This document shows positions 1 to 64,000 of a stretch of 64,000 bases of DNA, piece by piece. Each line of letters starts with the position of its first letter. Position 1 is the first letter of the stretch. Source of the stretch: an uncultured Bryobacterales bacterium. Lineage in GTDB: Bacteria > Acidobacteriota > Terriglobia > Bryobacterales > UBA6623. The stretch covers positions 1,626,435 through 1,690,434 of the forward strand of contig OY282420.1 of the NCBI GenBank assembly GCA_958295955.1, written 5' to 3'. Position numbers and translations under genes: made by a program. Below the pieces are notes generated by a model that saw only the letters and a program-made list of their open reading frames with translations, did not search any database and was not told the origin of the DNA.

Positions 1-1019
1 CGCAACCGACTCTCGTGGCCGGCCGTACAGCGGCGCTCCATCGCACGCAGAGTCAACAGGTGCAGAGAACCCAGGCCCAGACCCAACAGCGCCGCCCCGA
101 CCGCGGCCCCCGAGGCGCGCGCGGTTTGCAACAAAAACACGCAGCCGAGACAGGATGCCGCCGTTGGGCCGGCCAGGGACGCCACGCTGTCCCTCAAGGC
201 AGGCAGACGGGCGGCCGCCGCTCGCCCCGCCGCCAAAGCCGTCCAAAAGACAACCAGGACCGTCATGCCGCCTCGGGTCGTCAGGCCGAGCGCGCGCGAG
301 AGGTACACCGTCAGCCAACAAGCGGCAATCCCATAGGCAGCGGACTGCAGCAACAGACTGCAGCTCACCAGAAAAAAATTCAGCGAGAACGTTCGCGGCC
401 GGCCGGCCGGCTCCCGAACGACGCTCGGCAGCGGGAGCCGCAACCGCCAAGCCCGCGAAGCGGCAACCGCGGCCAGAAGCGGCAACATTGCCAGCGCGCG
501 TAAAATCCCGGCCGGCGATACGAAACCGGCCGCCGCGCGGATCGACAGACAGCCCGCCAACCCGCCGAGACAAAAACTGACTGCGGCCAGATCGAGCACC
601 CCGCGCGCGCGCCGCGGAGTCAGGATTCGCTCCAGCAGCGCGGCGGCCGCGCCGGCGAAACAGCCGAGAGCCGCCCCCAATACAAACATGGGGCCGGGCA
701 GCCAAGCGGCAGCGTACACGAACGACATCGCCGCCAGAGCCGTTGCCGCCAGAACTCCGGACGCAACGAACAGGACGCGGGTCCCGGGGCCGACGGACTT
801 CGCCGGTTCCCGGCTCAGGAAAAACGCGGCCAAAAGACCGGCAGCCAATGCCGGGAAGATATTGCCCGCGGTCCGCGCATCCAACGAAAGCTGCAGCGAC
901 CAGAGTTGAAGGCCGGCGCCGAGCAAGGCCATGACCATGCCCATAGCGAACAGACCGAGCATCGCGAAGCGCACGTACGCCGGTTGCGGAGTATGCCTGC
1001 GCCCGGCATCGACGAACAT
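1..1019 (-). CDS. polytopic membrane protein, MFS-transporter-like (C-terminus beyond window)
   Basis: The complement strand is open from an ATG at 1017-1019 to the left edge, giving 339 visible residues without a stop. Hydrophobic stretches lie near residues 18-38, 50-68, 82-104, 110-128, 140-158 and 172-188. A basic, proline-rich loop follows (about 190-212), then further segments near 212-240, 252-268, 280-298 and 305-325. Six segments, a central loop and a second set is the layout of the major facilitator superfamily. I do not see a clear MFS signature between segments 2 and 3, so the family is an inference. Substrate unknown. It is divergent from the gene starting at 1104, with 84 bases between them. 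Confidence 0.65.
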   Translation of the reverse strand, partial: MFVDAGRRHTPQPAYVRFAMLGLFAMGMVMALLGAGLQLWSLQLSLDARTAGNIFPALAAGLLAAFFLSREPAKSVGPGTRVLFVASGVLAATALAAMSFVYAAAWLPGPMFVLGAALGCFAGAAAALLERILTPRRARGVLDLAAVSFCLGGLAGCLSIRAAAGFVSPAGILRALAMLPLLAAVAASRAWRLRLPLPSVVREPAGRPRTFSLNFFLVSCSLLLQSAAYGIAACWLTVYLSRALGLTTRGGMTVLVVFWTALAAGRAAAARLPALRDSVASLAGPTAASCLGCVFLLQTARASGAAVGAALLGLGLGSLHLLTLRAMERRCTAGHESRL

Positions 1020-1103
1020 CTCTGCATTCTATCAACGCCTCTTGCAGTCTCGGCCGCATATCTCGGTAGAATAAGCTCCCCCGCCGGGGCGGATTCCCAA
1101 CCC

Positions 1104-2615
1104 ATGCGAGTTGCCTCCAAGAAGGCTGCGAACACCGATCTCGACAGCGTCAAGAGCATGATCGAATCGTGCATCGCGCGGTTTCGAGAGCCGGTGCTGG
1201 TTGAAGAGGGCGAAGCCCCTATTCCTATCGAGCCGAGCCGTTATTCGGTCGACGTCGGCCCCCGGGGATGTCTGCTGCACGTCTGGTCGGAGACCGGGAA
1301 TCTGGTGCGGCGCATCACCGCGGTCGTTGCCGAGAACAACAGCCGCGTCGAGTTGCGCGCTGCCCGCTTCGGCGGCGGGAACGCCGTGGTGACCCTGATC
1401 GATCGGGCGGCGAAAGGCCCGGCCGCTCTGCGCGGCGCCCGCCGGACGGTCTTCCGGGAGTTCTTTCGCCGCATGCTCGCACGGCATTACAAGGGTTGGA
1501 CTCTCGATCGTCTCTCCAGCAGCGCGGACCTCGAGCGGTCGTTGTCGCCGATCTTTACCCGCGCGGTCTTGAAACGCGGAACGACGCAGTGGGCGATCGT
1601 CGGCGTCCCCGACAGCCGGGCCGCGGACGCGGACCAAGTGCTTACAACGGGGCTGATCTGGCTCGACGTTCTCCGGCGAAACCGCGCGGGAACCGCGGCG
1701 GGGCTCAAGTTGTTTCTTCCCGAAGGCCAAGCGGCGACAACCGCCCGGCGCTTGAATTTCTTGACGAGGGACTTTCGATTCGAGGTCCACGAGTTCGACC
1801 GGCACGGCAACCTCGCGGAGATCGACGCCGCCGATCACGGCAACCTCCAGACCCGGCTGGAACCCTGCATGACGCCGCAAGCGCCGCCCGGCGCCGTGCG
1901 GCATTGGCTGCGCGAGATTCTCGAAGACGACCGCATCGACTGCATCTACGGAGCCAACGGCACAATTTCGCTGCAGGCGCGCGGGATCGAGTTCGCGCGG
2001 GTCGCCGGCAAGCGCATGACCTACGGGCTCGACGGCGGCAGCCCGGTCACCGAGCGCAACTTCGACCGCGTCACCGCTCTTGCCCGCGAGATCCTGAGGT
2101 CGCGGTCGGCGCCGCCGCCCGACAGCCTCAACCCGCTCTATACGCAATATCCCGAGCGCTGGCTCGAATCGCAGGTGCGGCGCGCAATCCCCGAAATCGA
2201 CCCCCGGCTGGCCGCAACGCCGCTTTACGCCCATGTCCCGGCCACAAGCGGGCGGGAACGCGGAGTCATCGACCTGCTCGCCCGCGATATCGACGGCCGT
2301 CTGGCGATTCTCGAGCTCAAAGCCGCGGAAGACATCCATCTGCCCCTGCAAGGGCTCGATTACTGGATGCGGGTGAAATGGCGCCTCGAACGCGGGCGGT
2401 TTCACGAGAAAGGCTACTTCGCCGGCGAGCATCTCTCGCGGCAGGCGCCGCGCTTGCTGTTGGTCGCGCCGGCGCTCGAATTCCATCCGACAACGGAAAC
2501 GATTCTGCAGTTCTTCGCCCCTGAAGTCCCCGTGGAACGGATCGGCGTCAGCGAAGACTGGCGGCGGGAACTGCGGGTGCAATTCCGGCGGACGGGAGCC
2601 CGCCGGCTTGCTTAG
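1104..2615 (+). CDS. PD-(D/E)XK nuclease-like protein of unknown function
   Basis: A 503-residue protein from the ATG at 1104. The frame is also open further upstream, but 1104 gives the first convincing protein sequence and is just downstream of a TAGAAT-like -10 at 1067-1072. The recognisable part is C-terminal: Asp390 in a GVIDLL strand, then Glu404-Leu-Lys406 in an ILELKA strand. This is the D...ExK core of the PD-(D/E)XK phosphodiesterase fold, the last part of which is used by restriction and repair nucleases. The N-terminal 350 residues match nothing I recognise. The gene stands alone, and its last four bases overlap the convergent aldolase gene. Nuclease activity and role are inferred from the motif only. 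Confidence 0.7.
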   Translation: MRVASKKAANTDLDSVKSMIESCIARFREPVLVEEGEAPIPIEPSRYSVDVGPRGCLLHVWSETGNLVRRITAVVAENNSRVELRAARFGGGNAVVTLIDRAAKGPAALRGARRTVFREFFRRMLARHYKGWTLDRLSSSADLERSLSPIFTRAVLKRGTTQWAIVGVPDSRAADADQVLTTGLIWLDVLRRNRAGTAAGLKLFLPEGQAATTARRLNFLTRDFRFEVHEFDRHGNLAEIDAADHGNLQTRLEPCMTPQAPPGAVRHWLREILEDDRIDCIYGANGTISLQARGIEFARVAGKRMTYGLDGGSPVTERNFDRVTALAREILRSRSAPPPDSLNPLYTQYPERWLESQVRRAIPEIDPRLAATPLYAHVPATSGRERGVIDLLARDIDGRLAILELKAAEDIHLPLQGLDYWMRVKWRLERGRFHEKGYFAGEHLSRQAPRLLLVAPALEFHPTTETILQFFAPEVPVERIGVSEDWRRELRVQFRRTGARRLA

Positions 2616-3400
2616 CCGGAGCCGCCGTCGGCTTTGCCGCGGAGTCGTTTGGCGAGACTGCTGACCGCTTGCCACAGGAGCGCCAGGTCGTTGCCGCAGC
2701 CGATCAACTTCATGCCGCGGTCGATCCAGAAGTCCGCCAACTCGAAATCACGGACCTGAATCGCCGGAAATATGCCGTTGGCGTTGCAGGCCGCGATCGT
2801 GCGGTCGATCGCCGCGACCAGTTTCGGGTGTTTCCAGTCGCCCGGAACCCCGAGCGATATGGAGAGGTCCGCGGGGCCTACCAGCAGAGCGTCCAGCCCC
2901 GGAACCGCAGCCATCTCGTCCAGCCGCTCCAGCGCCGTTGCCGATTCGATTTGCGCAATCAAAAGCGTCTGCTCGTTGGCGTGGCTCATGATTTCGGCGA
3001 ACGTCATCCCGCGGTAGCCGACCTGCGGCGGCCCCAGTCCGTATCCGCGGCGGCCCTGCGGCGGAAACTTCGCGCCGCGAATCGCCTGCGCCAACTGCTC
3101 GGGGTCTTCGCACCGGGGGAAAATAATGCCCTCGGCCCCGGAATCGAGCGCGCGGGAAACCAGATCGTACTGGAAGTCGCACACGCGCACGACAACGGTG
3201 ACGTCCGTCATCAGATACGCGCGGATGAGGTCGTGCAAGGTATCGCTCGAGAACGGGCTGTGCTCGGAATCCAGAAAAACCCAATCGAGGTTCGCCGCCG
3301 CAAACATCTTCGGGATTTCGGCGGTCCCGAGCTGACTATGGCTGATGCCTACGGCGACTCGGCCCTGCTGCAAGCGTTGTTTCGTTCGGTTCAGCCGCAT
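2612..3400 (-). CDS. HpcH/HpaI-family aldolase
   Basis: A 262-residue protein of the HpcH/HpaI aldolase (citrate lyase beta-like) family, the usual length for these class II metal-dependent enzymes that cleave 2-keto-3-deoxy acids to pyruvate and an aldehyde. Visible family motifs: WVFLDSEHSPF near residues 40-50, VVVRV near 68-74, GAEGIIFPRCEDP near 88-100, IAQIESATAL near 147-156 (the Glu is a metal ligand) and LLVGPADLSISLG near 171-183. The C-terminus has the usual small-molecule TIM-barrel closing helix (GCGNDLALL). Substrate cannot be told from sequence; 2-keto-3-deoxy-L-rhamnonate and 4-hydroxy-2-oxo-heptanedioate aldolases are both close. The start ATG at 3400 has a GGGGGAG stretch about 11 bases upstream. 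Confidence 0.9.
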   Translation of the reverse strand: MRLNRTKQRLQQGRVAVGISHSQLGTAEIPKMFAAANLDWVFLDSEHSPFSSDTLHDLIRAYLMTDVTVVVRVCDFQYDLVSRALDSGAEGIIFPRCEDPEQLAQAIRGAKFPPQGRRGYGLGPPQVGYRGMTFAEIMSHANEQTLLIAQIESATALERLDEMAAVPGLDALLVGPADLSISLGVPGDWKHPKLVAAIDRTIAACNANGIFPAIQVRDFELADFWIDRGMKLIGCGNDLALLWQAVSSLAKRLRGKADGGSG

Positions 3401-3446
3401 AGCTTGACGGTACTCCCCCGATGCGCGTTCGAAATGCAGAGCGCGC

Positions 3447-4733
3447 TCAATCCACGAGCGCCTGATAGGTCAGGGTCTGCAAGTCCTGGCGGATGTTCAG
3501 ATGCGTATAGGGGCGAACCTGCGTCATCAGAATGCCGACGATCTCTTCCACCGGATCGACCCAGAACACCGTGCAGAAAGCGCCGCCCCAACTGAAGGAG
3601 CCGAGCGATGCGGGCATCGCCGACTGACCCATGTCGGTCACCACGCTGTAGCCCAGGCCGAATCCGTAGCCGGGGCCCCGCAGCCAGATCAGGTTATCGC
3701 CGATGTGATTCGTCGTCATCAACTCGACCGTTTTGCGGCCGAGTATCCGCGCCCCTTCAAGCTCGCCGCCGTTCAACATCGCCTGCTGGAAGCGGAAGTA
3801 ATCCCGGGTCGTGGAAACCAGCCCGCCCCCGCCGCTGAAATACGCGTGCGGCTCGCGCACGTAGCGGCTGTTCTCGTCGGGCGCCTCGACGAGCTCGATC
3901 TTGCCCTTCGCGTCGGGCTGGTAGTTGGCCGCAAACCTGGGCAGTTTCTCGCGGGGCAGGTAGAAATGCGTGTCGGTCATGCGCAGCGGCTCGAAGATGC
4001 GCTGCCGTAAAAACTCGTCGAACGTCTGTCCGGAGATGACTTCCACCAGCCGCCCCGCGACATCCGTCGCCGGGCCGTACTCCCAACGCTCGCCCGGATG
4101 GAAATTCAAAGGCAGCTTCGCCAGTTCCCGCACGTAATCGCCGATCGGCCGGCCGCGCCGCACCTTGGCTCTGGTTTCGTCGTAAAGCGCCTTCGTAAGC
4201 CCGCGGTAGGGATTCGGCAACCCGGCGGTATGGGTGAGGATGTGTTGAAACGTAATCGGCCCCGCGGCCTCGACGGTTTTCAGCGGACCCCGGACGTACT
4301 CTCCGCTTGCGGGCGGCAGCGCCACGCGCATGTCGGCGAACTCGGGCAGGCGTTCGGCAATCGGGTCGCGCAATTGGAACGCGCCTTCTTCCCAGAGCAT
4401 CATCAGCGCCGCCGAGGCGATCGGCTTGGTCATCGAGGCGATGCGGAAGATGACGTCGTTGCGCATCGGCGCCGACGCTTCTACGTCGCGCAGGCCGAAG
4501 CTCTTGTGATAGGCGATCTTGCCGTTGCGGGCTACCAGGGCGACGGCGCCGGGAATTTCGCGGCGGTCAACGTACCCCTGCAGCATCGCGTCCAGCCGCG
4601 ACAGGCGTTGTGCGGAAAAGCCGGACGCTTCGGGCGCACGCGCGCCGGCCGGAGACGCCTTGCCGCGCTCGGCGCCGGCCGCCGCGAAGCAAGCTGCAGC
4701 AAGAAGGGTGAAGAGTAGGGGAATGCGCCGCAT
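3447..4733 (-). CDS. secreted serine hydrolase, beta-lactamase/EstB family
   Basis: A 428-residue protein starting at the ATG at 4733, chosen because it opens a Sec signal peptide (RRIPLLFTLLAAACFAAAGA). The frame is open further upstream to 4796. It belongs to the class C beta-lactamase/penicillin-binding-protein-like family (Pfam Beta-lactamase), whose members are mostly esterases or D-amino peptidases. The SxxK catalytic motif is ASMTK, in the stretch IFRIASMTKPIASAALM. The Y-x-x motif region appears as YGPATDVAGRLVEV and an HTAG loop is present. It probably acts in the periplasm. Real substrate unknown; a cell-wall or ester substrate is more likely than antibiotic hydrolysis. Confidence 0.88.
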   Translation of the reverse strand: MRRIPLLFTLLAAACFAAAGAERGKASPAGARAPEASGFSAQRLSRLDAMLQGYVDRREIPGAVALVARNGKIAYHKSFGLRDVEASAPMRNDVIFRIASMTKPIASAALMMLWEEGAFQLRDPIAERLPEFADMRVALPPASGEYVRGPLKTVEAAGPITFQHILTHTAGLPNPYRGLTKALYDETRAKVRRGRPIGDYVRELAKLPLNFHPGERWEYGPATDVAGRLVEVISGQTFDEFLRQRIFEPLRMTDTHFYLPREKLPRFAANYQPDAKGKIELVEAPDENSRYVREPHAYFSGGGGLVSTTRDYFRFQQAMLNGGELEGARILGRKTVELMTTNHIGDNLIWLRGPGYGFGLGYSVVTDMGQSAMPASLGSFSWGGAFCTVFWVDPVEEIVGILMTQVRPYTHLNIRQDLQTLTYQALVD

Positions 4734-4797
4734 GATGAGCATATTGTACGCCGAATCCGGCCGGCCGTCGGGAAAATCCCCGCGACCGCCGCGCAAG

Positions 4798-4823
4798 AGA
4801 AAACCGCGGGCGCCGGCCCGCGG
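4798..4823 (-). terminator. rho-independent terminator of the formaldehyde dehydrogenase gene
   Basis: On the complement strand, an 8-bp perfect GC stem (4804-4811 with 4816-4823) and a 4-base loop are followed by TTTTCTCT. It begins 34 bases after the stop codon of the gene at 4857-6047, and lies upstream of the serine hydrolase start at 4733. Position, stem and U-tract fit an intrinsic terminator that separates the two genes. The U-tract is short. Confidence 0.55.
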
Positions 4824-4856
4824 CTCGCTCTCTCGGGCGAATCGGGGAGGGCGGGG

Positions 4857-6047
4857 TCAGGCGGCGATCATCGCGTGCGGATCGATCACGAATTTCTTCG
4901 CCGCCCCGCGGTCGAAGTCCTTGTAGCCTTGCGGCGCCTCGTCGAGCGAAATGTAGTTCACGTTGCAAGCCTTCGCCGGGGACGCCTTGCCGTAGAGGAT
5001 GGCCTGCATCAATTGGCGGTGGTAGGTCATGACCGGGCACTGGCCCGTCATGAAGTGATGGGATTTCGCCCAACCGAGACCGATGCGGATGCCCAGATTG
5101 CCGATCTTGGCGTTTTCGTCGACGCCGCCGGGGTCGCCCGTGACGTACAGCCCGGGAATGCCGATGCCGCCGCCGGCCCGGGTCACTTCCATCAGCGCGT
5201 TGAGCACGGTGGCGGGCCGCTCCACGACGGTTTCCTTGCCGTGGCCGCGGGCCTCGAAGCCAACGCAATCGACGGCGCAATCGACTTCGGGGACGCCGAC
5301 GATTTGCTCGATCTGCTCCGCCAAGCCGGCGTCCGCGCGCAGATCGACCGTCTCGCAGCCGAAACTCGCGGCCTGCTCGAGCCGTTCGGGGATCATGTCG
5401 CCCACGATCACGCATGCCGCGCCGAGCAACTGGCAGCCGTGCGCGCAGGCCAGCCCGACCGGGCCGCCGCCCGCCACGTAAACGATCGATCCCGGACCGA
5501 CCCCCGCCGTGACGGCGCCGTGGAATCCCGTCGGGAAAATGTCCGAAAGCAGCGTAAGATCGCCGATCTTCTCCATCGCCTGGTCTTTGTCGGGAAACTT
5601 CAACAAGTTGAAGTCGGCGTAAGGAACCATCACGTATTCGGCTTGGCCGCCGACCCAGCCGCCCATATCGACGTAGCCGTATGCGGCTCCGGGCCGCGCC
5701 GGGTTGACGTTGAGGCAGACGCCGGTCTTTTTGTCCTTGCAATTACGGCAGCGGCCGCAAGCGATATTGAACGGCACCGAGCAAAGATCGCCGACGGCGA
5801 TAAATTCGACGTCGCTGCCCGCCTCGATGACCTCGCCGGTAATTTCGTGGCCGAGAACCAGCCCCTCCGGCGCCGTCGTGCGGCCGCGGACCATATGCTG
5901 GTCGCTGCCGCAAATGTTTGTGGAAACGATTTTGAGAATGACGCCGTGCTCGCACTTGCGGTCTCCGAGCGCGAGTTTCGGAAAGTCGATCGACTGGACC
6001 TCGACGACCCCGGGTTCGATGTACGCCACTCCGCGATTGGATGCCAT
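4857..6047 (-). CDS. fdhA: glutathione-independent formaldehyde dehydrogenase, zinc-dependent
   Basis: A 396-residue medium-chain zinc dehydrogenase that resembles the Pseudomonas putida formaldehyde dehydrogenase (NAD+, glutathione-independent, formaldehyde dismutase subgroup). Catalytic zinc ligands are Cys46 (NICGSDQH) and His67 (GHE). The four structural zinc cysteines are Cys97, Cys100, Cys103 and Cys111 (CGRCRNC...GVC). The nucleotide-binding loop is VAGGGPVGLA. The length and the long insertion after the structural zinc are typical of this subgroup. It would oxidise formaldehyde to formate in the cytoplasm. A strong ribosome-binding site (AGAGGAGGAAAT) sits just before the ATG at 6047. 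The gene has its own promoter-like site and terminator, so it is probably monocistronic. Confidence 0.92.
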   Translation of the reverse strand: MASNRGVAYIEPGVVEVQSIDFPKLALGDRKCEHGVILKIVSTNICGSDQHMVRGRTTAPEGLVLGHEITGEVIEAGSDVEFIAVGDLCSVPFNIACGRCRNCKDKKTGVCLNVNPARPGAAYGYVDMGGWVGGQAEYVMVPYADFNLLKFPDKDQAMEKIGDLTLLSDIFPTGFHGAVTAGVGPGSIVYVAGGGPVGLACAHGCQLLGAACVIVGDMIPERLEQAASFGCETVDLRADAGLAEQIEQIVGVPEVDCAVDCVGFEARGHGKETVVERPATVLNALMEVTRAGGGIGIPGLYVTGDPGGVDENAKIGNLGIRIGLGWAKSHHFMTGQCPVMTYHRQLMQAILYGKASPAKACNVNYISLDEAPQGYKDFDRGAAKKFVIDPHAMIAA

Positions 6048-6104
6048 GCTATTTCCTCCTCTTTACCGCCAAGGAATCTTTCGCCCCCCGGCCGGTAATT
6101 GCCG

Positions 6105-6138
6105 TGCATAGGATACACGGTATGCATACGCGATGCAA
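6105..6138 (-). promoter_or_regulatory. promoter with overlapping inverted repeat upstream of fdhA
   Basis: On the complement strand TTGCAT (6133-6138) and TATCCT (6110-6115) are separated by 17 bases, a sigma-70-like arrangement that would start transcription about 55 bases before the fdhA ATG. The -10 overlaps a perfect inverted repeat, TGCATA (6105-6110) and TATGCA (6121-6126), and the right arm lies in the palindrome TATGCATA (6121-6128). This could be an operator for an aldehyde-responsive regulator. It is a reading from sequence only. Confidence 0.35.
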
Positions 6139-6227
6139 CGCCCGGCCTTGCCCCCTGCAGGATGAGCCGGCAGGGGCGCGCGGGGTCGGGCCGTCCGCGG
6201 GAAGGTCTTGAGCTATCATTGGTCGAG

Positions 6228-6341
6228 ATGGCTTTCCTGCGTGAGTTCCGGGTTTTCATGCGGGTTCGCAAGAAACGCCGGCTGCTGCTCGCGTTGGGCC
6301 GGGCCGGCGCCGTCGCGCCGCTCATCTACACGATTTTCTGA
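6228..6341 (+). CDS. DUF5989-like mini protein paired with carbamoyltransferase
   Basis: A 37-residue open frame starting at the ATG at 6228: MAFLREFRVFM at the start, a basic run (RVRKKRR), a short hydrophobic part, and the ending APLIYTIF. Small DUF5989 proteins of about 50 residues are commonly encoded next to carbamoyltransferases and share this plan: an FL-x-E/D-x(2)-F start, a KK-rich patch, a membrane helix and a conserved APFIYTLF end. The membrane helix here is shorter than I expect. The stop is 3 bases before the GTG of the carbamoyltransferase gene, which suggests co-translation. Function of the family is not known to me. Confidence 0.6.
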   Translation: MAFLREFRVFMRVRKKRRLLLALGRAGAVAPLIYTIF

Positions 6342-6344
6342 GCC

Positions 6345-8186
6345 GTGCGCGTCCTCGGCATCTCGGCGTTCTATCACGACAGCGCCGCCGCCCTGGTCGA
6401 GGACGGGCGGATTCTCGCCGCCGCGCAGGAAGAGCGCTTCACGCGCAAGAAGCACGACCCGGGCTACCCGGCCAACGCCGTTGCCTGGTGCCTGCAGGCG
6501 GCCGGCGCCGCGCCCGGCGAGATCGACCGGGTCGCCTTCTACGACAAGCCGTTTCTCAAGTTCGAACGGCTGCTCGAGACCTATGTCGCCTTTGCGCCGC
6601 GCGGCTTGCGCTCTTTCTCCATGGCGGTTCCGCTGTGGATACGCGAGAAGCTGCTGCAGAAAGACCTGCTGCGGCGCAAGCTGCGCGCGCTCGCCCCGGA
6701 CGTGGACTGGGACGCCAGGCTGCTGTTCGCCGAGCACCATCAAGCGCACGCGGCAAGCGCTTTCTACCCGTCTCCCTTCCGCGAGGCGGCGGTGCTCACC
6801 ATGGACGGCGTGGGCGAGTGGGCCACTACGTCCGCCGCCGTCGGCCGCGGCAACGATCTGGAGATTACGCAGGAAATCCACTTCCCGCACTCCTTGGGGC
6901 TGCTCTACTCGGCGTTCGCCTTCCATACCGGCTTCAAGGTCAATTCCGGCGAATACAAGGTGATGGGTCTGGCGCCCTACGGCGAGCCGAAATACGCGCA
7001 GACCATCCTCGACCGCCTGATCGACCTGAAACCGGACGGCACGTTCCGGCTCGATCTCGACTACTTCGACTTCTGCGCCGGACTGAAGATGACCAACGGC
7101 AAGTTCGACGCGCTGTTCGGCGGCCCGCCGCGCAAGCCGCGGGAGCCGCTCGCGCAGCGGCACATGGACATGGCCGCCTCGGTCCAGGCCGTGGTCGAGG
7201 AGACGGTGCTGCGGCTGACCCGTTCGCTGCGCGCAGAGACCGGCATCCCCTATCTGTGTTTGGCGGGAGGAGTCGCGCTCAACTGCGTGGCCAACGGCAA
7301 GGCGCTGCGCGACGGCCGCTTCGACGACATCTGGATCCAACCGGCGGCGGGCGACGCCGGGGGCGCCTTGGGGGCCGCGCTGGCGGCGAGTCACCGCCTG
7401 TTCGGCGAGCCGCGTCCTTGCGGGGACGGAGCGGGCGGCGACGCCATGCGCGGCGCCTTGCTCGGCCCCGCGTTCGGCCCGGACGAAATCCGCCGCGCGC
7501 TCGACGCGGCCGGCGCGCGCTACGAGACGCTTGCGGATGCCGACCTGATCGACGCAACGGCGGCGGCGTTGGCCGCGGGCAAGGCGGCGGGCTGGTTCCA
7601 GGGCCGGATGGAGTTCGGGCCGCGCGCCCTGGGCAACCGCTCGATCCTGGCGGACGCCCGCTCGCCAACCATGCGGAAGACGCTCAATCTCAAGGTCAAA
7701 TACCGCGAGTCCTTCCGCCCCTTTGCGCCGAGCGTGCTCCATGCGGACGCCGCGGACTGGTTCGACCTCGACCGCTCAAGCCCGTACATGCTGCTGACGG
7801 CCGGCGTGAAACAGTCGCGGCGCAAGCGGCCGGCCGAGCCGCGGCAAGCGCTTTTCGGCCTCGACAGGTTGAACGAGCCGCGTTCGGAGATCCCCGCGGT
7901 GACCCACGTGGACGACTCCGCCCGCGTGCAGACCGTCCACCGCGAAACCAACCCGCGCTACCATGCGCTGCTGCAAGCCTTCAAGGCCAAGACGGGCTGT
8001 CCGGTCGTCGTCAACACCAGCTTCAACATCCGCGGCGAACCCATCGTCTGCACGCCCGCCGACGCCTTCCGCTGCTTCATGGGCACGGACATCGAATGCC
8101 TCGCCATCGGCAATTGCTTCCTGCGCAAGGAAGATCAGGACCCGTCGCTGCAGCGCGAGTATAAGGATGCGGTCGAGCCGGACTGA
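6345..8186 (+). CDS. carbamoyltransferase, NodU/CmcH/TobZ family
   Basis: A 613-residue protein from a GTG start at 6345. The family transfers a carbamoyl group from carbamoyl phosphate, through a carbamoyl-adenylate, to a hydroxyl of a sugar, antibiotic or nodulation factor. The N-terminal Kae1-like domain starts with VLGISAFYHDSAAALV and has the metal-binding EHHQAHAASAFYPSPF motif (His131, His135). Next come VLTMDGVGEW and LAGGVALNCVANGK. The C-terminal YrdC-like-fold domain starts near FQGRMEFGPRALGNRSILAD (about 420-440) and ends with VVNTSFNIRGEPIV. Length is typical. No biosynthetic cluster flanks it, so the substrate is unknown. It is expected to be cytoplasmic. Confidence 0.93.
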   Translation: MRVLGISAFYHDSAAALVEDGRILAAAQEERFTRKKHDPGYPANAVAWCLQAAGAAPGEIDRVAFYDKPFLKFERLLETYVAFAPRGLRSFSMAVPLWIREKLLQKDLLRRKLRALAPDVDWDARLLFAEHHQAHAASAFYPSPFREAAVLTMDGVGEWATTSAAVGRGNDLEITQEIHFPHSLGLLYSAFAFHTGFKVNSGEYKVMGLAPYGEPKYAQTILDRLIDLKPDGTFRLDLDYFDFCAGLKMTNGKFDALFGGPPRKPREPLAQRHMDMAASVQAVVEETVLRLTRSLRAETGIPYLCLAGGVALNCVANGKALRDGRFDDIWIQPAAGDAGGALGAALAASHRLFGEPRPCGDGAGGDAMRGALLGPAFGPDEIRRALDAAGARYETLADADLIDATAAALAAGKAAGWFQGRMEFGPRALGNRSILADARSPTMRKTLNLKVKYRESFRPFAPSVLHADAADWFDLDRSSPYMLLTAGVKQSRRKRPAEPRQALFGLDRLNEPRSEIPAVTHVDDSARVQTVHRETNPRYHALLQAFKAKTGCPVVVNTSFNIRGEPIVCTPADAFRCFMGTDIECLAIGNCFLRKEDQDPSLQREYKDAVEPD

Positions 8187-8414
8187 TGCTACGCGATGCG
8201 ATATGTTCTCGGCTGCCGGTTTGCAAAATCATTGGCGACCGAGTGGCGTCACAACACCGACGTCATTCTTCCGGTCCCTGCCGCGGCGGAGGTTTTCAAG
8301 GATTCCGCCGCGGTCAACTCGACGCCGAGGGCGCCGGCCAAAACCGCAAGAAGGACCACGGAAAGCCGGAGTCTTGGGGGGCTACGGGAAGATCACAAGA
8401 AACAAGGACGGGCG

Positions 8415-9095
8415 TCAGCGATCCCAACCGATGCCGCGGGAGCGGCCGGGGTCCGGCTCATAGTCGGGGAGAAGCGGATAGTCTTCATCAAGCCGGGCGT
8501 TGAAGATTCTCGCCACTGCGGGCGGCCAGACATCTTCCCGCGGCCGGCGGTCGGTTTTAGCGTCGAAGGCGGTGACGTGCTCGAACCGGTAGGGGCATTG
8601 CCGGGGCAGGATGCTATCCCACTTGCGGCGCTCTTTTTTGAATGAGACCGGTTCTTTGCCTTCGACCTTGCGCCGCTCGTCGTATCCGGCCAGCCGGTCA
8701 ACGGCATAGTCGCGCCCATCCTCCCAGGCTTCGGCGAACATCTCGTCGCAAGCGTCCTTCAGTCCGGGGTTTTTTTCGATGAGCTTGGCCATCTGCTTGC
8801 GGAAGTCTCTGATCTCCTGCGCCCAGTGCCGCAACACCCATTCAGTGGAGCGGTCCCAGTAATTGATCTTCAACAGATGCTCGATGTTCCGGGCGCAATA
8901 GACTTCCCAGGTGCGCCGTTGCGCTTTCGCCAAGTCCTCGATCTCTTCAATCACATTCTCCAAATCGACGGCGGCGAAATCGTGGCGGCGCAAGGCGTCG
9001 GCCTGCTGCAGCCCCCAGGAGTAGAAATCTCGTTCGTAGAGGCCGCTCGTTTGGCGGTCTTGCCGTATTTCAGGGCTGGGGGCAAGTGTAGCCAT
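8415..9095 (-). CDS. DUF29 family protein
   Basis: A 226-residue protein with a DUF29 core in its first 150 residues: LYERDFYSWGLQQADALR, then a predicted helix with LENVIEEIEDLAK, and HLLKINYW. DUF29 proteins are small helical proteins frequent in cyanobacteria, proteobacteria and acidobacteria; their function is not known. Residues after about 150 (KEPVSFKKERRKWDSILPRQ onwards) form a C-terminal extension unlike the rest of the family that I recall. The 228 bases between this gene and the carbamoyltransferase stop at 8186 contain no gene I can support. Confidence 0.85.
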   Translation of the reverse strand: MATLAPSPEIRQDRQTSGLYERDFYSWGLQQADALRRHDFAAVDLENVIEEIEDLAKAQRRTWEVYCARNIEHLLKINYWDRSTEWVLRHWAQEIRDFRKQMAKLIEKNPGLKDACDEMFAEAWEDGRDYAVDRLAGYDERRKVEGKEPVSFKKERRKWDSILPRQCPYRFEHVTAFDAKTDRRPREDVWPPAVARIFNARLDEDYPLLPDYEPDPGRSRGIGWDR

Positions 9096-9186
9096 GAGGT
9101 TGCTCCGAACATCATTAAAGCGCTTCTCCGCTCGCTTTGCAGCCCCGAGATGGAACCGCCGCGCCGTGTTCCGGGCGGGGCGCCGC

Positions 9187-12100
9187 TCATTCGACGGCTA
9201 TCGTGACGCCGGATTGGCTGCTGCCGCCGCCTATGGCGACGATCACCTCCGCCGCGGCGGACGGCGCGATCCCTGCGGGAACTTCCACTACCACCATGTC
9301 CACCGCCGCCAGCGTCGGCGCCAAGCCCGAAAACAGCACGCCGTCCGCAGCGACCGCCACGCCGCCGATGCTTACCCGCGGGCGCTCCGTCGTATGCCGC
9401 AGCACTACGTTCGACCCGTCCGCCAGGCAGATGCCCGCCGGCGCGCACGAGTTCTCCCCGTCGGCCACCGGCGGCTCCACCGGCCCCAGCCCCGTCGCGT
9501 AAATCTCCAGCACATCCCCGGCTTGCGCCGGACGGCTGCCCTCGCCCGCGCCGCGCGGAGCGGCCAACGCCGTCGTACCGGCGAACAACACGATCGCCTG
9601 GCCGCTGCCCGCGCCCGACGCCGTGAACACTCCCGGCCCATGCGACCCCACCCAGAACCGCCGCGGATAGCTGCTCTTGCCCCCCGCCTCCACGACCACC
9701 TCCGCCACGGTCGCGCCGCCCGCTTCCAAAGCCTCCCGACCCAACGCCCGGGGCAACTGCGCCTCGATGCGCTGCGGCTCTACCGCAAACAGCGGCGCCT
9801 CCAGACCGTCGAACAGCACGCGCACTCCCTCCAGGCTCGTCGGCAACGGAAAATCAGCGGCCTCAAGCCGTTCGCCCGCGAGGAAGTTCACCCCCTGCAC
9901 CACCACCAGCGATCCCGGCGTCAACGGCAGCGCCGGCGGCCCGAACAGCCCCGCCTCGCCGTAGGCGCTCATCCGCGCCGCGTTGAGCACGCCCCCGCTC
10001 TCGGTCACGTCCGGACCCGTCGGCGGCGCCACCTCCAGCACGATGCGCACCCGCGACACGCTCCCCCCGGAGCGGATGTACACATAGCCGCGGTGCGTTC
10101 CCGGACGCAGCCCCAGAGGATTCACCGTAACCCGCAGCGTCACCGTCTCGCCCGCAGCCAAGCGCCCCTTCCACGATGCGCTCCCGCTACTGCGCGAGAC
10201 CTCGATCCAGCGCGCGCTGGTCAGCACCTCGAACTCCGCCGCCTCGCCTTCGGCGCGCAGCGTGAGCGGCTGCGACATCGGCGCGGACGGGTCGGCGCCC
10301 GCCGCCGGCGCGAACGTCAACTCGGAAACGCCCACCGGCTTCACCGTCGGCTCCGGCTCGCGGGGCGGCGCGACCGGTCCGGGAACGGAATCCGCTACAC
10401 CGCACGGCCCGGGCGCGCTGCCCGCCGGCGCCGGGCCGATCTTGCGGATGCGGTTGTTGGCCCCATCGGCGATGTACACATTGCCCGAGGCGTCCACCGC
10501 CACGCCATAGGGGCTGCTGAGCTGCGCCGTCGTTGCCCTGCATCCGTCCCCGTTGTAGCCGGGAGTCCCGGTTCCCGCCACCGTAGAGATCTCGCCCGTT
10601 GTCGCGTCCACCTTGCGGATGCGCTCGTTGTTCCTATCGGCGATGTAAATGTTGCCCGAGCCGTCCACCGCCACGCCAACGGGGCCGTTGAGCCACGCCG
10701 CCGTCGCCGCGCCGCCGTCCCCGTAGTAGCCGCTTATCTTGGCCTCGGTTCCCGCCACCCTGGAGATCGTCCACGGCGTCGCCGAGGTGTCCACCTTGCG
10801 GATGCGGTGGTTGTCGATACCGGCGATGTAGATGTTGCCCGAGCCGTCCACCGCCACGCCATAGGGTAGGTCGAGCGTCGCCGACGTCGCCGCGCCGCCG
10901 TCCCCGCTCAAGCCCTTGGTCCCGGTTCCCGCCACCGTGGAGATGTCGAAGCCCGTGGTAGTAGCAGTCAACTTGCGGATGCGGTGGTTGCTGGTATCGG
11001 CGATGTAGATGTTGCCCGAGCCGTCCACCGCCACGCCTCGGGGGCCGTTGAGCTTCGCCGCCGTCGCCGTCGCCGGGCCGTTGTCCCCGCCGAAGCCCTG
11101 AGTGGTTCCCGCCACCGTGGAGATGAAGCCCGTGGAAGCAGTCACCTTGCGGATGCGGTTGTTCCTCCCATCGGCGATGTAGAGATTGTTGTCGCTATCC
11201 ACCGCCAGGCCATAGGGGGTTCTGAGTTGGGCCGACGTCGCCGGGCCGGTGTCGCCGCTGAAGCCGTGCGCGCCGCTGCCCGCCACCGTGGTGATGACGC
11301 CCGTTGTCGCATCCACCTTGCGGACGCGATTGTTGCCGGCGTCGGAGAGGTACAGATTGCCTGAACTATCCACTGCCACGCCATAGGGGATGTTGAGTTG
11401 AGCCGCCGTCGCCGCGCCGCCGTCCCCGCTTGGGTCGGATTTCAATCTTCCCGCGAAGGTGGAGATGTTGCCCGAGGTGTCCACCTTGCGGACGCGGCCG
11501 TTCAAAGTATCGGTGATGTAGAGGTTGCCGCTGCTGTCCACCGCCACGCTGCCCTGGGGGTAGTACATCTTCACCGCCGCCGCCGTCGCCGAGCCGCCGT
11601 CGCCGCCGTCGCCGGGAGTCACTCCGCTGCCCATCACCGTGCTGCCCGCCACCGTGGAGATGTTGCCCGCAGTGTCCACCTTGCGGATGCGATTGTTGAT
11701 AGTATCGGTGATGTAGATGTTGTTCGAGCCGTCCACGGCCACGCCAAAAGGGAATCTGAGCGTCGCCGCCGTCGCCGCGCCGCCGTCCCCGGTGTAGCCG
11801 GCAACCCCGGTTCCCGCCACCGTGGAGATCTTCCCTGCGTCCATCCCCGCAGCAGTCACCTTGAGGATGCGGTTTTGTTGGACGGCGATGTAGATGTTGC
11901 GGTCGCTGTCCACCGCCACGCCACTGAGCGATCCTCCGAGCACCGTCGCCGTCGCCTGGCCGCCGTCCCCGCCGTACGAGCCCGGCCCGGTTCCCGCCAC
12001 CGTGGTGATGTTGCCCGTGGAAACAGTCACCTTGCGGATGCGGAAGTTGAGTCGATCGGCGATGTAGATGTTGCGGGCGCTGTCCAGCGCCACGTCCCAG

Positions 12101-12705
12101 GGGCTGTTGAGTTGCGCCGCCGTCGCCGGGCCGTCGTCCCCGTCGCGGCCTTTAGTCCCGTTGCCCGCCACCGTGGTGATGACGCCCGTGGAAGCAGTCA
12201 CCTTGCGGACGAGCTGGTTGTTGACATCGGCGATGTAGATGTTGCCGTCGCCGTCCACCGCCACGCCCCGGGGGGCGTTGAGCTGCGCCGACGTCGCCGG
12301 GCCGCCGTCCCCGCCGTCGCCGGGAGTCCCGTCGCCCGCCACCGTGGAGATGTTGCCGTCGCCGTCCACCTTGCGGATGCGGTGGTTGTTGGTATCGGCG
12401 ATGTAGATGTTGTCATCGCTGTCCACCGCCACGCCTATGGGGGAACTCAGTTGCGCCGCGGTCGCCGGGCCGCCGTCGGCTACGTCCGCGTTTCCCGCGA
12501 CCGTTTCGATAATCCAGTCGGTTTGCGCCCAAGCGGGGGCGGCCGCCGCCAGAACGGCGGCGAGCGTTAGTAAAGAACAGCGAGCGGCGAGCGCGTGAAG
12601 AACACGAGCGCCGCGCCTGCGCTTGTCCTTATCTGACGACTGACGACTGACGACTGACCTGTTTTCATCGTACAACCTTTTGCTCCCATGCTGCAAAAAA
12701 CCCAT
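9187..12705 (-). CDS. secreted NHL-repeat protein with Solibacter-type C-terminal domain
   Basis: A protein of about 1172 residues from the ATG at 12705; the frame is open to a TTG at 12732. After a long basic N-region comes a hydrophobic stretch ending APAWAQ, a plausible signal peptide. Twelve NHL repeats follow, about 55-62 residues apart, each like GVAVDxxGNIYIADxxNxRIRKV followed by ISTVAGTG and GDGGPAT; these should form two stacked beta-propellers. Next comes a BACON-like beta domain (SELTFAPAAGADPSAP to VRIVLEVAPP). The last 260 residues resemble the TIGR03437 domain common in Solibacter and relatives (GVLNAARMSAY...GSLVVVQGVNFLAGE...LEIYATGLGPV). Probably an extracellular or surface binding protein; ligand unknown. 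Confidence 0.9.
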   Translation of the reverse strand: MGFLQHGSKRLYDENRSVVSRQSSDKDKRRRGARVLHALAARCSLLTLAAVLAAAAPAWAQTDWIIETVAGNADVADGGPATAAQLSSPIGVAVDSDDNIYIADTNNHRIRKVDGDGNISTVAGDGTPGDGGDGGPATSAQLNAPRGVAVDGDGNIYIADVNNQLVRKVTASTGVITTVAGNGTKGRDGDDGPATAAQLNSPWDVALDSARNIYIADRLNFRIRKVTVSTGNITTVAGTGPGSYGGDGGQATATVLGGSLSGVAVDSDRNIYIAVQQNRILKVTAAGMDAGKISTVAGTGVAGYTGDGGAATAATLRFPFGVAVDGSNNIYITDTINNRIRKVDTAGNISTVAGSTVMGSGVTPGDGGDGGSATAAAVKMYYPQGSVAVDSSGNLYITDTLNGRVRKVDTSGNISTFAGRLKSDPSGDGGAATAAQLNIPYGVAVDSSGNLYLSDAGNNRVRKVDATTGVITTVAGSGAHGFSGDTGPATSAQLRTPYGLAVDSDNNLYIADGRNNRIRKVTASTGFISTVAGTTQGFGGDNGPATATAAKLNGPRGVAVDGSGNIYIADTSNHRIRKLTATTTGFDISTVAGTGTKGLSGDGGAATSATLDLPYGVAVDGSGNIYIAGIDNHRIRKVDTSATPWTISRVAGTEAKISGYYGDGGAATAAWLNGPVGVAVDGSGNIYIADRNNERIRKVDATTGEISTVAGTGTPGYNGDGCRATTAQLSSPYGVAVDASGNVYIADGANNRIRKIGPAPAGSAPGPCGVADSVPGPVAPPREPEPTVKPVGVSELTFAPAAGADPSAPMSQPLTLRAEGEAAEFEVLTSARWIEVSRSSGSASWKGRLAAGETVTLRVTVNPLGLRPGTHRGYVYIRSGGSVSRVRIVLEVAPPTGPDVTESGGVLNAARMSAYGEAGLFGPPALPLTPGSLVVVQGVNFLAGERLEAADFPLPTSLEGVRVLFDGLEAPLFAVEPQRIEAQLPRALGREALEAGGATVAEVVVEAGGKSSYPRRFWVGSHGPGVFTASGAGSGQAIVLFAGTTALAAPRGAGEGSRPAQAGDVLEIYATGLGPVEPPVADGENSCAPAGICLADGSNVVLRHTTERPRVSIGGVAVAADGVLFSGLAPTLAAVDMVVVEVPAGIAPSAAAEVIVAIGGGSSQSGVTIAVE
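12634..12658. repeat. tandem heptamer TGACGAC, 3.5 copies
   Basis: TGACGAC is repeated at 12634-12640, 12641-12647 and 12648-12654 and is followed by TGAC. It lies within the 5' end of the NHL protein gene, between the possible ATG at 12705 and the signal-peptide region. Since 7 is not a multiple of 3, gain or loss of a unit would shift the frame. Confidence 0.8.
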
Positions 12706-12814
12706 CTTACCGCTTCGCTCCGTCAATAACAAGTTTACGGAAGACGAGCAGGCGCGCCGAAAAAACGAAGCCGCGGCGGAAAACTCTCAATCCGGGACGC
12801 CGCCGCCCGGCCGG

Positions 12815-13303
12815 CTACATTTTGTACTGGCCCAGGTCTTCGTCGCCCAGGTTTTCGAGCCAGCGCTTGAGTTCTTCGCTGCTGGACTTCTCGCTGACGG
12901 CCGCCGAGACCTTCGACGAGGCGATCACCTGCTCCTCGACATAGATCGGACAATCCAGCCGCAGCGCCAGAGCCAGCGCGTCGCTGGGCCGAGAATCGAT
13001 CGAGACCAACTCACCCGCGCGTTCCAGCCAGATCACCGCAAAGAACGTATCGTCCTTCAACTCGCTGACGACCACGCGCTGAATGCCCGTCTCGCAGCCC
13101 ATCAACATATTCCGGATCAGGTCATGCGTCATCGGCCGCGGCGTGGCGATCTTCTCGATTTCGAGCGCGATGGCGTTGGCTTCGTAAACCCCGACCCAGA
13201 TCGGCAGCATCATGCTGTCGTCAAGGTCTTTGAGGATTACGATGGGCATGTTGGTGACGGGGTCCATCATCAGCCCGCGAATTCTCATTTCCACTTCCGC
13301 CAT
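12815..13303 (-). CDS. DUF151 bifunctional nuclease family protein
   Basis: A 162-residue protein starting at the ATG at 13303, preceded by a GGAGAA ribosome-binding site. It fits the DUF151 (bifunctional nuclease, BFN) family: MRIRGLMMDPVTNMPIV, LPIWVGVYEANAIALEIE, RPMTHDLIRNML and SIDSRPSDALALALR are the conserved stretches. Plant and bacterial members have been described as nucleases active on DNA and RNA; the natural role in bacteria is not settled. The start is 11 bases after the miaB stop, so it is almost surely in an operon with miaB. Confidence 0.92.
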   Translation of the reverse strand: MAEVEMRIRGLMMDPVTNMPIVILKDLDDSMMLPIWVGVYEANAIALEIEKIATPRPMTHDLIRNMLMGCETGIQRVVVSELKDDTFFAVIWLERAGELVSIDSRPSDALALALRLDCPIYVEEQVIASSKVSAAVSEKSSSEELKRWLENLGDEDLGQYKM

Positions 13304-13314
13304 CGTGTTCTCCG

Positions 13315-14676
13315 TTATTGCAAAATCCGAAAACCGTTGAAGGCCGCCGCGCTCTCCGCCGCGGCCAGCACGCCTACGAGCGAGTTGGGTCCCGAGCCGG
13401 TGACGCGAACCTTGCAGTAGGCGCCACGCAAGTCGCGGTTGCCGGCGAGGCCGCGGGGGTCGCTGAAGTTGAGCACGCGATTCTGCGTCGTGCGGCCGAT
13501 CCACTGCCGGAATTTTTCGCGGCGGCCTTCGACCAGCGCTTCTTCCGCGCCGCCGACCGCCTGCGCGTTGCGGCGCGTCTGAATGCGCCGCTGCCGCTCT
13601 TGCAGAACGGTCAGGCGGCGGCTTTTTTCTTCTTCGGGAACCTGCTCGAAAGCGGCCGCCGGCGTACCCTTGCGCGGCGAGTATTTGAACGAGAAAAGCG
13701 AGCCGTACTCGACTTCGTCCAGCAGCGACAGCGTTTGCTCGAAGTCGGCTTCGGTCTCGCCCGGAAAGCCGACGATCACGTCGGTGCTCAACTCGATGCC
13801 GCGCCTGGCGCTCTTGATCGTTTCGACGCAGCGCAAGTAGCGCTCGCGCGTGTACGTGCGCCGCATGCGGTTCAGCACCGCGGTCGAGCCCGACTGCACC
13901 GGCAAATGCACCCAGTTGCAGAGCGCTTCGTTGCGGTCGATGGCCTCGACGATATCGCGGGTGAAGTCGCTCGGATGAGACGTCGTGAAGCGCACCCGCC
14001 GAATGCCCGCGACGTTGCCCACCGCGTCGAGCAGCGCGGCGAAGCTCCAGCCCGCCGCGGAGGGGTCGCGGTAGCTGTTGACCGTCTGGCCCAGCAGCGT
14101 GATCTCGGTATAGCCGCGCGCGGCCAACTCGCGGGCTTCGGCCATGATCGAGCGGCTCGCGCGGCTGCGCTCGGGGCCGCGTGTAAAGGGCACGACGCAG
14201 TAAGCGCAGTCTTTGTCGCAGCCTTCGATGATCGTGACGTAGGCGCTGTAAGGGTTGCCGCGCTCGGTTTGCGGAGCGTCGAACGTCTCGTCGGTATCGA
14301 TATCGAGTCCGGTGACGCGGGTTTCGCCCGCTTCGACACGGTCGAGCAGGGCGGGCAGCGCGTTGTAGGAGGCCGAGCCGCAAACGAAATCGACGTGCGG
14401 CGCCTGCTTGAAAATATCTTCGCCATTGTGCTGCGCGGCGCAGCCCAGCACGCCGATCGTTTTGCCCGCCTTGCGGCGCTTCAAGCTCTCAAGCCGCGCA
14501 AAAACCTTCTGCTCGGCCTTGTCGCGGATGCTGCAAGTGTTGTAGAGAACGAGCTCGGCGGCGTCGGGCGAAGGCGTCTGCTCGTAGCCGCGGGCGGTCA
14601 GAACGCCGCGGATTTTTTCGCTGTCGTGTACGTTCATCTGACAGCCGAAGGTTTCGATGTAAAAGGCTTTCGACAC
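13315..14676 (-). CDS. miaB: tRNA-2-methylthio-N6-dimethylallyladenosine synthase
   Basis: A 453-residue radical-SAM methylthiotransferase that adds a methylthio group to i6A37 of tRNA. Three domains are visible. The N-terminal MTTase domain starts KAFYIETFGCQMNVHDSE, with the auxiliary cluster cysteines in FGCQ, NTCS and LGCAAQ. The radical-SAM domain carries CDKDCAYCVVPFTRG (the CxxxCxxC cluster). The C-terminal TRAM domain starts near EEALVEGRREK and ends before residue 450. SDVIVGFPGET-like (STDVIVGFPGETEAD) and SFKYSPRKGTPAA are also typical. NMNVHDSE at the start favours MiaB over RimO and MtaB. The start is a GTG. It is the upstream gene of the pair with the DUF151 nuclease. Confidence 0.95.
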   Translation of the reverse strand: MSKAFYIETFGCQMNVHDSEKIRGVLTARGYEQTPSPDAAELVLYNTCSIRDKAEQKVFARLESLKRRKAGKTIGVLGCAAQHNGEDIFKQAPHVDFVCGSASYNALPALLDRVEAGETRVTGLDIDTDETFDAPQTERGNPYSAYVTIIEGCDKDCAYCVVPFTRGPERSRASRSIMAEARELAARGYTEITLLGQTVNSYRDPSAAGWSFAALLDAVGNVAGIRRVRFTTSHPSDFTRDIVEAIDRNEALCNWVHLPVQSGSTAVLNRMRRTYTRERYLRCVETIKSARRGIELSTDVIVGFPGETEADFEQTLSLLDEVEYGSLFSFKYSPRKGTPAAAFEQVPEEEKSRRLTVLQERQRRIQTRRNAQAVGGAEEALVEGRREKFRQWIGRTTQNRVLNFSDPRGLAGNRDLRGAYCKVRVTGSGPNSLVGVLAAAESAAAFNGFRILQ

Positions 14677-14744
14677 GGGACCGCGCGGCGGACGGCAACC
14701 GCCCCGGTTCAGTATAGCAGCCGGTTTTCAGCCCGGAAGGCGGC

Positions 14745-17700
14745 TTACCGCGAGCGGCGCCAGCCGGCCCAGAACACACCTGCAAGCGCCAGTAAAACGA
14801 GGGCGCCGACGCCTGTCTCGGGCAGTCCCGGGGCGGGCGCCGGCGGCGGGTCGGCCGCGACCAGGCGGCGGCCGGCGACGCTTTCTGCCGCGGGACGCTC
14901 GAACTCGCGCCGCAGCGCGGCAATCGACTCGACGCGGCCGGCCTGCGCCAGGCGCCGCTCCACGAAGTCGGCGAAGCGGCGGTTGCCGACCGTGCGGATA
15001 TCGCCGGCCGCGCCGTGCCGCTCGACCGAATCGGCGTAGGCGGCCGCCAGCCGCTCGACAACGCCGGCCGCGGGCTGCCAGTAACCCTTGCGCGCCGCTT
15101 CGAGCAGCACCGCGGCGATGTTCTGATAGGCAAACGGGTTTTCGCGGTCGAACCACTGCGGCAGGCCGAGCCCCAGCGCGTCCTCGTGATAAATCTCGAA
15201 GACCGTGTCCCACATGTACTCGTCCACGGCTTCGGGCTTGGTGACCTGCCAGCCGAACAGATTGGTCGCCGTCTGCGAAATCTCCACCGCGCCCGAAAAC
15301 CCTTCTTCGCGGAGCGCGCGAATCCATTTCGGGTTCCAGAACTTGCCGCGCAGATCGCGGGTCAACGCTTCGCGCAGCGTCTCCAGGCGCGGAAGGTCGG
15401 CATCGCGAACGTCGGCCAGATAGGTTTCGGGAGATACGCCGGCGACGTCGCGCACGGCCATCGTCATGCCGCCCAGGTATTCGAAATAGTGGTCGAGCGT
15501 CAGCGCGCCGACGACGTTGGTGGAGCGGCTCAGCGTCACGGCGTCGGCGCGGCGGAGTTGCTCCGCGTACGCGCCGGGGGCCGCGCCGCCCCACTCGAAG
15601 CCGCGGGTGTACACGGCGCCCGCGCGGGCCAGGTAGGCCGCGGTCAACCCGCCGGTATCGGCGTACTCTCCGCTGCGCTCGATGCCCGCGACCAAGCCGG
15701 TCCCGTAGCCTCCGGCGGAATTGCCGAAAATCCGCGCCGCGGCCAGCACCCGCGCATCGTCGGCGGCCATTCCCGCTTGTTTCAGCGCCGTTTCGGACTC
15801 GTCCGTATGCTCGGCGACGTAGTTTTCGCCGTCTCGGGCGGCGGCCGCCAGGCGCACCGCCTTGTCCAGCAGTTCCAAACGGTCGGGGAACGTGTCGCGG
15901 AAAAGCGAAGCCGCCTGAATCACAACGTCGATGCGGGGCCGCCCGAGCTGCGCCGCGGGAATCAACTCGACGTCCTCGACTACGCTGCGGTGATCCCAGA
16001 CGGGCCGCACGCCCAACAGATAGAAGATGTGCGCCAGGTCCGTCCCGTATTGGCGGATCAACTCGGTATTCCAAAGCGTGAAACCGATCTTGCGCGGCCA
16101 GCGGCCCAGCCGCTCTTGCTCGGCTGCGAGTTGCGCCCGGGCGAGCGCGACGCCGATTTCCCAAGCGGCGCGGGTCGGCGTCTCCGCGGGATTGATGCCG
16201 TAGAGGTTGCGCCCCGTCGGCAGGGCGCGCGGGTTGCGCAGCGGGTCGCCGCCGCCGCCGGGTGAGACGTAGCCGCCGGCGAGAGCTTCGAGCGTGCGCG
16301 CGATCTCTTCTTCCGTGCGCCGGAAGTTCGCCCGAATTTCTGCGGCCCGCTCTTGGGCCGCCGCCCCGCGCTCGGCTTTTCCGCCGAGCATCGCGGCGAT
16401 CATCGGCGCCAACTCGGCCGGCGTGTTCGGCTCGCCGTGGACGTGCAGCCCGACCGGAATCTTGTCTTCGTCGATGAGGTGAACGTGCAGCCGCAATTCA
16501 GCGATCCGCTCGTCGGAGGGCGGCGCCTGCGACCAGTCGGCGCCGAGGTCTTTGTCCAAGCCTCGGGCATGCGCCGCCGCGGCGATCCGCCCGCGCAGCG
16601 TTTCTTTCAGCGCGCCCTCGTCCTGGGACAGAAAGCGTCCGGTTGCGCGGTAGAGTTCGGCCAGTTCCGCGTCTTCGCCTCGAATTTCCGCGGCGGCAAG
16701 CGGCGGAATCTGGTGGCTGACGGTCACCGCCGACCCGCGCCGCTTGGCGATCAAAGCCTCGCCGACGTTGTCCATCACATAGACGTAGAGATTGGGCAGC
16801 GGCCCCAGAACGCGGTCCGACCAATCGTCCGCCAGTTGACCGAGGGGTCTGCCGGGCAGGAATTCGTGCGTTCCGTGGGTGCCGTAGTTGAGCAGCGCGT
16901 CGGCTTGCCAAACCTCGCGCAGCCACCAGTAAACGGCCAGGTATTGATGCGGCGGAGGGACGCGGTCGTTGTGTTGCAGCTTGGCGTCCATGCGGGCGCC
17001 GCGGACCGGCTGCGGCAGCACGAGCACATTGCCGTAGTCGAGCTTGGGCACGACGAAGAACGTCTCGCCGCCGCGCTCGACCGTCATCAAATCGCCGGGC
17101 GGCGGCCCGAACGACGCTTCGACTTCCAGGCGCATCGCTTGCGGCAAGGTCTCGAACCAGGCGCGGTAGCCGCGGACCGGCAGCAGCAGCACGCCCTCGC
17201 GGGAAGCCAGCCGCTGCAGGTCGCGCTCGCGGCCGAAGCTCACGTTGCGCCCTTTCTCCAACATTTCGGCGAGCAGCGCGCGCTCGTCGGCGGGGGCGTT
17301 GTCCAGCCGATAGCCGGCGCCGCGCATGGCGGCGAGAAAGCGCGCCAGACTGCGCGGCGCGTTCAAGCCGGCGGCGGTGATGCGCCCCTTGCCGATTCCG
17401 GAGACATAGAAAATCGCAATCTTTTTCTCGCGGTTCGGGGCTTTTTTGAGGCGCACCCAGCGCCGCGCCCGCTCGACCATGCGGCCGATGCGCTCTTGCC
17501 GGAACGCCTCGAAACGGCGGCCGTACCAAGCGGCCTCGAGCCCCTCGATCAGCGTCGGCTCGATGGCGCCGTCCAACTCGGGGACCATCGCGCCCATAAT
17601 CAGGCCCGCGCCGCGGATGCCCGCGCGCGTCTGCCGGTACGCCTCAAAAGTCTCGCCCGTAAAGAGCAGCGAGAGCCCGCGCAGCAGCGGAACGTCGAGC

Positions 17701-18536
17701 CGCTCGTCGAGCGCCTGCACGCCCTGATCGCCCAACCACCAGCGCCCGTGCTTGCGGGAAACCACGATGTCCGGCTCATAGTCAATGGCGAAAGGAGCGG
17801 TCTGGGCCGTGCCGAAAACGGCCGCCGCGTTGAAGCCGCCTTCTTCAAACGCGCGGATCACGGCGTCGGTCGCCTGGTTCATGCCCAACCGCCAGCCGTC
17901 GGCAAAGTCGATGAAAACCTTGGGCGCGCCGGGCTTGGCCCGCTGCGAAGCGGCATACCAACGTTCGTACTCCGCTACGGAAGGGAACAGCGCGGCGGAC
18001 TCCGGGTGATAGAAGCCGTCGTCAGGGGTCGGCTGCGGCGGCAGTTGCGGGCAGTCGCGGTCAAGCTGCCGCGCCGCCGTCGTCCACAAGAGACGAGTCA
18101 TGTTCTCCACGCCGCCGAACCGCCAGTAGTCGTCGATCCACTTTTCCTCGCCGTTGAAATCGGCGTTGCCCACGGCCAGGCGGGCGGTGTCGTGAGCGGG
18201 CAGCACCACCACCCGCGAGCCGCCTTCCGCCGCCCGCGCCAAGGCGCGGCGGAGCGGCCGGTTCAACGGGTCGGAGCGCCGGCCGCTAACGTAAATCGCC
18301 GCGTAGCGCGAGAAATCCGGCTCGCCGAGCGCGGGATCGTCGATTTCCTCCGGCAGCCGGTAGTCGTAGCGCACCCCGCTGCGGCTCGCCGCCTCGGCGA
18401 TCAGCAGCCGATACATGCTCGGAAACCCGAGAAACGCGATGCGCGGCCGCGTCAGCCAATACCCGCCCGCCGCCGCGGCCAGCGCCAGCCCGACGGCCAA
18501 CGCCGCGCGGCGCCCGGAAAAAACCTGTGTCCACAT
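14745..18536 (-). CDS. membrane-anchored CobN-like chelatase with LPETG tail
   Basis: A 1263-residue protein of the CobN/ChlH/BchH family, the large porphyrin- or corrin-binding subunit of class I metal chelatases. The core motif NYGTHGTHEFLPGRPLG is near residues 550-566. Other conserved stretches are LHVHGEPNTPAELAPM, NLYGINPAETPT, RIFGNSAGGYGTG and FGWQVTKPEAVDEYMW. Unlike cytoplasmic CobN it begins with a membrane segment (residues 11-28 after a basic FSGRR) and ends with LPETG (1238-1242), a hydrophobic helix (1243-1259) and RRSR. This places the body outside the cytoplasm and resembles a sortase-type sorting signal. The start ATG at 18536 is chosen because it opens the membrane segment. 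No ChlI/ChlD partner lies nearby. An HmuS-like role in metal removal from tetrapyrroles is possible. Confidence 0.88.
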   Translation of the reverse strand: MWTQVFSGRRAALAVGLALAAAAGGYWLTRPRIAFLGFPSMYRLLIAEAASRSGVRYDYRLPEEIDDPALGEPDFSRYAAIYVSGRRSDPLNRPLRRALARAAEGGSRVVVLPAHDTARLAVGNADFNGEEKWIDDYWRFGGVENMTRLLWTTAARQLDRDCPQLPPQPTPDDGFYHPESAALFPSVAEYERWYAASQRAKPGAPKVFIDFADGWRLGMNQATDAVIRAFEEGGFNAAAVFGTAQTAPFAIDYEPDIVVSRKHGRWWLGDQGVQALDERLDVPLLRGLSLLFTGETFEAYRQTRAGIRGAGLIMGAMVPELDGAIEPTLIEGLEAAWYGRRFEAFRQERIGRMVERARRWVRLKKAPNREKKIAIFYVSGIGKGRITAAGLNAPRSLARFLAAMRGAGYRLDNAPADERALLAEMLEKGRNVSFGRERDLQRLASREGVLLLPVRGYRAWFETLPQAMRLEVEASFGPPPGDLMTVERGGETFFVVPKLDYGNVLVLPQPVRGARMDAKLQHNDRVPPPHQYLAVYWWLREVWQADALLNYGTHGTHEFLPGRPLGQLADDWSDRVLGPLPNLYVYVMDNVGEALIAKRRGSAVTVSHQIPPLAAAEIRGEDAELAELYRATGRFLSQDEGALKETLRGRIAAAAHARGLDKDLGADWSQAPPSDERIAELRLHVHLIDEDKIPVGLHVHGEPNTPAELAPMIAAMLGGKAERGAAAQERAAEIRANFRRTEEEIARTLEALAGGYVSPGGGGDPLRNPRALPTGRNLYGINPAETPTRAAWEIGVALARAQLAAEQERLGRWPRKIGFTLWNTELIRQYGTDLAHIFYLLGVRPVWDHRSVVEDVELIPAAQLGRPRIDVVIQAASLFRDTFPDRLELLDKAVRLAAAARDGENYVAEHTDESETALKQAGMAADDARVLAAARIFGNSAGGYGTGLVAGIERSGEYADTGGLTAAYLARAGAVYTRGFEWGGAAPGAYAEQLRRADAVTLSRSTNVVGALTLDHYFEYLGGMTMAVRDVAGVSPETYLADVRDADLPRLETLREALTRDLRGKFWNPKWIRALREEGFSGAVEISQTATNLFGWQVTKPEAVDEYMWDTVFEIYHEDALGLGLPQWFDRENPFAYQNIAAVLLEAARKGYWQPAAGVVERLAAAYADSVERHGAAGDIRTVGNRRFADFVERRLAQAGRVESIAALRREFERPAAESVAGRRLVAADPPPAPAPGLPETGVGALVLLALAGVFWAGWRRSR

Positions 18537-18633
18537 GGGAATTCGCGGCGGTCGAGGGAACGCGGCAATACGCCTGAAGGGGCCGGCCCGACAACGGCCC
18601 ACGCCCTATTTTAGCGGTTTCTCCGCGCCGCGG

Positions 18634-19449
18634 TCATGGCAGGTCTTCTCGCGCAGCGGCCAGAATCTCGATGCCGATGGCGCGGCGCCCGTGCTTGACC
18701 GCCGCGCGCACAGTCGTGCCGCTGCCGGAAAACGGGTCGACGACCAAATCTCCGCAGTCGGTAAACAACTTGATGAAGAACTCCGGAAGCCATGCGGGGA
18801 ACGGCGCGCTGTGCCCCGTGTTGTGGGCCACGGGAGATGCATGCAGGACGTTCGACGGGTAAACCCTGCCGCGGCCTTCCCAGGCGCTGATGCGCCGGCC
18901 CACGCCGGAGCGCGTAGCTGACTCCCGGCGCGAAAAGTCATTGGCGCCCATGTTTTTCAATCGCGCCCTGGTCCAGTCGCCGGCGGGAACCATGACGGCT
19001 TCCTGGTTCATCTTGATGTTCCTGGTCTTGGAAAAATGCAGGATGCGTTCCCAGGAATCCCGAAACCGATACTTCCACTTGCCCGGCGCGGCAGTCGTCT
19101 TGTGCCAGACGTACTCTTCGACCCAGCGGAAACCGATTTCGCGCTTCAGATGCAGGACCAAATCGAGAACGTAGGTGTGGCGTTCGCCGTCAATGGCCTT
19201 TTCCTTGATATTCAGCACGAACGATCCCGTAGGCTTGAGGACGCGCAGCATTTCCGCCGCGCGAGGGGCGAACCAATCGACGTAATCGGCCGGGCTCACG
19301 CCGCCGTAGGTGCGCTTGCGGGCGTCGGCGTACGGCGGAGAGGTGACGATCAAATCCACGCTGTCCGCGGGCATGTCCCGCAAGACATGCAGGCAGTCTC
19401 CCGGCAGGATGCAGCCTTCGCCGCCGAGCAATTGCGCGCCGGGCGCCAT
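18634..19449 (-). CDS. DNA methyltransferase, N4-cytosine/N6-adenine type (beta class)
   Basis: A 271-residue SAM-dependent DNA methyltransferase. The catalytic motif IV is TSPPY (residues 36-40) in VDLIVTSPPYAD and the SAM-binding motif I is DPFSGSGTT (238-246) near the C-terminus; this order is the beta class. SPPY is more usual in N4-cytosine enzymes. Between them lies a short target region (residues about 95-200) with many aromatic and basic residues. No restriction enzyme is next to it, so it looks like an orphan methyltransferase. The ATG at 19449 overlaps the TGA of the CreD-like gene as ATGA, which implies translational coupling. Confidence 0.9.
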   Translation of the reverse strand: MAPGAQLLGGEGCILPGDCLHVLRDMPADSVDLIVTSPPYADARKRTYGGVSPADYVDWFAPRAAEMLRVLKPTGSFVLNIKEKAIDGERHTYVLDLVLHLKREIGFRWVEEYVWHKTTAAPGKWKYRFRDSWERILHFSKTRNIKMNQEAVMVPAGDWTRARLKNMGANDFSRRESATRSGVGRRISAWEGRGRVYPSNVLHASPVAHNTGHSAPFPAWLPEFFIKLFTDCGDLVVDPFSGSGTTVRAAVKHGRRAIGIEILAAAREDLP

Positions 19450-20837
19450 CACCGATCGCCTGCCGGCGGCTCGCCCCGCCGCGGCGCGGCGAGCTTGGCC
19501 GCGTACCAGTCCACGTTGCGCGTCGCATACATGACGGCCGCCAGAATCACGAACAGCCCGAGCGACCCCGCCAAAAGCGCATAGTCCTGAAGTTGCAGCA
19601 GCGCGTAGAGGCAGGCATAAAGGCCGGCCAGGACGCCCGCTACGGCAAGCGCCCGCCGCCGCGAGTCGAGCGCGGAGCTTGCATAGAAAAACACCAGCCC
19701 GGTCACGAGAGCGGCGGCCAGGCTGTAGGCAATCGGAAAGCCAAGCTGTTCGGCCAGCGCCAACTCCAACAGATAGAAAAGACACATTGCCGCGCCGATA
19801 AACAGGTATTGGATCGGATGCAGCCGCGCGCCGCCCGGCGCCTCGAAGAGCCAGATCGCTAGAAACGTCAACCCCAGGAACAGAATCTGATATTTGAGGC
19901 TGCGCTCCGTTTGGCGGTAGGCGTCCACCGGGGTCAGCAGATCGAAGCCGAACGCCGATTCCCCGATTGCCGCGCCGTGCTCGGTCCGCGACCAGCTTTG
20001 CGGGTAGTTGCGCCCCAGATGAGGAATGCGCCACTCGGCCGCGAACCCGTCCGGGCCGATGGTCGAGCTTGCCGGCAGGTAGGCGCCCTGAAAGCTGGGG
20101 TCGGGCCAATCGGCCTTGAGCGCCGCCTCGGTGTTCTTGGCCAGGGGAGCGAAGCGCAGCAGGAAGCTGCCTCTAAGCTCGAACGCGGCGGCGAAGCTCA
20201 TCGCGCGCGATGCGGCGGCAAGCGGAACCGGCGCGTGCAAACCGGGCGCCCCGGACGCCAACAACCCCGTGCCCGGCTCGAAAGGCAATTCCTTTCCCGC
20301 CCAGTTCAGCGCCGCTCGGTTCTGCACGGCGTGAACGTCGGAGATCTCGAAGACAAGCTGCGCCCGCGGCCAATCGATGCGTTGCGGCTCGGTCTTCCAC
20401 TGACTGAAATCGAGAGCGGCGAACCCTCCTTCGAGTCTTATCGCGGAAGAGTACGCCGGCATCTCGAATATGCCGCGCCGGCGCACCTCGGTTTCAAGCT
20501 CCGCGGCGATGCGCAGCTCTGCGGGCAAGAAGACCGCAACCGCCTCGCGTTCGCTGAAGCGGTCGTTGCCCGTCTCGGCATCTTTCTCGACCACGGCGTA
20601 GGTATAGGGAACGACCAGGTAAGGGCCGAAGACTTCTTGCCCGCGGCCCCACTTGGCGGAAATATCTTCCACCGCTTCGTACCGGGTCCGGCTGCGCTCG
20701 CCGACAAGGTCGGCAATGAACGATACGGGGATCTGCAGCAAAATGACAAGAAAACCGACGACGAGCAAGCGCAGAAACGGCGATTGGGTCAGGGTTTGCC
20801 AAGCGCCGGCCGGCGCAGGGGGCATGGCTGGGTTCAT
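19449..20837 (-). CDS. CreD-family inner membrane protein
   Basis: A 462-residue protein of the CreD (inner membrane protein, cell-envelope integrity) family. The N-terminal membrane segment is FLRLLVVGFLVILLQIPV. A large periplasmic domain of about 300 residues follows with family motifs such as SRTRYEAVEDISAKWG, FGPYLVVPY, GSFLLRFAPLAKNTE and DLLTPVDAYRQTERSLKYQ. The last 130 residues form four to six membrane helices, beginning LFLGLTFLAIWLFEA. In enterobacteria creD is under the CreBC regulon and its loss changes envelope behaviour; no CreB/CreC genes are seen here. The ATG at 20837 has an AAAGGAGCGG ribosome-binding site. It is the first gene of a pair with the DNA methyltransferase. Confidence 0.88.
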   Translation of the reverse strand: MNPAMPPAPAGAWQTLTQSPFLRLLVVGFLVILLQIPVSFIADLVGERSRTRYEAVEDISAKWGRGQEVFGPYLVVPYTYAVVEKDAETGNDRFSEREAVAVFLPAELRIAAELETEVRRRGIFEMPAYSSAIRLEGGFAALDFSQWKTEPQRIDWPRAQLVFEISDVHAVQNRAALNWAGKELPFEPGTGLLASGAPGLHAPVPLAAASRAMSFAAAFELRGSFLLRFAPLAKNTEAALKADWPDPSFQGAYLPASSTIGPDGFAAEWRIPHLGRNYPQSWSRTEHGAAIGESAFGFDLLTPVDAYRQTERSLKYQILFLGLTFLAIWLFEAPGGARLHPIQYLFIGAAMCLFYLLELALAEQLGFPIAYSLAAALVTGLVFFYASSALDSRRRALAVAGVLAGLYACLYALLQLQDYALLAGSLGLFVILAAVMYATRNVDWYAAKLAAPRRGEPPAGDR

Positions 20838-20923
20838 CGCTGCCGCTCCTTTGTTGCGGGTGCGCGAGGCCGCCCGCTCCGGGACCATGACGGACGCCTG
20901 CTTTGGGCCGACTGCTCGCTAAA

Positions 20924-20955
20924 TGGGATTAGCTGGGATTACCTGGGATTAGGTG
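20924..20955. repeat. 10-bp tandem repeat, three copies
   Basis: TGGGATTA followed by two variable bases is repeated at 20924, 20934 and 20944, with a degenerate fourth copy at 20954. It lies in the 231-base gap between the creD-like gene and the aminotransferase gene, which are divergent. No promoter is obvious in it. Confidence 0.7.
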
Positions 20956-21068
20956 GCATGCGCGCGGGCGAGACGATTTGGGACGCCTGGCCGCATCTTC
21001 ATTGTAGTCTGCAAAATGCGCGGCCCGGCCGAGCGGGCGGCGCGCATTGTTACACTTGCAATTCGCCC

Positions 21069-22235
21069 ATGCAGCCGGCAGCGCGCACGCACAAGCTTCA
21101 AGGGGAGGGCGCTTTCGAGGTCCTGGTCCGCGCCCGCAAGCTCGAAGCGCAGGGCCGCGACATCGTTCACATGGAAATCGGCGAACCCGATTTCGCCACC
21201 GCGGCGCATGTTGTCGAGGCCGGCAAGCGGGCGCTCGACGCCGGATTCACCAAGTACGGGCCGACCCAGGGCGACCCCGAACTGCGCGCGGCCGTCGCCG
21301 AGCACGTTTCCGCGACGCGGGGCATTGCCGTCGACGAATCGCAAGTCGTGATTACCCCGGGCGCGAAGCCGATTCTCTTCTTCTCGATGCTGGCTCTGCT
21401 CGAGCCCGGCGACGAGGCGCTCTATCCCGATCCCGGCTTCCCGATCTACAAATCAATGATCGGCTACTGCGGCGCGAAGCCCGTCCCGATTCCGCTTGTC
21501 GAAGAACGCGGTTTTTCGTTCGATCTCGATTGCTTCCGCGAGCGGCTGTCGGACCGCACCAAAATGGTGATCCTCAATTCGCCGCAGAACCCCACCGGCG
21601 GGGTCATCCCGGCCGAGGACGTCCGCGCCATTGCCGAGCTGGTCCGCGGCCGCGACCTGATCGTTCTCTCGGACGAGATTTACAACCTCATCGCCTTCGA
21701 CGAAAAGCCGGCCTCGATCGCCGCGGTCGAAGGCATGGCGGAGAAAACGATCGTCCTCGACGGCTTTTCCAAAGCCCACCGCATGACCGGCTGGCGCATC
21801 GGCTACGGCGTTTTTCCCAAGCGTCTTGCGGACGTCGTCTGCCTGCTGCAAGTCAATTCCGTTTCACACGCGGCAAGTTTCACCCAGCGGGCGGCGCTCG
21901 AGGCGCTGCGCGGCCCGCAAGACGGCGTGCAGGCGATGGTCGCGGAATTCAGGCGGCGCCGGGACTTCATCGTCGATGCGTTCAACGCCATCCCCGGCTT
22001 CCGCTGCGCGCGGCCCGGCGGCGCCTTCTACGCCTTTCCCAACGTCAGCGCTAGCGGACTCGGCTCGGCCGAGCTTGCCGAGCGCATCTTGCAGGAAGCG
22101 GGCGTGGCCTGCCTGGGCGGAAACGCCTTCGGCGCATACGGCGAGGGCTACCTGCGCTTCAGCTACGCTACGGCGCTCGAGCGCATCGAGACCGCCGTCG
22201 AGCGCATTCGCGCCATGATGGCCGCGGCGCGCTGA
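21069..22235 (+). CDS. class I/II pyridoxal-phosphate aminotransferase
   Basis: A 388-residue fold-type I aminotransferase of the aspartate aminotransferase family. The start ATG at 21069 gives the usual short N-terminal arm. Visible motifs: MEIGEPDFATAAHV, FTKYGPTQGDPELRAAV, VVITPGAKPILFFSM, ILNSPQNPTGGVI, LIVLSDEIYN (the PLP-contacting Asp and Tyr) and DGFSKAHRMTGWRIGY, with the PLP Lys in FSK. The C-terminal part (GGAFYAFPNV, YLRFSYATALERI) has the substrate carboxylate Arg in LRFSYA. Subfamily (aspartate, alanine, N-succinyl-diaminopimelate) cannot be settled from sequence. It converges on the DMT transporter gene with a 6-base gap. Confidence 0.93.
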   Translation: MQPAARTHKLQGEGAFEVLVRARKLEAQGRDIVHMEIGEPDFATAAHVVEAGKRALDAGFTKYGPTQGDPELRAAVAEHVSATRGIAVDESQVVITPGAKPILFFSMLALLEPGDEALYPDPGFPIYKSMIGYCGAKPVPIPLVEERGFSFDLDCFRERLSDRTKMVILNSPQNPTGGVIPAEDVRAIAELVRGRDLIVLSDEIYNLIAFDEKPASIAAVEGMAEKTIVLDGFSKAHRMTGWRIGYGVFPKRLADVVCLLQVNSVSHAASFTQRAALEALRGPQDGVQAMVAEFRRRRDFIVDAFNAIPGFRCARPGGAFYAFPNVSASGLGSAELAERILQEAGVACLGGNAFGAYGEGYLRFSYATALERIETAVERIRAMMAAAR

Positions 22236-22241
22236 AGCGGG

Positions 22242-23315
22242 CTAACCGCGGGGCCGCGGGAGGGGCGGCGCCGCTCTCGACGCCAGAGAAATGCCGATCA
22301 GCACGGCGGCGACGCCGGTCAGCAGCCGCGGCGTAATTTTTTCGCCGAAAACGATCGCGCTCATGAATACGCCGCACAACGGCGTCACGAACGAAAACAC
22401 CGAAACCGTTCCCGGCGTATGCTTGCGCAGCAGATAAATCCACAGCAGCAGGCCGGCGCCGCCGACCAGCAGCCCCTGGTAGAGCATGGCCAAGATCGGC
22501 GGCCAATCCAAGGGAACGCGCTCGCCGACCCCCTTGAAAACGACGCCGCCCGCCAGAAATACCGGCAGGCAGGCCAGCATCTGCCAGAACGCCGCCTTTT
22601 CGGGCCGTATCTTCTGCACGAGCCGCTGAACGTACACCGTGCGCACCGCGACCAGCAGCGCCGACAACAGCATCAGGGCATTGCCCAACGCCGGGTTGGG
22701 GGCCAGAACGGGGTCCGGGTTGCCGAAGAACACCCAGGCGACGCCGCCGAAGGCGACCGTCAGGCCCAGCGCCCGCGTCGGCGAAAGCCTGTCTTCGGGC
22801 ACGAAAAAATGGGCAATCAGGTTGGCCATGATCGGATTCATATTGATCAGCACCACCGCGTAGGCCGGCGAGGTGTAGTCGGCGCCCGTGTGCAGGATGG
22901 AGATCTGCACGGTAAAGAGCGCGGCCAGCAGGGCCAAGCGGGGAACCTCGTCGCGCTCGGGCCGCAGCTCGCGGCGGCGCAGCCGCGACCAGAGCCCGAC
23001 GGCCGCGCAACCGATCAACATGCGGCCGAACGCCGTCCACAAAGGCGGCAACGCGGTCAGCGCCGTTTTCAGGGCGACCTGGTTGCCGCCCCGAATCAAG
23101 CCGACCGTCAAGGCGAGAAAGGCCGATTGCGGACCGATAGGCTGGGCTGTCTTTGCGCCGCTATGCGACTGAACCCGACTTAACGCGATCGAGCGCGATT
23201 GCGGGCCGATAGGCTGGGCTGTCTTTGCGCCGCTATGCGACTGAACCCGACTTAACGCGATCGAGCGCGATTGCGGGCCGATAGGCTGGGCTGTCTTTGC
23301 GCCGGCGGGGTTCAA
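22242..23315 (-). CDS. EamA/DMT-family transporter with repeated N-terminal extension
   Basis: A drug/metabolite transporter superfamily permease with ten hydrophobic segments in two EamA halves. The first helix is FLALTVGLIRGGNQVALKTAL, which in this family normally lies close to the N-terminus. Here it is preceded by a 24-residue unit repeated more than twice, coded by the 72-bp tandem repeat at 23125-23304. The repeat has no ATG, GTG or TTG codon in frame, so translation must start at the TTG at 23315 or at a TTG inside the first helix. No clear ribosome-binding site precedes 23315. The repeat may have displaced the native start. Substrate unknown. Confidence 0.75.
   Translation of the reverse strand: MNPAGAKTAQPIGPQSRSIALSRVQSHSGAKTAQPIGPQSRSIALSRVQSHSGAKTAQPIGPQSAFLALTVGLIRGGNQVALKTALTALPPLWTAFGRMLIGCAAVGLWSRLRRRELRPERDEVPRLALLAALFTVQISILHTGADYTSPAYAVVLINMNPIMANLIAHFFVPEDRLSPTRALGLTVAFGGVAWVFFGNPDPVLAPNPALGNALMLLSALLVAVRTVYVQRLVQKIRPEKAAFWQMLACLPVFLAGGVVFKGVGERVPLDWPPILAMLYQGLLVGGAGLLLWIYLLRKHTPGTVSVFSFVTPLCGVFMSAIVFGEKITPRLLTGVAAVLIGISLASRAAPPLPRPRG
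23125..23304. repeat. 72-bp tandem repeat, about 2.5 copies
   Basis: Two full identical units span 23141-23212 and 23213-23284; a partial third runs to about 23304, and a diverged left end begins near 23125. The unit begins GCTGGGCTGTCTTTGCGCCG. Its length (24 codons) keeps the reading frame of the DMT transporter gene open. The copies are identical, which points to recent duplication. Confidence 0.95.
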
Positions 23316-23346
23316 GGGCTATGCCGCAATCTCGGGGGCCGCGGGG

Positions 23347-24189
23347 TCAGGTTCGCGCCCAAAGATCGCGGAGGAACCGCGTCCCCTCGATGGCGATGTC
23401 GTCCATCGAGGGCGCCAGGTCGCGCCAGATGGCCGTGGCCGCGGACAGGTCGGGGATATGCGCATTGAACGATTCGATCGTCAGCCAGCGGTCGTAGCCC
23501 GTGTCCTTGATCGCCCGCAGCACGTTGGGCCAATCGACATGACCGCTGCCGGGAATGCCGCGGTCGTTCTCGCAGGTATGCACGTGGAGCAGACGGTCGC
23601 CGCAGGCGCGGTAGGCATCGGCGATATTTTTGTCCTCGATATTCTGATGGAAGGTATCGAGCAGAATGCCGATCCGCTCGTGGCCGATCTCGCTGACGAA
23701 CTTGACGGCATCGGCGGCGGTATTCAGAAAGTAGGTCTCGAAGCGGTTGAGCGGCTCGACGCCGAGCGTAATGCCGGCATCGTCGAGGACGGGACCGAGC
23801 GCCTGATGGAATTCGACTCCCCACTTCCACTCGTCCGCGGTGCGCCGGCGGCCGGGCAAATAGCCGACGGGCGCATGCGTGGGGCCGGCAATCTGCTCGG
23901 CGCCGGCGTCGGCCGCGGTCCGGATCAGGGTTTTCCAATGCTCGACGGTGCGGGCGCGGACCCCGGCGTCGCCGGCGATGGGATTCATGCCCTCGGGGTT
24001 GACCGAGCAAAAATGCACCGCAAGGTCTTCCTCAGCGCACGTCTTGCGCACCGCCGCCGTATCGAGATCGGCAGGAACGAAAACGGGAATCTCTATGCCG
24101 TCCACTCCCGCCTCTTTCAGCGCTGCGAAGGGATATTTCCGCGGCTCAAAAGACCCGGACCAAATCAGCGTGTTGACTCCGAACTTCAT
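23347..24189 (-). CDS. sugar epimerase/isomerase, D-tagatose/D-psicose 3-epimerase-like TIM barrel
   Basis: A 280-residue AP endonuclease 2-type TIM barrel close to ketose 3-epimerases. It starts MKFGVNTLIWSGSF at the ATG at 24189. Metal and catalytic motifs are in the usual order: GVEPLNRFETYFLNT (first Glu), ILLDTFHQNIED (Asp and His), LHVHTCENDRGIPGSGHVDW (His and Arg) and LTIESFN (second Glu). This set is the Mn2+ site of the D-tagatose 3-epimerase family. The enzyme should invert C3 of a keto sugar such as tagatose, psicose (allulose) or a related sugar. It is upstream of nothing in an operon; the next gene (mod) is divergent after a 250-base gap. Confidence 0.9.
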   Translation of the reverse strand: MKFGVNTLIWSGSFEPRKYPFAALKEAGVDGIEIPVFVPADLDTAAVRKTCAEEDLAVHFCSVNPEGMNPIAGDAGVRARTVEHWKTLIRTAADAGAEQIAGPTHAPVGYLPGRRRTADEWKWGVEFHQALGPVLDDAGITLGVEPLNRFETYFLNTAADAVKFVSEIGHERIGILLDTFHQNIEDKNIADAYRACGDRLLHVHTCENDRGIPGSGHVDWPNVLRAIKDTGYDRWLTIESFNAHIPDLSAATAIWRDLAPSMDDIAIEGTRFLRDLWART

Positions 24190-24439
24190 TTCCCGACACC
24201 GTGCCTTTCAACAACGCGCTATTATGCCAGACCCCGGCGGCCCGGTTGCGGACGGGGGCCGCGCGAGCGGGCCGCGCGCTATGGCGAGCATGGAGCCCGA
24301 AGCGCGCAAGAGCGCTCAGGGTGGGGCGCCGCGGAGACCCGCGCGCGCAGGGCAAGCCGCCGCCGGCGGCGTGGCTGCCGAGTGATAAAATACCGTCTGC
24401 CCGAACGGCGGCTCGCTCGGGTTTGCTGCAGTTCCGTTC

Positions 24440-27400
24440 ATGAGCGATTCGACATCCTTCGTTCCGGCGCCCGGCGCAGAGAAAAATTTCGACCGGTTGA
24501 AAACCCTGCTGCGCGAGATGTTCCAACTCGACCGCGGCGACCTCGATTTCGGCCTGTACCGGATCATGAACCTGAAGTCCGCCGAGGTCGTCAAGTTTCT
24601 CGACAACGACCTGCTGCCGCAGGTGAGGGCGAAGCTGAAGCTCGCCGGTACTGAGGAGTTGGCCCTGCTCGAGAAAGAGATCGCGGAGGCCGCCAAAGTC
24701 GCCGTGATGTTGGGAGTCAACCCCGATGACACGCCCAGAATCAAGGGATTGCGCGAGCGGCTGGCCGAGATGCGCAGGGACATGGCCGCCGAGGCCGACG
24801 TTTACAACCATCTCGCCAACTTCTTCGCCCGCTACTACGCCGAGGGCGACTTCATCTCGCAGCGCCGCTATTCGAGCGGCGGCCGCGCGGCCTACCTGAT
24901 TCCCTACGACGGCGAGGAAGTGAAGCTGCACTGGGCCAACGCCGATCAGTACTACGTCAAGACGACGGAGAACTACGCCGCCTACGCCTTCACCGTGGGC
25001 GCCGGCAAGGCGGCGCGGCGCGTGCGTTTCGAGATTGCCGCGGCCGACAACGAGAAAGACAACGTCAAGGAGGCCGACGGCCGGCAGCGCCGCTTCACGC
25101 TCGCCCGCGGCAAGGCCGCCGTCAACGTCGAGGACGGCGAACTGGTCGTCCGCTTCGAGCACCGGCCCTTGACCGACGGCGAAAAGAAGAAGTGGCCGGG
25201 CAACAACAGCAAGCAGCAAAGCCGCATCAACGAGGCGACGATCGAGCGCATCCAGAACGCGGCGGAGCCGGAATGGCTGCCGTTGCTGCTCGCGAAGGCG
25301 CCGACGGAGGCCAACGGCGAGCGCACGCTGCCGGCCAAGCACCTCGAGCGCTACACGGCCAAGAACAGCTTCGATTACTTCATCCACAAAGACCTGGGCG
25401 GCTTCCTGCGCCGCGAGTTGGACCTCTACCTGAATACCGAGGCGCTCAATCTCGACGATCTGGATCAGGGCGATATCTTCCGCCTCGACCGGGCGCTCGC
25501 GCGGGTGCGCGCGGCCCGCCACATCGGCAGGAAAATCATCGACTTCCTGGCGCAGCTCGAGGATTTTCAGAAACGGCTTTGGCTCAAAAAGAAATTCGTG
25601 CTCGAAACGAACTGGTGCGTGACGCTCGACCGCATGCCGGAAGAGCTTTACCCCGAGATCGCCGCCAACGCGGCGCAGTGCGCAGAATGGGTCAAGCTGT
25701 TCGCCGTCGACGAGATCGCCGGCGATCTGACCAACGGCGGCGCAGGCTGGAGCGACCCGCCGAACGCGGCCTTGCTCAAGGCCAACCCTTATCTGGTGTT
25801 GGATACGCGGCACTTCGACCGCGGTTTCACAGACCGGCTGCTGGCGGCGCTCTCCGACGCCGGGCCGCTGGACGAGCAAACGGACGGGCTGCTCGTGCAT
25901 GGCGAGAATTTCCAGGCGCTCAATCTGCTGCAGGCGCGGTATCGGGGGCAGGTGGGCTGCGTTTACATCGATCCGCCGTACAACACAAGCGAAAATACGT
26001 TCATTTACAAAAATGCGTACAAACACTCTTCATGGCTGGCAATGATTCAGAATCGTATCGAAATAGCAAAATTGCTATTGAGTAACGAAGGTGTGCTGCA
26101 ATGCGCGATTGACGATACGGAGACATGGAAACTCAGGAGCATTTTGGATACATGTTTTGGGCAAGATAACCGAATTGCAACGATTGCTGTTTCGGTAAAT
26201 CCGGCGGGACAAAACATACGTCCCAATACTCCTGCACTGAGTCACGACTATTGCCATATTTACGCAAACCATATCGATCAAGTGGAAATGCTGTTGCGTG
26301 ATTTAAAAAAGGAAGAAAAAGAAGTATATAAGAATAAAGATGAGGAAGGGTTTTTTCTTTGGGATAACTTGAGGCGGAGAGGCGGCAATTCTCGTCCGAG
26401 TGACCGGCCTGGGCAATGGTACCCGTTGTACATTGATCAGGATACAAAGCGAGTTAGTATAGATCCGTTTGAAGGATCTACGGAAATTTGGCCGATTGAT
26501 GCAAAAGGTGAGAAGCGAATTTGGCGCAATAATCCTGATGGGTCTCGTCGGGATATTGAAAAAGGTGAGATTTCAGTCATTGAAAAATCTGGAAAATTGG
26601 AGGTTGTTAAAAAATCTCGGATGCCTGAGGGTAAAAAACCAAGGACATTGTGGACGGATTCCAAATACTCAGCGACAACTCACGGGACCAAACTTCTGAT
26701 TGATATTGTTGGAAGTCAGAAATTCAGTTACCCCAAATCATTATATTTGGTTACAGACTGCCTTCGATACTGGAGTAGTGAGGATTCGATAAACCTCGAT
26801 TTCTTTGCCGGTTCCGGCACAACAGGTCATGCGGTGGTCAATCTCAACCGCAAAGACGACGGGCAGCGTAAATACATTCTGGTGGAGATTGGCCGCCATT
26901 TCGATATGGTGCTACTGCCGCGCATGAAGAAGGTTGTCTATTCGCAGGATTGGAAGGACGGCAAGCCGGTTTCGCGCAAGGGCGTATCGCAGTTGTTCCA
27001 GTATGTCCGCCTGGAGTCTTACGAGGACACGATGGACGGCCTGGAAACGGCGCCGCGGTCGGACGAGCAGGAGACGTTGTTCGCCCAAAACCCCGAAATG
27101 GCCGAGGACTACCGGCTGCGCTACGCGCTCGGCGCGGAGACAAACGGCAGCGCCTGCCTGTTGGGCAAGGACTTCGCGGACCCCTTCGCCTACACGCTTT
27201 CCGTCGTGCGCGACGGCATACGCCGCAAAGCGCCGGTGGATCTGCCGGCGACCTTCAACTACCTGCTCGGCCTGCGCACGGAATCCCGCCGCCGGCTCGA
27301 CGGCGTGCTCGCCATTACGGGCACGGACGCCGAGAGGCGCAAGTGCCTGATCCTCTGGCGCAATCTCGACGAGATGGACTACGCCGCTCTGGAGGCTTGG

Positions 27401-27565
27401 TTCGCCCGCAACCGCAAGCAGTTCGCGGGGCCGCTGGATGTGATTTACGTCAACGGCGACCACACGCTGAACGCCATTCGGCAGCCCAGCGAGACCTGGA
27501 TCGCCGAGAGCATCGAGCCGGTCTTTCGGGAATTGATGTTTGAGGAGGCCGATGATGGCCGTTAA
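24440..27565 (+). CDS. type III-like DNA methyltransferase Mod, adenine-specific
   Basis: A 1041-residue methyltransferase, first gene of a restriction-modification operon. The N-terminal 500 residues form an extension absent from short Mod proteins. Motif IV is DPPYNTSENTFIY (Asp511-Tyr514) and motif I is DFFAGSGTTGHAV (787-799); this order is the beta class. Residues between them should hold the target-recognition region. DNA from about 25982 to 26815 (residues 515-792) is strikingly AT-rich against GC-rich flanks, which suggests that this part was exchanged. The C-terminal 240 residues are again GC-rich. The methyltransferase would modify adenine in an asymmetric site for protection. Its stop overlaps the start of the next gene by 11 bases. 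Confidence 0.92.
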   Translation: MSDSTSFVPAPGAEKNFDRLKTLLREMFQLDRGDLDFGLYRIMNLKSAEVVKFLDNDLLPQVRAKLKLAGTEELALLEKEIAEAAKVAVMLGVNPDDTPRIKGLRERLAEMRRDMAAEADVYNHLANFFARYYAEGDFISQRRYSSGGRAAYLIPYDGEEVKLHWANADQYYVKTTENYAAYAFTVGAGKAARRVRFEIAAADNEKDNVKEADGRQRRFTLARGKAAVNVEDGELVVRFEHRPLTDGEKKKWPGNNSKQQSRINEATIERIQNAAEPEWLPLLLAKAPTEANGERTLPAKHLERYTAKNSFDYFIHKDLGGFLRRELDLYLNTEALNLDDLDQGDIFRLDRALARVRAARHIGRKIIDFLAQLEDFQKRLWLKKKFVLETNWCVTLDRMPEELYPEIAANAAQCAEWVKLFAVDEIAGDLTNGGAGWSDPPNAALLKANPYLVLDTRHFDRGFTDRLLAALSDAGPLDEQTDGLLVHGENFQALNLLQARYRGQVGCVYIDPPYNTSENTFIYKNAYKHSSWLAMIQNRIEIAKLLLSNEGVLQCAIDDTETWKLRSILDTCFGQDNRIATIAVSVNPAGQNIRPNTPALSHDYCHIYANHIDQVEMLLRDLKKEEKEVYKNKDEEGFFLWDNLRRRGGNSRPSDRPGQWYPLYIDQDTKRVSIDPFEGSTEIWPIDAKGEKRIWRNNPDGSRRDIEKGEISVIEKSGKLEVVKKSRMPEGKKPRTLWTDSKYSATTHGTKLLIDIVGSQKFSYPKSLYLVTDCLRYWSSEDSINLDFFAGSGTTGHAVVNLNRKDDGQRKYILVEIGRHFDMVLLPRMKKVVYSQDWKDGKPVSRKGVSQLFQYVRLESYEDTMDGLETAPRSDEQETLFAQNPEMAEDYRLRYALGAETNGSACLLGKDFADPFAYTLSVVRDGIRRKAPVDLPATFNYLLGLRTESRRRLDGVLAITGTDAERRKCLILWRNLDEMDYAALEAWFARNRKQFAGPLDVIYVNGDHTLNAIRQPSETWIAESIEPVFRELMFEEADDGR

Positions 27566-28433
27566 TCTGACCTTTTCGCAGCACTTCGGTTACGAGCCCT
27601 TGCCGGAGCCGATGCAGCCGGAACAGATATCCGATGAGTTAAGACGTGAAATATGGAATGCTGTGCGAGGATTGCTCCTAGATAAAGAAACAATAACAGA
27701 AAGAGTATTAAAGAGTTTTCTTAAAAGAACAGAAGATGAAATCGAGAAGGAAGCCCACAATATACAACTTATGCAAGGTGTTGTAGAGAGAAAATTCCCG
27801 TTTCAAGAAGAAATTAAAAGTCATATTATAAGTGGAAGATTTAATTCCGTTCTTGATCTTGTTGGAAATATAATTAACGCAGAAAACACAACAAAAGAGT
27901 TTGCGTCGCGTATAAAGAATTTATTTGAAGAATATACTGCTGCTTACCGACTGGATATGTCGGAACGGCCATTTAAATTCATTCCGTGCCGCAGCAAAGA
28001 AGAAGGCGAAGCAGTCCAGCAGGCTATCGAAACAATTCAGGAAGCTGACATGGACGGTGCGGCAACCCATCTGCGGGATGCGGCGGAGCATATCAATGCG
28101 CAACAATACGCCGATTCCATTGCTGACAGCATTCATGCTGTCGAATCTGTCGCGCGCACGATTGACCCGAGAGCAAGCGAAACCCTCGGCCCGGCTTTGA
28201 ATTCCCTGGAAGATGCCGGGTTATTGAAACATTCGGATCTCAAAGAGGCGCTCCGTAAATTGTACCACTACACATGCGATGAACAAGGTATTCGCCACGC
28301 TCTTCTCGATAAGGACGCTCCCGATGTCGGTCTGGACGAGGCGATGTTCATGCTCGGCGCCTGCGCGTCCTTCGCCGCCTATCTGGTCAGCAAGCACCGG
28401 CAGCAGGCCGAAGGGCGGGAGTCCGACGGCTGA
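27555..28433 (+). CDS. AbiJ-NTD4/HEPN-like protein inside the restriction-modification operon
   Basis: A 292-residue protein. The start ATG at 27555 is chosen because GAGGAGG lies 6 bases upstream; the ATG at 27552 is also possible. The N-terminal half resembles the AbiJ N-terminal domain 4 family: FSQHFGYEPLPEPMQPEQI, DELRREIWNAVRG and RPFKFIPCRSKEEGEAVQ. The C-terminal half resembles the AbiJ/HEPN helical domain: YADSIADSIHAVESVAR, LKEALRKLYHYTCDEQGIRH and MFMLGACASFAAYLV. I see Arg247-His248 but not a canonical R-x4-6-H motif, so ribonuclease activity is uncertain. Residues about 26-135 (27630-27960) are AT-rich. The stop overlaps the res start (TGATG). Probably an abortive-infection effector or a regulator of this system. 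Confidence 0.8.
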   Translation: MAVNLTFSQHFGYEPLPEPMQPEQISDELRREIWNAVRGLLLDKETITERVLKSFLKRTEDEIEKEAHNIQLMQGVVERKFPFQEEIKSHIISGRFNSVLDLVGNIINAENTTKEFASRIKNLFEEYTAAYRLDMSERPFKFIPCRSKEEGEAVQQAIETIQEADMDGAATHLRDAAEHINAQQYADSIADSIHAVESVARTIDPRASETLGPALNSLEDAGLLKHSDLKEALRKLYHYTCDEQGIRHALLDKDAPDVGLDEAMFMLGACASFAAYLVSKHRQQAEGRESDG

Positions 28434-31400
28434 TGCCCGCCCTCGAAAACCGTCTCGTCCTGTACCGTTTCGTCTGCCGCGAGTTCGGCTACGACGACTT
28501 GGGCGAGATGCTCACGAAGCTGCGCGACGTCACGGCGGGGATCCATGGCAGCGACAAGAGCAACTACGGGCAAGCGTTGTCGTTGAACCAGACCGCCCGC
28601 GCCAAGATTACGCGAGACCGCCTTGCCGAGTACGACGCCAATATCGAGGCGCACAGCCGCAAGCTGCGCATGACCGGGGAGCACGGGCGGACGTGGAAGC
28701 CCCATCAGTACCTCGCTCTGTTGTTCAGCGAGCATTACCTGCGCCGCCGGTTCGACGATCCCGAAGCGCTGCGGGCCGCCTTGAACCGCGCGAAATGGGA
28801 ATACGGGCCGACTCGGCGCCTGCCGGACTACGAGCCGGAAGACCTGAGCACCGTCGCCTTCCAGAGCGCGACCGGCTCGGGCAAGACGCTGCTGATGCAT
28901 GCGCACATCCTGCAATACCGGCATTACTTGCGCCGGGCGGGCAGGCGCCTGAACAACGTCGTGCTGGTGACGCCGAACGAGCAGATGTCGAAGCAGCACG
29001 AGCGCGAGATGCGCGAAAGCGGCCTGCGCGCGCGGCTGTTTTCGCCCGAGGCCGGGGCGGACCTGTTCGCGCCGGTCGAGATCGTCGACTTGAACAAGCT
29101 GGCCGAGAAGAAAGGCGTCAAGCGCGTGGCCGTGGCCGACTTCGGCGAGAACAATCTGGTGCTGGTCGATGAGGGGCACCTGGGCTCGTCGGGCAAGGTC
29201 TGGCGCGAGCGCCGCAAGGAACTCTCCCGCGGCGGCTTCACCTTCGAGTATTCGGCGACCTTCAACCAGGTCGTCGGCAATAGGGGGGACGAAGACCTGC
29301 TGCACGCCTACGGCAAGTGCCTGCTGTTCGACTACGCCTACCGCCGCTTCCACGCGGACGGCTACGGCAAGGACTACGCCATTTCGAACCTGCCGCAAGG
29401 GTCGGAGGACGAGAACAGCGGCGCGTACCTGCTGGGCTGCCTGCTGACTTTCTATCAGCAGTGCCGCATCTGGCGGGAAAAGGGCGCGCTGTGGCAGGAC
29501 TTCAACCCGGCGAAGCCGCTGTGGGTGTTCCTGGGCAAGACGGTTACGGGGTCGAGCAAGGCGGATCGGGAGACGCGCTCCGACGTCGCGCGCATCCTCA
29601 ACTTCATCGGTTGGGTTTTGGCCCGCGGCGACGCGGCGCGGCCCCTGATCGCGCGTCTGTTGGCGGGCGAATCGGGGCTGCTCGACGAGAACGGCCGCGA
29701 CTACTTCGCCGAGCGCTTCCGCCACTTGCCGCGGGACGGCGAAGACCTCTACGCCGATCTGTGCAAGACGCTGTTCCACGGGGCCGGGCGGCTGCGCGTG
29801 GTCTATCTGACCGCGGGCGAGGGCGAGTTGCACCTGCGCAGCGGCGACAACCCGCCTTTCGGCGTGGTCAACGTCGGCGATTCGGCGAAGCTCTACGCGC
29901 TGCTGGCGGAAAACGCCAATCCCGATTTCGACGTGGAGCGGGAGATGGGCTTCGCCGAGCGGCTGTTTCACGGCGTGGACCGGCCGGACTCGCCGGTGAA
30001 CGTGGTCATCGGCGCGCGGCGCTTCATCGCCGGCTGGAACTCCTGGCGCGTGAGCGTCATGGGGCTGATGCACGTCGGCCGCGGCGAAGGGCCGGAGATC
30101 ATCCAGATGTTCGGGCGCGGGGTGCGCCTGAAGGGTTGGAAGATGAGCCTCAAGCGGCATCTTGCGAGCGGGGCCGCGCCGCCCGCGCAGCACGGCGGCC
30201 AACTGGCGGAACTGGAAAAGCTGCACATCTTCGGCTTGCGCGCCGACTACATGCAGCGCTTCCGCGAAATGCTGCGCGAAGGAGGGATGGGCGGCGAGCG
30301 GAAGACGTTCCGCCTGCCCGTCACCTGGAACTTCGCGCGGGATAGCGGCCTGAAGACGCTGCGGCTGAAGGAAGGCCGCTGCTACGACTTTTCCGCCGAG
30401 CGCCCCGTCCTGCCGGAACCCGACCGCAACGCCGCCCCTGCGGTGACGCTCGATCTGTACTCGCGGCTGGAAGCGGTCGCCTCCGGCGGCGGCTCGTCCG
30501 GCGAAGAAACGCAAAAAAACCGGGTCAGCCTCAAGCCTTACGCCGCCTTTTTCGACACGGCCCGCGTGTACGACAGGCTGCTGCGGCGCAAGCGGCAAAA
30601 GGGTTGGCGCAATCTGGCCGTCGAGCGGCGCACGGTGGAGCGGCTGCTGCAAGGCGACGACTGGTATGAGCTTTATCTGCCCGCGGAGCGGCTGCGCTCG
30701 GGCGGGTTCCAACGGGTGCGGGAATTGGAGGACATCGCCGGCGATCTGATCGACGCCTACGCCGACCGCTTTTGGCGCAAAGAACGCCGGCGTTGGGAGC
30801 ACAACGAGATCGAGGTTGCCGCGCTGGACGAGAACGACCCGAACAACCCCGGCGCCTACGAGTTGTCGGTGGACGCGGGCGCGGAACAGTTGATCGCCGA
30901 CATCCATAAATTGAAGCGCAGTATCGAGGAAGGAGATCAAAGAATATACGCCGACCTGGGAATCGGCGTCATGCAGTATCGCTCGCATGCCTACAGGCCG
31001 CTTCTGCACGTCCAAGACAACAGCGTGGTCACGGTGCAGCCCGTGCTCCTCGACCGGCACGAGCGAAAGGTTGTCATGGATCTGGAAGGGCTGGCGCACT
31101 TCGACGATTCCGGCCTGCTGCAGGACAGGGAGTTGTTCCTGATCCGCAACCTGACGCGCGGGCGGGGCGTGTCGTTCTTCGACGATTTCGGCTACTACCC
31201 GGATTTCATCGTCTGGCTGAAGGACGGCGATTTGCAGCACATGCTGTTTCTCGATCCGAAGGGCTTGAGCCGGTTCGGCCGCAGCGAAGAGCAAAAGGTA
31301 AAGCTGCACGAGGAGATCAAGGAAGTCGAGGCGCGGGTGCGGGAGGCCGAGCCGAATCTGCGCCTGCATGCCTACGTCCTCTCGGTGACGCCGCCCGGAG

Positions 31401-31531
31401 AAATCGGCGGCGGGCGGCAATCGCAGGGCGCGTGGGAGCGGCAGGGCGTTTATTACCTGGACGGCAGCGATCGGGGCGTGCGCCGGATTATCGAGGACGT
31501 CTTGCGGCCGCCCCCGCCGCCGGTCAAGTGA
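28433..31531 (+). CDS. type III-like restriction enzyme subunit Res (SF2 helicase-nuclease)
   Basis: A 1032-residue protein of the type III Res family. Walker A is ATGSGKT (Lys151), motif II is VDEGH (Asp246-His249), and the helicase C-terminal part includes QMFGRGVRLKG. The C-terminal PD-(D/E)XK nuclease core is GYYPDFIVWL (Asp924) followed by LFLDPKGL (Asp941-x-Lys943). It would translocate or slide on DNA and cut near unmodified sites together with Mod. Its start overlaps the AbiJ-like stop, so the three genes are translationally coupled. GC content is uniformly high, in contrast to the recognition part of mod. The last 8 bases overlap the convergent YdjM-like gene. Confidence 0.92.
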   Translation: MPALENRLVLYRFVCREFGYDDLGEMLTKLRDVTAGIHGSDKSNYGQALSLNQTARAKITRDRLAEYDANIEAHSRKLRMTGEHGRTWKPHQYLALLFSEHYLRRRFDDPEALRAALNRAKWEYGPTRRLPDYEPEDLSTVAFQSATGSGKTLLMHAHILQYRHYLRRAGRRLNNVVLVTPNEQMSKQHEREMRESGLRARLFSPEAGADLFAPVEIVDLNKLAEKKGVKRVAVADFGENNLVLVDEGHLGSSGKVWRERRKELSRGGFTFEYSATFNQVVGNRGDEDLLHAYGKCLLFDYAYRRFHADGYGKDYAISNLPQGSEDENSGAYLLGCLLTFYQQCRIWREKGALWQDFNPAKPLWVFLGKTVTGSSKADRETRSDVARILNFIGWVLARGDAARPLIARLLAGESGLLDENGRDYFAERFRHLPRDGEDLYADLCKTLFHGAGRLRVVYLTAGEGELHLRSGDNPPFGVVNVGDSAKLYALLAENANPDFDVEREMGFAERLFHGVDRPDSPVNVVIGARRFIAGWNSWRVSVMGLMHVGRGEGPEIIQMFGRGVRLKGWKMSLKRHLASGAAPPAQHGGQLAELEKLHIFGLRADYMQRFREMLREGGMGGERKTFRLPVTWNFARDSGLKTLRLKEGRCYDFSAERPVLPEPDRNAAPAVTLDLYSRLEAVASGGGSSGEETQKNRVSLKPYAAFFDTARVYDRLLRRKRQKGWRNLAVERRTVERLLQGDDWYELYLPAERLRSGGFQRVRELEDIAGDLIDAYADRFWRKERRRWEHNEIEVAALDENDPNNPGAYELSVDAGAEQLIADIHKLKRSIEEGDQRIYADLGIGVMQYRSHAYRPLLHVQDNSVVTVQPVLLDRHERKVVMDLEGLAHFDDSGLLQDRELFLIRNLTRGRGVSFFDDFGYYPDFIVWLKDGDLQHMLFLDPKGLSRFGRSEEQKVKLHEEIKEVEARVREAEPNLRLHAYVLSVTPPGEIGGGRQSQGAWERQGVYYLDGSDRGVRRIIEDVLRPPPPPVK

Positions 31532-32111
31532 TTTTCAGTTTGCGCCCGAACGTCCGGCGCCGCCGCCAGGCCCCGAGGAGCGCCCAAGCGAGGATGAGCG
31601 CGTCCATTGCGTGCTCGATGGGCGAGACGACGCCCGCGTAATGGCGGCGGTCCCAATAGCTGATCGGGCTATAGAAACGGGTTTCCCAGTCGAAGGGGAA
31701 CCACAGCAGCGGGCCGTCGTCGTAATGCGTGGCGACGTCTATCAGCGAGTGGAAGGCGCAGCCGACCGCGAACCAGAAGAAGGCGGTCCAGAAGGGATTG
31801 CCGCGCCGGACGCCCGCGAAGTAGCCGAGCGCGGTCCAGATGAGCACCGCGGCCGGGGCGTGGAAGACGTTATGGGCGGCGATCCAGAGGGGATCGTGGA
31901 AGTAGTAGGCGTCGTAGTCCGGCCCGAAAAGGGGGAAGCCCGGCCCGTGCAGGGAGTATTGCCGATAAAAGTACCAGAGCGTCAAGAGAAGCAGCGGCAG
32001 GTCGGGCGCAAACGACCCCAGGACGAGCGCCCCGGGCGGCGGCGCCGCCCGCCGCTTGGCGAGCCGCGAGCGGAGCCAGACGGTCAGCAGAACATGGGAG
32101 TAGGTTTGCAT
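31524..32111 (-). CDS. YdjM-like membrane-bound metal-dependent hydrolase
   Basis: A 195-residue membrane protein resembling the YdjM/YbcI family (LexA-regulated, inner-membrane putative metal-dependent hydrolases). Possible metal ligands in the right order are the His of MQTYSHVLL, the Asp of GSFAPDLP, the His residues of HNVFHAPAA and the FHSLIDVATHYDDGPLLWF stretch. Three to four hydrophobic helices are present (about 35-50, 70-95, 105-120, 175-190). Enzymatic activity has not been shown for the family to my knowledge. Its 3' end overlaps res by 8 bases. The neighbour upstream is the potassium channel gene, 24 bases away, so the two may be cotranscribed. Confidence 0.75.
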   Translation of the reverse strand: MQTYSHVLLTVWLRSRLAKRRAAPPPGALVLGSFAPDLPLLLLTLWYFYRQYSLHGPGFPLFGPDYDAYYFHDPLWIAAHNVFHAPAAVLIWTALGYFAGVRRGNPFWTAFFWFAVGCAFHSLIDVATHYDDGPLLWFPFDWETRFYSPISYWDRRHYAGVVSPIEHAMDALILAWALLGAWRRRRTFGRKLKIT

Positions 32112-32135
32112 CGGGCGCGGCAGTCGGCTCGGGCG

Positions 32136-32963
<828 letters not shown>

Positions 32964-33024
32964 AAGCACAGTTTAATGAGTGCGGACGCCCCGAACCGAC
33001 TGAGAATATGGCAAGCTGAATAAC

Positions 33025-33687
33025 ATGACTGCCCTGAGATACCGCCGCGCGGCGCTGCTCGCCGGACTTGCCGCAATGCTTTGCCTGGCGACGGTCGAGG
33101 CCCAACGCCCGCGGCGCAAGGGCGGCGGCCCGCGCCCCAACCGCCCGCGCATGGCCGACACCATCAAGGCGAACGTTTACGCGGACAACTCGTTCATGCT
33201 GTGGATCAACGGCGAGTTGGTTGCCGTCGATTCGATCGCCTTCGTTCCCCATAACGCGATTTCGGTCGATATCCTGCCGCAGTACCCGATGACGATCGCG
33301 GTCATGGCCAAGGATTTTTCCGACGAGAAGACGGGGCTGGAGTGGAACAACACGCAGATCGGCGACGGCGGCTTCGTCATGAAGCTCGGCGACGGCACGG
33401 CGACCAACGGCGAGTGGAAAGCGAAGAAAGTTTTTTGGGGGCCTATCGACGGCGACATGGAAAACCCCAGGACGGAGCGCATTGCGCTGCCCGAGGGCTG
33501 GAACCAACCCGATTTCGACGATTCCGACTGGGGCCGGGCAACGGTTTTCACGGCAGAGCAGGTGCGTCCGCAGCAGCCCTACCGCGACTACGATTTCGCG
33601 GGCGCCGAGTTCATCTGGAGCGAAGACCTGGAGCTGGACAATACGGTCCTGTTCCGCTACCGCGTGGAATCGCCGCCGAACCGCTGA
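33025..33687 (+). CDS. secreted protein of unknown function, beta-sandwich-like
   Basis: A 220-residue protein with a Sec signal peptide ending VEAQ, then a basic region (RPRRKGGGPRPNRPR). The mature part has alternating beta-like segments: FMLWINGELVAVD, ISVDILPQYPMTIAVMAKDF, and the ending WGRATVFTAEQVRP and AEFIWSEDLELDNTVLFRYRVE. The pattern resembles the galactose-binding-like jelly rolls in carbohydrate-active enzymes (a domain with a surface INGxLV-like loop), but I do not recognise a family. It is probably exported. No catalytic motif is seen. The neighbour downstream is the TIM-barrel gene, 53 bases away. Confidence 0.7.
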   Translation: MTALRYRRAALLAGLAAMLCLATVEAQRPRRKGGGPRPNRPRMADTIKANVYADNSFMLWINGELVAVDSIAFVPHNAISVDILPQYPMTIAVMAKDFSDEKTGLEWNNTQIGDGGFVMKLGDGTATNGEWKAKKVFWGPIDGDMENPRTERIALPEGWNQPDFDDSDWGRATVFTAEQVRPQQPYRDYDFAGAEFIWSEDLELDNTVLFRYRVESPPNR

Positions 33688-33740
33688 CGCGGCGGGGGAG
33701 CGCTGCATCGCACGGCGTTTGACGCTATGATTGTTTGACC

Positions 33741-34784
33741 ATGAGCGCGAACCGTTTTCCCAAATTGCACAATGCCGCCTGGCCGGGCGTGGTGGGCAAA
33801 GGCCCCGACTCAGAGCCGCCGATCGACCTGGACACGATGCTTGATCTGACCGCGAACGCCGAGGTTGACGGGCAGAAGTTCGACGGCGTCGATCTGTTTT
33901 TGTACGACCCGCATATCGACATCGACATCTCCGACGACGCGCTCAAGGCTTGGGCCGACAAGTTTTCAGACCGCAATCTGGCGATCGGCTCGGTTGTGGC
34001 CCCGATTTGGGGGCCGACCGGCGGGGGCGCGGCGATCGATCCGGGCGCGGGGCGCGCGGCGTTTCTCGAAGCGGTGCGCAAGGGCTGCCGCATCGCCCGC
34101 AAGCTCAAGGAGTGGGGCGCGCGGCCTTACGGGGTGGTGCGCATCGACACCGCCAGCGGCGTGGCCGACTGGGCGGCAGACCCCGCGGGCAACACCGCCA
34201 ACGCAATCGAAACGTTCAAGCAGGCCGCGGCCATCGCCTCAGACCACGGAGAAAAGCTGGCCGCGGAGGGCGAAATCTGCTGGGGCGGCATGCATAGCTG
34301 GCGCTACATGCTCGAGATTCTCGAAGGCGTGGACAGCCCGGACGTGGGCTTCCAGGCCGATATGGCGCATACGCTGCTCTACACGCTGGGCTACAATGCT
34401 CCGGAACATGCGCTCCTGCCGCAGGATTTCGCCTGGGACGACGAAGACAAGCTCGACAATGCGCTGCGCACGCTGACCGCCGCGCTGCGGCCCTGGACCA
34501 TCGACTTCCACGTGGCGCAGAACGATGCGACGGTACACGGCACGGGCAGCCACGACCGCACCGGGCGCCACTGTCAGGCGGGCGACCCGCAGGGCAAGCT
34601 GGATATCGCCAAGCACGCGGGGTTCTGGCTGCGCGACGAGAACGGCGAGTTGACGAAAAAGACCCGCCATATCTGCTGGGACGGCTGCATGTTCCCCAAC
34701 GCGGTGATGATGCGGCCGCAGACCTGGAACGACATTCTGGCGGCGATGGTCTCGGTGCGCGACGCCCACGGCTGGAGCGCCTAG
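33741..34784 (+). CDS. TIM-barrel sugar phosphate isomerase/epimerase-like protein
   Basis: A 347-residue protein from the ATG at 33741 (a TTG at 33735 is in frame). It resembles the xylose-isomerase-like TIM-barrel family of planctomycetes and acidobacteria, whose members are mostly uncharacterised. Recognisable stretches are FDGVDLFLYDPHIDIDIS, FKQAAAIASDHGEKLAAEGEICWGGMHSW (Glu as a possible metal ligand), VGFQADMAHTLLYTLGYN (Asp and His) and TIDFHVAQNDATVHGTGSHDRTGRHCQ with a His-rich loop. It is about 70 residues longer than ordinary epimerases of this group. Substrate unknown. The neighbour upstream is a secreted protein, with which it may be cotranscribed. Confidence 0.8.
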   Translation: MSANRFPKLHNAAWPGVVGKGPDSEPPIDLDTMLDLTANAEVDGQKFDGVDLFLYDPHIDIDISDDALKAWADKFSDRNLAIGSVVAPIWGPTGGGAAIDPGAGRAAFLEAVRKGCRIARKLKEWGARPYGVVRIDTASGVADWAADPAGNTANAIETFKQAAAIASDHGEKLAAEGEICWGGMHSWRYMLEILEGVDSPDVGFQADMAHTLLYTLGYNAPEHALLPQDFAWDDEDKLDNALRTLTAALRPWTIDFHVAQNDATVHGTGSHDRTGRHCQAGDPQGKLDIAKHAGFWLRDENGELTKKTRHICWDGCMFPNAVMMRPQTWNDILAAMVSVRDAHGWSA

Positions 34785-34803
34785 CGCCCGGCGGCGGGTT
34801 TTT

Positions 34804-34909
34804 AGTCCCGCTGCGCCCGTCTCAGCCGCATCCATACGGCCGTGGAAATACTTGGCTGTGACTGCGGTCAATGCAGTCCCGCTGCGCCCGTCTCAGCCGC
34901 ATCCATACG
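34804..34909. repeat. 35-bp direct repeat, 71-base period
   Basis: The 35-base sequence beginning AGTCCCGCTGCGCCCGTCTC occurs twice, at 34804-34838 and 34875-34909. A 36-base unique spacer lies between the copies. The repeats fill most of the 158-base gap between the TIM-barrel gene and the convergent membrane protein gene. Confidence 0.9.
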
Positions 34910-34942
34910 TCCGGCCGGCGGCGATAGCGCCCGGCGGGGAGG

Positions 34943-35569
34943 TCAAGCCCGCTGCGCCAGCGCGCCGCGGTAGATGAGCCAGGTTCCGAGCATCTGGACG
35001 AGGTGGTAGAGGTCGTTGTGGTTGAAGCGGGGATGCGGCGCCAGGCCCAGCGCCTGCACCGCCGCCCCGGCGAAGCAGGCGAGAATGCCGCCGGCAATCC
35101 AGCGCGCCGCGGCGTCGGCTTGCAGCAGCGCCGCGCGCGCATGCACGGCCAGAGCGAAGACGAAGGCGAGGCCGTAATCGGCGATCGAGTAGATGAAATC
35201 GTCGTGGCGCGCGATCCAGAGCAGATAAATTGCAAGCTGCGCGGCCCCGAGCCGCAGCGCCGCGCGGGCCGCGCCGGGCGGGAGCAGGCGAAGCGCGGTT
35301 GCGCGAATGGCGAAATACGCCGCCAGGCCGATAGACGCCTGCGTCGATTTCCACAGAATCCAGGGGAGCGGTTGGGGCAGCGCCGGGAAGCCGTGGCTGC
35401 TGCCCCCGCAGAACGCCGCCGCCGCCGAGGCGGCCAGCGCCCACGTCCAATTGCCGCCCGCGGCGGACAGGCGGGTTTTCCCCGAGCGCGCGAGGCGCCG
35501 CGCCCAATACGCCGACAACGCCGCCAGGAGATAGTCGGTGAGCACCGTCATCGGCTCGTGCAAGGTCAT
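34943..35569 (-). CDS. seven-helix membrane protein, CREST/alkaline ceramidase-like
   Basis: A 208-residue polytopic protein with seven hydrophobic segments. Histidines and acidic residues sit at helix ends: LHEPMTVLTDY at the N-terminus, GGSSHGF after the second segment, and RFNHNDLYHLVQMLGTW near the C-terminus. This distribution recalls the CREST superfamily (alkaline ceramidases, PAQR receptors, Per1), whose members bind a zinc through such residues and hydrolyse amides. No family is firmly recognised and the assignment is weak. It is divergent from the TVP38-like gene with 55 bases between the two starts. Confidence 0.6.
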   Translation of the reverse strand: MTLHEPMTVLTDYLLAALSAYWARRLARSGKTRLSAAGGNWTWALAASAAAAFCGGSSHGFPALPQPLPWILWKSTQASIGLAAYFAIRATALRLLPPGAARAALRLGAAQLAIYLLWIARHDDFIYSIADYGLAFVFALAVHARAALLQADAAARWIAGGILACFAGAAVQALGLAPHPRFNHNDLYHLVQMLGTWLIYRGALAQRA

Positions 35570-35624
35570 TAGGGGATAGAATACGAGAAATGCGGATTTC
35601 AGCCGCGCGGCGGCTTTGGAGCGG

Positions 35625-36275
35625 ATGAAGAAACTGACGGCCGCGGCGGCGGCGCTCGCGCTCGCCGGCGCATTCTACGCAGCTTGGCGCAGCGGGCTCG
35701 CGGTCCGCTTGGGCGATCACGAGCAGATCGTGGAGTGGATGCGCAGCGGCGGCATTCGCGGGCCGCTGCTGTGCATCGCCGTGCAGTTCGCCCAGGTCGT
35801 TATTTTTGCGATTCCCGGGGAAGTGACGCAAATCGCCGCGGGCTACGTATTCGGCCCTTATCTCGGCTTTCTGTATGCGGCGGCCGGCATCGCGCTCGGC
35901 TCGGCTTTCGCCTACGGCTTCGCGCGGCTTGCAGGCAGGCCGGTCGTAGCCAAGATTCTGGGGCGCGCGCGGTTGACTCGAATCGACGGCAAGCTCACGA
36001 GCCGCAAAGGCAGGATCGCGCTGTTCCTGCTGTTTCTGGCGCCGGGAATGCCCAAGGACGCCATGTCGTACGCGGCCGGCCTGACCGATTTCCGGTTCCT
36101 GGAATTCGTCGCGATCAGCGCCGCGGCGCGGTCGCCGGCGCTGTTCCTGAGCACGCTTTTCGGCGCGCAGGCGTATTCCCGCGACTACCGGGCGATGGCG
36201 CTGGTCGGCGCGGCCGCCGTCCTGTTGTTGGCGGGGTTTCTGGTTTATTGGCGGCGGCGGGAGCAAGGCGCATGA
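35625..36275 (+). CDS. TVP38/TMEM64 family (VTT domain) membrane protein
   Basis: A 216-residue protein of the DedA-like VTT superfamily. The start ATG at 35625 follows a GGAGCGG ribosome-binding site; an in-frame TTG lies at 35616. Core motifs are IPGEVTQIAAGYVFGPYLGF, LYAAAGIALGSAFAYGFAR and FLAPGMPKDAMSYAAGL, which match the re-entrant loop and the GxP-containing motif of the family. Members act in bacteria as phospholipid or undecaprenyl phosphate flippases in part. The stop overlaps the next start as ATGA, so it is coupled with the GNAT gene. Confidence 0.9.
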   Translation: MKKLTAAAAALALAGAFYAAWRSGLAVRLGDHEQIVEWMRSGGIRGPLLCIAVQFAQVVIFAIPGEVTQIAAGYVFGPYLGFLYAAAGIALGSAFAYGFARLAGRPVVAKILGRARLTRIDGKLTSRKGRIALFLLFLAPGMPKDAMSYAAGLTDFRFLEFVAISAAARSPALFLSTLFGAQAYSRDYRAMALVGAAAVLLLAGFLVYWRRREQGA

Positions 36276-37111
36276 TCCGCGCGATGACGCCGCAAGACAT
36301 TCCCGGCGCGATGCGGCTGAAGGAAGCGGCGGGCTGGAATCAGATTCCCGCGGACTGGTCGCGCCTGCTCGCCCTGGAGCCCGCAGGCTGCTTCACGGAC
36401 GAGCGGGAAGGCGCGCCGGCAGGCACGGCGACGGCGGTATGCTACGGGACGGAGTTGGCCTGGATCGGCATGGTGCTCGTTGCACCCGAATACCGCCGGC
36501 AGGGGATCGCCCGCGGCCTGACGCAGCACGCCGTCGCCTGGCTGCGTGGGCGGGGAATCGGCTGCATCAAGCTCGACGCCTCGGATATGGGCCTGCCGCT
36601 CTACCGCCAACTGGGATTTGTCGACGAGCAGCCTATCGAGCGCTGGGCGCGCTTCCCCGGCAAGGCCGCGGCGGCGCCGGCCGCGGCGGCCGCGGCCGGC
36701 GGCAAGCAACTCGACAAGCACGGGGAACTGGACCGGCTCGCTTTCGGCGCGGACCGCAGCGCTCTTCTCGCTTCTCTGGCGGCCGCGGACGGGGGCTGCC
36801 GCTGCGCGAACGACGGCGGCTATCTGTTGGGCCGGCCGGGCTCCGGCGGGTGGTTTCTGGGGCCTTGCGCGGCGTCCGGCGAGGCCGCGGCGGGCGCTCT
36901 GGTGAGCGCGTTCCTGGAGAGCCGCGCAAGCGAGACTGTATTCTGGGACTTGTTGCCCGCGAACGCGCCGGCTGCGCGCCTGGCCCGGCGTTTCGGGTTC
37001 CGGCCGCATCGCCGTCTGACGCGCATGGTTTTGGAGGATGGGGAAGCGCGGCCCTGCGGCGCGGCGCGGCCCGATTACGCGTATGCCGCCGCGGGCTTCG
37101 AGTTCGGGTAG
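36272..37111 (+). CDS. GNAT acetyltransferase with two GNAT domains
   Basis: A 279-residue protein. The N-terminal GNAT domain has the acetyl-CoA motif VLVAPEYRRQGIARGLTQHA (residues about 70-88). A low-complexity Ala/Gly linker (GKAAAAPAAAAAAGGKQ, about 127-143) joins it to a C-terminal half with a GNAT-like ending (VFWDLLPANAPAARLARRFGF, then RMVLEDGEA). The layout resembles YitH-type proteins with a second domain of the acetyltransf_18 kind. The ATG overlaps the TVP38 TGA by 4 bases, and the DHPS-like gene begins 7 bases after this stop. The acceptor is not known. Confidence 0.85.
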   Translation: MIRAMTPQDIPGAMRLKEAAGWNQIPADWSRLLALEPAGCFTDEREGAPAGTATAVCYGTELAWIGMVLVAPEYRRQGIARGLTQHAVAWLRGRGIGCIKLDASDMGLPLYRQLGFVDEQPIERWARFPGKAAAAPAAAAAAGGKQLDKHGELDRLAFGADRSALLASLAAADGGCRCANDGGYLLGRPGSGGWFLGPCAASGEAAAGALVSAFLESRASETVFWDLLPANAPAARLARRFGFRPHRRLTRMVLEDGEARPCGAARPDYAYAAAGFEFG

Positions 37112-37117
37112 GCCGTA

Positions 37118-38071
37118 TTGTCGTTTCAGCGCAGCAAGCCCGTGTGGAGGATTCAAGGCCGAGAGATTACGCTCGGAGTGCGGACTTATATCTGCGCCGC
37201 GATCGCACTCGAGGCGGGGCCGTCCCGCGGCGCGGAGCGCCCGGACGCGGCGAAGATTCTGGCCGAGGCGCAGCGGTTGGAGGAAGAAGGCGCGGACTTC
37301 ATCGACATCGACCCTGGCGGCGCGCATTCCGCGGCGGAGCGGCCCAAGCCGGACGATGAGTTGCCGCGCCTGGTTCCCGTACTGCGGAAAATGCAATTGC
37401 GCCTGCGGGCGCCCTTGATCGTGACCACGCCGAACGCCGTCACCGCGCAGCGGGCGGTCGAGCTCGGCGCGGCCGCAGTTCACGACGGCAGCGGGCTGGC
37501 TTGCGATGCGCAGATGGCGCGGGCGGTGAACGATTCCGGCGCGGCCTTGATCCTGGGGCGCATGCGCGGCGGCGCCGAAGCGCGGCCCGGCCAAGAGCCG
37601 CTCGTCAATTTCTCAGAAACGGTCGGCAAGGCGCTGCAGGCGTCGCTGATTCGCGCCCATCGCGCGGGCATCGACCGGCGGCGGATTGTCGTGGACCCCG
37701 GGTTGGAGCGCGGCAAGCGCGAGCCGGAAAACTTCAATCTGATCAGGGGGCTGCAAAAACTTGCGCCCGCGGGACAGGGGATTCAGGCGACCCTGACGGA
37801 CGTGCGGTTTCTGCTGGAATCGGTGCGCGCCGGCGATGCGGAGAAACGGGCCGGGTTTGCGCTGGCGGCAACGTTGGCGCTGGCCTCGGGCGCGCACATC
37901 CTGCGCGTTGCGGAACCGCGCCTGGTCAAGCTCACGGCCGCGGCGGTGGACCGCATTTACCGCGCCGACGATCTGCGCGGCCGCGGGGACGCCGATGGGG
38001 CTAAGCGGCCGGCCGCGGCGGACAGGCGGCCCGGAGCTCCTCGCGGAGGGCCTCGCAGCTCGACTCGCTAA
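37118..38071 (+). CDS. divergent dihydropteroate synthase-like protein
   Basis: A 317-residue protein from a TTG start at 37118, preceded by GGGTAGG; a GTG at 37142 is the alternative. It aligns with the DHPS (FolP) fold: WRIQGREITLGV, GADFIDIDPGGAHS, VHDGSG, RIVVDPGLERGK and the C-terminal helix. The signature residues differ. Normal NVTPDSFSDGG is replaced by VRTYICAAIALEA, and the GGES-TRPG region is IDPGGAHSAAERPK. Substrate binding may therefore be changed or lost. It is last in a run with TVP38 and GNAT. The final 71 bases overlap the convergent glnD gene. Confidence 0.75.
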   Translation: MSFQRSKPVWRIQGREITLGVRTYICAAIALEAGPSRGAERPDAAKILAEAQRLEEEGADFIDIDPGGAHSAAERPKPDDELPRLVPVLRKMQLRLRAPLIVTTPNAVTAQRAVELGAAAVHDGSGLACDAQMARAVNDSGAALILGRMRGGAEARPGQEPLVNFSETVGKALQASLIRAHRAGIDRRRIVVDPGLERGKREPENFNLIRGLQKLAPAGQGIQATLTDVRFLLESVRAGDAEKRAGFALAATLALASGAHILRVAEPRLVKLTAAAVDRIYRADDLRGRGDADGAKRPAAADRRPGAPRGGPRSSTR

Positions 38072-40592
38072 GCTTGCCGTTGGGGCCGCGCACGTAAAAG
38101 ACGTCGCGGGCGCGGTGTCCGCGCGTATCGATCAAAACCACGTCGATGTCGCATTCGTGCTGCGAGAAGAGGCCGGCCAAGTCGAAGAGCAATCCCGTGC
38201 GGTCGGCGGCGGTCACGTTGAAAATGGTTGCGCGGGTCGAAGTCTCGTTGTCGTAGGAGACCTGCGGCTCGATGAACACTCTGCGCCGTCCGCCCAGGGC
38301 GCGGCGCTGGCGGAGAAGCTCTTGCGCATCGGCGCGTCCGTCGGCGACTCTGCGCAGATTTTTTTTGAGTTGGGCGAGCTCGCTCTCCTGAAGCTCGCTG
38401 CCGCCGATATTCTCCGATACCGACACGCGGAACGTGTCGAGCACGACGCCGCCGTCGTTGGCGAAGGCTTCGGCCTTTTCGATGTTGAGCCCGAAGCCGG
38501 ACAGCGCGCCGCACAACGAGGCGAACAGAAACGGGCGCTCGCGGGCCAGGACCACGACCACGTAGTGCCCCTGAACGTTGCGGATGTCGATGACCGCGCC
38601 TTGCGGCGTCAATTCGCGGCTCAGGGTGTAGTGCCGATAAATCTGCTGCGGGGCGTGCGTGCGCAGATAGCGGTAAGGAAAACCCTTCAGGAACGCGCGC
38701 AATTCCTGCCCTTCGCCGGGGTCGCCGGCCAGCTCCAGCAGCAACTCTTCGCGGTCGGGTTCGATGCGCTTGTCTTCGAGGTCGCGCGTAAAAATGTGGT
38801 GCGCGCCCAGGTAGAGTTGCCAGAGCAGGTCTTTGCGCCAAGCGCTCATCGCTCGCGGATTGACGCCGCTGGTGTCGGCGAAGGTCAATACGGTGAGCAT
38901 TTTCAGTCTTTCGATCGTGCCCACTTGCTCTTTGAAGTCTTCGAGCGTCTCGGTTTCGCTGATGTCGCGCTTGATCATGACCCCGGACATAGCGAGATGC
39001 TCGCGAATCAGGTAGAGAATCGTTTCCCGGTCGGCGCGGTCGGTCAGGCCGATGCGGTCCATTGCTTCTTCCGCAAGCTCGGCGCCGACTACGGAATGGT
39101 TGCGGCCCTTGACCCCCTTGCCGAGATCGTGAAACAACAAGGCGAAATAGACCAGTTCCGGACGGTCGATCTCTTCGAGCAGCCGGGCGAAACGGCTGTC
39201 GCGGCTGTCGCCGTTGGTCTTGAGGCTCTTCAGAACGCGGATGGTGACCAGAATGTGCTCGTCCACCGTATAGCGATGATAGAAGTCGCGGATGACCAGG
39301 CAGTCCACGAGCTTGAAGGCCGGCAGCAACTCGAACAACACGCCGGTTTCGCGCATGGCCCGCAGCGCCGCGTAGGCGTGCGGCGCGAGCAGGATTTCGC
39401 GCACCGCCGGCCAATGCGAGCGATGGGCATCGAGGTATTTGCGAACCGCCGGCAGTTGCGCTTCGATGCGCCGTTCGGTCTTCGCGGCGAGCGGCAAGCC
39501 GTGGCGCGCCATGAAGACGAAGATTTCGAGCCCCAACTCGGGCAGCGCTTCCAGTTGCTGCGCTCCGCGCCAGAAAATTTTCCCGTTGCTGACGGTGAAA
39601 CGGCGGTTGGAAATTTTCGATTTCCGGCCGCGGAAGATTTGGAAGAGAGAGTTCTGCACAACCATGTGCTCGTCCATGGTGCGCGCGGCCAGGCGGTTGA
39701 TAACGCGGATGTTGCGGAAGAACTCGCGCATCCAGTCGGCTACGCCTTGCGCCTCGGCAAACGCCTTGCCGCCGCCCTCGTGAGCGACGGCCTCTTGCAG
39801 GTCGAAGGAGAGGTGGTTCTTGTCCCGTCCGTTGAAATAGTGCAGATAGCAGCGCAGGGCAAAGAGGAATCCGATGGCTTCGTCCACGCGCCGGTCGTAG
39901 TCGAGAGGCAAAAACTCCCGGCTGGAGGGAATCTTGCTCGGCGACAGGTTCTCGAGTTGCGTCAGCCAGCAGGCCAATTGAAAATCGCGCAGCCCGCCCG
40001 GACCTTCCTTCACGTTGGGCTCGAGGTGGTAGATCGTATCGCCGAACGCGCGCCAGCGGGTGCGCGCCGAATCGACGAGTTCGCGGACCAGCGATTTTTG
40101 CTCGCGAAGGTAGAACTTGGGGAGCTTCGTCTCGGCAAACTCGCGGAAAAAGGCTTCGTCGCCGCACAGAAAGCGCGCGTCCAAGAGGCTGACGTGCAGC
40201 TCGGTGTTATCGGGCGTGAGATTGATGCAGTCCGCCGGCGCGCGCACCGACTGGGAAACGCGGAGTTGCGAATCCCAGAGCTCGGTCAACAAGCGCCCGA
40301 TGCGCTCTTTGTTTTGCGCGGCTTTTCCGTTGTTTTTGACCAGCAGGAGCAGATCGACGTCGGAATAGGGAAAGAGTTGCCTGCGGCCGTACCCGCCGAC
40401 GGCCGCGGCGGCCACGCCCGACGAGGCGCCGTCGAAAGCTTCGGCGAAGCGCCCCTTGACGATCTCGTCGACTGCCAGAGTCCGCTTGGCGACGACCGCA
40501 AGCCCGTCGCCGGATTGAAAGAACTCGGCATTGGCGCTCTCCATTTGCTGGAGATGGTAAGTGGAAAGGTCGGACATAGCCGGAAGCCGCAT
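38001..40592 (-). CDS. glnD: bifunctional [protein-PII] uridylyltransferase/uridylyl-removing enzyme
   Basis: An 863-residue protein from the ATG at 40592 (the ATG at 40577, MSDLSTY, is equally good). The nucleotidyltransferase motif is GGYGRRQLFPYSDVDLLLL, near residue 68. The HD phosphohydrolase domain carries FHDLGKGVKGRNHS. Two ACT domains occupy the C-terminal 200 residues (IDIRNVQGHYVVVVLAR and FNVTAADRTGLLFDLAGLF), which sense glutamine. GlnD uridylylates PII at low nitrogen and removes UMP at high glutamine. It is the third gene of a likely amtB-glnK-glnD operon, 64 bases after glnK. Length is near the family norm of 860-900. Confidence 0.95.
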   Translation of the reverse strand: MRLPAMSDLSTYHLQQMESANAEFFQSGDGLAVVAKRTLAVDEIVKGRFAEAFDGASSGVAAAAVGGYGRRQLFPYSDVDLLLLVKNNGKAAQNKERIGRLLTELWDSQLRVSQSVRAPADCINLTPDNTELHVSLLDARFLCGDEAFFREFAETKLPKFYLREQKSLVRELVDSARTRWRAFGDTIYHLEPNVKEGPGGLRDFQLACWLTQLENLSPSKIPSSREFLPLDYDRRVDEAIGFLFALRCYLHYFNGRDKNHLSFDLQEAVAHEGGGKAFAEAQGVADWMREFFRNIRVINRLAARTMDEHMVVQNSLFQIFRGRKSKISNRRFTVSNGKIFWRGAQQLEALPELGLEIFVFMARHGLPLAAKTERRIEAQLPAVRKYLDAHRSHWPAVREILLAPHAYAALRAMRETGVLFELLPAFKLVDCLVIRDFYHRYTVDEHILVTIRVLKSLKTNGDSRDSRFARLLEEIDRPELVYFALLFHDLGKGVKGRNHSVVGAELAEEAMDRIGLTDRADRETILYLIREHLAMSGVMIKRDISETETLEDFKEQVGTIERLKMLTVLTFADTSGVNPRAMSAWRKDLLWQLYLGAHHIFTRDLEDKRIEPDREELLLELAGDPGEGQELRAFLKGFPYRYLRTHAPQQIYRHYTLSRELTPQGAVIDIRNVQGHYVVVVLARERPFLFASLCGALSGFGLNIEKAEAFANDGGVVLDTFRVSVSENIGGSELQESELAQLKKNLRRVADGRADAQELLRQRRALGGRRRVFIEPQVSYDNETSTRATIFNVTAADRTGLLFDLAGLFSQHECDIDVVLIDTRGHRARDVFYVRGPNGKLSESSCEALREELRAACPPRPAA

Positions 40593-40656
40593 CCGCAGCC
40601 CCCCCCAAGGGGCGCGGGCCGCCGCCGCAAGGAAGCCGAAATGCTTGTGCGCCGCC

Positions 40657-40995
40657 TTAGAGCGCGGCGGTGTCTTTGTCGCTGTTGCGAATGCGTATCG
40701 CTTCGCTCACGTCGGAAATAAAAACCTTGCCGTCGCCGATTTTACCGGTTCGGGCGGATTCGACGATGGCCTTGATGGTCTCCTCCACGCGGTCATCCGG
40801 CACGACGGATTCGATTTTCACCTTGGGCAGCAGATCGACCTCGTATTCCTGCCCGCGGTAAACCTCTTTGTGCCCCTTCTGCCGGCCGTGGCCGCGCACG
40901 TCGTAGATGGTCATGCCGTCAATGCCGATGGCCTTCAGCGCCTCGCGCACGTCGTCAAGCTTGAAAGGCTGAATCACAGTTTCGATTTTCTTCAT
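40657..40995 (-). CDS. glnK: nitrogen regulatory protein PII (GlnK/GlnB)
   Basis: A 112-residue PII protein, the exact family length. The uridylylation site is Tyr51 in YRGQEYEVDLLPK, and Tyr46 is conserved. The B-loop is RTGKIGDGKVFI, the ATP/2-oxoglutarate site. The C-loop is IRNSDKDTAAL. PII trimers sense 2-oxoglutarate and the ATP/ADP ratio and block AmtB. The AGGAAGGAG ribosome-binding site lies before the ATG at 40995. Linkage to amtB (34-base gap) favours the GlnK name over GlnB. Uridylylation by the neighbouring GlnD is expected. Confidence 0.96.
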   Translation of the reverse strand: MKKIETVIQPFKLDDVREALKAIGIDGMTIYDVRGHGRQKGHKEVYRGQEYEVDLLPKVKIESVVPDDRVEETIKAIVESARTGKIGDGKVFISDVSEAIRIRNSDKDTAAL

Positions 40996-41029
40996 TTCCT
41001 AAACTCCTTCCTGAATTTACTCAATAGCA

Positions 41030-42328
41030 TCATGAATACGCCTCTTCGCCCTGCTCCGCGATGTCGAGCCCGACGATCTCGTCGATCTTTTCAACGCGCA
41101 GACCAACGAGCTTATCGGTGATTTTCAGAATGACGAAGGTCATGACCGCGGCCAGGATCCAAGTGAGCAAGGCGCCCAAGAAATTGTTGAAAAATTGCCC
41201 GGCATTGCCTTCCAGAAGGCCGGTGGAGCCTTCTTGCACGGCATTGCTGGCAAAGACTCCGGTCGTGATCGCGCCGATCGTGCCGCCCACGCCATGAACG
41301 CCGAACGCATCCAGCGAGTCGTCGTAGCCGAACTTGCCCTTGACTACCGCCACGGCGAAGTAGCAGATGCCGCCCGCGAGCAGTCCGATGATCAACGAGG
41401 CCATCGGGGTCACGAAACCCGAGGCGGGGGTGATCGCCACCAAGCCGGCGACTGCGCCGGTGATGCCGCCCAGAATGCTGGGCTTGCCGTCGCGCATCCA
41501 TTCGGTCGCCAGCCAGCCGATTACCGCCGCCGCGGCCGCGAAGTGCGTGTTCACGAACGCCGCCGAGGCCAGCCCGTTCGCGGCCAGGGCGCTGCCGGCG
41601 TTGAAGCCGAACCAGCCGACCCACAGCAGGCAGGCGCCGATGAAAGCCAGCACGATGTTGTGCGGGAGCATCGGCTCACTCGAGTAGCCGTGCCGCTTGC
41701 CGATGTAAAGGGCCGCCACGAGCGCGGATACGCCGGAGGAAATATGCACGACGGTGCCGCCGGCGAAATCGAGGCAGGGAACGGCGCCGTCGTCGAAGGC
41801 GTTCATCAATCCGCCCGGTCCCCAGACCATATGCGCCATGGGGAAGTACACGATCGTGATCCACAGCGTCATGAAAACCAGCATGGCCGTGAATTTCATC
41901 CGCTCGGCGAACGCCCCGGTAATCAGCGCCGGGGTAATGATGGCGAACATCAACTGGAACACCATGAAAGTCAGGTGCGAGATCGACCCGCTCGCTTCCT
42001 GCCCGACCCCGTTCAGGAACAGATACTCGGTCCCCCCTATGAAGGCATTGCCGCTGCCGAAGGCGAGGCTGTAGCCGTAAACGGCCCACAGTATCGTTAC
42101 CCAAGCCATCATGATGAACGATTGCATCATGGTGTTGAGCACGTTCTTCTTGCGCACCAGCCCGCCGTAAAACAAGGCGAGGCCCGGCCCGGTCATCAGC
42201 AACACCAGGGCGGAACTGACCAGCACCCAAGCGTTGTCTCCGCTGTCAACGCCGTCCTGGGCGTTTGCGGCCGCGGGGAAGCATAACAATGCAAGCGCCG
42301 GTAGGTACTTCATGGTCCTACGGTTCAT
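41030..42328 (-). CDS. amtB: ammonium transporter
   Basis: A 432-residue Amt-family transporter with a signal peptide (ALALLCFPAAANAQ), as in Escherichia coli AmtB, and eleven membrane helices. Conserved stretches are FYGGLVRKKNVLNTMMQSF, DFAGGTVVHISSGVSALVAALYIG (His near the pore), and FGVHGVGGTIGAI (second pore His). The cytoplasmic tail is short and ends IAEQGEEAYS. It imports ammonium and is gated by GlnK. The GAGGAG ribosome-binding site directly precedes the ATG at 42328. First gene of the amtB-glnK-glnD group. Confidence 0.96.
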   Translation of the reverse strand: MNRRTMKYLPALALLCFPAAANAQDGVDSGDNAWVLVSSALVLLMTGPGLALFYGGLVRKKNVLNTMMQSFIMMAWVTILWAVYGYSLAFGSGNAFIGGTEYLFLNGVGQEASGSISHLTFMVFQLMFAIITPALITGAFAERMKFTAMLVFMTLWITIVYFPMAHMVWGPGGLMNAFDDGAVPCLDFAGGTVVHISSGVSALVAALYIGKRHGYSSEPMLPHNIVLAFIGACLLWVGWFGFNAGSALAANGLASAAFVNTHFAAAAAVIGWLATEWMRDGKPSILGGITGAVAGLVAITPASGFVTPMASLIIGLLAGGICYFAVAVVKGKFGYDDSLDAFGVHGVGGTIGAITTGVFASNAVQEGSTGLLEGNAGQFFNNFLGALLTWILAAVMTFVILKITDKLVGLRVEKIDEIVGLDIAEQGEEAYS

Positions 42329-42415
42329 GGTTCACTCCTCATAGAAATTGTGGACACGGCAAGTTGACCTGCGTCGATAAGCGCCAAGGCCGCCGGGCGG
42401 CGTTGCGCGAGTACG

Positions 42416-42421
42416 ATTATA
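42416..42421 (-). promoter_or_regulatory. -10 element TATAAT upstream of amtB
   Basis: A perfect TATAAT on the complement strand lies about 88 bases before the amtB ATG. No good -35 is seen at 16-18 bases spacing, and I see no sigma-54 (GG-N10-GC) site, so nitrogen control of this operon, if any, does not use an obvious RpoN promoter. Low confidence as a promoter. Confidence 0.35.
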
Positions 42422-42583
42422 CGAAACTCGGCCAACAGAATCCGCTTCGTTCGTCGTCCCGCCGGGAAACGCCCGGCAGGGCCTTACTGAAATATCATCT
42501 ACGAAGCGCGGCGCGCAAGGGCCGGCAATCGCGCCTATCGAAAATTTCTATAAGCTGCGCAAGCGGTATATACTTGGTGGGTC

Positions 42584-43810
42584 ATGGTCAAGCGCATTTT
42601 TGTTTTGGGGTGTTTTTGTCTGTTGGCGGTCTTCGCCTTCATTGACAGGCCGGCGTTCTCGCAGGGCGGCAAGGGCGGCGGCGAGGGCAAGAAGGGCGGG
42701 TTCGGCGGAACCATGCAGAGAGCGAAAGTGTCGGAGAAGCGTCAACTCGCTGCGCCGTGGGTAGGCGTGACGACGAACGGCAGCCCGCTCTCCGGGTTGT
42801 TTTCGATCGCGCCGAGCGGGGTATCGACCGCGCCGACGCGGGCGGCCGCGCAGGAGTTTCTGGCAAGCCTCAGCGATGAGCAAAAGGCGCAAACGCTTTA
42901 TCCGGTCGACGATCCGGAGTGGCAGAAGTGGGGCAACTGGCACTTCTACTGGCAGCAGGGGGTCCGGCTGGACAAGATGTCGGGCAAGCAGCGCAGGCTG
43001 GCGCTGCGGGTGGTGCGCAGCGGTCTCAGCGCGAGCGGGTACCGCAAGACCCGCGACATCATGCGCCTCAATCATACGCTGGCCGAATTGACCGACAACT
43101 TCGACGAATACGGGGAGTGGCTCTACTACCTGACCATCATGGGCGAGCCGTCGGCGTCGGAGCCGTGGGGCTGGCAGTTCGAGGGGCATCACGTGATCGT
43201 CAACTACTTCATCCTGGGCGACCAGGTGGTGATGACGCCGGTGTTTATGGGTTCGGAGCCGGTCATTGCCGATTCCGGGAAATTCCAGGGCGCGGCGGTA
43301 ATGCAGGACGAGCAAGCGAAAGGCGCCGTGCTGATGGATTCGCTCAACGCGGACCAGCGAGACAAGGCGATTCTCGGAGGGCGGGAGGGCAAACAGCGGG
43401 TGGACAATCTCAGCGAGGCGTTTCGCGACAACCTGGTGCTGGACTACGCGGGCATCCGCGCAACCGATCTGACCAAGCTCCAGCGCGAATTGCTGATGGA
43501 TATCGTTGCCGAGTTCGTCAACAACATGAAGCCCGGGCACGCCAAAATTCGACTGGAAGAGGTCCGCAAGCATCTCGAGGACACCTATTTCGCCTGGATC
43601 GGCACGACCGGCCCGGCGGGCGTTTACTACTACCGGGTTCACAGCCCGGTCGTGCTGATCGAGTTCGATCATCAGGGGCCGATAGCGTTGGGCGGACCGC
43701 GGGCGGCCTCGCGGCGCCACATTCACAGCGTGGCGCGCACGCCCAACGGCAACGATTACGGGAAAGACTTATTGCGCCAACATTACGGCCGCAGCCACGG
43801 CGCGGACTAA
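42584..43810 (+). CDS. secreted DUF3500 family protein
   Basis: A 408-residue protein with a Sec signal peptide ([16 protein letters not shown]...AFSQ) and then a glycine/lysine-rich linker. The rest resembles the DUF3500 family found in acidobacteria and planctomycetes: [24 protein letters not shown]-like [22 protein letters not shown], and DHQGPIALG near the C-terminus. DUF3500 proteins are exported proteins of unknown function; the conserved His and Asp residues suggest metal binding or an enzyme. The 255-base gap before it holds no gene I can see. The last four bases overlap the convergent NhaC gene. Confidence 0.85.
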
Positions 43811-45222
43811 GGCCGGCGGGCCGGGCTTCCGTCCTGCGGCAAAGGCTCGATGGTCCGGCCGGCGAGGCCCAAAAGCAGCGAGATGGCCGGAGTGGCGAGA
43901 TTGACGAAGGCATAGGGCAGATACGCCCCCGTAGCCACGCCCAGAACGCCGGCCATGTAGGCGCCGCAGCTGTTCCAGGGGATCAGCGGCGAGGTCATCG
44001 TCGCCGAATCTTCAAGCGCCCGCGAGAGGTTTTTCGGGTGGAGTCCGCGGCGGATGTACGCCGAGCGGTACATGCGCCCCGGAACCACGATGGATACGTA
44101 CTGGTCGGCAGTCAGGATGTTCATGGCGATGCAGCTCGCCAGGGTCGCGGCGATGAGCGATCCCGTGGAGCGCGCCAGGCTCAGGATGCCGCGCGCCAGG
44201 GCCGGCAGCATGCCGGAGGCTTCCATCACGCCGCCGAAGGCAAGCGCGCAGACGACCAGCGCAATGGTGTCGAGCATGCTCGTCAGTCCGCCGCGCGACA
44301 AGAGCTCGTCCACCGCGGCTATGCCGGTGTTGCTCTCGTAGCCGGCGTAGAGGGCGTCGAGCGCAGCCGCAACCGAGCCGCCTTGCACCGCCAGGAACAA
44401 GACGACGCCCGCCAACACGCCCGCCATCAGAGCGGGCAAGGCCGGGATCTTGCGGGTCACGAGACCGAGCACGACGGCCGGCGCAAGCAAGAGCAGGGGA
44501 GAAAGCCTGAAGGTCGCGGCCAGCGCCGCCATCAACTGCTCGTAATCGGCCGCAGCCACCGCGGGCGCCGCCTCGACGCCCAAGCCCAGCGCCGCATAGG
44601 CGATGAGCGCGAGCGCCAGGGCCGGCGCCGTGGTGTAAACCATGTGCCGAATGTGCTCGAAAAGCTCGCTGCCCGCGGAGGCGGGGGCGAGGTTCGTCGT
44701 GTCGGACAAGGGCGACATCTTGTCTCCGAAGTAGGCCCCGGAGATCACGGCGCCCGCGGTCATGCCGGGGTCCACTTCCAGCGCGCCGCCGACGCCGACC
44801 AACGCCAGTCCGACGGTCGCGGCCGTTGACCAGGACGAGCCGGTCGCCAGCGAGACCGCGGCGCAGATGACGCACGACGCCGCCAGGAAGTAGCTCGGCG
44901 CCAGAATCAACAAGCCGTAATAGATGAGCAAGGGGACGACGCCGGAAGCGATCCAGATGCCGACCAGCAGACCGACGACCATCAGAATGACAACGGCTTG
45001 CAGTCCGGCCGCGATGCCCCGGCGCATGCCGGATTCGAGATCGCTCCAGGGAACTCCGAGCTTCCAACAGGCCAGGCAGGCGGTGAACGCGGTGCTGAGA
45101 ATGAGCGGGACATGGCCCGTCCCCTGCATGAAGCCGATTGCGGCCGCCAGCAGGGCGCTCAGCACGAAAACGGGCAACAGGGATACGGCAAAAGACGGCC
45201 GCGCGGTTTCGTTCTCGTCCAT
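43807..45222 (-). CDS. NhaC-family Na+/H+ antiporter
   Basis: A 471-residue ion-transporter-superfamily antiporter with about eleven to twelve hydrophobic segments. The diagnostic motif is [24 protein letters not shown], near residue 185-210, and a second conserved stretch is [25 protein letters not shown]. NhaC proteins exchange Na+ for H+, and some relatives exchange malate and lactate. Third gene of the operon, 24 bases after the nitronate monooxygenase stop. The overlap with the convergent DUF3500 stop is 4 bases. Confidence 0.9.
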
Positions 45223-45246
45223 AGCTTCTTTTATTTCGTTGAATGG

Positions 45247-46239
45247 TTAGCCAACAAGCCGGTCGAGCGCCGCGCTCGCTTCCCGGGCGATGCGGCGGAC
45301 GACATCGCTTGCCGCCGGCGCGTCCCGGATGAGTCCGCAGCTTTGCCCCGCGGGCAGGACGCCGTTTTCGACATCGCCTTGGCGCCGCCCGAGATCGGAT
45401 GCGCGGTGGCCGACCTCCAACTGCAGCGGGTAAGGCCGGATGTCGGCTTCGCGCGCCTGCCACTCGTCGGTGAACTTGTTGCGGATCAGCCGGCAAGGCT
45501 TGCCGCTGTGCGCCCGCGTGACCACGGTTTGCGCTTCGCTCGCGGCGACGATCGTGTTTTTGTAATTCAGGTGGCCGTTCGCTTCCCGGGTGGCAATGAA
45601 GCGGGTGCCCAGCCAGACGCCTTGAGCGCCGAGCGCCAGAGCGGCCGCAAGGCCCCGCCCGTCGGCAAGCCCGCCGCCGGCCACCACGGGAACATCGACG
45701 GCGTCGACCACGGCGGGGATCAGTACCGCCGTCCCGATTTTGCCCACGTGTCCGCCGCCGTCGCAGCCCGTGGCGATGACGGCGTCCACGCCGTCGGCGA
45801 CGGCCTTGCGGGCATGCCGCACCGCTCCGACCACCGACAGCACCTTCATGCCGCGGGCACGCGCTTGCGGAATCACATCCTTGGGGCTGCCCAATCCGGA
45901 AACCAGCACCGGGACTCTCTCTTCGAGCACGACCTCGATCATCTGCGCAACCCCTGCGGTATAGACGGCGGCGGCGCCGTCCGCGGTTTTGATCGCGGCA
46001 AAGAGAATATCCACGCCGAAGGGTTTGTCGGTCAGGCTGCGCACCAAGCGAATCTCGCGCCGCAGCTCGTCGGCGGGCATGTTGGTGCCGGCGCCGATGA
46101 CGCCCAGCCCGCCCGCCGACGAAACAGCGGCGGCAAGCCGGCCGTAGGCGACCCAGCCCATGCCGGCTTGCAGGATGGGCAGCTCGATGCCCAAAAGATC
46201 GCAGACAGGCGTGCGCAGAGCTTTCGATAGGCGTTGCAT
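45247..46239 (-). CDS. nitronate monooxygenase (2-nitropropane dioxygenase family)
   Basis: A 330-residue FMN-binding TIM barrel. Motifs: LPILQAGMGWVAYGRLAAAVSSAGGLGVIGAG at the start (residues about 20-52), IATGCDGGGHVG (the catalytic His region), VPVVAGGGLADGRGLAAALALGAQGVWLGTRF (the FMN phosphate site). The usual EAGGH is CDGGGH here. Members oxidise alkyl nitronates or act as enoyl-ACP reductases (FabK). The gene is the second of an operon between a CoA-transferase (18-base gap) and an antiporter; such neighbours make an acyl-CoA-related role plausible. Confidence 0.9.
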   Translation of the reverse strand: MQRLSKALRTPVCDLLGIELPILQAGMGWVAYGRLAAAVSSAGGLGVIGAGTNMPADELRREIRLVRSLTDKPFGVDILFAAIKTADGAAAVYTAGVAQMIEVVLEERVPVLVSGLGSPKDVIPQARARGMKVLSVVGAVRHARKAVADGVDAVIATGCDGGGHVGKIGTAVLIPAVVDAVDVPVVAGGGLADGRGLAAALALGAQGVWLGTRFIATREANGHLNYKNTIVAASEAQTVVTRAHSGKPCRLIRNKFTDEWQAREADIRPYPLQLEVGHRASDLGRRQGDVENGVLPAGQSCGLIRDAPAASDVVRRIAREASAALDRLVG

Positions 46240-46257
46240 GGCGTGCGGTTCGCGGAG

Positions 46258-47445
46258 TCAGGCCGGCCGCGCGGCGGCCGCTCCCCGCAGCAGCGCGTTC
46301 ACCTCGGCTTCTCCATATCCTAATTCCTTGAGCACTTCGGCGGTATGCTCGCCCTGCGCGGGGGGAAGGTTGCGCACGGGCGGCCGTTCCCCATTGAATT
46401 TCAGCGGCAGCGCAGGGTTGCGATAGCCGGGGATGCGCGGATGGGGATAGGGCTCGAACATGCCGTTCGCCCGGACTTGCGGGTCGTCGACGACCCGGCC
46501 GATGTCGTTGATGGGCGAGCAGGGCACGCGATGCCTGCCCAGCAAGGCGACCAATTGCGCGGTGGAGAACGTTTGGGTGCGCTCGGCGAGCAAAGCGTAC
46601 AGCGCGTCGTGGTTCGCCACCCGCGCCGGATTGTCGAGAAACCGCTCGTCGGAGGCGAGGCCGGGGAGCGCCAGAGCTTGGCACATGCGCGCGAATATCG
46701 CGTCGTTTCCGCCGGCGATCATGAGCTCGCCGTCAGCGGTCGGGAATGCTTCGTAGGGCGCGACCATCTTCAGGCCGGAGCCCATGCGCTCGGGCACGTT
46801 GCCGTCGGCGAGGTAGCTCATCATGTGGTAGGTGATCCAGCCGATGGAGGTATCGAGCAGAGCGGATTCGACGTGGGCGCCCTCGCCGCCGGCGTCGCGC
46901 TTGCGCAACGCGGCCAGAACGCCCAGCGCCGTGAGAATTCCCGTGCCGATATCGACGACCGAGCCGCCCACCCGCGCCGGCGGGCCGTCCGGGTAGCCGG
47001 TGATCGACATGATGCCGCTGTATGCCTGCAAGAGCGGGTCGTACCCCGGCTTGTCCGCCAGCGGACCTTGTGAGCCGAAGCCGGTCAGAGAGGCGTAAAT
47101 CAGCCGGGGATACCTCTCTTTCAGATCGTCGTAGCCGAAGCCGAGCGCTTCCACGACGCCTTTGCGGAAAGCCTGCAAGACCACGTCGGCGCCGGCGATC
47201 AACTTCTCGAGGACCGCCTTGCCCTCGGCCGTCTTCAAATCGAGCACGATGCTGCGTTTGTTACGGTTGAAGGCGAGGAAAAGCGGGGCCTCTCCCGCCC
47301 AAAACGGCGGCCCCCATTTACGCGCCGGGTCGCCGGCCGGGGGTTCGACCTTGATGACGTCGGCGCCGAGATCGCCGAGAATCTGAGTGGCGTGCGGACC
47401 GGCGATGTTGAGCGAAAGGTCGATGACCCGGATTCCATCGAGCAT
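46258..47445 (-). CDS. family III CoA-transferase (CaiB/BaiF)
   Basis: A 395-residue CoA-transferase starting at the ATG at 47445 (AAAGG at 5 bases), followed by [20 protein letters not shown]. The aspartate nucleophile lies in [18 protein letters not shown]. Other conserved stretches are [24 protein letters not shown] and [12 protein letters not shown]. Family III enzymes transfer CoA between carboxylic acids such as formyl, carnitine or bile acids through a mixed anhydride. The frame is open well upstream into uvrB on the other strand, which is a shadow. First gene of the operon with nitronate monooxygenase and NhaC. Confidence 0.94.
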
Positions 47446-47499
47446 GCAGACCTTTATACCGCTATCGCGGCCGTCTGCGCCGCTACACTGAGAAATTTC

Positions 47500-49500
47500 A
47501 TGGCTTTTCGACTCGCTTCGGACTATACCCCGAGGGGCGACCAGGGGGCGGCCATCGAGCAGCTTACAGCCGGAGTGCGCGCCGGCGACGCACACCAGGT
47601 TCTGCTCGGCGTTACCGGATCGGGCAAAACCTACACCGCGGCCAAAGTCATCGAAGCAGCCGACCGCCCGGCGCTGGTGCTGGCCCACAACAAGACTCTG
47701 GCGGCGCAGCTTTATCACGAGTTTCGCGCGTTCTACCCGTCGAACGCGGTTGAGTACTTCGTCAGCTACTACGACTACTACCAACCGGAAGCCTACCTTC
47801 CGTCGAGCGATACGTATATCGAAAAAGAGGCGACGATCAACGACGAACTCAACAAGCTGCGGCTCTCGGCGACGCGCTCGCTGTTCGAGCGCCGGGATTG
47901 CATCATCGTCGCCAGCGTCAGTTGCATCTACGGCCTGGGCTCTCCGGACGCTTATTACGGGATGCTGCTGATGATCGAGAAGGGGGAGCGGATATCCCGC
48001 GAAGAGTTGGCCAAGCGGCTGGTGAAGATACTCTACCAGCGCAAGGACGGCGGCGAGTTCAGCCGCGGCTCGTTCCGCATGACGGGCGACGTGATCGAGG
48101 TTTATCCGACCTACGACGACTACGCTTACCGCATCGAGCTTTGGGGCGACGAGGTTGAGAATCTCGCGCAGATCGACCCTTTGCTGGGGCAGGTCAGGCA
48201 GACCTATTTGCGGCTGCCGATCTATCCGGCCAGCCACTACGTCATGTCCGACGAGACCAAGAGCGCGGCGATCGAGAGCATTCTCGAGGAACTCGACTGG
48301 TGGAGCGGCGAGATGCAGGGCAACGGCAAGCCGCTCGAGGCCCAGCGCGTCAGCCAGCGCACGCAGTTCGACATCGAAATGATGCGCGAGATCGGTTACT
48401 GCCACGGCATCGAAAACTACTCGCGGCATTTTTCGGGAAGACTGCCCGGCGAACCGCCGCCCACGCTGTTGGATTATCTGCCTCACGATGCGCTGATCTT
48501 CATCGACGAAAGCCACCAGACGGTGCCGCAATTGCGCGCCATGCACCACGGAGACCGATCGCGTAAAACCAACCTGGTCGAACATGGATTTCGACTGCCC
48601 AGCGCGCTCGACAATCGGCCGCTGACGTTCGAGGAATTCGAGCATCGCGTCAATCAGGTCATCTATACCTCGGCTACGCCGGGGCCGTATGAATTGACGA
48701 AGTCCGCCGGCGTTGTCGCCGAACAGATCATTCGGCCGACCGGCTTGCTCGATCCGCAGGTCGAGGTGCGCCCCGTGCGGGGGCAGGTGGACGACTTGCT
48801 GGGGGAGATCCGCGCGCGGGGGGAAGCCGGCGAGCGCGTGCTCGTGACCACGCTCACCAAGAGGATGGCGGAAGATCTCTCGGAGTATTACGGGGAAGCG
48901 GGAGTTCGCTGCCGTTATCTCCATTCGGAGATCGATACCCTGGAGCGCGTCAAGACGCTGCGCGATCTGCGCAAAGGGGAATACGACGTACTCGTAGGGG
49001 TGAACCTGCTGCGCGAGGGGCTCGATCTTCCGGAGGTTTCGCTGGTGGCGATTCTGGATGCCGACAAAGAGGGTTTTCTGCGCTCGGCGGGCTCGCTTAT
49101 CCAGACAATCGGGCGCGCCGCGCGCAATATCAACGGCAAGGCGCTGCTGTACGCGGACCGCATGACCGACAGCATGAAGCAGGCCATCGACGAGACCGAG
49201 CGCCGGCGCGCGGTGCAGCGCCGCTACAACGAGACGAACGGCATTACGCCGGAAACCATCTCGAAACCGCTGGAAATGAGCCTGGCGAGGATCGTGGACG
49301 CGGACTACCTGCACATACCGGCCGAGGAAGACGCGGACGCTCTGCCGGATACTCCCGAGGCGCTGGCCGCGCTCGTCGATTCTCTGGAAAAGAAGATGCG
49401 GGACGCGGCAAAAGCGTTCGAATTCGAAAAGGCCGCCGGTCTCCGCGATAAAATCAGAGCGCTCAAGACGCGGGAGTTGACGCATGTCTCGACAGATTGA
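47500..49500 (+). CDS. uvrB: excinuclease ABC subunit B
   Basis: A 666-residue DNA repair helicase of nucleotide excision repair, the family length. It starts at the ATG at 47500 ([11 protein letters not shown]). Walker A is GVTGSGKT, the beta-hairpin region is [20 protein letters not shown], motif II is DESH, and motif VI is [15 protein letters not shown]. The C-terminal UVR domain (residues about 625-660) binds UvrC. UvrB verifies damage delivered by UvrA. The upstream neighbour is a divergent CoA-transferase gene 54 bases away. The next gene, a ComEA-like protein, begins 18 bases after the stop. Confidence 0.97.
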
Positions 49501-49518
49501 ACGCTCCGGGGAAGGAAC

Positions 49519-49872
49519 GTGAAGCCGACCGCCGCCGCCGGGGTTTTTCTGCTGCTCGCCATGAGCCTGCGGCTGCCGGGGCAGGCGCCGCAAGGAGGGG
49601 CGCAGCCGTGCGGCATTGCCAAGGAGGCGGTAAAAATCGACGTCAACAGCGCGACGCGGCAAGAGTTGGAGACGCTGCCCGGGATCGGTCCGGTCCGCGC
49701 CGCAATGATCGTGCGCATCCGCGAGACGAGCGGACCGTTTCAATCCGTCGAGGAGTTGCGGGCGCTGCCACGCCTGACGGACAAGCAATTCGAGAAGCTG
49801 CGGCGCTGCGGCGCAGCAATCCGGCCGCCGGGCCGCGGCGGCGCGAAGCGCCCCGAGCGCGGCGAACGTTGA
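49519..49872 (+). CDS. ComEA-like helix-hairpin-helix protein
   Basis: A 117-residue protein with a GTG start at 49519 (GGGAAGGAAC upstream). A hydrophobic signal is followed by a helix-hairpin-helix pair: KIDVNSATRQELETLPGIGP and VRAAMIVRIRET, then FQSVEELRALP. This is the ComEA-type DNA-binding unit, which in competence systems binds DNA at the cell surface. The C-terminal tail is basic (RPPGRGGAKRPERGER). Other competence genes are not in the window, so its role (uptake or another DNA-binding process) is open. The Cys pair near residues 31 and 96 could form a disulfide. Confidence 0.88.
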   Translation: MKPTAAAGVFLLLAMSLRLPGQAPQGGAQPCGIAKEAVKIDVNSATRQELETLPGIGPVRAAMIVRIRETSGPFQSVEELRALPRLTDKQFEKLRRCGAAIRPPGRGGAKRPERGER

Positions 49873-49973
49873 TCTCCGCCAAGCGCCCGGGCGGCGGCGC
49901 TCGCGCGGCAGAGTTCGGCTCGTGGTAGAAATGAGAAGGGCAGCCTGCGGCCGTGCTCCCCGCTGCCGACCCG

Positions 49974-51776
49974 ATGAGCCGTAAGCAACGACGTTCCCCG
50001 CGGCCGTCGGCCAAAGGCGGCCGGACGGCCAAGCCTGCCGGCGAGCGCCCGCCGGCGGACTCCAAGCCGCCCGCAAGCAAGCGGCTGTTTCCGTTTCTGC
50101 TGCTTGTCGTCGGTACGGCGATCTATTGGCCCGCGGTCAGCGGCCCGTTCGTCTTTGACGACTCCGGCATGCTGGAGGCCGCCGGCGCCGCGCGCGAAGC
50201 CGATTTTCAGAATTGGCTGCGCACCGGCCGGCCGCTGCTCTACGCCACCTTCTGGTTGAGTTACCGCCTGACCGGCGGGTTCACGCCCACGACCTGGTTT
50301 CACTTGCCCAACATCATTCTCCACGCGCTCAACGCCATTTTGCTCTGGTGGTTCTGGCGGTCGATTTGCGGACTGGAATCGATGCGTTCGCAGCTCTCCG
50401 AGGCGCTGCGCAAGTGGCTGATCTATGGAACGCCCCTGTTGTTCCTGGCGTTGCCGATTCAGACGGAAGCCGCGGCCTACATCAGCAGCCGCTCGGACGT
50501 GCTGTCCACTACTTTTTACCTGGCCGCGCTCTGCCTTTTCGCAAGCCCTCTGCGCCTGCGCCGCCGCGGGCTTACCGCGGTTGGGCTGCTGCTGCTCGCC
50601 GGGATGGCGGCGTTGACCAAGCAGGACAAGGTTACTCTGCCGGCGGCGATTCTGCTGCTGGATTACTTGATCTTATCGGGCCGCGATTGGAAAGGCGTCG
50701 CGCGGTCATGGCTTGTTTACGCTTCCCTTGCACTGGCGGGAGCAGCGGGCTTTTTTGCGGTTGTCAGGCCGTTTCTTTTCGCAGAGACCGCGGGATTCCG
50801 GCTGGACTGGACAACATATCTGTTTACCCAGTTCCGCATGTATTTTTTGTATCTGAAGCTCGTATTCGCGCCGTTCGGGCTGAACCTCGACCACGACATC
50901 GCTCCGTCCGCCGACATCTTCGAGCATGGCGCCTGGCTGGCGATGGCGGCGCTGGCCGCCGCCGCGGCCGGGGCGGTCTATTGGCGCCGCAAGTTCCCTC
51001 TTTTGTCGTTTTCGGTGTTGCTTTTTTTCCTGACGATGGCGCCGACCGGCAGTTTTTTTCCGCTGCTCGATTTCGCCGCCGAGAGGCGCATGTATCTGCC
51101 GTTGGCCGGTCTTTTGCCCGCGGTGTTTTTCCTGCTGGACAGATACGCGCGCATCGGGCCGAAGGCGGTGACGCCGATACTCATCGCTCTCGGCGCGGTC
51201 TATGGGGCGGCGACCTTTCAGCGCGCCGCGCTGTGGGGCGACGGTCTGGCGCTTTGGCAGGATGCAGCCGAGAAATCGCCGCAGAAAGCGCGCCCCTGGA
51301 TGTGGCTGGGGAAGGCGCAGGATGAGCGGGGACTCACGGCCGAGGCGCGGAGTTCGTGGCTGCGCGCCGCGAAAGTCGCCGAGCCGGGGTCGAAAGAGAT
51401 GGTCGCTATTTTCATGAATCTCGGATTGAGCTTCGCCAGGCAGAAAAACTACGCCCAAGCCGTCGAGTACTATAAGCCGGCGCTGCGCGCGAACCCTGAA
51501 AATCCAGTCGGATGGGCGCAATTGGCCGTAGCCCGGATGAGGCTTGGCCAGGCGTACGAAGGCCGGCGGGACTTCGAAAAAGCGTTCGAGTACGGCGGCG
51601 GCGGCCGCCCCGAGGTGCTCCAACTGCGCGGCCAGGAGTATTTCCTTGCCGGCCGCTGCGAAGAAGCGGCAAACGATTTCCTGCAGGCTTCCCGGCAGAT
51701 TCCCGAAGACGAGACGCTGCGCAGGAATCTTGAAGCGGCGCGCAGGTGCGCCGCGCAGGCGCAAGAGGAGCGGTGA
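49974..51776 (+). CDS. TMTC-like membrane protein with C-terminal TPR repeats
   Basis: About 600 residues from the ATG at 49974 (a GTG at 49953 is in frame). A basic N-terminus is followed by about ten to eleven membrane helices. The first loop has VFDDSGML, an acidic motif of the GT-C fold of glycosyltransferases. Residues about 410-590 contain TPR repeats: WLGKAQDERGLTAEARSSWLRAA, NLGLSFARQKNYAQAVEYYKP and AQLAVARMRLGQAYEGR-like helices. This resembles TMTC proteins (O-mannosyltransferases in animals) and their bacterial relatives, which would glycosylate exported proteins from a lipid-linked sugar. Donor and acceptor are unknown. Confidence 0.8.
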   Translation: MSRKQRRSPRPSAKGGRTAKPAGERPPADSKPPASKRLFPFLLLVVGTAIYWPAVSGPFVFDDSGMLEAAGAAREADFQNWLRTGRPLLYATFWLSYRLTGGFTPTTWFHLPNIILHALNAILLWWFWRSICGLESMRSQLSEALRKWLIYGTPLLFLALPIQTEAAAYISSRSDVLSTTFYLAALCLFASPLRLRRRGLTAVGLLLLAGMAALTKQDKVTLPAAILLLDYLILSGRDWKGVARSWLVYASLALAGAAGFFAVVRPFLFAETAGFRLDWTTYLFTQFRMYFLYLKLVFAPFGLNLDHDIAPSADIFEHGAWLAMAALAAAAAGAVYWRRKFPLLSFSVLLFFLTMAPTGSFFPLLDFAAERRMYLPLAGLLPAVFFLLDRYARIGPKAVTPILIALGAVYGAATFQRAALWGDGLALWQDAAEKSPQKARPWMWLGKAQDERGLTAEARSSWLRAAKVAEPGSKEMVAIFMNLGLSFARQKNYAQAVEYYKPALRANPENPVGWAQLAVARMRLGQAYEGRRDFEKAFEYGGGGRPEVLQLRGQEYFLAGRCEEAANDFLQASRQIPEDETLRRNLEAARRCAAQAQEER

Positions 51777-51804
51777 ACGAAGCGCCGCCAAAGCGGGCGG
51801 GCCG

Positions 51805-52428
51805 CTACCCCGGCCGATTCGACGCGATCAACGAAAGAAACTCCTCGCGGGTCTGCTGATTCGTGCGAAACGCGCCGAGCATGGCGCTCGTGATCGTCGA
51901 CGAGTGCTGCTTCTCGACTCCGCGCATCATCATGCACAGGTGCTGCGCTTCGCAGACGACGCCGACGCCGACGGGATTGATCGCGTCCTGGATGGTCTCC
52001 GCGACCTGTTGCGTCAAGCGTTCCTGGATCTGAAAACGTTGGGCGAAGATATCGACGAGGCGCGCCGTCTTGCTCAAGCCGATAACTTTTTTCCGGGGGA
52101 TGTAGGCGATGTGAATCTTGCCGAAGAACGGCAGCAGGTGATGCTCGCACAAGGAAAAAACTTCGACGTCCTTGACGATGACCATCTCGTCGTAGCTGAC
52201 ATCGAAAAGCGCCGACTGCAGCACTTCGCGGGGATTCTGTCCGTAGCCGCGGGTGAGCTCGCGGAACGCCTGGGAGACTCTGCGCGGCGTGTCGGCCAAG
52301 CCGGCGCGGCCGGGGTCTTCGCCGATCAGTCGGATCAACTCGCGGATAGGGACTTCCAACGGATCGCGCGACCCGTTGCGGTTGTCGATGTCGTCTTGCA
52401 GCTCGTGAGCGCTGAATACTTTAGCCAT
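51805..52428 (-). CDS. folE: GTP cyclohydrolase I
   Basis: A 207-residue GCH-I type enzyme that makes 7,8-dihydroneopterin triphosphate from GTP. It starts at the ATG at 52428, with AAAGGAAATC upstream. Zinc ligands are the Cys and His of [20 protein letters not shown] and the Cys in [13 protein letters not shown]. The substrate region [25 protein letters not shown] is well conserved. The gene is 20 bases after the pterin synthase-like gene upstream. In the window a DHPS-like gene (37118) would be a later step, but its motifs are changed. Confidence 0.96.
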
Positions 52429-52448
52429 GATTTCCTTTACGCAATCGG

Positions 52449-52868
52449 TCAGCTTAGCCGAAAGCTGTTGCGCGGCGTCTCTTCGATGCAGACTTCGCTC
52501 AGCCCGCACCGCCGGCCGGGGAAATGCCGCCGCCATCCTTCCCGCAACCATTTCTCGACAACCAAGGTCAGGTTCTCGGTGGTCGGCACGAGGTCTCTGA
52601 ATTCCCGAACGTCATTGTTGAGATGCCTGTGGTCGATGCGCTCGATGACCGATTCCCGCACCCAGCCCTCGAACGCGCCGCGCTGCAGGATCATTCCGGA
52701 ACGCTCGTCGGGACTGCCCGCAACGGTGACGGCCAAGCGGTAATCGTGGCCGTGCCCGAACGGATTGGCGCATTTGCCGAATACCCGGGCGTTTTCTTCC
52801 TCGCTCAAAGCGCCCGCGTACAGCCGATGCGCCGCCGAGAAGCCGAAACGTTTGGTTAATTTTGTCAA
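52449..52868 (-). CDS. 6-pyruvoyltetrahydropterin synthase-like protein, Cys form
   Basis: A 139-residue T-fold protein. Zinc ligands are His14, His39 and His41 (SAAHRL and NPFGHGHDY) and the catalytic Cys33 is present in [11 protein letters not shown]. The C-x5-HGH spacing is the eukaryotic-type 6-pyruvoyltetrahydropterin synthase (PTPS-II) pattern rather than QueD. Other conserved stretches are IDHRHLNND and PTTENL. It could turn dihydroneopterin triphosphate from FolE into 6-pyruvoyltetrahydropterin. It starts with a TTG overlapping the TGA of the previous gene (TTGA). Assigned to a pterin route; QueD-like activity is the alternative. Confidence 0.9.
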
Positions 52869-53287
52869 GGCGACTCGGGTTCGGAGTAATCGACGAAGAG
52901 GTCGGACGATTCGTGCAAGCGGACCGAGTGCAGCTTGCGGCCGTTGTCTCGCAGCGGCGGCGCCAACCGTTTCCAGATGTCCTTGGCGATGTTCTCCGCC
53001 GTCGGCACGACGCGGTCGAAGGGGGGGACTTCACGGTTCAAAAACCGATGGTCGTAAACGGCGATAACCTCGCGGTCGATGATCCGCTTGAGTTCCTTGA
53101 GGTCGAGGATCATGCCGTTGACCGGGTCGATGCCGCCGGTCAGCGTGACTTCGAGCACATAGTTGTGGCCGTGGCCGGCGGGGCGCGCCGCCTTGCCGTA
53201 CAAGCGCGCATTTTCCTCCTCGGAAAGCTCGGGGTCGGCGCAAAAATGCGACGCCGAAAACTCGGCCTTGCGCGTAATCAGAATCAT
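52865..53287 (-). CDS. pterin synthase paralogue lacking the catalytic cysteine
   Basis: A 140-residue paralogue of the next gene. Zinc ligands His14, His39 and His41 are kept (SASHFC and RPAGHGHNY), but position 33 is Ala (GKAARPAGHGHNY) where the catalytic Cys should be. DHRFLNRE and PTAEN are also kept. It may have a different reaction (such as an epimerase/aldolase-like step known for PTPS-III) or be a partner subunit. GGAGGG lies about 9 bases before the ATG at 53287. First gene of the three-gene pterin operon. Divergent from the TlpA-like gene at 53335. Confidence 0.88.
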   Translation of the reverse strand: MILITRKAEFSASHFCADPELSEEENARLYGKAARPAGHGHNYVLEVTLTGGIDPVNGMILDLKELKRIIDREVIAVYDHRFLNREVPPFDRVVPTAENIAKDIWKRLAPPLRDNGRKLHSVRLHESSDLFVDYSEPESP

Positions 53288-53334
53288 TTGCGCACACCCT
53301 CCGGCGACGGCTACAGTAAGGGTGAAACCTCATT

Positions 53335-53856
53335 ATGGCATGGAGCCGCAAAGAGGCCGTCGTCTGCGGCCTGTCCCTCGCGCTGGCCGCCGTGCTGGTC
53401 TTCCGCGTGCAGGGCTACCTGCGGATTTACGATGTGCAGCCGGGCGACCGCGCGCCCGGCTTCGATCTGGCGGACCAGAGCGGCATCGGCGTCAGCCTGC
53501 GGGACTACGCAGGCAAGCTCGTGCTGCTGAATTTCTGGGCGACATGGTGCGCGCCGTGCGTCCGGGAGATTCCCTCGCTGAATCGGCTCCATGAGCAGTT
53601 CGCAGACGCGGGGTTCGTCGTTCTTGCGGTCAGCGTGGACGAGGACGAGGAGCAATACCGTGAATTTCTGGCCGATGCCGACGTCGCCTTTCCCACGGCG
53701 CGGGACCCGGAACGCGCGGTCAGCAGCCGTTACGGGACGGCGAAATACCCCGAGTCGTACCTGATCGACGGCGAGGGTCGGGTGCTGCGCAAGTACGTGG
53801 GCGCCGAGGAATGGCTGCGTCCCGAGATCGTCAACTACATCCGGTCGTTGTTGTAA
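53335..53856 (+). CDS. TlpA/ResA-like thioredoxin-fold protein
   Basis: A 173-residue membrane-anchored thioredoxin-family protein. An N-terminal hydrophobic helix (residues about 9-25) targets the periplasm. The redox motif is WCAPC (Cys72, Cys75) in NFWATWCAPCVREIP. The later Pro loop is KYPESYLIDGEG, with the cis-Pro. Members of the TlpA/ResA group reduce cysteines of periplasmic proteins, often in cytochrome c maturation. No cytochrome genes are nearby. It is divergent from the pterin operon, 47 bases from the start at 53287. Confidence 0.93.
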   Translation: MAWSRKEAVVCGLSLALAAVLVFRVQGYLRIYDVQPGDRAPGFDLADQSGIGVSLRDYAGKLVLLNFWATWCAPCVREIPSLNRLHEQFADAGFVVLAVSVDEDEEQYREFLADADVAFPTARDPERAVSSRYGTAKYPESYLIDGEGRVLRKYVGAEEWLRPEIVNYIRSLL

Positions 53857-53936
53857 ACTTCCACTCTTCACCGTACACTCTCAACCGTACGCGGGCGCCG
53901 GCGCGGCAGCGCAATCCAACTGTCATCCCGTCGCAA

Positions 53937-53964
53937 TTCAAATGGCAAACCTTCGCAATTTGAA
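53937..53964. other. near-perfect inverted repeat between tlpA-like and small secreted gene
   Basis: TTCAAATGGC (53937-53946) and GCAATTTGAA (53955-53964) pair with one mismatch around an 8-base loop. No T-run follows, so it is not a standard terminator. It could be an operator or an RNA hairpin in front of the gene at 54022. Confidence 0.4.
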
Positions 53965-54021
53965 CGGTCGCGGTTGACGGCAGCCGTTCGCTGCCCGCAG
54001 AATGAGCAGGTGAGCCTGTCG

Positions 54022-54426
54022 ATGGCGGTGCGTATTCTTTTGTTCGCGGCCCTTGCGCTCGGCGTTGCCGCCGCCCAGCAGAAAACCGCCAGCTCGAACA
54101 CGCGGCCGGGCGTCAGCGACAACGCGTCGGGCGCGGCGCTGGAGGGCGCGCGGCCCACTTCGGTGCTGAAGATCGTCAAGGCCAAGGGCGTTGTCAAGAG
54201 CATCGACCTGCAGCAACGCACGGTGACCATCGCGCCCGCGAAAGGCGAGCCGCTGGTGTTGGCTTTCTCTCAACCCGCCGGCCGCGAGCAGGTGAAGACG
54301 GGGAAAAAGGCGGCCAAGAGGCTGGGCAAGAAGCGGTTGCGTCTGGAGGAACTGGAATCCGGCGCGAAAGTGCGGGCGCAGTACTACCCGGTGCTTGCCC
54401 AGTTGATGGAGTTGGTCGTCGAGTAA
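54022..54426 (+). CDS. small secreted protein, CusF-like beta fold possible
   Basis: A 134-residue protein from the ATG at 54022 (a GTG at 54010 is in frame). It opens a signal peptide (VRILLFAALALGVAAAQ). The mature part has a beta pattern KAKGVVKSIDLQQRTVTIAP, EPLVLAFSQP and GAKVRAQYY, which resembles the small OB-like CusF copper-binding fold in outline. The Met/His copper ligands of CusF are not seen. A basic segment is in the middle (GKKAAKRLGKKRL). The function is not known. Confidence 0.6.
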   Translation: MAVRILLFAALALGVAAAQQKTASSNTRPGVSDNASGAALEGARPTSVLKIVKAKGVVKSIDLQQRTVTIAPAKGEPLVLAFSQPAGREQVKTGKKAAKRLGKKRLRLEELESGAKVRAQYYPVLAQLMELVVE

Positions 54427-54436
54427 CGCCGGCCTG

Positions 54437-54928
54437 CTATCCGGCCGCCGCCTGGCCGCCGGCCGCAAACTGCTGGGAGAGATAAATGCCCAGCCCCATG
54501 TCGTCGATCATCCGAAGCTGCGCTTCGAGCCAATCGACGTGTTCTTCCTCGTCCTTGAGGATCGTCTCGAACAACTCGCGCGAGCCGTTGTCGCCGGCTG
54601 CGACGGAATCCTTGATCGCGTCGTTGAGGATGGCGACCGCCTCATGTTCCAGCGCAAGATCGTTGGTGAGTTGTTCCTTGACGTTTTGACCGACTTGCAA
54701 CGGCCGCAACTCGCCCATTCCCGGCGTCCCGTCGAGGAACAGGACGCGTTCGATGAGCGCCTCGGCGTGGCGCATTTCGCCGATGGCCTGTTGCTTGATG
54801 AAACCGCCGAGCTGGGCATAGCCCCAGTTGTCGCACATCTCGGCGTGGACGATGTACTGGTGAATGGCCGTAAATTCGCCCTTGAGGACTTCGTTCAAGT
54901 GCTCGATGACTTTCGCGTTGCCTTGCAT
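54437..54928 (-). CDS. bfr: bacterioferritin
   Basis: A 163-residue haem-binding ferritin. All ferroxidase ligands are at the standard numbers: Glu18, Glu51, His54, Glu94, Glu127 and His130. The haem ligand Met52 is present in GEMRHAEALIER. Twenty-four subunits should form an iron-storage shell. TATAAT lies on the complement strand at 54936-54941, only 7 bases before the ATG, too close for an ordinary 5' leader. The gene lies between convergent and divergent genes and has no bfd partner in view. Confidence 0.96.
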   Translation of the reverse strand: MQGNAKVIEHLNEVLKGEFTAIHQYIVHAEMCDNWGYAQLGGFIKQQAIGEMRHAEALIERVLFLDGTPGMGELRPLQVGQNVKEQLTNDLALEHEAVAILNDAIKDSVAAGDNGSRELFETILKDEEEHVDWLEAQLRMIDDMGLGIYLSQQFAAGGQAAAG

Positions 54929-54991
54929 GACCCTAATTATACCGGCTGCGGGCCGCTTGGACGCCGCAGTCGGTTATCCTGGTTTTCGCTC

Positions 54992-56374
54992 ATGCTGCGC
55001 GTTGTCTTTCTGCTTGCCGCCCTCGCGGCGGGATCGTTTGCCGCCGACCGCCCGAACATTGTCTTCGTATTTATCGACGACATGGGTTATGCCGACCTGA
55101 GTTGCTACGGCAACCGCGACATCACGACCGCCAACATCGACCGCATGGCGGCGGAAGGAATCCGGTTCGAGCAGTTTTACGTCGGCTCGCCGATCTGCTC
55201 GCCGTCGCGGGTGGCGATTACGACAGGGCAATATCCTGCGCGGCATCTGATTCATTCGTACCTGAACAGCAGGGAAAAGAACCGGCAGCGCGGCATGCGC
55301 GATTTCCTGGACCCTGCGGCGCCGGCCGTGGCGCGGGCGTTTCAGCAGGCCGGGTACGCCACCGCGCACTTCGGGAAATGGCACATGGGCGGCGGCCGGG
55401 ACGTCGGCGACGCGCCCTTGCCTGCCGCCTACGGATTCGACGAATCGCTCGTCGCGTTCGAAGGATTGGGAGACCGCATTCTTCCGCCGGGCGGGCTTTC
55501 GGAGCAGAGCAGACAACTGGGGCGGGGGAGCATGCGCGATGTCGCCAAGCATGAAATGACGCAAATCTATGTCGACCGCTCGATCGACTTCATGCGCCGC
55601 AACAAGGACAAGAGTTTTTATCTGCACGTCTGGCTCAACGACGTGCATGACCGGTTTTACCCGCAGCCGGAAGCGATGCTGAAGTTCGCGCACTTCGCGG
55701 CGAATCCGTACGTGCAGCAGTACTACGCGGTGCTCGACGAGATGGACCGCCAGTTGGGACGGTTGTTCGATGAGATCGACAGCCTGGGCCTCGCCGAAAA
55801 TACTTTGATCGTGGTGGCGAGCGACAACGGGCCGACGGCCTGGAAGCGCTATTACGACGAAGGATACGCGCCCCCCGGAAAGACCGGCGGGCTGCGCGGG
55901 CGCAAGTGGAGCCTTTACGAAGGCGGCATCCGCGAGCCGTTGATCGCGCGCTGGAAGGGTTCCATTCCGGCGGGCCGGGTCAACGGCAAGACCGTCGTCG
56001 GGGCGGTCGATCTCTTCCCTACTTTCTGCCGGTTGGCCGGCGTTCCGGCGCCGGATGCCGCCTTCGACGGCGTCGATATGAGTTCCGCCTTCCGCGGAGC
56101 GCTGCCCGAGCGGCGCCGCCTGTTGTTTTGGGAGTACGGCCGGCAGCCGAGTTACCTGCGGCCGGGGAATCCGTCGGATGTCAGCCCCAACCTGGCGATC
56201 CGAGACGGCAGATGGAAGCTGCTCATGAACGCAGACGGATCGAGCGTCGAGTTGTACGACTTCAAGAACGACTTCGATGAATCGCGGAACGTTGCCGTGA
56301 AATACCCGAAAGTAGCGCGGCGCTTGTCGGCCGTGCTGCAGTCGTGGCGGCAATCGCTGCCGCAATTGCAGTAG
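54992..56374 (+). CDS. secreted sulfatase (alkaline-phosphatase superfamily)
   Basis: A 460-residue type I sulfatase from the ATG at 54992, with a signal peptide (LRVVFLLAALAAGSFAAD). The formylglycine motif is ICSPSRVAITTGQYP with Cys69 as the modified residue. Metal ligands Asp29 and Asp30 are in FVFIDDMGYAD. GKWHMG and DNGPTAWK give the conserved Lys, His, Asp and Asn. It cleaves sulfate esters outside the cytoplasm, probably from algal or host glycans or glycosaminoglycans. It needs a formylglycine-generating or anaerobic maturase, not seen here. Its stop is 10 bases before the M19 peptidase gene. Confidence 0.95.
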   Translation: MLRVVFLLAALAAGSFAADRPNIVFVFIDDMGYADLSCYGNRDITTANIDRMAAEGIRFEQFYVGSPICSPSRVAITTGQYPARHLIHSYLNSREKNRQRGMRDFLDPAAPAVARAFQQAGYATAHFGKWHMGGGRDVGDAPLPAAYGFDESLVAFEGLGDRILPPGGLSEQSRQLGRGSMRDVAKHEMTQIYVDRSIDFMRRNKDKSFYLHVWLNDVHDRFYPQPEAMLKFAHFAANPYVQQYYAVLDEMDRQLGRLFDEIDSLGLAENTLIVVASDNGPTAWKRYYDEGYAPPGKTGGLRGRKWSLYEGGIREPLIARWKGSIPAGRVNGKTVVGAVDLFPTFCRLAGVPAPDAAFDGVDMSSAFRGALPERRRLLFWEYGRQPSYLRPGNPSDVSPNLAIRDGRWKLLMNADGSSVELYDFKNDFDESRNVAVKYPKVARRLSAVLQSWRQSLPQLQ

Positions 56375-56384
56375 GAGCGCCGCC

Positions 56385-57488
56385 ATGCGGCCACTGATCG
56401 ACGCCCATCTCGATATTGCCTGGAACGCGGTTTCCTTCGACCGCGATCAACTCTTGCCGCTTGACGAGTTGCGCCGCCGGGAGTCAGGCATGACCGGCAA
56501 ATCGCGGGGCAACTGCACGGTGAGCCTGCCCGAAATGCAACGCGCCGGCATACGCATTTGCCTGGCGACGCTGCTCTGCCGCGCGCTACCCGCCGGCTTT
56601 TGCGGTTCGGCGGCGGACTCGGGCGCGGTCGATGAGCGCGGACATGGCGCGGTCATCCTCCGCGAAGATCTCGACTACGCGAATCAAACCATTGCCTGCG
56701 CCGCGGCTCAGGCGCAACTCGCCTACTACCGCCTGCTCGAAGGGCAAGGGCGTATGCGCACGATTCGCTCGTCCGCCGATCTCGATGCGCATTGGCAGGA
56801 CGCGGGCGCTCCGTTGGGAATCATCCTCAGCATGGAAGGCTGCGACCCGATCGTCGATCCCGCGCAGGCCGAGTGGTGGTACGCGCAGGGGCTGCGGACG
56901 GCTTGCCTGGCGCACTACGGGCCGAGCGCTTACGCGATGGGCACGGGCGGAGACGGCCCGCTGACCGCCGCCGGCCGCGAACTGCTCAAGGAGTTCGACC
57001 GGCTCGGTCTGATTCTCGATCTGGTTCACACCGCGGATACGGCCTTCGCGCAGGCGCTCGACGTCTATTCCGGCCCGGTGTTCGTCAGCCACGGCAATTG
57101 CCGGGCGCTCGTGCCGCACGACCGCCAGATCAGCGACGACCAGATCCGCGCTGTCGCTGCGCGCCGGGGAGTGATCGGCGCCGTGCTGGACGAATGGATG
57201 CTGATACCGGACTATCGCCGGGATGCCGAAGACCGCCCGCGAGCCGCTCTCGAAACGGTTGCGGACCACATCGACCATGTTTGTTCGCTCACCGGCAGTT
57301 GCGCTCACGCGGCGATCGGCAGCGACCTGGACGGCGGTTTCGGAACCGAGCAGACGCCGGACGGGCTGGAGACCATCGCCGATCTCCAGCGCATCGCCGA
57401 AATCCTTGCCGACCGCGGCTATGCCGACGCCGAGATCGACGCGGTTTTCCACGGCAACTGGCTGCGATTTTTCAGGCAGGCGCTATAG
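56385..57488 (+). CDS. membrane dipeptidase-like M19 peptidase
   Basis: A 367-residue M19 (renal dipeptidase) family metallopeptidase with no signal peptide. Zinc ligands are His8 and Asp10 in IDAHLDIAW, Glu in LSMEGCDP, His in LDLVHTADTAF and His in FVSHGNCRAL; Asp in AIGSDLDGGFG is the conserved later residue. It should split dipeptides with a dehydro or D-residue. GGAG precedes the ATG at 56385. It is downstream of the sulfatase with a 10-base gap, so the two are likely an operon. Two further motifs near the end (HGNWLRFF) match the family. Confidence 0.92.
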   Translation: MRPLIDAHLDIAWNAVSFDRDQLLPLDELRRRESGMTGKSRGNCTVSLPEMQRAGIRICLATLLCRALPAGFCGSAADSGAVDERGHGAVILREDLDYANQTIACAAAQAQLAYYRLLEGQGRMRTIRSSADLDAHWQDAGAPLGIILSMEGCDPIVDPAQAEWWYAQGLRTACLAHYGPSAYAMGTGGDGPLTAAGRELLKEFDRLGLILDLVHTADTAFAQALDVYSGPVFVSHGNCRALVPHDRQISDDQIRAVAARRGVIGAVLDEWMLIPDYRRDAEDRPRAALETVADHIDHVCSLTGSCAHAAIGSDLDGGFGTEQTPDGLETIADLQRIAEILADRGYADAEIDAVFHGNWLRFFRQAL

Positions 57489-57501
57489 GGCGCGCCGGAG
57501 G

Positions 57502-58002
57502 CTACGCGGCGCCGCGGGCCGCGGCCAAGGCTGCGTCGTAGTCGGGATGCTCGGTCATTTCCGGAACGTACTCGGCATGGACGATCGTGTTGTGCGCGTT
57601 GATGACGAACACGGCCCGCGACTCGATGCGCAAGTCTTTGATCATCGTTCCCCAAGCCGCGCCGAAGTCGCCGTCCTTGTAGTCCGACAGCGTCGTCACC
57701 TTGTCGACGTCCGCTGCGCCGCACCAGCGCGATTGCGCGAAGGGCAGGTCGCAACTGACGCAATAGACCGAGACGCCCGCGAGATTCGCGGCCTCTTCGT
57801 TGAAGCGCTTGATCTGCATGTCGCAGACGGGCGTATCGAGCGACGGAACGACGTTCACGATGCGTACGCCGCCGGTGTCGCCGAGGGTGACCGGCGCCAG
57901 GTCGTTGCCCGTCACCGTGAATGCCGGCGCCGCGTCGCCCGGCTTCAACTCGTTTCCCAGGAGTTCCAGGGGATTGCCCTTGAAGGTGGTTGCTCTAGCC
58001 AT
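57502..58002 (-). CDS. tpx: thiol peroxidase
   Basis: A 166-residue atypical two-cysteine peroxiredoxin. The peroxidatic Cys60 is in PSLDTPVCDMQ and the resolving Cys94 in FAQSRWCGA, matching Escherichia coli Tpx (61 and 95). It reduces hydrogen peroxide and alkyl hydroperoxides using thioredoxin, in the cytoplasm or periplasm. A weak promoter-like TTGACC sits on the complement strand at 58070-58075. Divergent from htpG, from which it is separated by 250 bases. Confidence 0.95.
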   Translation of the reverse strand: MARATTFKGNPLELLGNELKPGDAAPAFTVTGNDLAPVTLGDTGGVRIVNVVPSLDTPVCDMQIKRFNEEAANLAGVSVYCVSCDLPFAQSRWCGAADVDKVTTLSDYKDGDFGAAWGTMIKDLRIESRAVFVINAHNTIVHAEYVPEMTEHPDYDAALAAARGAA

Positions 58003-58117
58003 GATTGTGAGGCCTCTTGTGCAGGATGCTCGAAAAGAACCTTCAAGGCTAGCAGTCGAGGCGCGGCAAGGTCAAACCCGGCGGATAACGGGCAGCAAGA
58101 CTGCTGCGCGAAGAACC

Positions 58118-58146
58118 TTGACTGAGGAGTCCGTCTCAAAATAAAT
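58118..58146 (+). promoter_or_regulatory. sigma-70-like promoter upstream of htpG
   Basis: TTGACT (58118-58123) and ATAAAT (58141-58146) lie 17 bases apart on the plus strand, about 107 bases before the htpG ATG. I do not see a clear sigma-32-type CTTGAA/CCCCAT pair or a CIRCE inverted repeat. The match is good, and the position is right for htpG and hspQ. Confidence 0.5.
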
Positions 58147-58252
58147 TCGAAGGTATGGGGTTCGCGCCATGAATCCCGCGCGGCGGCGGCCCGTTTCACC
58201 GCCTGCATTTTCATCTTTCCAGGTGAGCGAGCATACGGAGAACCGAATTCCT

Positions 58253-60202
58253 ATGGCCAATTTGACCGAGACCCTCGAATTTCAAGCCGAGACCAGGCAA
58301 CTGCTCGATTTGATGATCCATTCCTTGTACACCAACAAGGAAATCTTCTTGCGGGAGCTGATCTCGAACGCGTCGGACGCCCTCGACAGGCTTCGCTTCG
58401 CGGCGTTGACCGATGCGGCTCTGCTGGAAGAAGGCGAAGAGTTGGAGATTCGCCTCGATGCGGACAAGCAGGCGCGGACTTTGACGGTTCAAGACAACGG
58501 CATCGGCATGTCGCGCGAGGAGGTTGTCGCCAACATCGGGTCGATCGCCAAATCGGGCACGCGCGAGACGCTCGACAAGATCAAGGCCGCCCAAGGCGGG
58601 GAAGTTCCTCCCGAGTTGATCGGACGCTTCGGCGTCGGTTTCTACTCCGCCTTCATGGCCGCGGACAAGATTACGCTGGAGACCCGGCGCGCGGGAGAGG
58701 CAACCGCCACGCGCTGGGAATCAGAGGCCGACGGAACGTACACGCTCGCGGAGGGGAGCCGCTCGAAACGCGGCACGGCCGTCACGCTGCACCTGAAAGC
58801 CGCGGACTCCGAAGCCGGCATCGAAGACTTCACCGACGAATGGACGCTGAGCCGCACCGTCAAACGGTATTCCGATTTCATCGCCTACCCGATCCGTCAA
58901 AAGGTTCAACGCGAAGAAAAAGAGACGGACGAAAAGGGCATTCTCAAGCCCGACGGCAAGACGACCGTCGTCACCGAAGACAAGACGTTGAACTCGATGA
59001 AGCCGATTTGGGCGCGAGCCGCAGGGGACGTTACCGAGGAGGAGCACACGGAGTTCTACAGGCATCTCTCAGGCGATTGGAACGAGCCGTTGCTGCACTT
59101 GCGCGTGAAGGCGGAAGGCATCTCGGAATACGAATCGCTGCTGTATATTCCCTCCGAGCCGCAGCACGATCTGCATGTCTGGGGAATGGAATTCGGCTTG
59201 CGCATCTATGCCCGCCGCGTTTTGATCATGGAGCGCTGCGAAGAAGCCGTGCCGCGCTATCTGCGTTTCGTTTACGGCGTCGTGGACTCGTCGGACCTGC
59301 CGCTGAACATATCCCGGCAGACGCTGCAAGAGAATCGCCACATTGCCCAAATCAACAAGTTTCTGGCGCGGAAAGCGCTGGACGCTCTCGCCGATCTTCA
59401 GAAGAACGACGAAGAGAAGTACCTCAAGTTCTGGAAGCATTTCGGGAGCGTGCTCAAGGAAGGCGTCGGGACGGCGTTCGAGCACAAGGAGCGGCTTACC
59501 GCGCTCATGCTGTTCGCCTCCTCACATCACCCCGAGAAGCTGACGACATTGAAGGAGTACGTCGAACGTCTGCAAGAAGGGCAGCCGGCGATTTTCTATC
59601 TCACCGGGGAGTCCCGGTCGATGGTCGAGAATTCGCCGCTGTTGGAGGCATTTCGCAAGAAGAACTACGAAGTGCTTTATCTGACGGATCCGGTTGACGA
59701 GTTGCTCGTGCAGTACCTGACCGAATTCGACGGCAAAAAGTTGCAGTCCGCCGCGAAGGGCGAGCTCGACCTCGGCGACGAAAAAGAAAAGAAACAGTTG
59801 GAGGAAGAGCGCAAAGAGCAGGAAAAGAAATACTCGAGTCTTCTGGATTTACTGGGCAAAAAGCTCGAAAGCGGCATCAAGAAAGTGAGGCTTTCGACGC
59901 GACTGACGGATTCGCCCGCATGCCTGGCCGGCGATGAGCACGATGTGAGTCCGCAGCTTGAGCGGATGATGCGCATGGCGAATCCCGACGGCCCGAAGCA
60001 GAAGCGCATTCTCGAGCTCAACGGAGCGCACGAGATCGTCAGGAAGCTGCACGAGCGTTTCGACAAAGACAAGACGGACCCCGTCATCGACGAATACGCG
60101 GAACTGCTCTACGGATATGCGCTGCTGTCAGAAGGCGTGGAACTGCCCGATGCGGTAAAATTCAATCGGGCGCTCGCCGGGTTGATGGCGGAGTCGCTCT
60201 GA
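58253..60202 (+). CDS. htpG: molecular chaperone HtpG (Hsp90 family)
   Basis: A 649-residue Hsp90 chaperone starting at the ATG at 58253; the frame is open upstream, but homology begins here (LEFQAETRQLLDLMIHSLYTNKEIFL). ATPase motifs are ISNASDALDRLR, DNGIGMSREE and GRFGVGFYSAFM. The middle domain has SRQTLQENR with the catalytic Arg, and the C-terminal dimerisation part is present. It is an ATP-driven chaperone dimer in the cytoplasm. A GC-rich promoter-like site lies at 58118. The hspQ gene follows with a 25-base gap. Confidence 0.97.
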   Translation: MANLTETLEFQAETRQLLDLMIHSLYTNKEIFLRELISNASDALDRLRFAALTDAALLEEGEELEIRLDADKQARTLTVQDNGIGMSREEVVANIGSIAKSGTRETLDKIKAAQGGEVPPELIGRFGVGFYSAFMAADKITLETRRAGEATATRWESEADGTYTLAEGSRSKRGTAVTLHLKAADSEAGIEDFTDEWTLSRTVKRYSDFIAYPIRQKVQREEKETDEKGILKPDGKTTVVTEDKTLNSMKPIWARAAGDVTEEEHTEFYRHLSGDWNEPLLHLRVKAEGISEYESLLYIPSEPQHDLHVWGMEFGLRIYARRVLIMERCEEAVPRYLRFVYGVVDSSDLPLNISRQTLQENRHIAQINKFLARKALDALADLQKNDEEKYLKFWKHFGSVLKEGVGTAFEHKERLTALMLFASSHHPEKLTTLKEYVERLQEGQPAIFYLTGESRSMVENSPLLEAFRKKNYEVLYLTDPVDELLVQYLTEFDGKKLQSAAKGELDLGDEKEKKQLEEERKEQEKKYSSLLDLLGKKLESGIKKVRLSTRLTDSPACLAGDEHDVSPQLERMMRMANPDGPKQKRILELNGAHEIVRKLHERFDKDKTDPVIDEYAELLYGYALLSEGVELPDAVKFNRALAGLMAESL

Positions 60203-60227
60203 GCGGATTGCAACCGCCAACATCGGC

Positions 60228-60536
60228 ATGGAAGCCAAGTTCGCCATCGGCAGCGTCGTCCGCCATCTGCGCTTCGATTACCGCGGCGTGATTTACGACG
60301 TGGACCCCGTGTTTCTGGGCAGCGATGAATGGTACGAGCAGGTTGCGCGGTCGCGCCCCCCGAAAGACAAACCCTGGTATAAAGTCCTGGTCGATCGCGG
60401 GGTTCATGAAACCTATGTCGCCGAGCGGCATCTGGAGCGCGACGACAGCGGCGAGCCGATCGTTCACCGGGCCATCGATTACGTTTTCGAGCGCTTCGAG
60501 AACGGAGTGTACGTTCCGCGCGTGCGCGTGAATTGA
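60228..60536 (+). CDS. hspQ: heat shock protein HspQ
   Basis: A 102-residue protein of the HspQ (YccV) family, the expected length. Motifs: FAIGSVVRHLRFDYRGVIYDVDP at the start, WYKVLVD near the middle, and YVAERHLE near the end. In Escherichia coli HspQ adapts Lon protease and affects hemimethylated-DNA handling. Linkage to htpG (25 bases after its stop) fits a heat-shock pair. The neighbour 17 bases downstream is a convergent sulfatase. Confidence 0.92.
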   Translation: MEAKFAIGSVVRHLRFDYRGVIYDVDPVFLGSDEWYEQVARSRPPKDKPWYKVLVDRGVHETYVAERHLERDDSGEPIVHRAIDYVFERFENGVYVPRVRVN

Positions 60537-60552
60537 GAACGTTTTTCCGCGT

Positions 60553-62016
60553 TCACTCCGGCCGCTCGGTGGCGGCTATTTGCGGGTCGTAAGCGGGGTT
60601 CAGACGGTGGCGTATGGGCACGTTTGCTGCGATCCACTGCCGCAGCTTGGCTCGCAATTCCGCCGTCTTTTCCGGTTTTTCGCCGGCCAGGTTGCGCGAT
60701 TCGCCGATATCGTTTTCGAGGTCGTAAAGCTCGATTCCGGGGGGATCGTAATGCTCGATCAACTTGAAGCGGCCGGAGCGCACCGCGGCCCCGGGCCGTT
60801 TGGCCTGCGGGCTGTAGTGCGGGTAATACCAGTAAAGGTCGCGGGCGGGGAAGAAGCCGCCGTCTTCTTCGAGCAGCGGCGTCAGACTGCGCCCCTGCGT
60901 TGCGCCCGGACGGGCCCGGCCGCCGGCTAATGCGGCGATCGTGGGGTAGAGATCGGCGAGGTTTACCGGGGTGTCGGACACGGCGCCGGCCCGCGCTCGC
61001 CCCGGCAGCGAGACGATCAACGGAACGCGAATGCCTCCCTCGTAGAGGTGCCCCTTGCCTTCGCGGAGAGGCGCGTTGCGGGTCGCGGCCTGCTCCCCGC
61101 CGTTGTCGGAGGTAAAAACGACGGCGGTGTCGCCGCGCAGCCCCAGACGTTCCACGGCATCGAGCACGCGGCCGAGACTCTCGTCGACTTTTTCGATCAT
61201 TGCGGCGTAAACGGCGCTGAATTGGGAATCGTCCTCGCGCAGCTTCCGTTCGTACTTGCGAATCAAGCCGCCGGGAGCTTCCAGCGGCGTATGCACGGCG
61301 TAGTGGGTCAGGTAGAGAAAGAACGGCTTTTCGGCGTTGCGCTCGATAAAGCGGACCGCCTCGTCGGTGAGGCGGTCGGTCAAGTATTCTCCGGGCTTGC
61401 CTCCCTCGAGCGTGGGAATTGCGGAGTTCCATTCCTTGTCGGGGTTTTTGTAGGGGTAGAAGTGCGTCGGCGGGCTGCCGTGATCGTAACCGGCGACGTT
61501 GAGGTCGAAGCCCTGCTTTTCGGGCCAGTACGGCTCGGAGCCGAGATGCCATTTGCCGATGCTCGCGGAGACATAGCCGGCGGGTTGCAAGGCTTCGGCC
61601 AGAGTCGTTTCGCGCCGGCGCAGAAACATATAGTCGTCGGGCGGGACGATGCGCCCGTGTTTTTTGTAGCGGTGCCGGAGGATCGCGGTGATGTGCCCGG
61701 TAAACCCGACGGAACCGGGCTGCTTGCCGGTCATCAGCGCGGCGCGGCTCGGGGAGCAGACCGGGCAGGCGGAGTAGGCGCCGGTGAAGCGCACGCCCTC
61801 TGCGGCCAAGCGGTCGATCCGCGGCGTTTCGTAGAAGGCGCTGCCCTGACAGCCCAGGTCGGCCCAACCCAGGTCGTCGACCAGAAAAAGGACGATGTTC
61901 GGAGGCCGCCCGCCTGCCGCGGCCCGTGCGCGCGCCGCTTGGGAACCGGCCGCGGCGAGGCCCAATCCCAGCCTCAAAAACTCGCGCCGGCTGCTTGCCG
62001 CGGTCTTGTGTGGCAC
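60553..62016 (-). CDS. Tat-exported sulfatase
   Basis: A 487-residue sulfatase with a GTG start at 62016 and a GGCGGAGG ribosome-binding site. A twin-arginine signal (SRREFLRLGL) marks Tat export. The formylglycine motif is CPVCSPSRAALMTG (Cys87). Metal ligands Asp47 and Asp48 are in LFLVDDLGWAD. GKWHLG, HYAVHTPLE and SDNGGEQ are conserved. It is related to the sulfatase at 54992 but uses a different export route, so the two are not tandem duplicates. It is followed upstream by a glycosidase-like gene, 25 bases away, which suggests glycan degradation. Confidence 0.95.
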   Translation of the reverse strand: MPHKTAASSRREFLRLGLGLAAAGSQAARARAAAGGRPPNIVLFLVDDLGWADLGCQGSAFYETPRIDRLAAEGVRFTGAYSACPVCSPSRAALMTGKQPGSVGFTGHITAILRHRYKKHGRIVPPDDYMFLRRRETTLAEALQPAGYVSASIGKWHLGSEPYWPEKQGFDLNVAGYDHGSPPTHFYPYKNPDKEWNSAIPTLEGGKPGEYLTDRLTDEAVRFIERNAEKPFFLYLTHYAVHTPLEAPGGLIRKYERKLREDDSQFSAVYAAMIEKVDESLGRVLDAVERLGLRGDTAVVFTSDNGGEQAATRNAPLREGKGHLYEGGIRVPLIVSLPGRARAGAVSDTPVNLADLYPTIAALAGGRARPGATQGRSLTPLLEEDGGFFPARDLYWYYPHYSPQAKRPGAAVRSGRFKLIEHYDPPGIELYDLENDIGESRNLAGEKPEKTAELRAKLRQWIAANVPIRHRLNPAYDPQIAATERPE

Positions 62017-62041
62017 GCTTGAACCTCCGCCGCAGCCGGCG

Positions 62042-64000
62042 CTATTTTTTCAGCAGCCAGACTTCGGCTACCTGCGTGCCGCGTCCGTTGCCGCCGCGGC
62101 CGGGCTCGCCGCGCCACGTCAAGGTCAAGCCGCCGTCGCCGGTCGCGCTTTGGGGGACGTCGAACTCCAGAGACTCGAAGGGGACAGGGCGTTCGAGCAG
62201 CCCGTGAACCTCGGCGCCGTCGGCCTGGAGCTCGATGCGCACTTGCGGGCTGTCTCCGGCGTAAACGACGCGCACCCGGTACTGCGCTTCGGGGTCGAGG
62301 CCGTCGTAGCGCAACTGAAGCGGCGCATCGTTCAACGCTTCCGCGTGACGCCACCAAGCCAGCGGCATGTCCATCCATTCGTCGCGGATGGCGAACCCGA
62401 CGAGCGACGATTCCAGATGGGCCGGGTCATTCTCGTAGCCTTTGCCCCGGACGAGATGCGGCTGGCGGAGCAAATTGCCGAGATCGTCGTAGAAACCGCC
62501 CGGTCCGGGGTTCGTGCGGTTGAGAACCGCTTCGATCACGTTCAGCCGGTCTTGCTCGGAAGCGAGCTTGCGGATATTGGCGAACTGTCCGCTCAGCCAG
62601 ATGCGGTCGTTGAGCGGCATGTCGACGGTGTCGAGATTGGCGCCGCGTCCGACGCGGATCGCCTGGTAGCGGGGAACGCTGAGTTGCGCGCGGATGCTTT
62701 GGTACAGCGCTTCGGCGAGCTCGAAGACGCGCGCCCGCCAGTCTTGCGAGATCGGCTGGGCGAGGCCGCGGTCGAGAGCGGCCTGCGCCAGATCAAGCGC
62801 AAGCCGCGAGCCGATGACGGGCGCCCGGCGCAAGTGGCTCATGGCTTCGTCTTCGAGCGCGGTTTCGTAGAGCAGGCGGCTGCGGTTGTAGGCGTCGTAG
62901 TAGGCGCGGTAGAGACCGTGCTGGAACCTCCAATTCAGCTTGAGTTGCGGCGATGCCGTCTTTTCCATCGACCGGAACCGGGCCAGCGTCGTGTAAACGC
63001 CTTCGTTCTGCGCCAGCGGCCCCCGCCAGTTCCGCTCGAGAGCAAGCATTCCCTGCGCCCACGAATCGGCGTAGTCCGGCCCGATAAAGAACCGCGAGTA
63101 GTCGCGCAGGATATCGACGACGTTCCGCTCCCGCTCCCAGCCGAGGGCGCTCCAGATGAACTTGTTGACGTCGTCGTGGTTGCCTTCGGAGTATGTCAGA
63201 AAGCCGACCGCGTACTCGTCGAGCAGGCGGTAGATGCGCGCCTGATCGACCGGGCGGGGGTTGATGACCTCGCGGGCCTCGGTAACGGCGTAGGCGAGGT
63301 CCCAGTCGGGAACCGGATACTGGCAATGCCGGCTGTGCGTGATGTCGGGGTAGCGCCGAATCGGATACTTCTGCGGAATGCGCCGCCGCAACTCCGGCAG
63401 GCCGACGCGTTGCTGCGGGCCGAAAACGATGCCGCCCAGCCACTCCGGCTGCTTGTCCATCAAGCCGTAAAATTCTTCCATCCATTCCGCGTTGAAGCTC
63501 TGCGGCGACATCCACATTTCGGCGTTCGGATGGTATTTTTTGAGCAGCGCCGTCTGCTGTTCGAGCAAATCGAACAGATGAACGGGCCGGGTGTGGCCGG
63601 GGTCGCCTCCGGGGACGAACACGTAGTCGATACGCGGCAGCCGCTTGTAAACCTCTGCCCATTCCTTGAGCGCAAATTCGATGTCTTTGGGGTCGCCGTA
63701 GTTTTCATCCAGGGCGGGGTACCAGATCCAGATATCCTGCCCGTATTCATCGCCGATGCGCGACTGCTCAGCCATCATGTCGATCTGCGGCAGCGGGAAA
63801 TGAGGGCTGTCGGCATCGTCGTCGGAGCGCGGCGGAATGATCTCGATGGCGTTCGCGCCGAAAAGCGCCAGCTCGCGGATGTACTGCTCCCACGTGGCGG
63901 CCGTCCAGGCGTCGTAGGAATTCGTCTTCGGGCGGTACCCGAGCTGGTGGCCGCGCAGGCCGGTCTCGGGCGTTGTGCTCAGGTTGAGAGGACGCGGCAG
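62042..64000 (-). CDS. large glycoside-hydrolase-like protein, alpha-glucuronidase-type (N-terminus beyond window)
   Basis: The complement frame is open from the TAG at 62042 to the right edge, giving 652 residues; an internal ATG at 63778 is not the start. Upstream of it I read RGHQLGYRPKTNSYDAW and YIRELALFGANAIEIIPP, which resemble the catalytic-barrel start of alpha-glucuronidase-like and related glycosidase-like proteins in acidobacteria. The barrel part includes RIDYVFVPGGDPGHTRP and WMSPQSFNAEWMEEFYGL. The C-terminal 180 residues look like beta domains. Assignment is by impression of motifs and should be held loosely. It lies 25 bases upstream of the Tat sulfatase, and the two may be an operon. 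Confidence 0.75.
   Translation of the reverse strand: MPRPLNLSTTPETGLRGHQLGYRPKTNSYDAWTAATWEQYIRELALFGANAIEIIPPRSDDDADSPHFPLPQIDMMAEQSRIGDEYGQDIWIWYPALDENYGDPKDIEFALKEWAEVYKRLPRIDYVFVPGGDPGHTRPVHLFDLLEQQTALLKKYHPNAEMWMSPQSFNAEWMEEFYGLMDKQPEWLGGIVFGPQQRVGLPELRRRIPQKYPIRRYPDITHSRHCQYPVPDWDLAYAVTEAREVINPRPVDQARIYRLLDEYAVGFLTYSEGNHDDVNKFIWSALGWERERNVVDILRDYSRFFIGPDYADSWAQGMLALERNWRGPLAQNEGVYTTLARFRSMEKTASPQLKLNWRFQHGLYRAYYDAYNRSRLLYETALEDEAMSHLRRAPVIGSRLALDLAQAALDRGLAQPISQDWRARVFELAEALYQSIRAQLSVPRYQAIRVGRGANLDTVDMPLNDRIWLSGQFANIRKLASEQDRLNVIEAVLNRTNPGPGGFYDDLGNLLRQPHLVRGKGYENDPAHLESSLVGFAIRDEWMDMPLAWWRHAEALNDAPLQLRYDGLDPEAQYRVRVVYAGDSPQVRIELQADGAEVHGLLERPVPFESLEFDVPQSATGDGGLTLTWRGEPGRGGNGRGTQVAEVWLLKK

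Follow-up and report, generated by a model that had tools for sequence, protein, structure and literature searches.

Direct evidence that an enzyme removes iron from heme first came in 2025, with HmuS (PMC12583661), and HmuS activity is already known (PMC12583661, PMC13227078). HmuS carries a membrane helix at both its N- and C-terminus (PMC12583661, PMC13227078), and His-538 of the Bacteroides thetaiotaomicron protein is essential to heme turnover (PMC12583661). The intact hmu operon has been reported as confined to Bacteroidetes, which hold ~99% of the total or partial operons, and HmuU and HmuV have been described as ExbB/ExbD-like (PMC10100974). What HmuT, HmuU and HmuV contribute to dechelation is not settled in Bacteroidota either. 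Uncharacterised HmuS homologues in many taxa were noted in the EMBO J paper. In the open-access literature, no description of HmuS or of an hmu operon in Acidobacteriota or Bryobacter was found.

Here, an HmuS-type system, reported as confined to Bacteroidota gut bacteria, was found in an environmental acidobacterium in which the partner genes are scattered. The window analyzed is a stretch of 64,000 nucleotides from an uncultured Bryobacterales bacterium (GCA_958295955.1, contig OY282420.1), whose genome assembly comprises 4.58 Mb at a completeness of 95.5%. The features of the locus are as follows, with residue equivalents given in the numbering of B. thetaiotaomicron HmuS (PMC12583661).

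14745..18536, minus strand: hmuS-like gene (clade A), membrane-anchored class-I chelatase body of 1263 aa (open reading frame, Pfam, trees, AlphaFold model)
18450..18506, minus strand: predicted membrane helix at the N-terminus, aa ~11-29, preceded by positive residues (hydropathy; alignment to 9d26)
18279..18281, minus strand: Arg86, where HmuS has the head/neck heme ligand Met-79; residue not conserved (alignment)
17748..17750, minus strand: His263 in a conserved HGR motif, matching the head/neck heme ligand His-254 of HmuS (alignment)
16872..16889, minus strand: NYGTHG, with His554 equivalent to HmuS His-538 (alignment; PMC12583661)
16275..16421, minus strand: domain IV stretch of 48 aa at the site of the methionine-rich insertion of Bacteroidota HmuS; insertion absent (alignment)
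15468..15503, minus strand: LTLDHYFEYLGG, with His1016 and Glu1019 equivalent to HmuS His-1209 and Glu-1212 (alignment)
14811..14825, minus strand: LPETG, aa 1238-1242; conserved in no relative (sequence; no sortase in the genome)
14760..14816, minus strand: predicted membrane helix at the C-terminus, aa ~1241-1259, with RRSR after it (hydropathy)

The gene is read from an ATG at 18536 to 14745 with no internal stops, and an alternative in-frame GTG start at 18602 would make the product 1285 aa. A promoter scan of the 5′ region gave one weak site, and a terminator scan between hmuS and miaB found none. The initial annotation had described a full-length CobN-like body with an N-terminal helix and an LPETG-helix-RRSR end, and this description was borne out by the Pfam CobN-Mg_chel score (947 bits), by hydropathy and by an AlphaFold model of residues 28-1195 (mean pLDDT 85) that shows the full class-I chelatase fold. 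A search of the source genome found a single protein of the corresponding family (PF02514), namely the window protein. Its closest named relatives are metagenome bins of Bryobacterales (Acidobacteriota). These bins derive from freshwater and sponge-associated metagenomes, many apparently from sponges, the habitat being partly taken from isolate names.

Among solved structures, the best relative by sequence is HmuS (9d26, 606 bits), as compared with 409 bits for CobN and 395 for ChlH. In a 25-protein tree, the window protein clusters with HmuS of Bacteroidota and with further proteins from Bryobacterales (support 98/98), apart from CobN/BchH (100/100), and a 55-protein tree agrees. A strict clade of HmuS and Bryobacterales proteins is compatible with the data (p=0.34) yet falls below the best tree, because one further protein (L074) falls within that group. 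In a Foldseek search with the AlphaFold model, the alignment of which contained HmuS sequences, HmuS ranked first (TM 0.84 versus 0.76 for CobN); VIA-align gave CobN a Z of 44.5 versus 37.5 for HmuS, whereas HmuS had more residues aligned and a lower rmsd, so that fold comparison clearly favors neither. The Pfam and NCBIfam models label the protein CobN-like, which would suit a normal cytoplasmic CobN whose N-terminus is badly predicted; however, all NCBIfam CobN/ChlH equivalog models score under their cut-offs, and constraining the window protein to group with CobN costs 69 log units and is rejected by the AU test (p=4e-6). Thus the tree of CobN and HmuS proteins proposed in the initial annotation placed the window protein with HmuS. 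The absence of ChlI/ChlD and cobalamin genes from the vicinity, as the same annotation had noted, was confirmed, and for ChlI/ChlD and CbiC it extends to the whole source genome. The genome has two PF01078 hits, both of ComM type, and the second of them (L091), considered as a candidate ChlI, was rejected as ComM-like. Because no ChlI/ChlD was found, the ATPase partners of a cytoplasmic chelatase are missing from this genome. With the anchors at both ends also conserved in clade A, the clade to which the window protein belongs, a cytoplasmic CobN is hardly credible.

The N-terminal hydrophobic helix follows ...GRR and leads directly into the head domain, as in HmuS, and the C-terminus reads ...APGLPETG-VGALVLLALAGVFWAG-WRRSR. 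Helices at both ends are conserved across clade A. By the positive-inside rule, with GRR before the first helix and RRSR after the second, hydropathy and charge suggest that the body would be periplasmic. Since the tail displays the full layout of LPxTG, hydrophobic stretch and basic residues, it was initially taken as a sortase-type tail, and in a sister family within the order sortases are indeed common; cleavage at LPETG would make the chelatase a sortase-anchored surface protein attached to the envelope. This is very improbable. The search for sortases (PF04203) suggested in the initial annotation was negative in the source genome (95.5% complete), and among 17 same-family relatives it gave a sortase in only one, while the accompanying search for TonB receptors gave 43 matches. 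Sorting-signal profiles did not match the protein at E<=1. The LPxTG motif occurs in one of 30 clade A members, the window protein itself (0/29 others), and in one of 55 aligned homologues, and the tails of the relatives are the same kind of helix without it, for example ...GFGDNAVLAVAGLLAGAFLLGWRRLA. By chance, LPxTG is expected in ~0.06-0.24% of random tails of similar composition. As there is no sortase in the genome, the standard that the initial annotation itself had set makes the tail a membrane anchor and no more, and the simplest reading is that it represents the ordinary C-terminal anchor of HmuS, in which LPETG arose by chance within a Pro/Ala/Gly-rich linker.

The catalytic centre of HmuS is retained. 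The window protein has the equivalents of His-254 (H263), His-538 (H554), Asp-1208 (D1015), His-1209 (H1016) and Glu-1212 (E1019), and those of His-538, His-1209, Glu-1212 and His-254 occur in all 30 clade A members. The HFG(T/A)HG motif of HmuS becomes NYGTHG, in which GTHG and the catalytic His are kept and the first two residues differ, and LSLDHxxEFMGG becomes LTLDHYFEYLGG, with both His and Glu retained. In every CobN reference, His-1209 and Glu-1212 are replaced, with Asp at the 1209 position in all, and BchH has His there. This pattern would point to a porphyrin, not a corrin, as the substrate. On the other hand, the Met-79 position is Arg or Leu throughout clade A, Ser-1014, Ser-1067, Gln-1198, Ser-1199 and Trp-1202 correspond to N823, A876, S1005, T1006 and V1009, respectively, and the domain IV stretch contains 2 Met in its 48 aa, as compared with 15-17 Met in 181-229 aa in four Bacteroidota HmuS proteins. 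Because Met-79, the cavity residues and the methionine-rich insertion are lost or replaced, the window protein is, by the published definition, a sister lineage with the same catalytic centre and not a strict HmuS. For the same reasons, it may act on something other than heme b. An HmuS-branch protein of this kind might remove the metal from another exogenous metallo-tetrapyrrole in the periplasm, such as a chlorophyll derivative (Mg or Zn) or a modified heme. The clade-wide replacement of the propionate-contact residues and the loss of the Met-79 ligand, with the His/His/Glu centre kept, would agree with such a substrate, as would the His that BchH likewise has at the 1209 position and the sponge-associated and freshwater metagenomes (habitat again partly from isolate names) that yielded the named relatives. 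However, the head-domain His-254 is kept in all clade A members, and the two FeoB proteins and two ferrochelatases of the source genome suit a heme/iron economy, so that we regard such a different substrate as rather unlikely.

In the Bacteroidota loci examined, the known hmu set is arranged in the order R-S-T-U-V. Many Bryobacterales contain a second paralogue (clade B), ~57% identical to clade A, and its cluster encodes a small membrane protein, a MotA/ExbB-like protein (PF01618), a DUF2149 protein (PF09919), the HmuS-like protein, a TonB receptor with a carboxypeptidase-regulatory domain and a PQQ-like protein, an arrangement that constitutes an intact hmuT-U-V-S-R-like operon. By contrast, the clade A gene is isolated, often adjoining miaB, and its partner genes are dispersed. 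In place of a complete hmuYRSTUV operon, the source genome has T at 0.24 Mb, S at 1.64 Mb and U-V at 3.70 Mb. The U-V pair consists of the sole DUF2149 gene (HmuV) preceded by an ExbB-like gene (C1:3703880-3704861), and the HmuT-like gene (C1:237325-237954; 35% to a clade-A T) was found with a clade-A query and missed by a clade-B query. The dinB-bcp neighbourhood of the HmuT-like gene is common to the source and other clade-A genomes, and in the latter U-V occupies a conserved site adjoining an aminotransferase gene and, in most, also rimO. No HmuY was seen beside the operons of relatives, and no TonB receptor is linked to the hmuS copy of the window.

The searches for HmuS-type and for DUF2149 proteins had 12 same-family genomes in common, and in every one of them the two copy numbers are equal: two of each in G004 and G010, a single copy of each in G000, G005, G006 and G011, and zero in the rest, including G003, which has a CobN-like protein that is not of HmuS type and zero DUF2149. 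HmuT copies follow this pattern except in G008, which has a T-like gene without the others. The match between DUF2149 and HmuS-type copies is the strongest evidence that the dispersed genes may work together.

An ExbB/DUF2149 pair might alternatively drive a periplasmic chelatase or metal carrier in the direction of insertion, in connection with cobalt or cobalamin use, since another anchored CobN-like subfamily (L050, from Jettenia) adjoins CbiMNQO-like and CobD-/CobQ-like genes as well as ExbB-DUF2149, according to annotation by eye. In that subfamily, the LDHxxE of the window protein is replaced by Asp (DNDD), and the subfamily lies outside the HmuS group in the tree; moreover, CbiC is missing from the genome of the window protein, and this role is improbable. 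A CbiO-like ATPase gene is conserved two genes upstream in several clade-A relatives. A link to cobalt through this ATPase was considered and set aside, as the intervening gene is on the opposite strand and no CbiM/CbiQ was noticed.

Taken together, the window protein is probably a periplasmic dechelatase of the HmuS branch acting on heme or a related metalloporphyrin, with the released Fe(II) imported by FeoB. The initial annotation had proposed an exported, HmuS-related CobN-like protein possibly active in metal removal, and the tree, the active site, the two-anchor architecture and the ExbB-like, DUF2149 and HmuT-like partners support that proposal. In the scheme that we favor, the class-I chelatase would be held in the inner membrane by one helix at each end, with the body lying entirely on the periplasmic side. 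A metalloporphyrin, most probably heme, would arrive through one of the many TonB-dependent receptors and enter the central cavity, where it would be held axially between His554 and His1016 and tuned by Glu1019. Protonation of the pyrrole nitrogens would then release Fe(II) and leave the porphyrin intact; the chemistry of these steps follows the model proposed for B. thetaiotaomicron HmuS (PMC12583661). Because the reaction would run toward metal removal, neither ATP nor ChlI/ChlD would be necessary. The FeoB proteins mean that an Fe(II) importer is available to take up the released iron, and FeoB would perform this last step, while the ExbB-like and DUF2149 proteins (HmuU/V), together with the small membrane protein (HmuT), may energize import or the enzyme by means of the proton-motive force.

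It is also tempting to speculate, although we would give the idea only even chances, that periplasmic dechelatases of tetrapyrroles form a second lineage in the Acidobacteriota, outside the Bacteroidota, which dispenses with the methionine-rich insertion, with Met-79 and with any evident hemophore. Its substrate would be heme or a different metalloporphyrin, and the clade-A proteins would function in trans together with T and U-V modules encoded at their own conserved sites elsewhere on the chromosome. An acidobacterial branch that has the same catalytic pair and partner families, without the insertion and the heme ligand, separates the needs of dechelation from the peculiarities of gut Bacteroidota. 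The branch further suggests that heme iron is recycled in freshwater and sponge-associated communities, and implies that "CobN" annotations are probably wrong in genomes without ChlI/ChlD.

Comparison with the other class-I chelatases places these features in perspective. CobN of aerobic cobalamin synthesis (PDB 7c6o) has the same fold and the same domain III His in its cavity; however, proteins of this type have Asp in place of His-1209 and, in most, KHG in place of (T/A)HG, have no membrane helices and require an ATPase complex, and the window protein lies outside their clade. The ChlH/BchH magnesium chelatases share the fold and the His at the 1209 position, whereas they are cytoplasmic, form a separate branch and require ChlI/ChlD, which are absent from the source genome. 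The anchored CobN-like proteins of Jettenia (L050) and Azospirillum (L099) share with the window protein the anchors at both ends and have ExbB and DUF2149 neighbours; L050 has DNDD instead of LDHxxE, and L099 keeps the His and Glu on a long, unsure branch. The clade B paralogue (e.g., L028) has 57% identity and the same active site and anchors, and differs in its compact T-U-V-S-TonB receptor operon, as opposed to a clade A gene standing alone beside miaB. HmuS of B. thetaiotaomicron differs from the window protein, with which it has ~30% identity, in its methionine-rich insertion, in Met-79 (Arg in the window protein) and in its propionate contacts, which the window protein has replaced; clade A genes are, in addition, dispersed, and HmuY was not seen beside the operons of relatives. 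Nevertheless, this HmuS (PDB 9d26/9p4s; PMC12583661) is the nearest branch in the tree and shares with the window protein a six-domain class-I body with a helix at both ends, the equivalents of His-538, His-1209, Glu-1212 and His-254 and, in the sister paralogues of the window protein, partner genes of the T, U, V and R types.

The two MiaB-type methylthiotransferase genes, miaB and rimO, are each located near an hmu gene of clade A, the HmuS-like clade of the window gene itself: miaB (window positions 13315-14676) adjoins hmuS, and rimO is found near hmuUV (loci L108-L111). This proximity, conserved as it is, is probably a coincidence.

In the window's own genome, a very long CRISPR-like array (L107:1-7400, corresponding to C1:3695000-3702400) comprises at least 91 copies of a repeat beginning with GACCCCGGCCCCATTGAAGC, spaced at ~72 nt, and ends ~1.5 kb before the hmuU/V-like pair. 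The same genome contains two ferrochelatase genes (C1:1364250-1365188 and C1:3239119-3240021). Inspection of the window by eye identified the following gene:

9187-12732, (-) strand: NHL-repeat-like secreted protein, 1181 aa

The C-terminal domain of this protein, likewise judged by eye, is of a type typical of Bryobacterales.

The CobN-like proteins of order-level relatives (L080-L083) have membrane-type termini and are of the DNDD type; their genes adjoin TonB-receptor-cluster genes, and DUF2149 is absent among their neighbors. Candidatus Jettenia (L050) encodes an anchored CobN-like protein in which DNDD replaces the HmuS-type active-site motif LDHxxE; close to its gene are ExbB, DUF2149, and a porin-like gene, together with genes resembling those for CbiMNQO, CobD, and CobQ, and this locus is possibly a cobalt-directed sister system. 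On an Azospirillum brasilense plasmid (L099), a gene annotated as cobN encodes the HmuS-type motif TDHPFEYLGG and is followed by ExbB and DUF2149, with an iron ABC transporter close by, and its product is a candidate proteobacterial HmuS-like protein.
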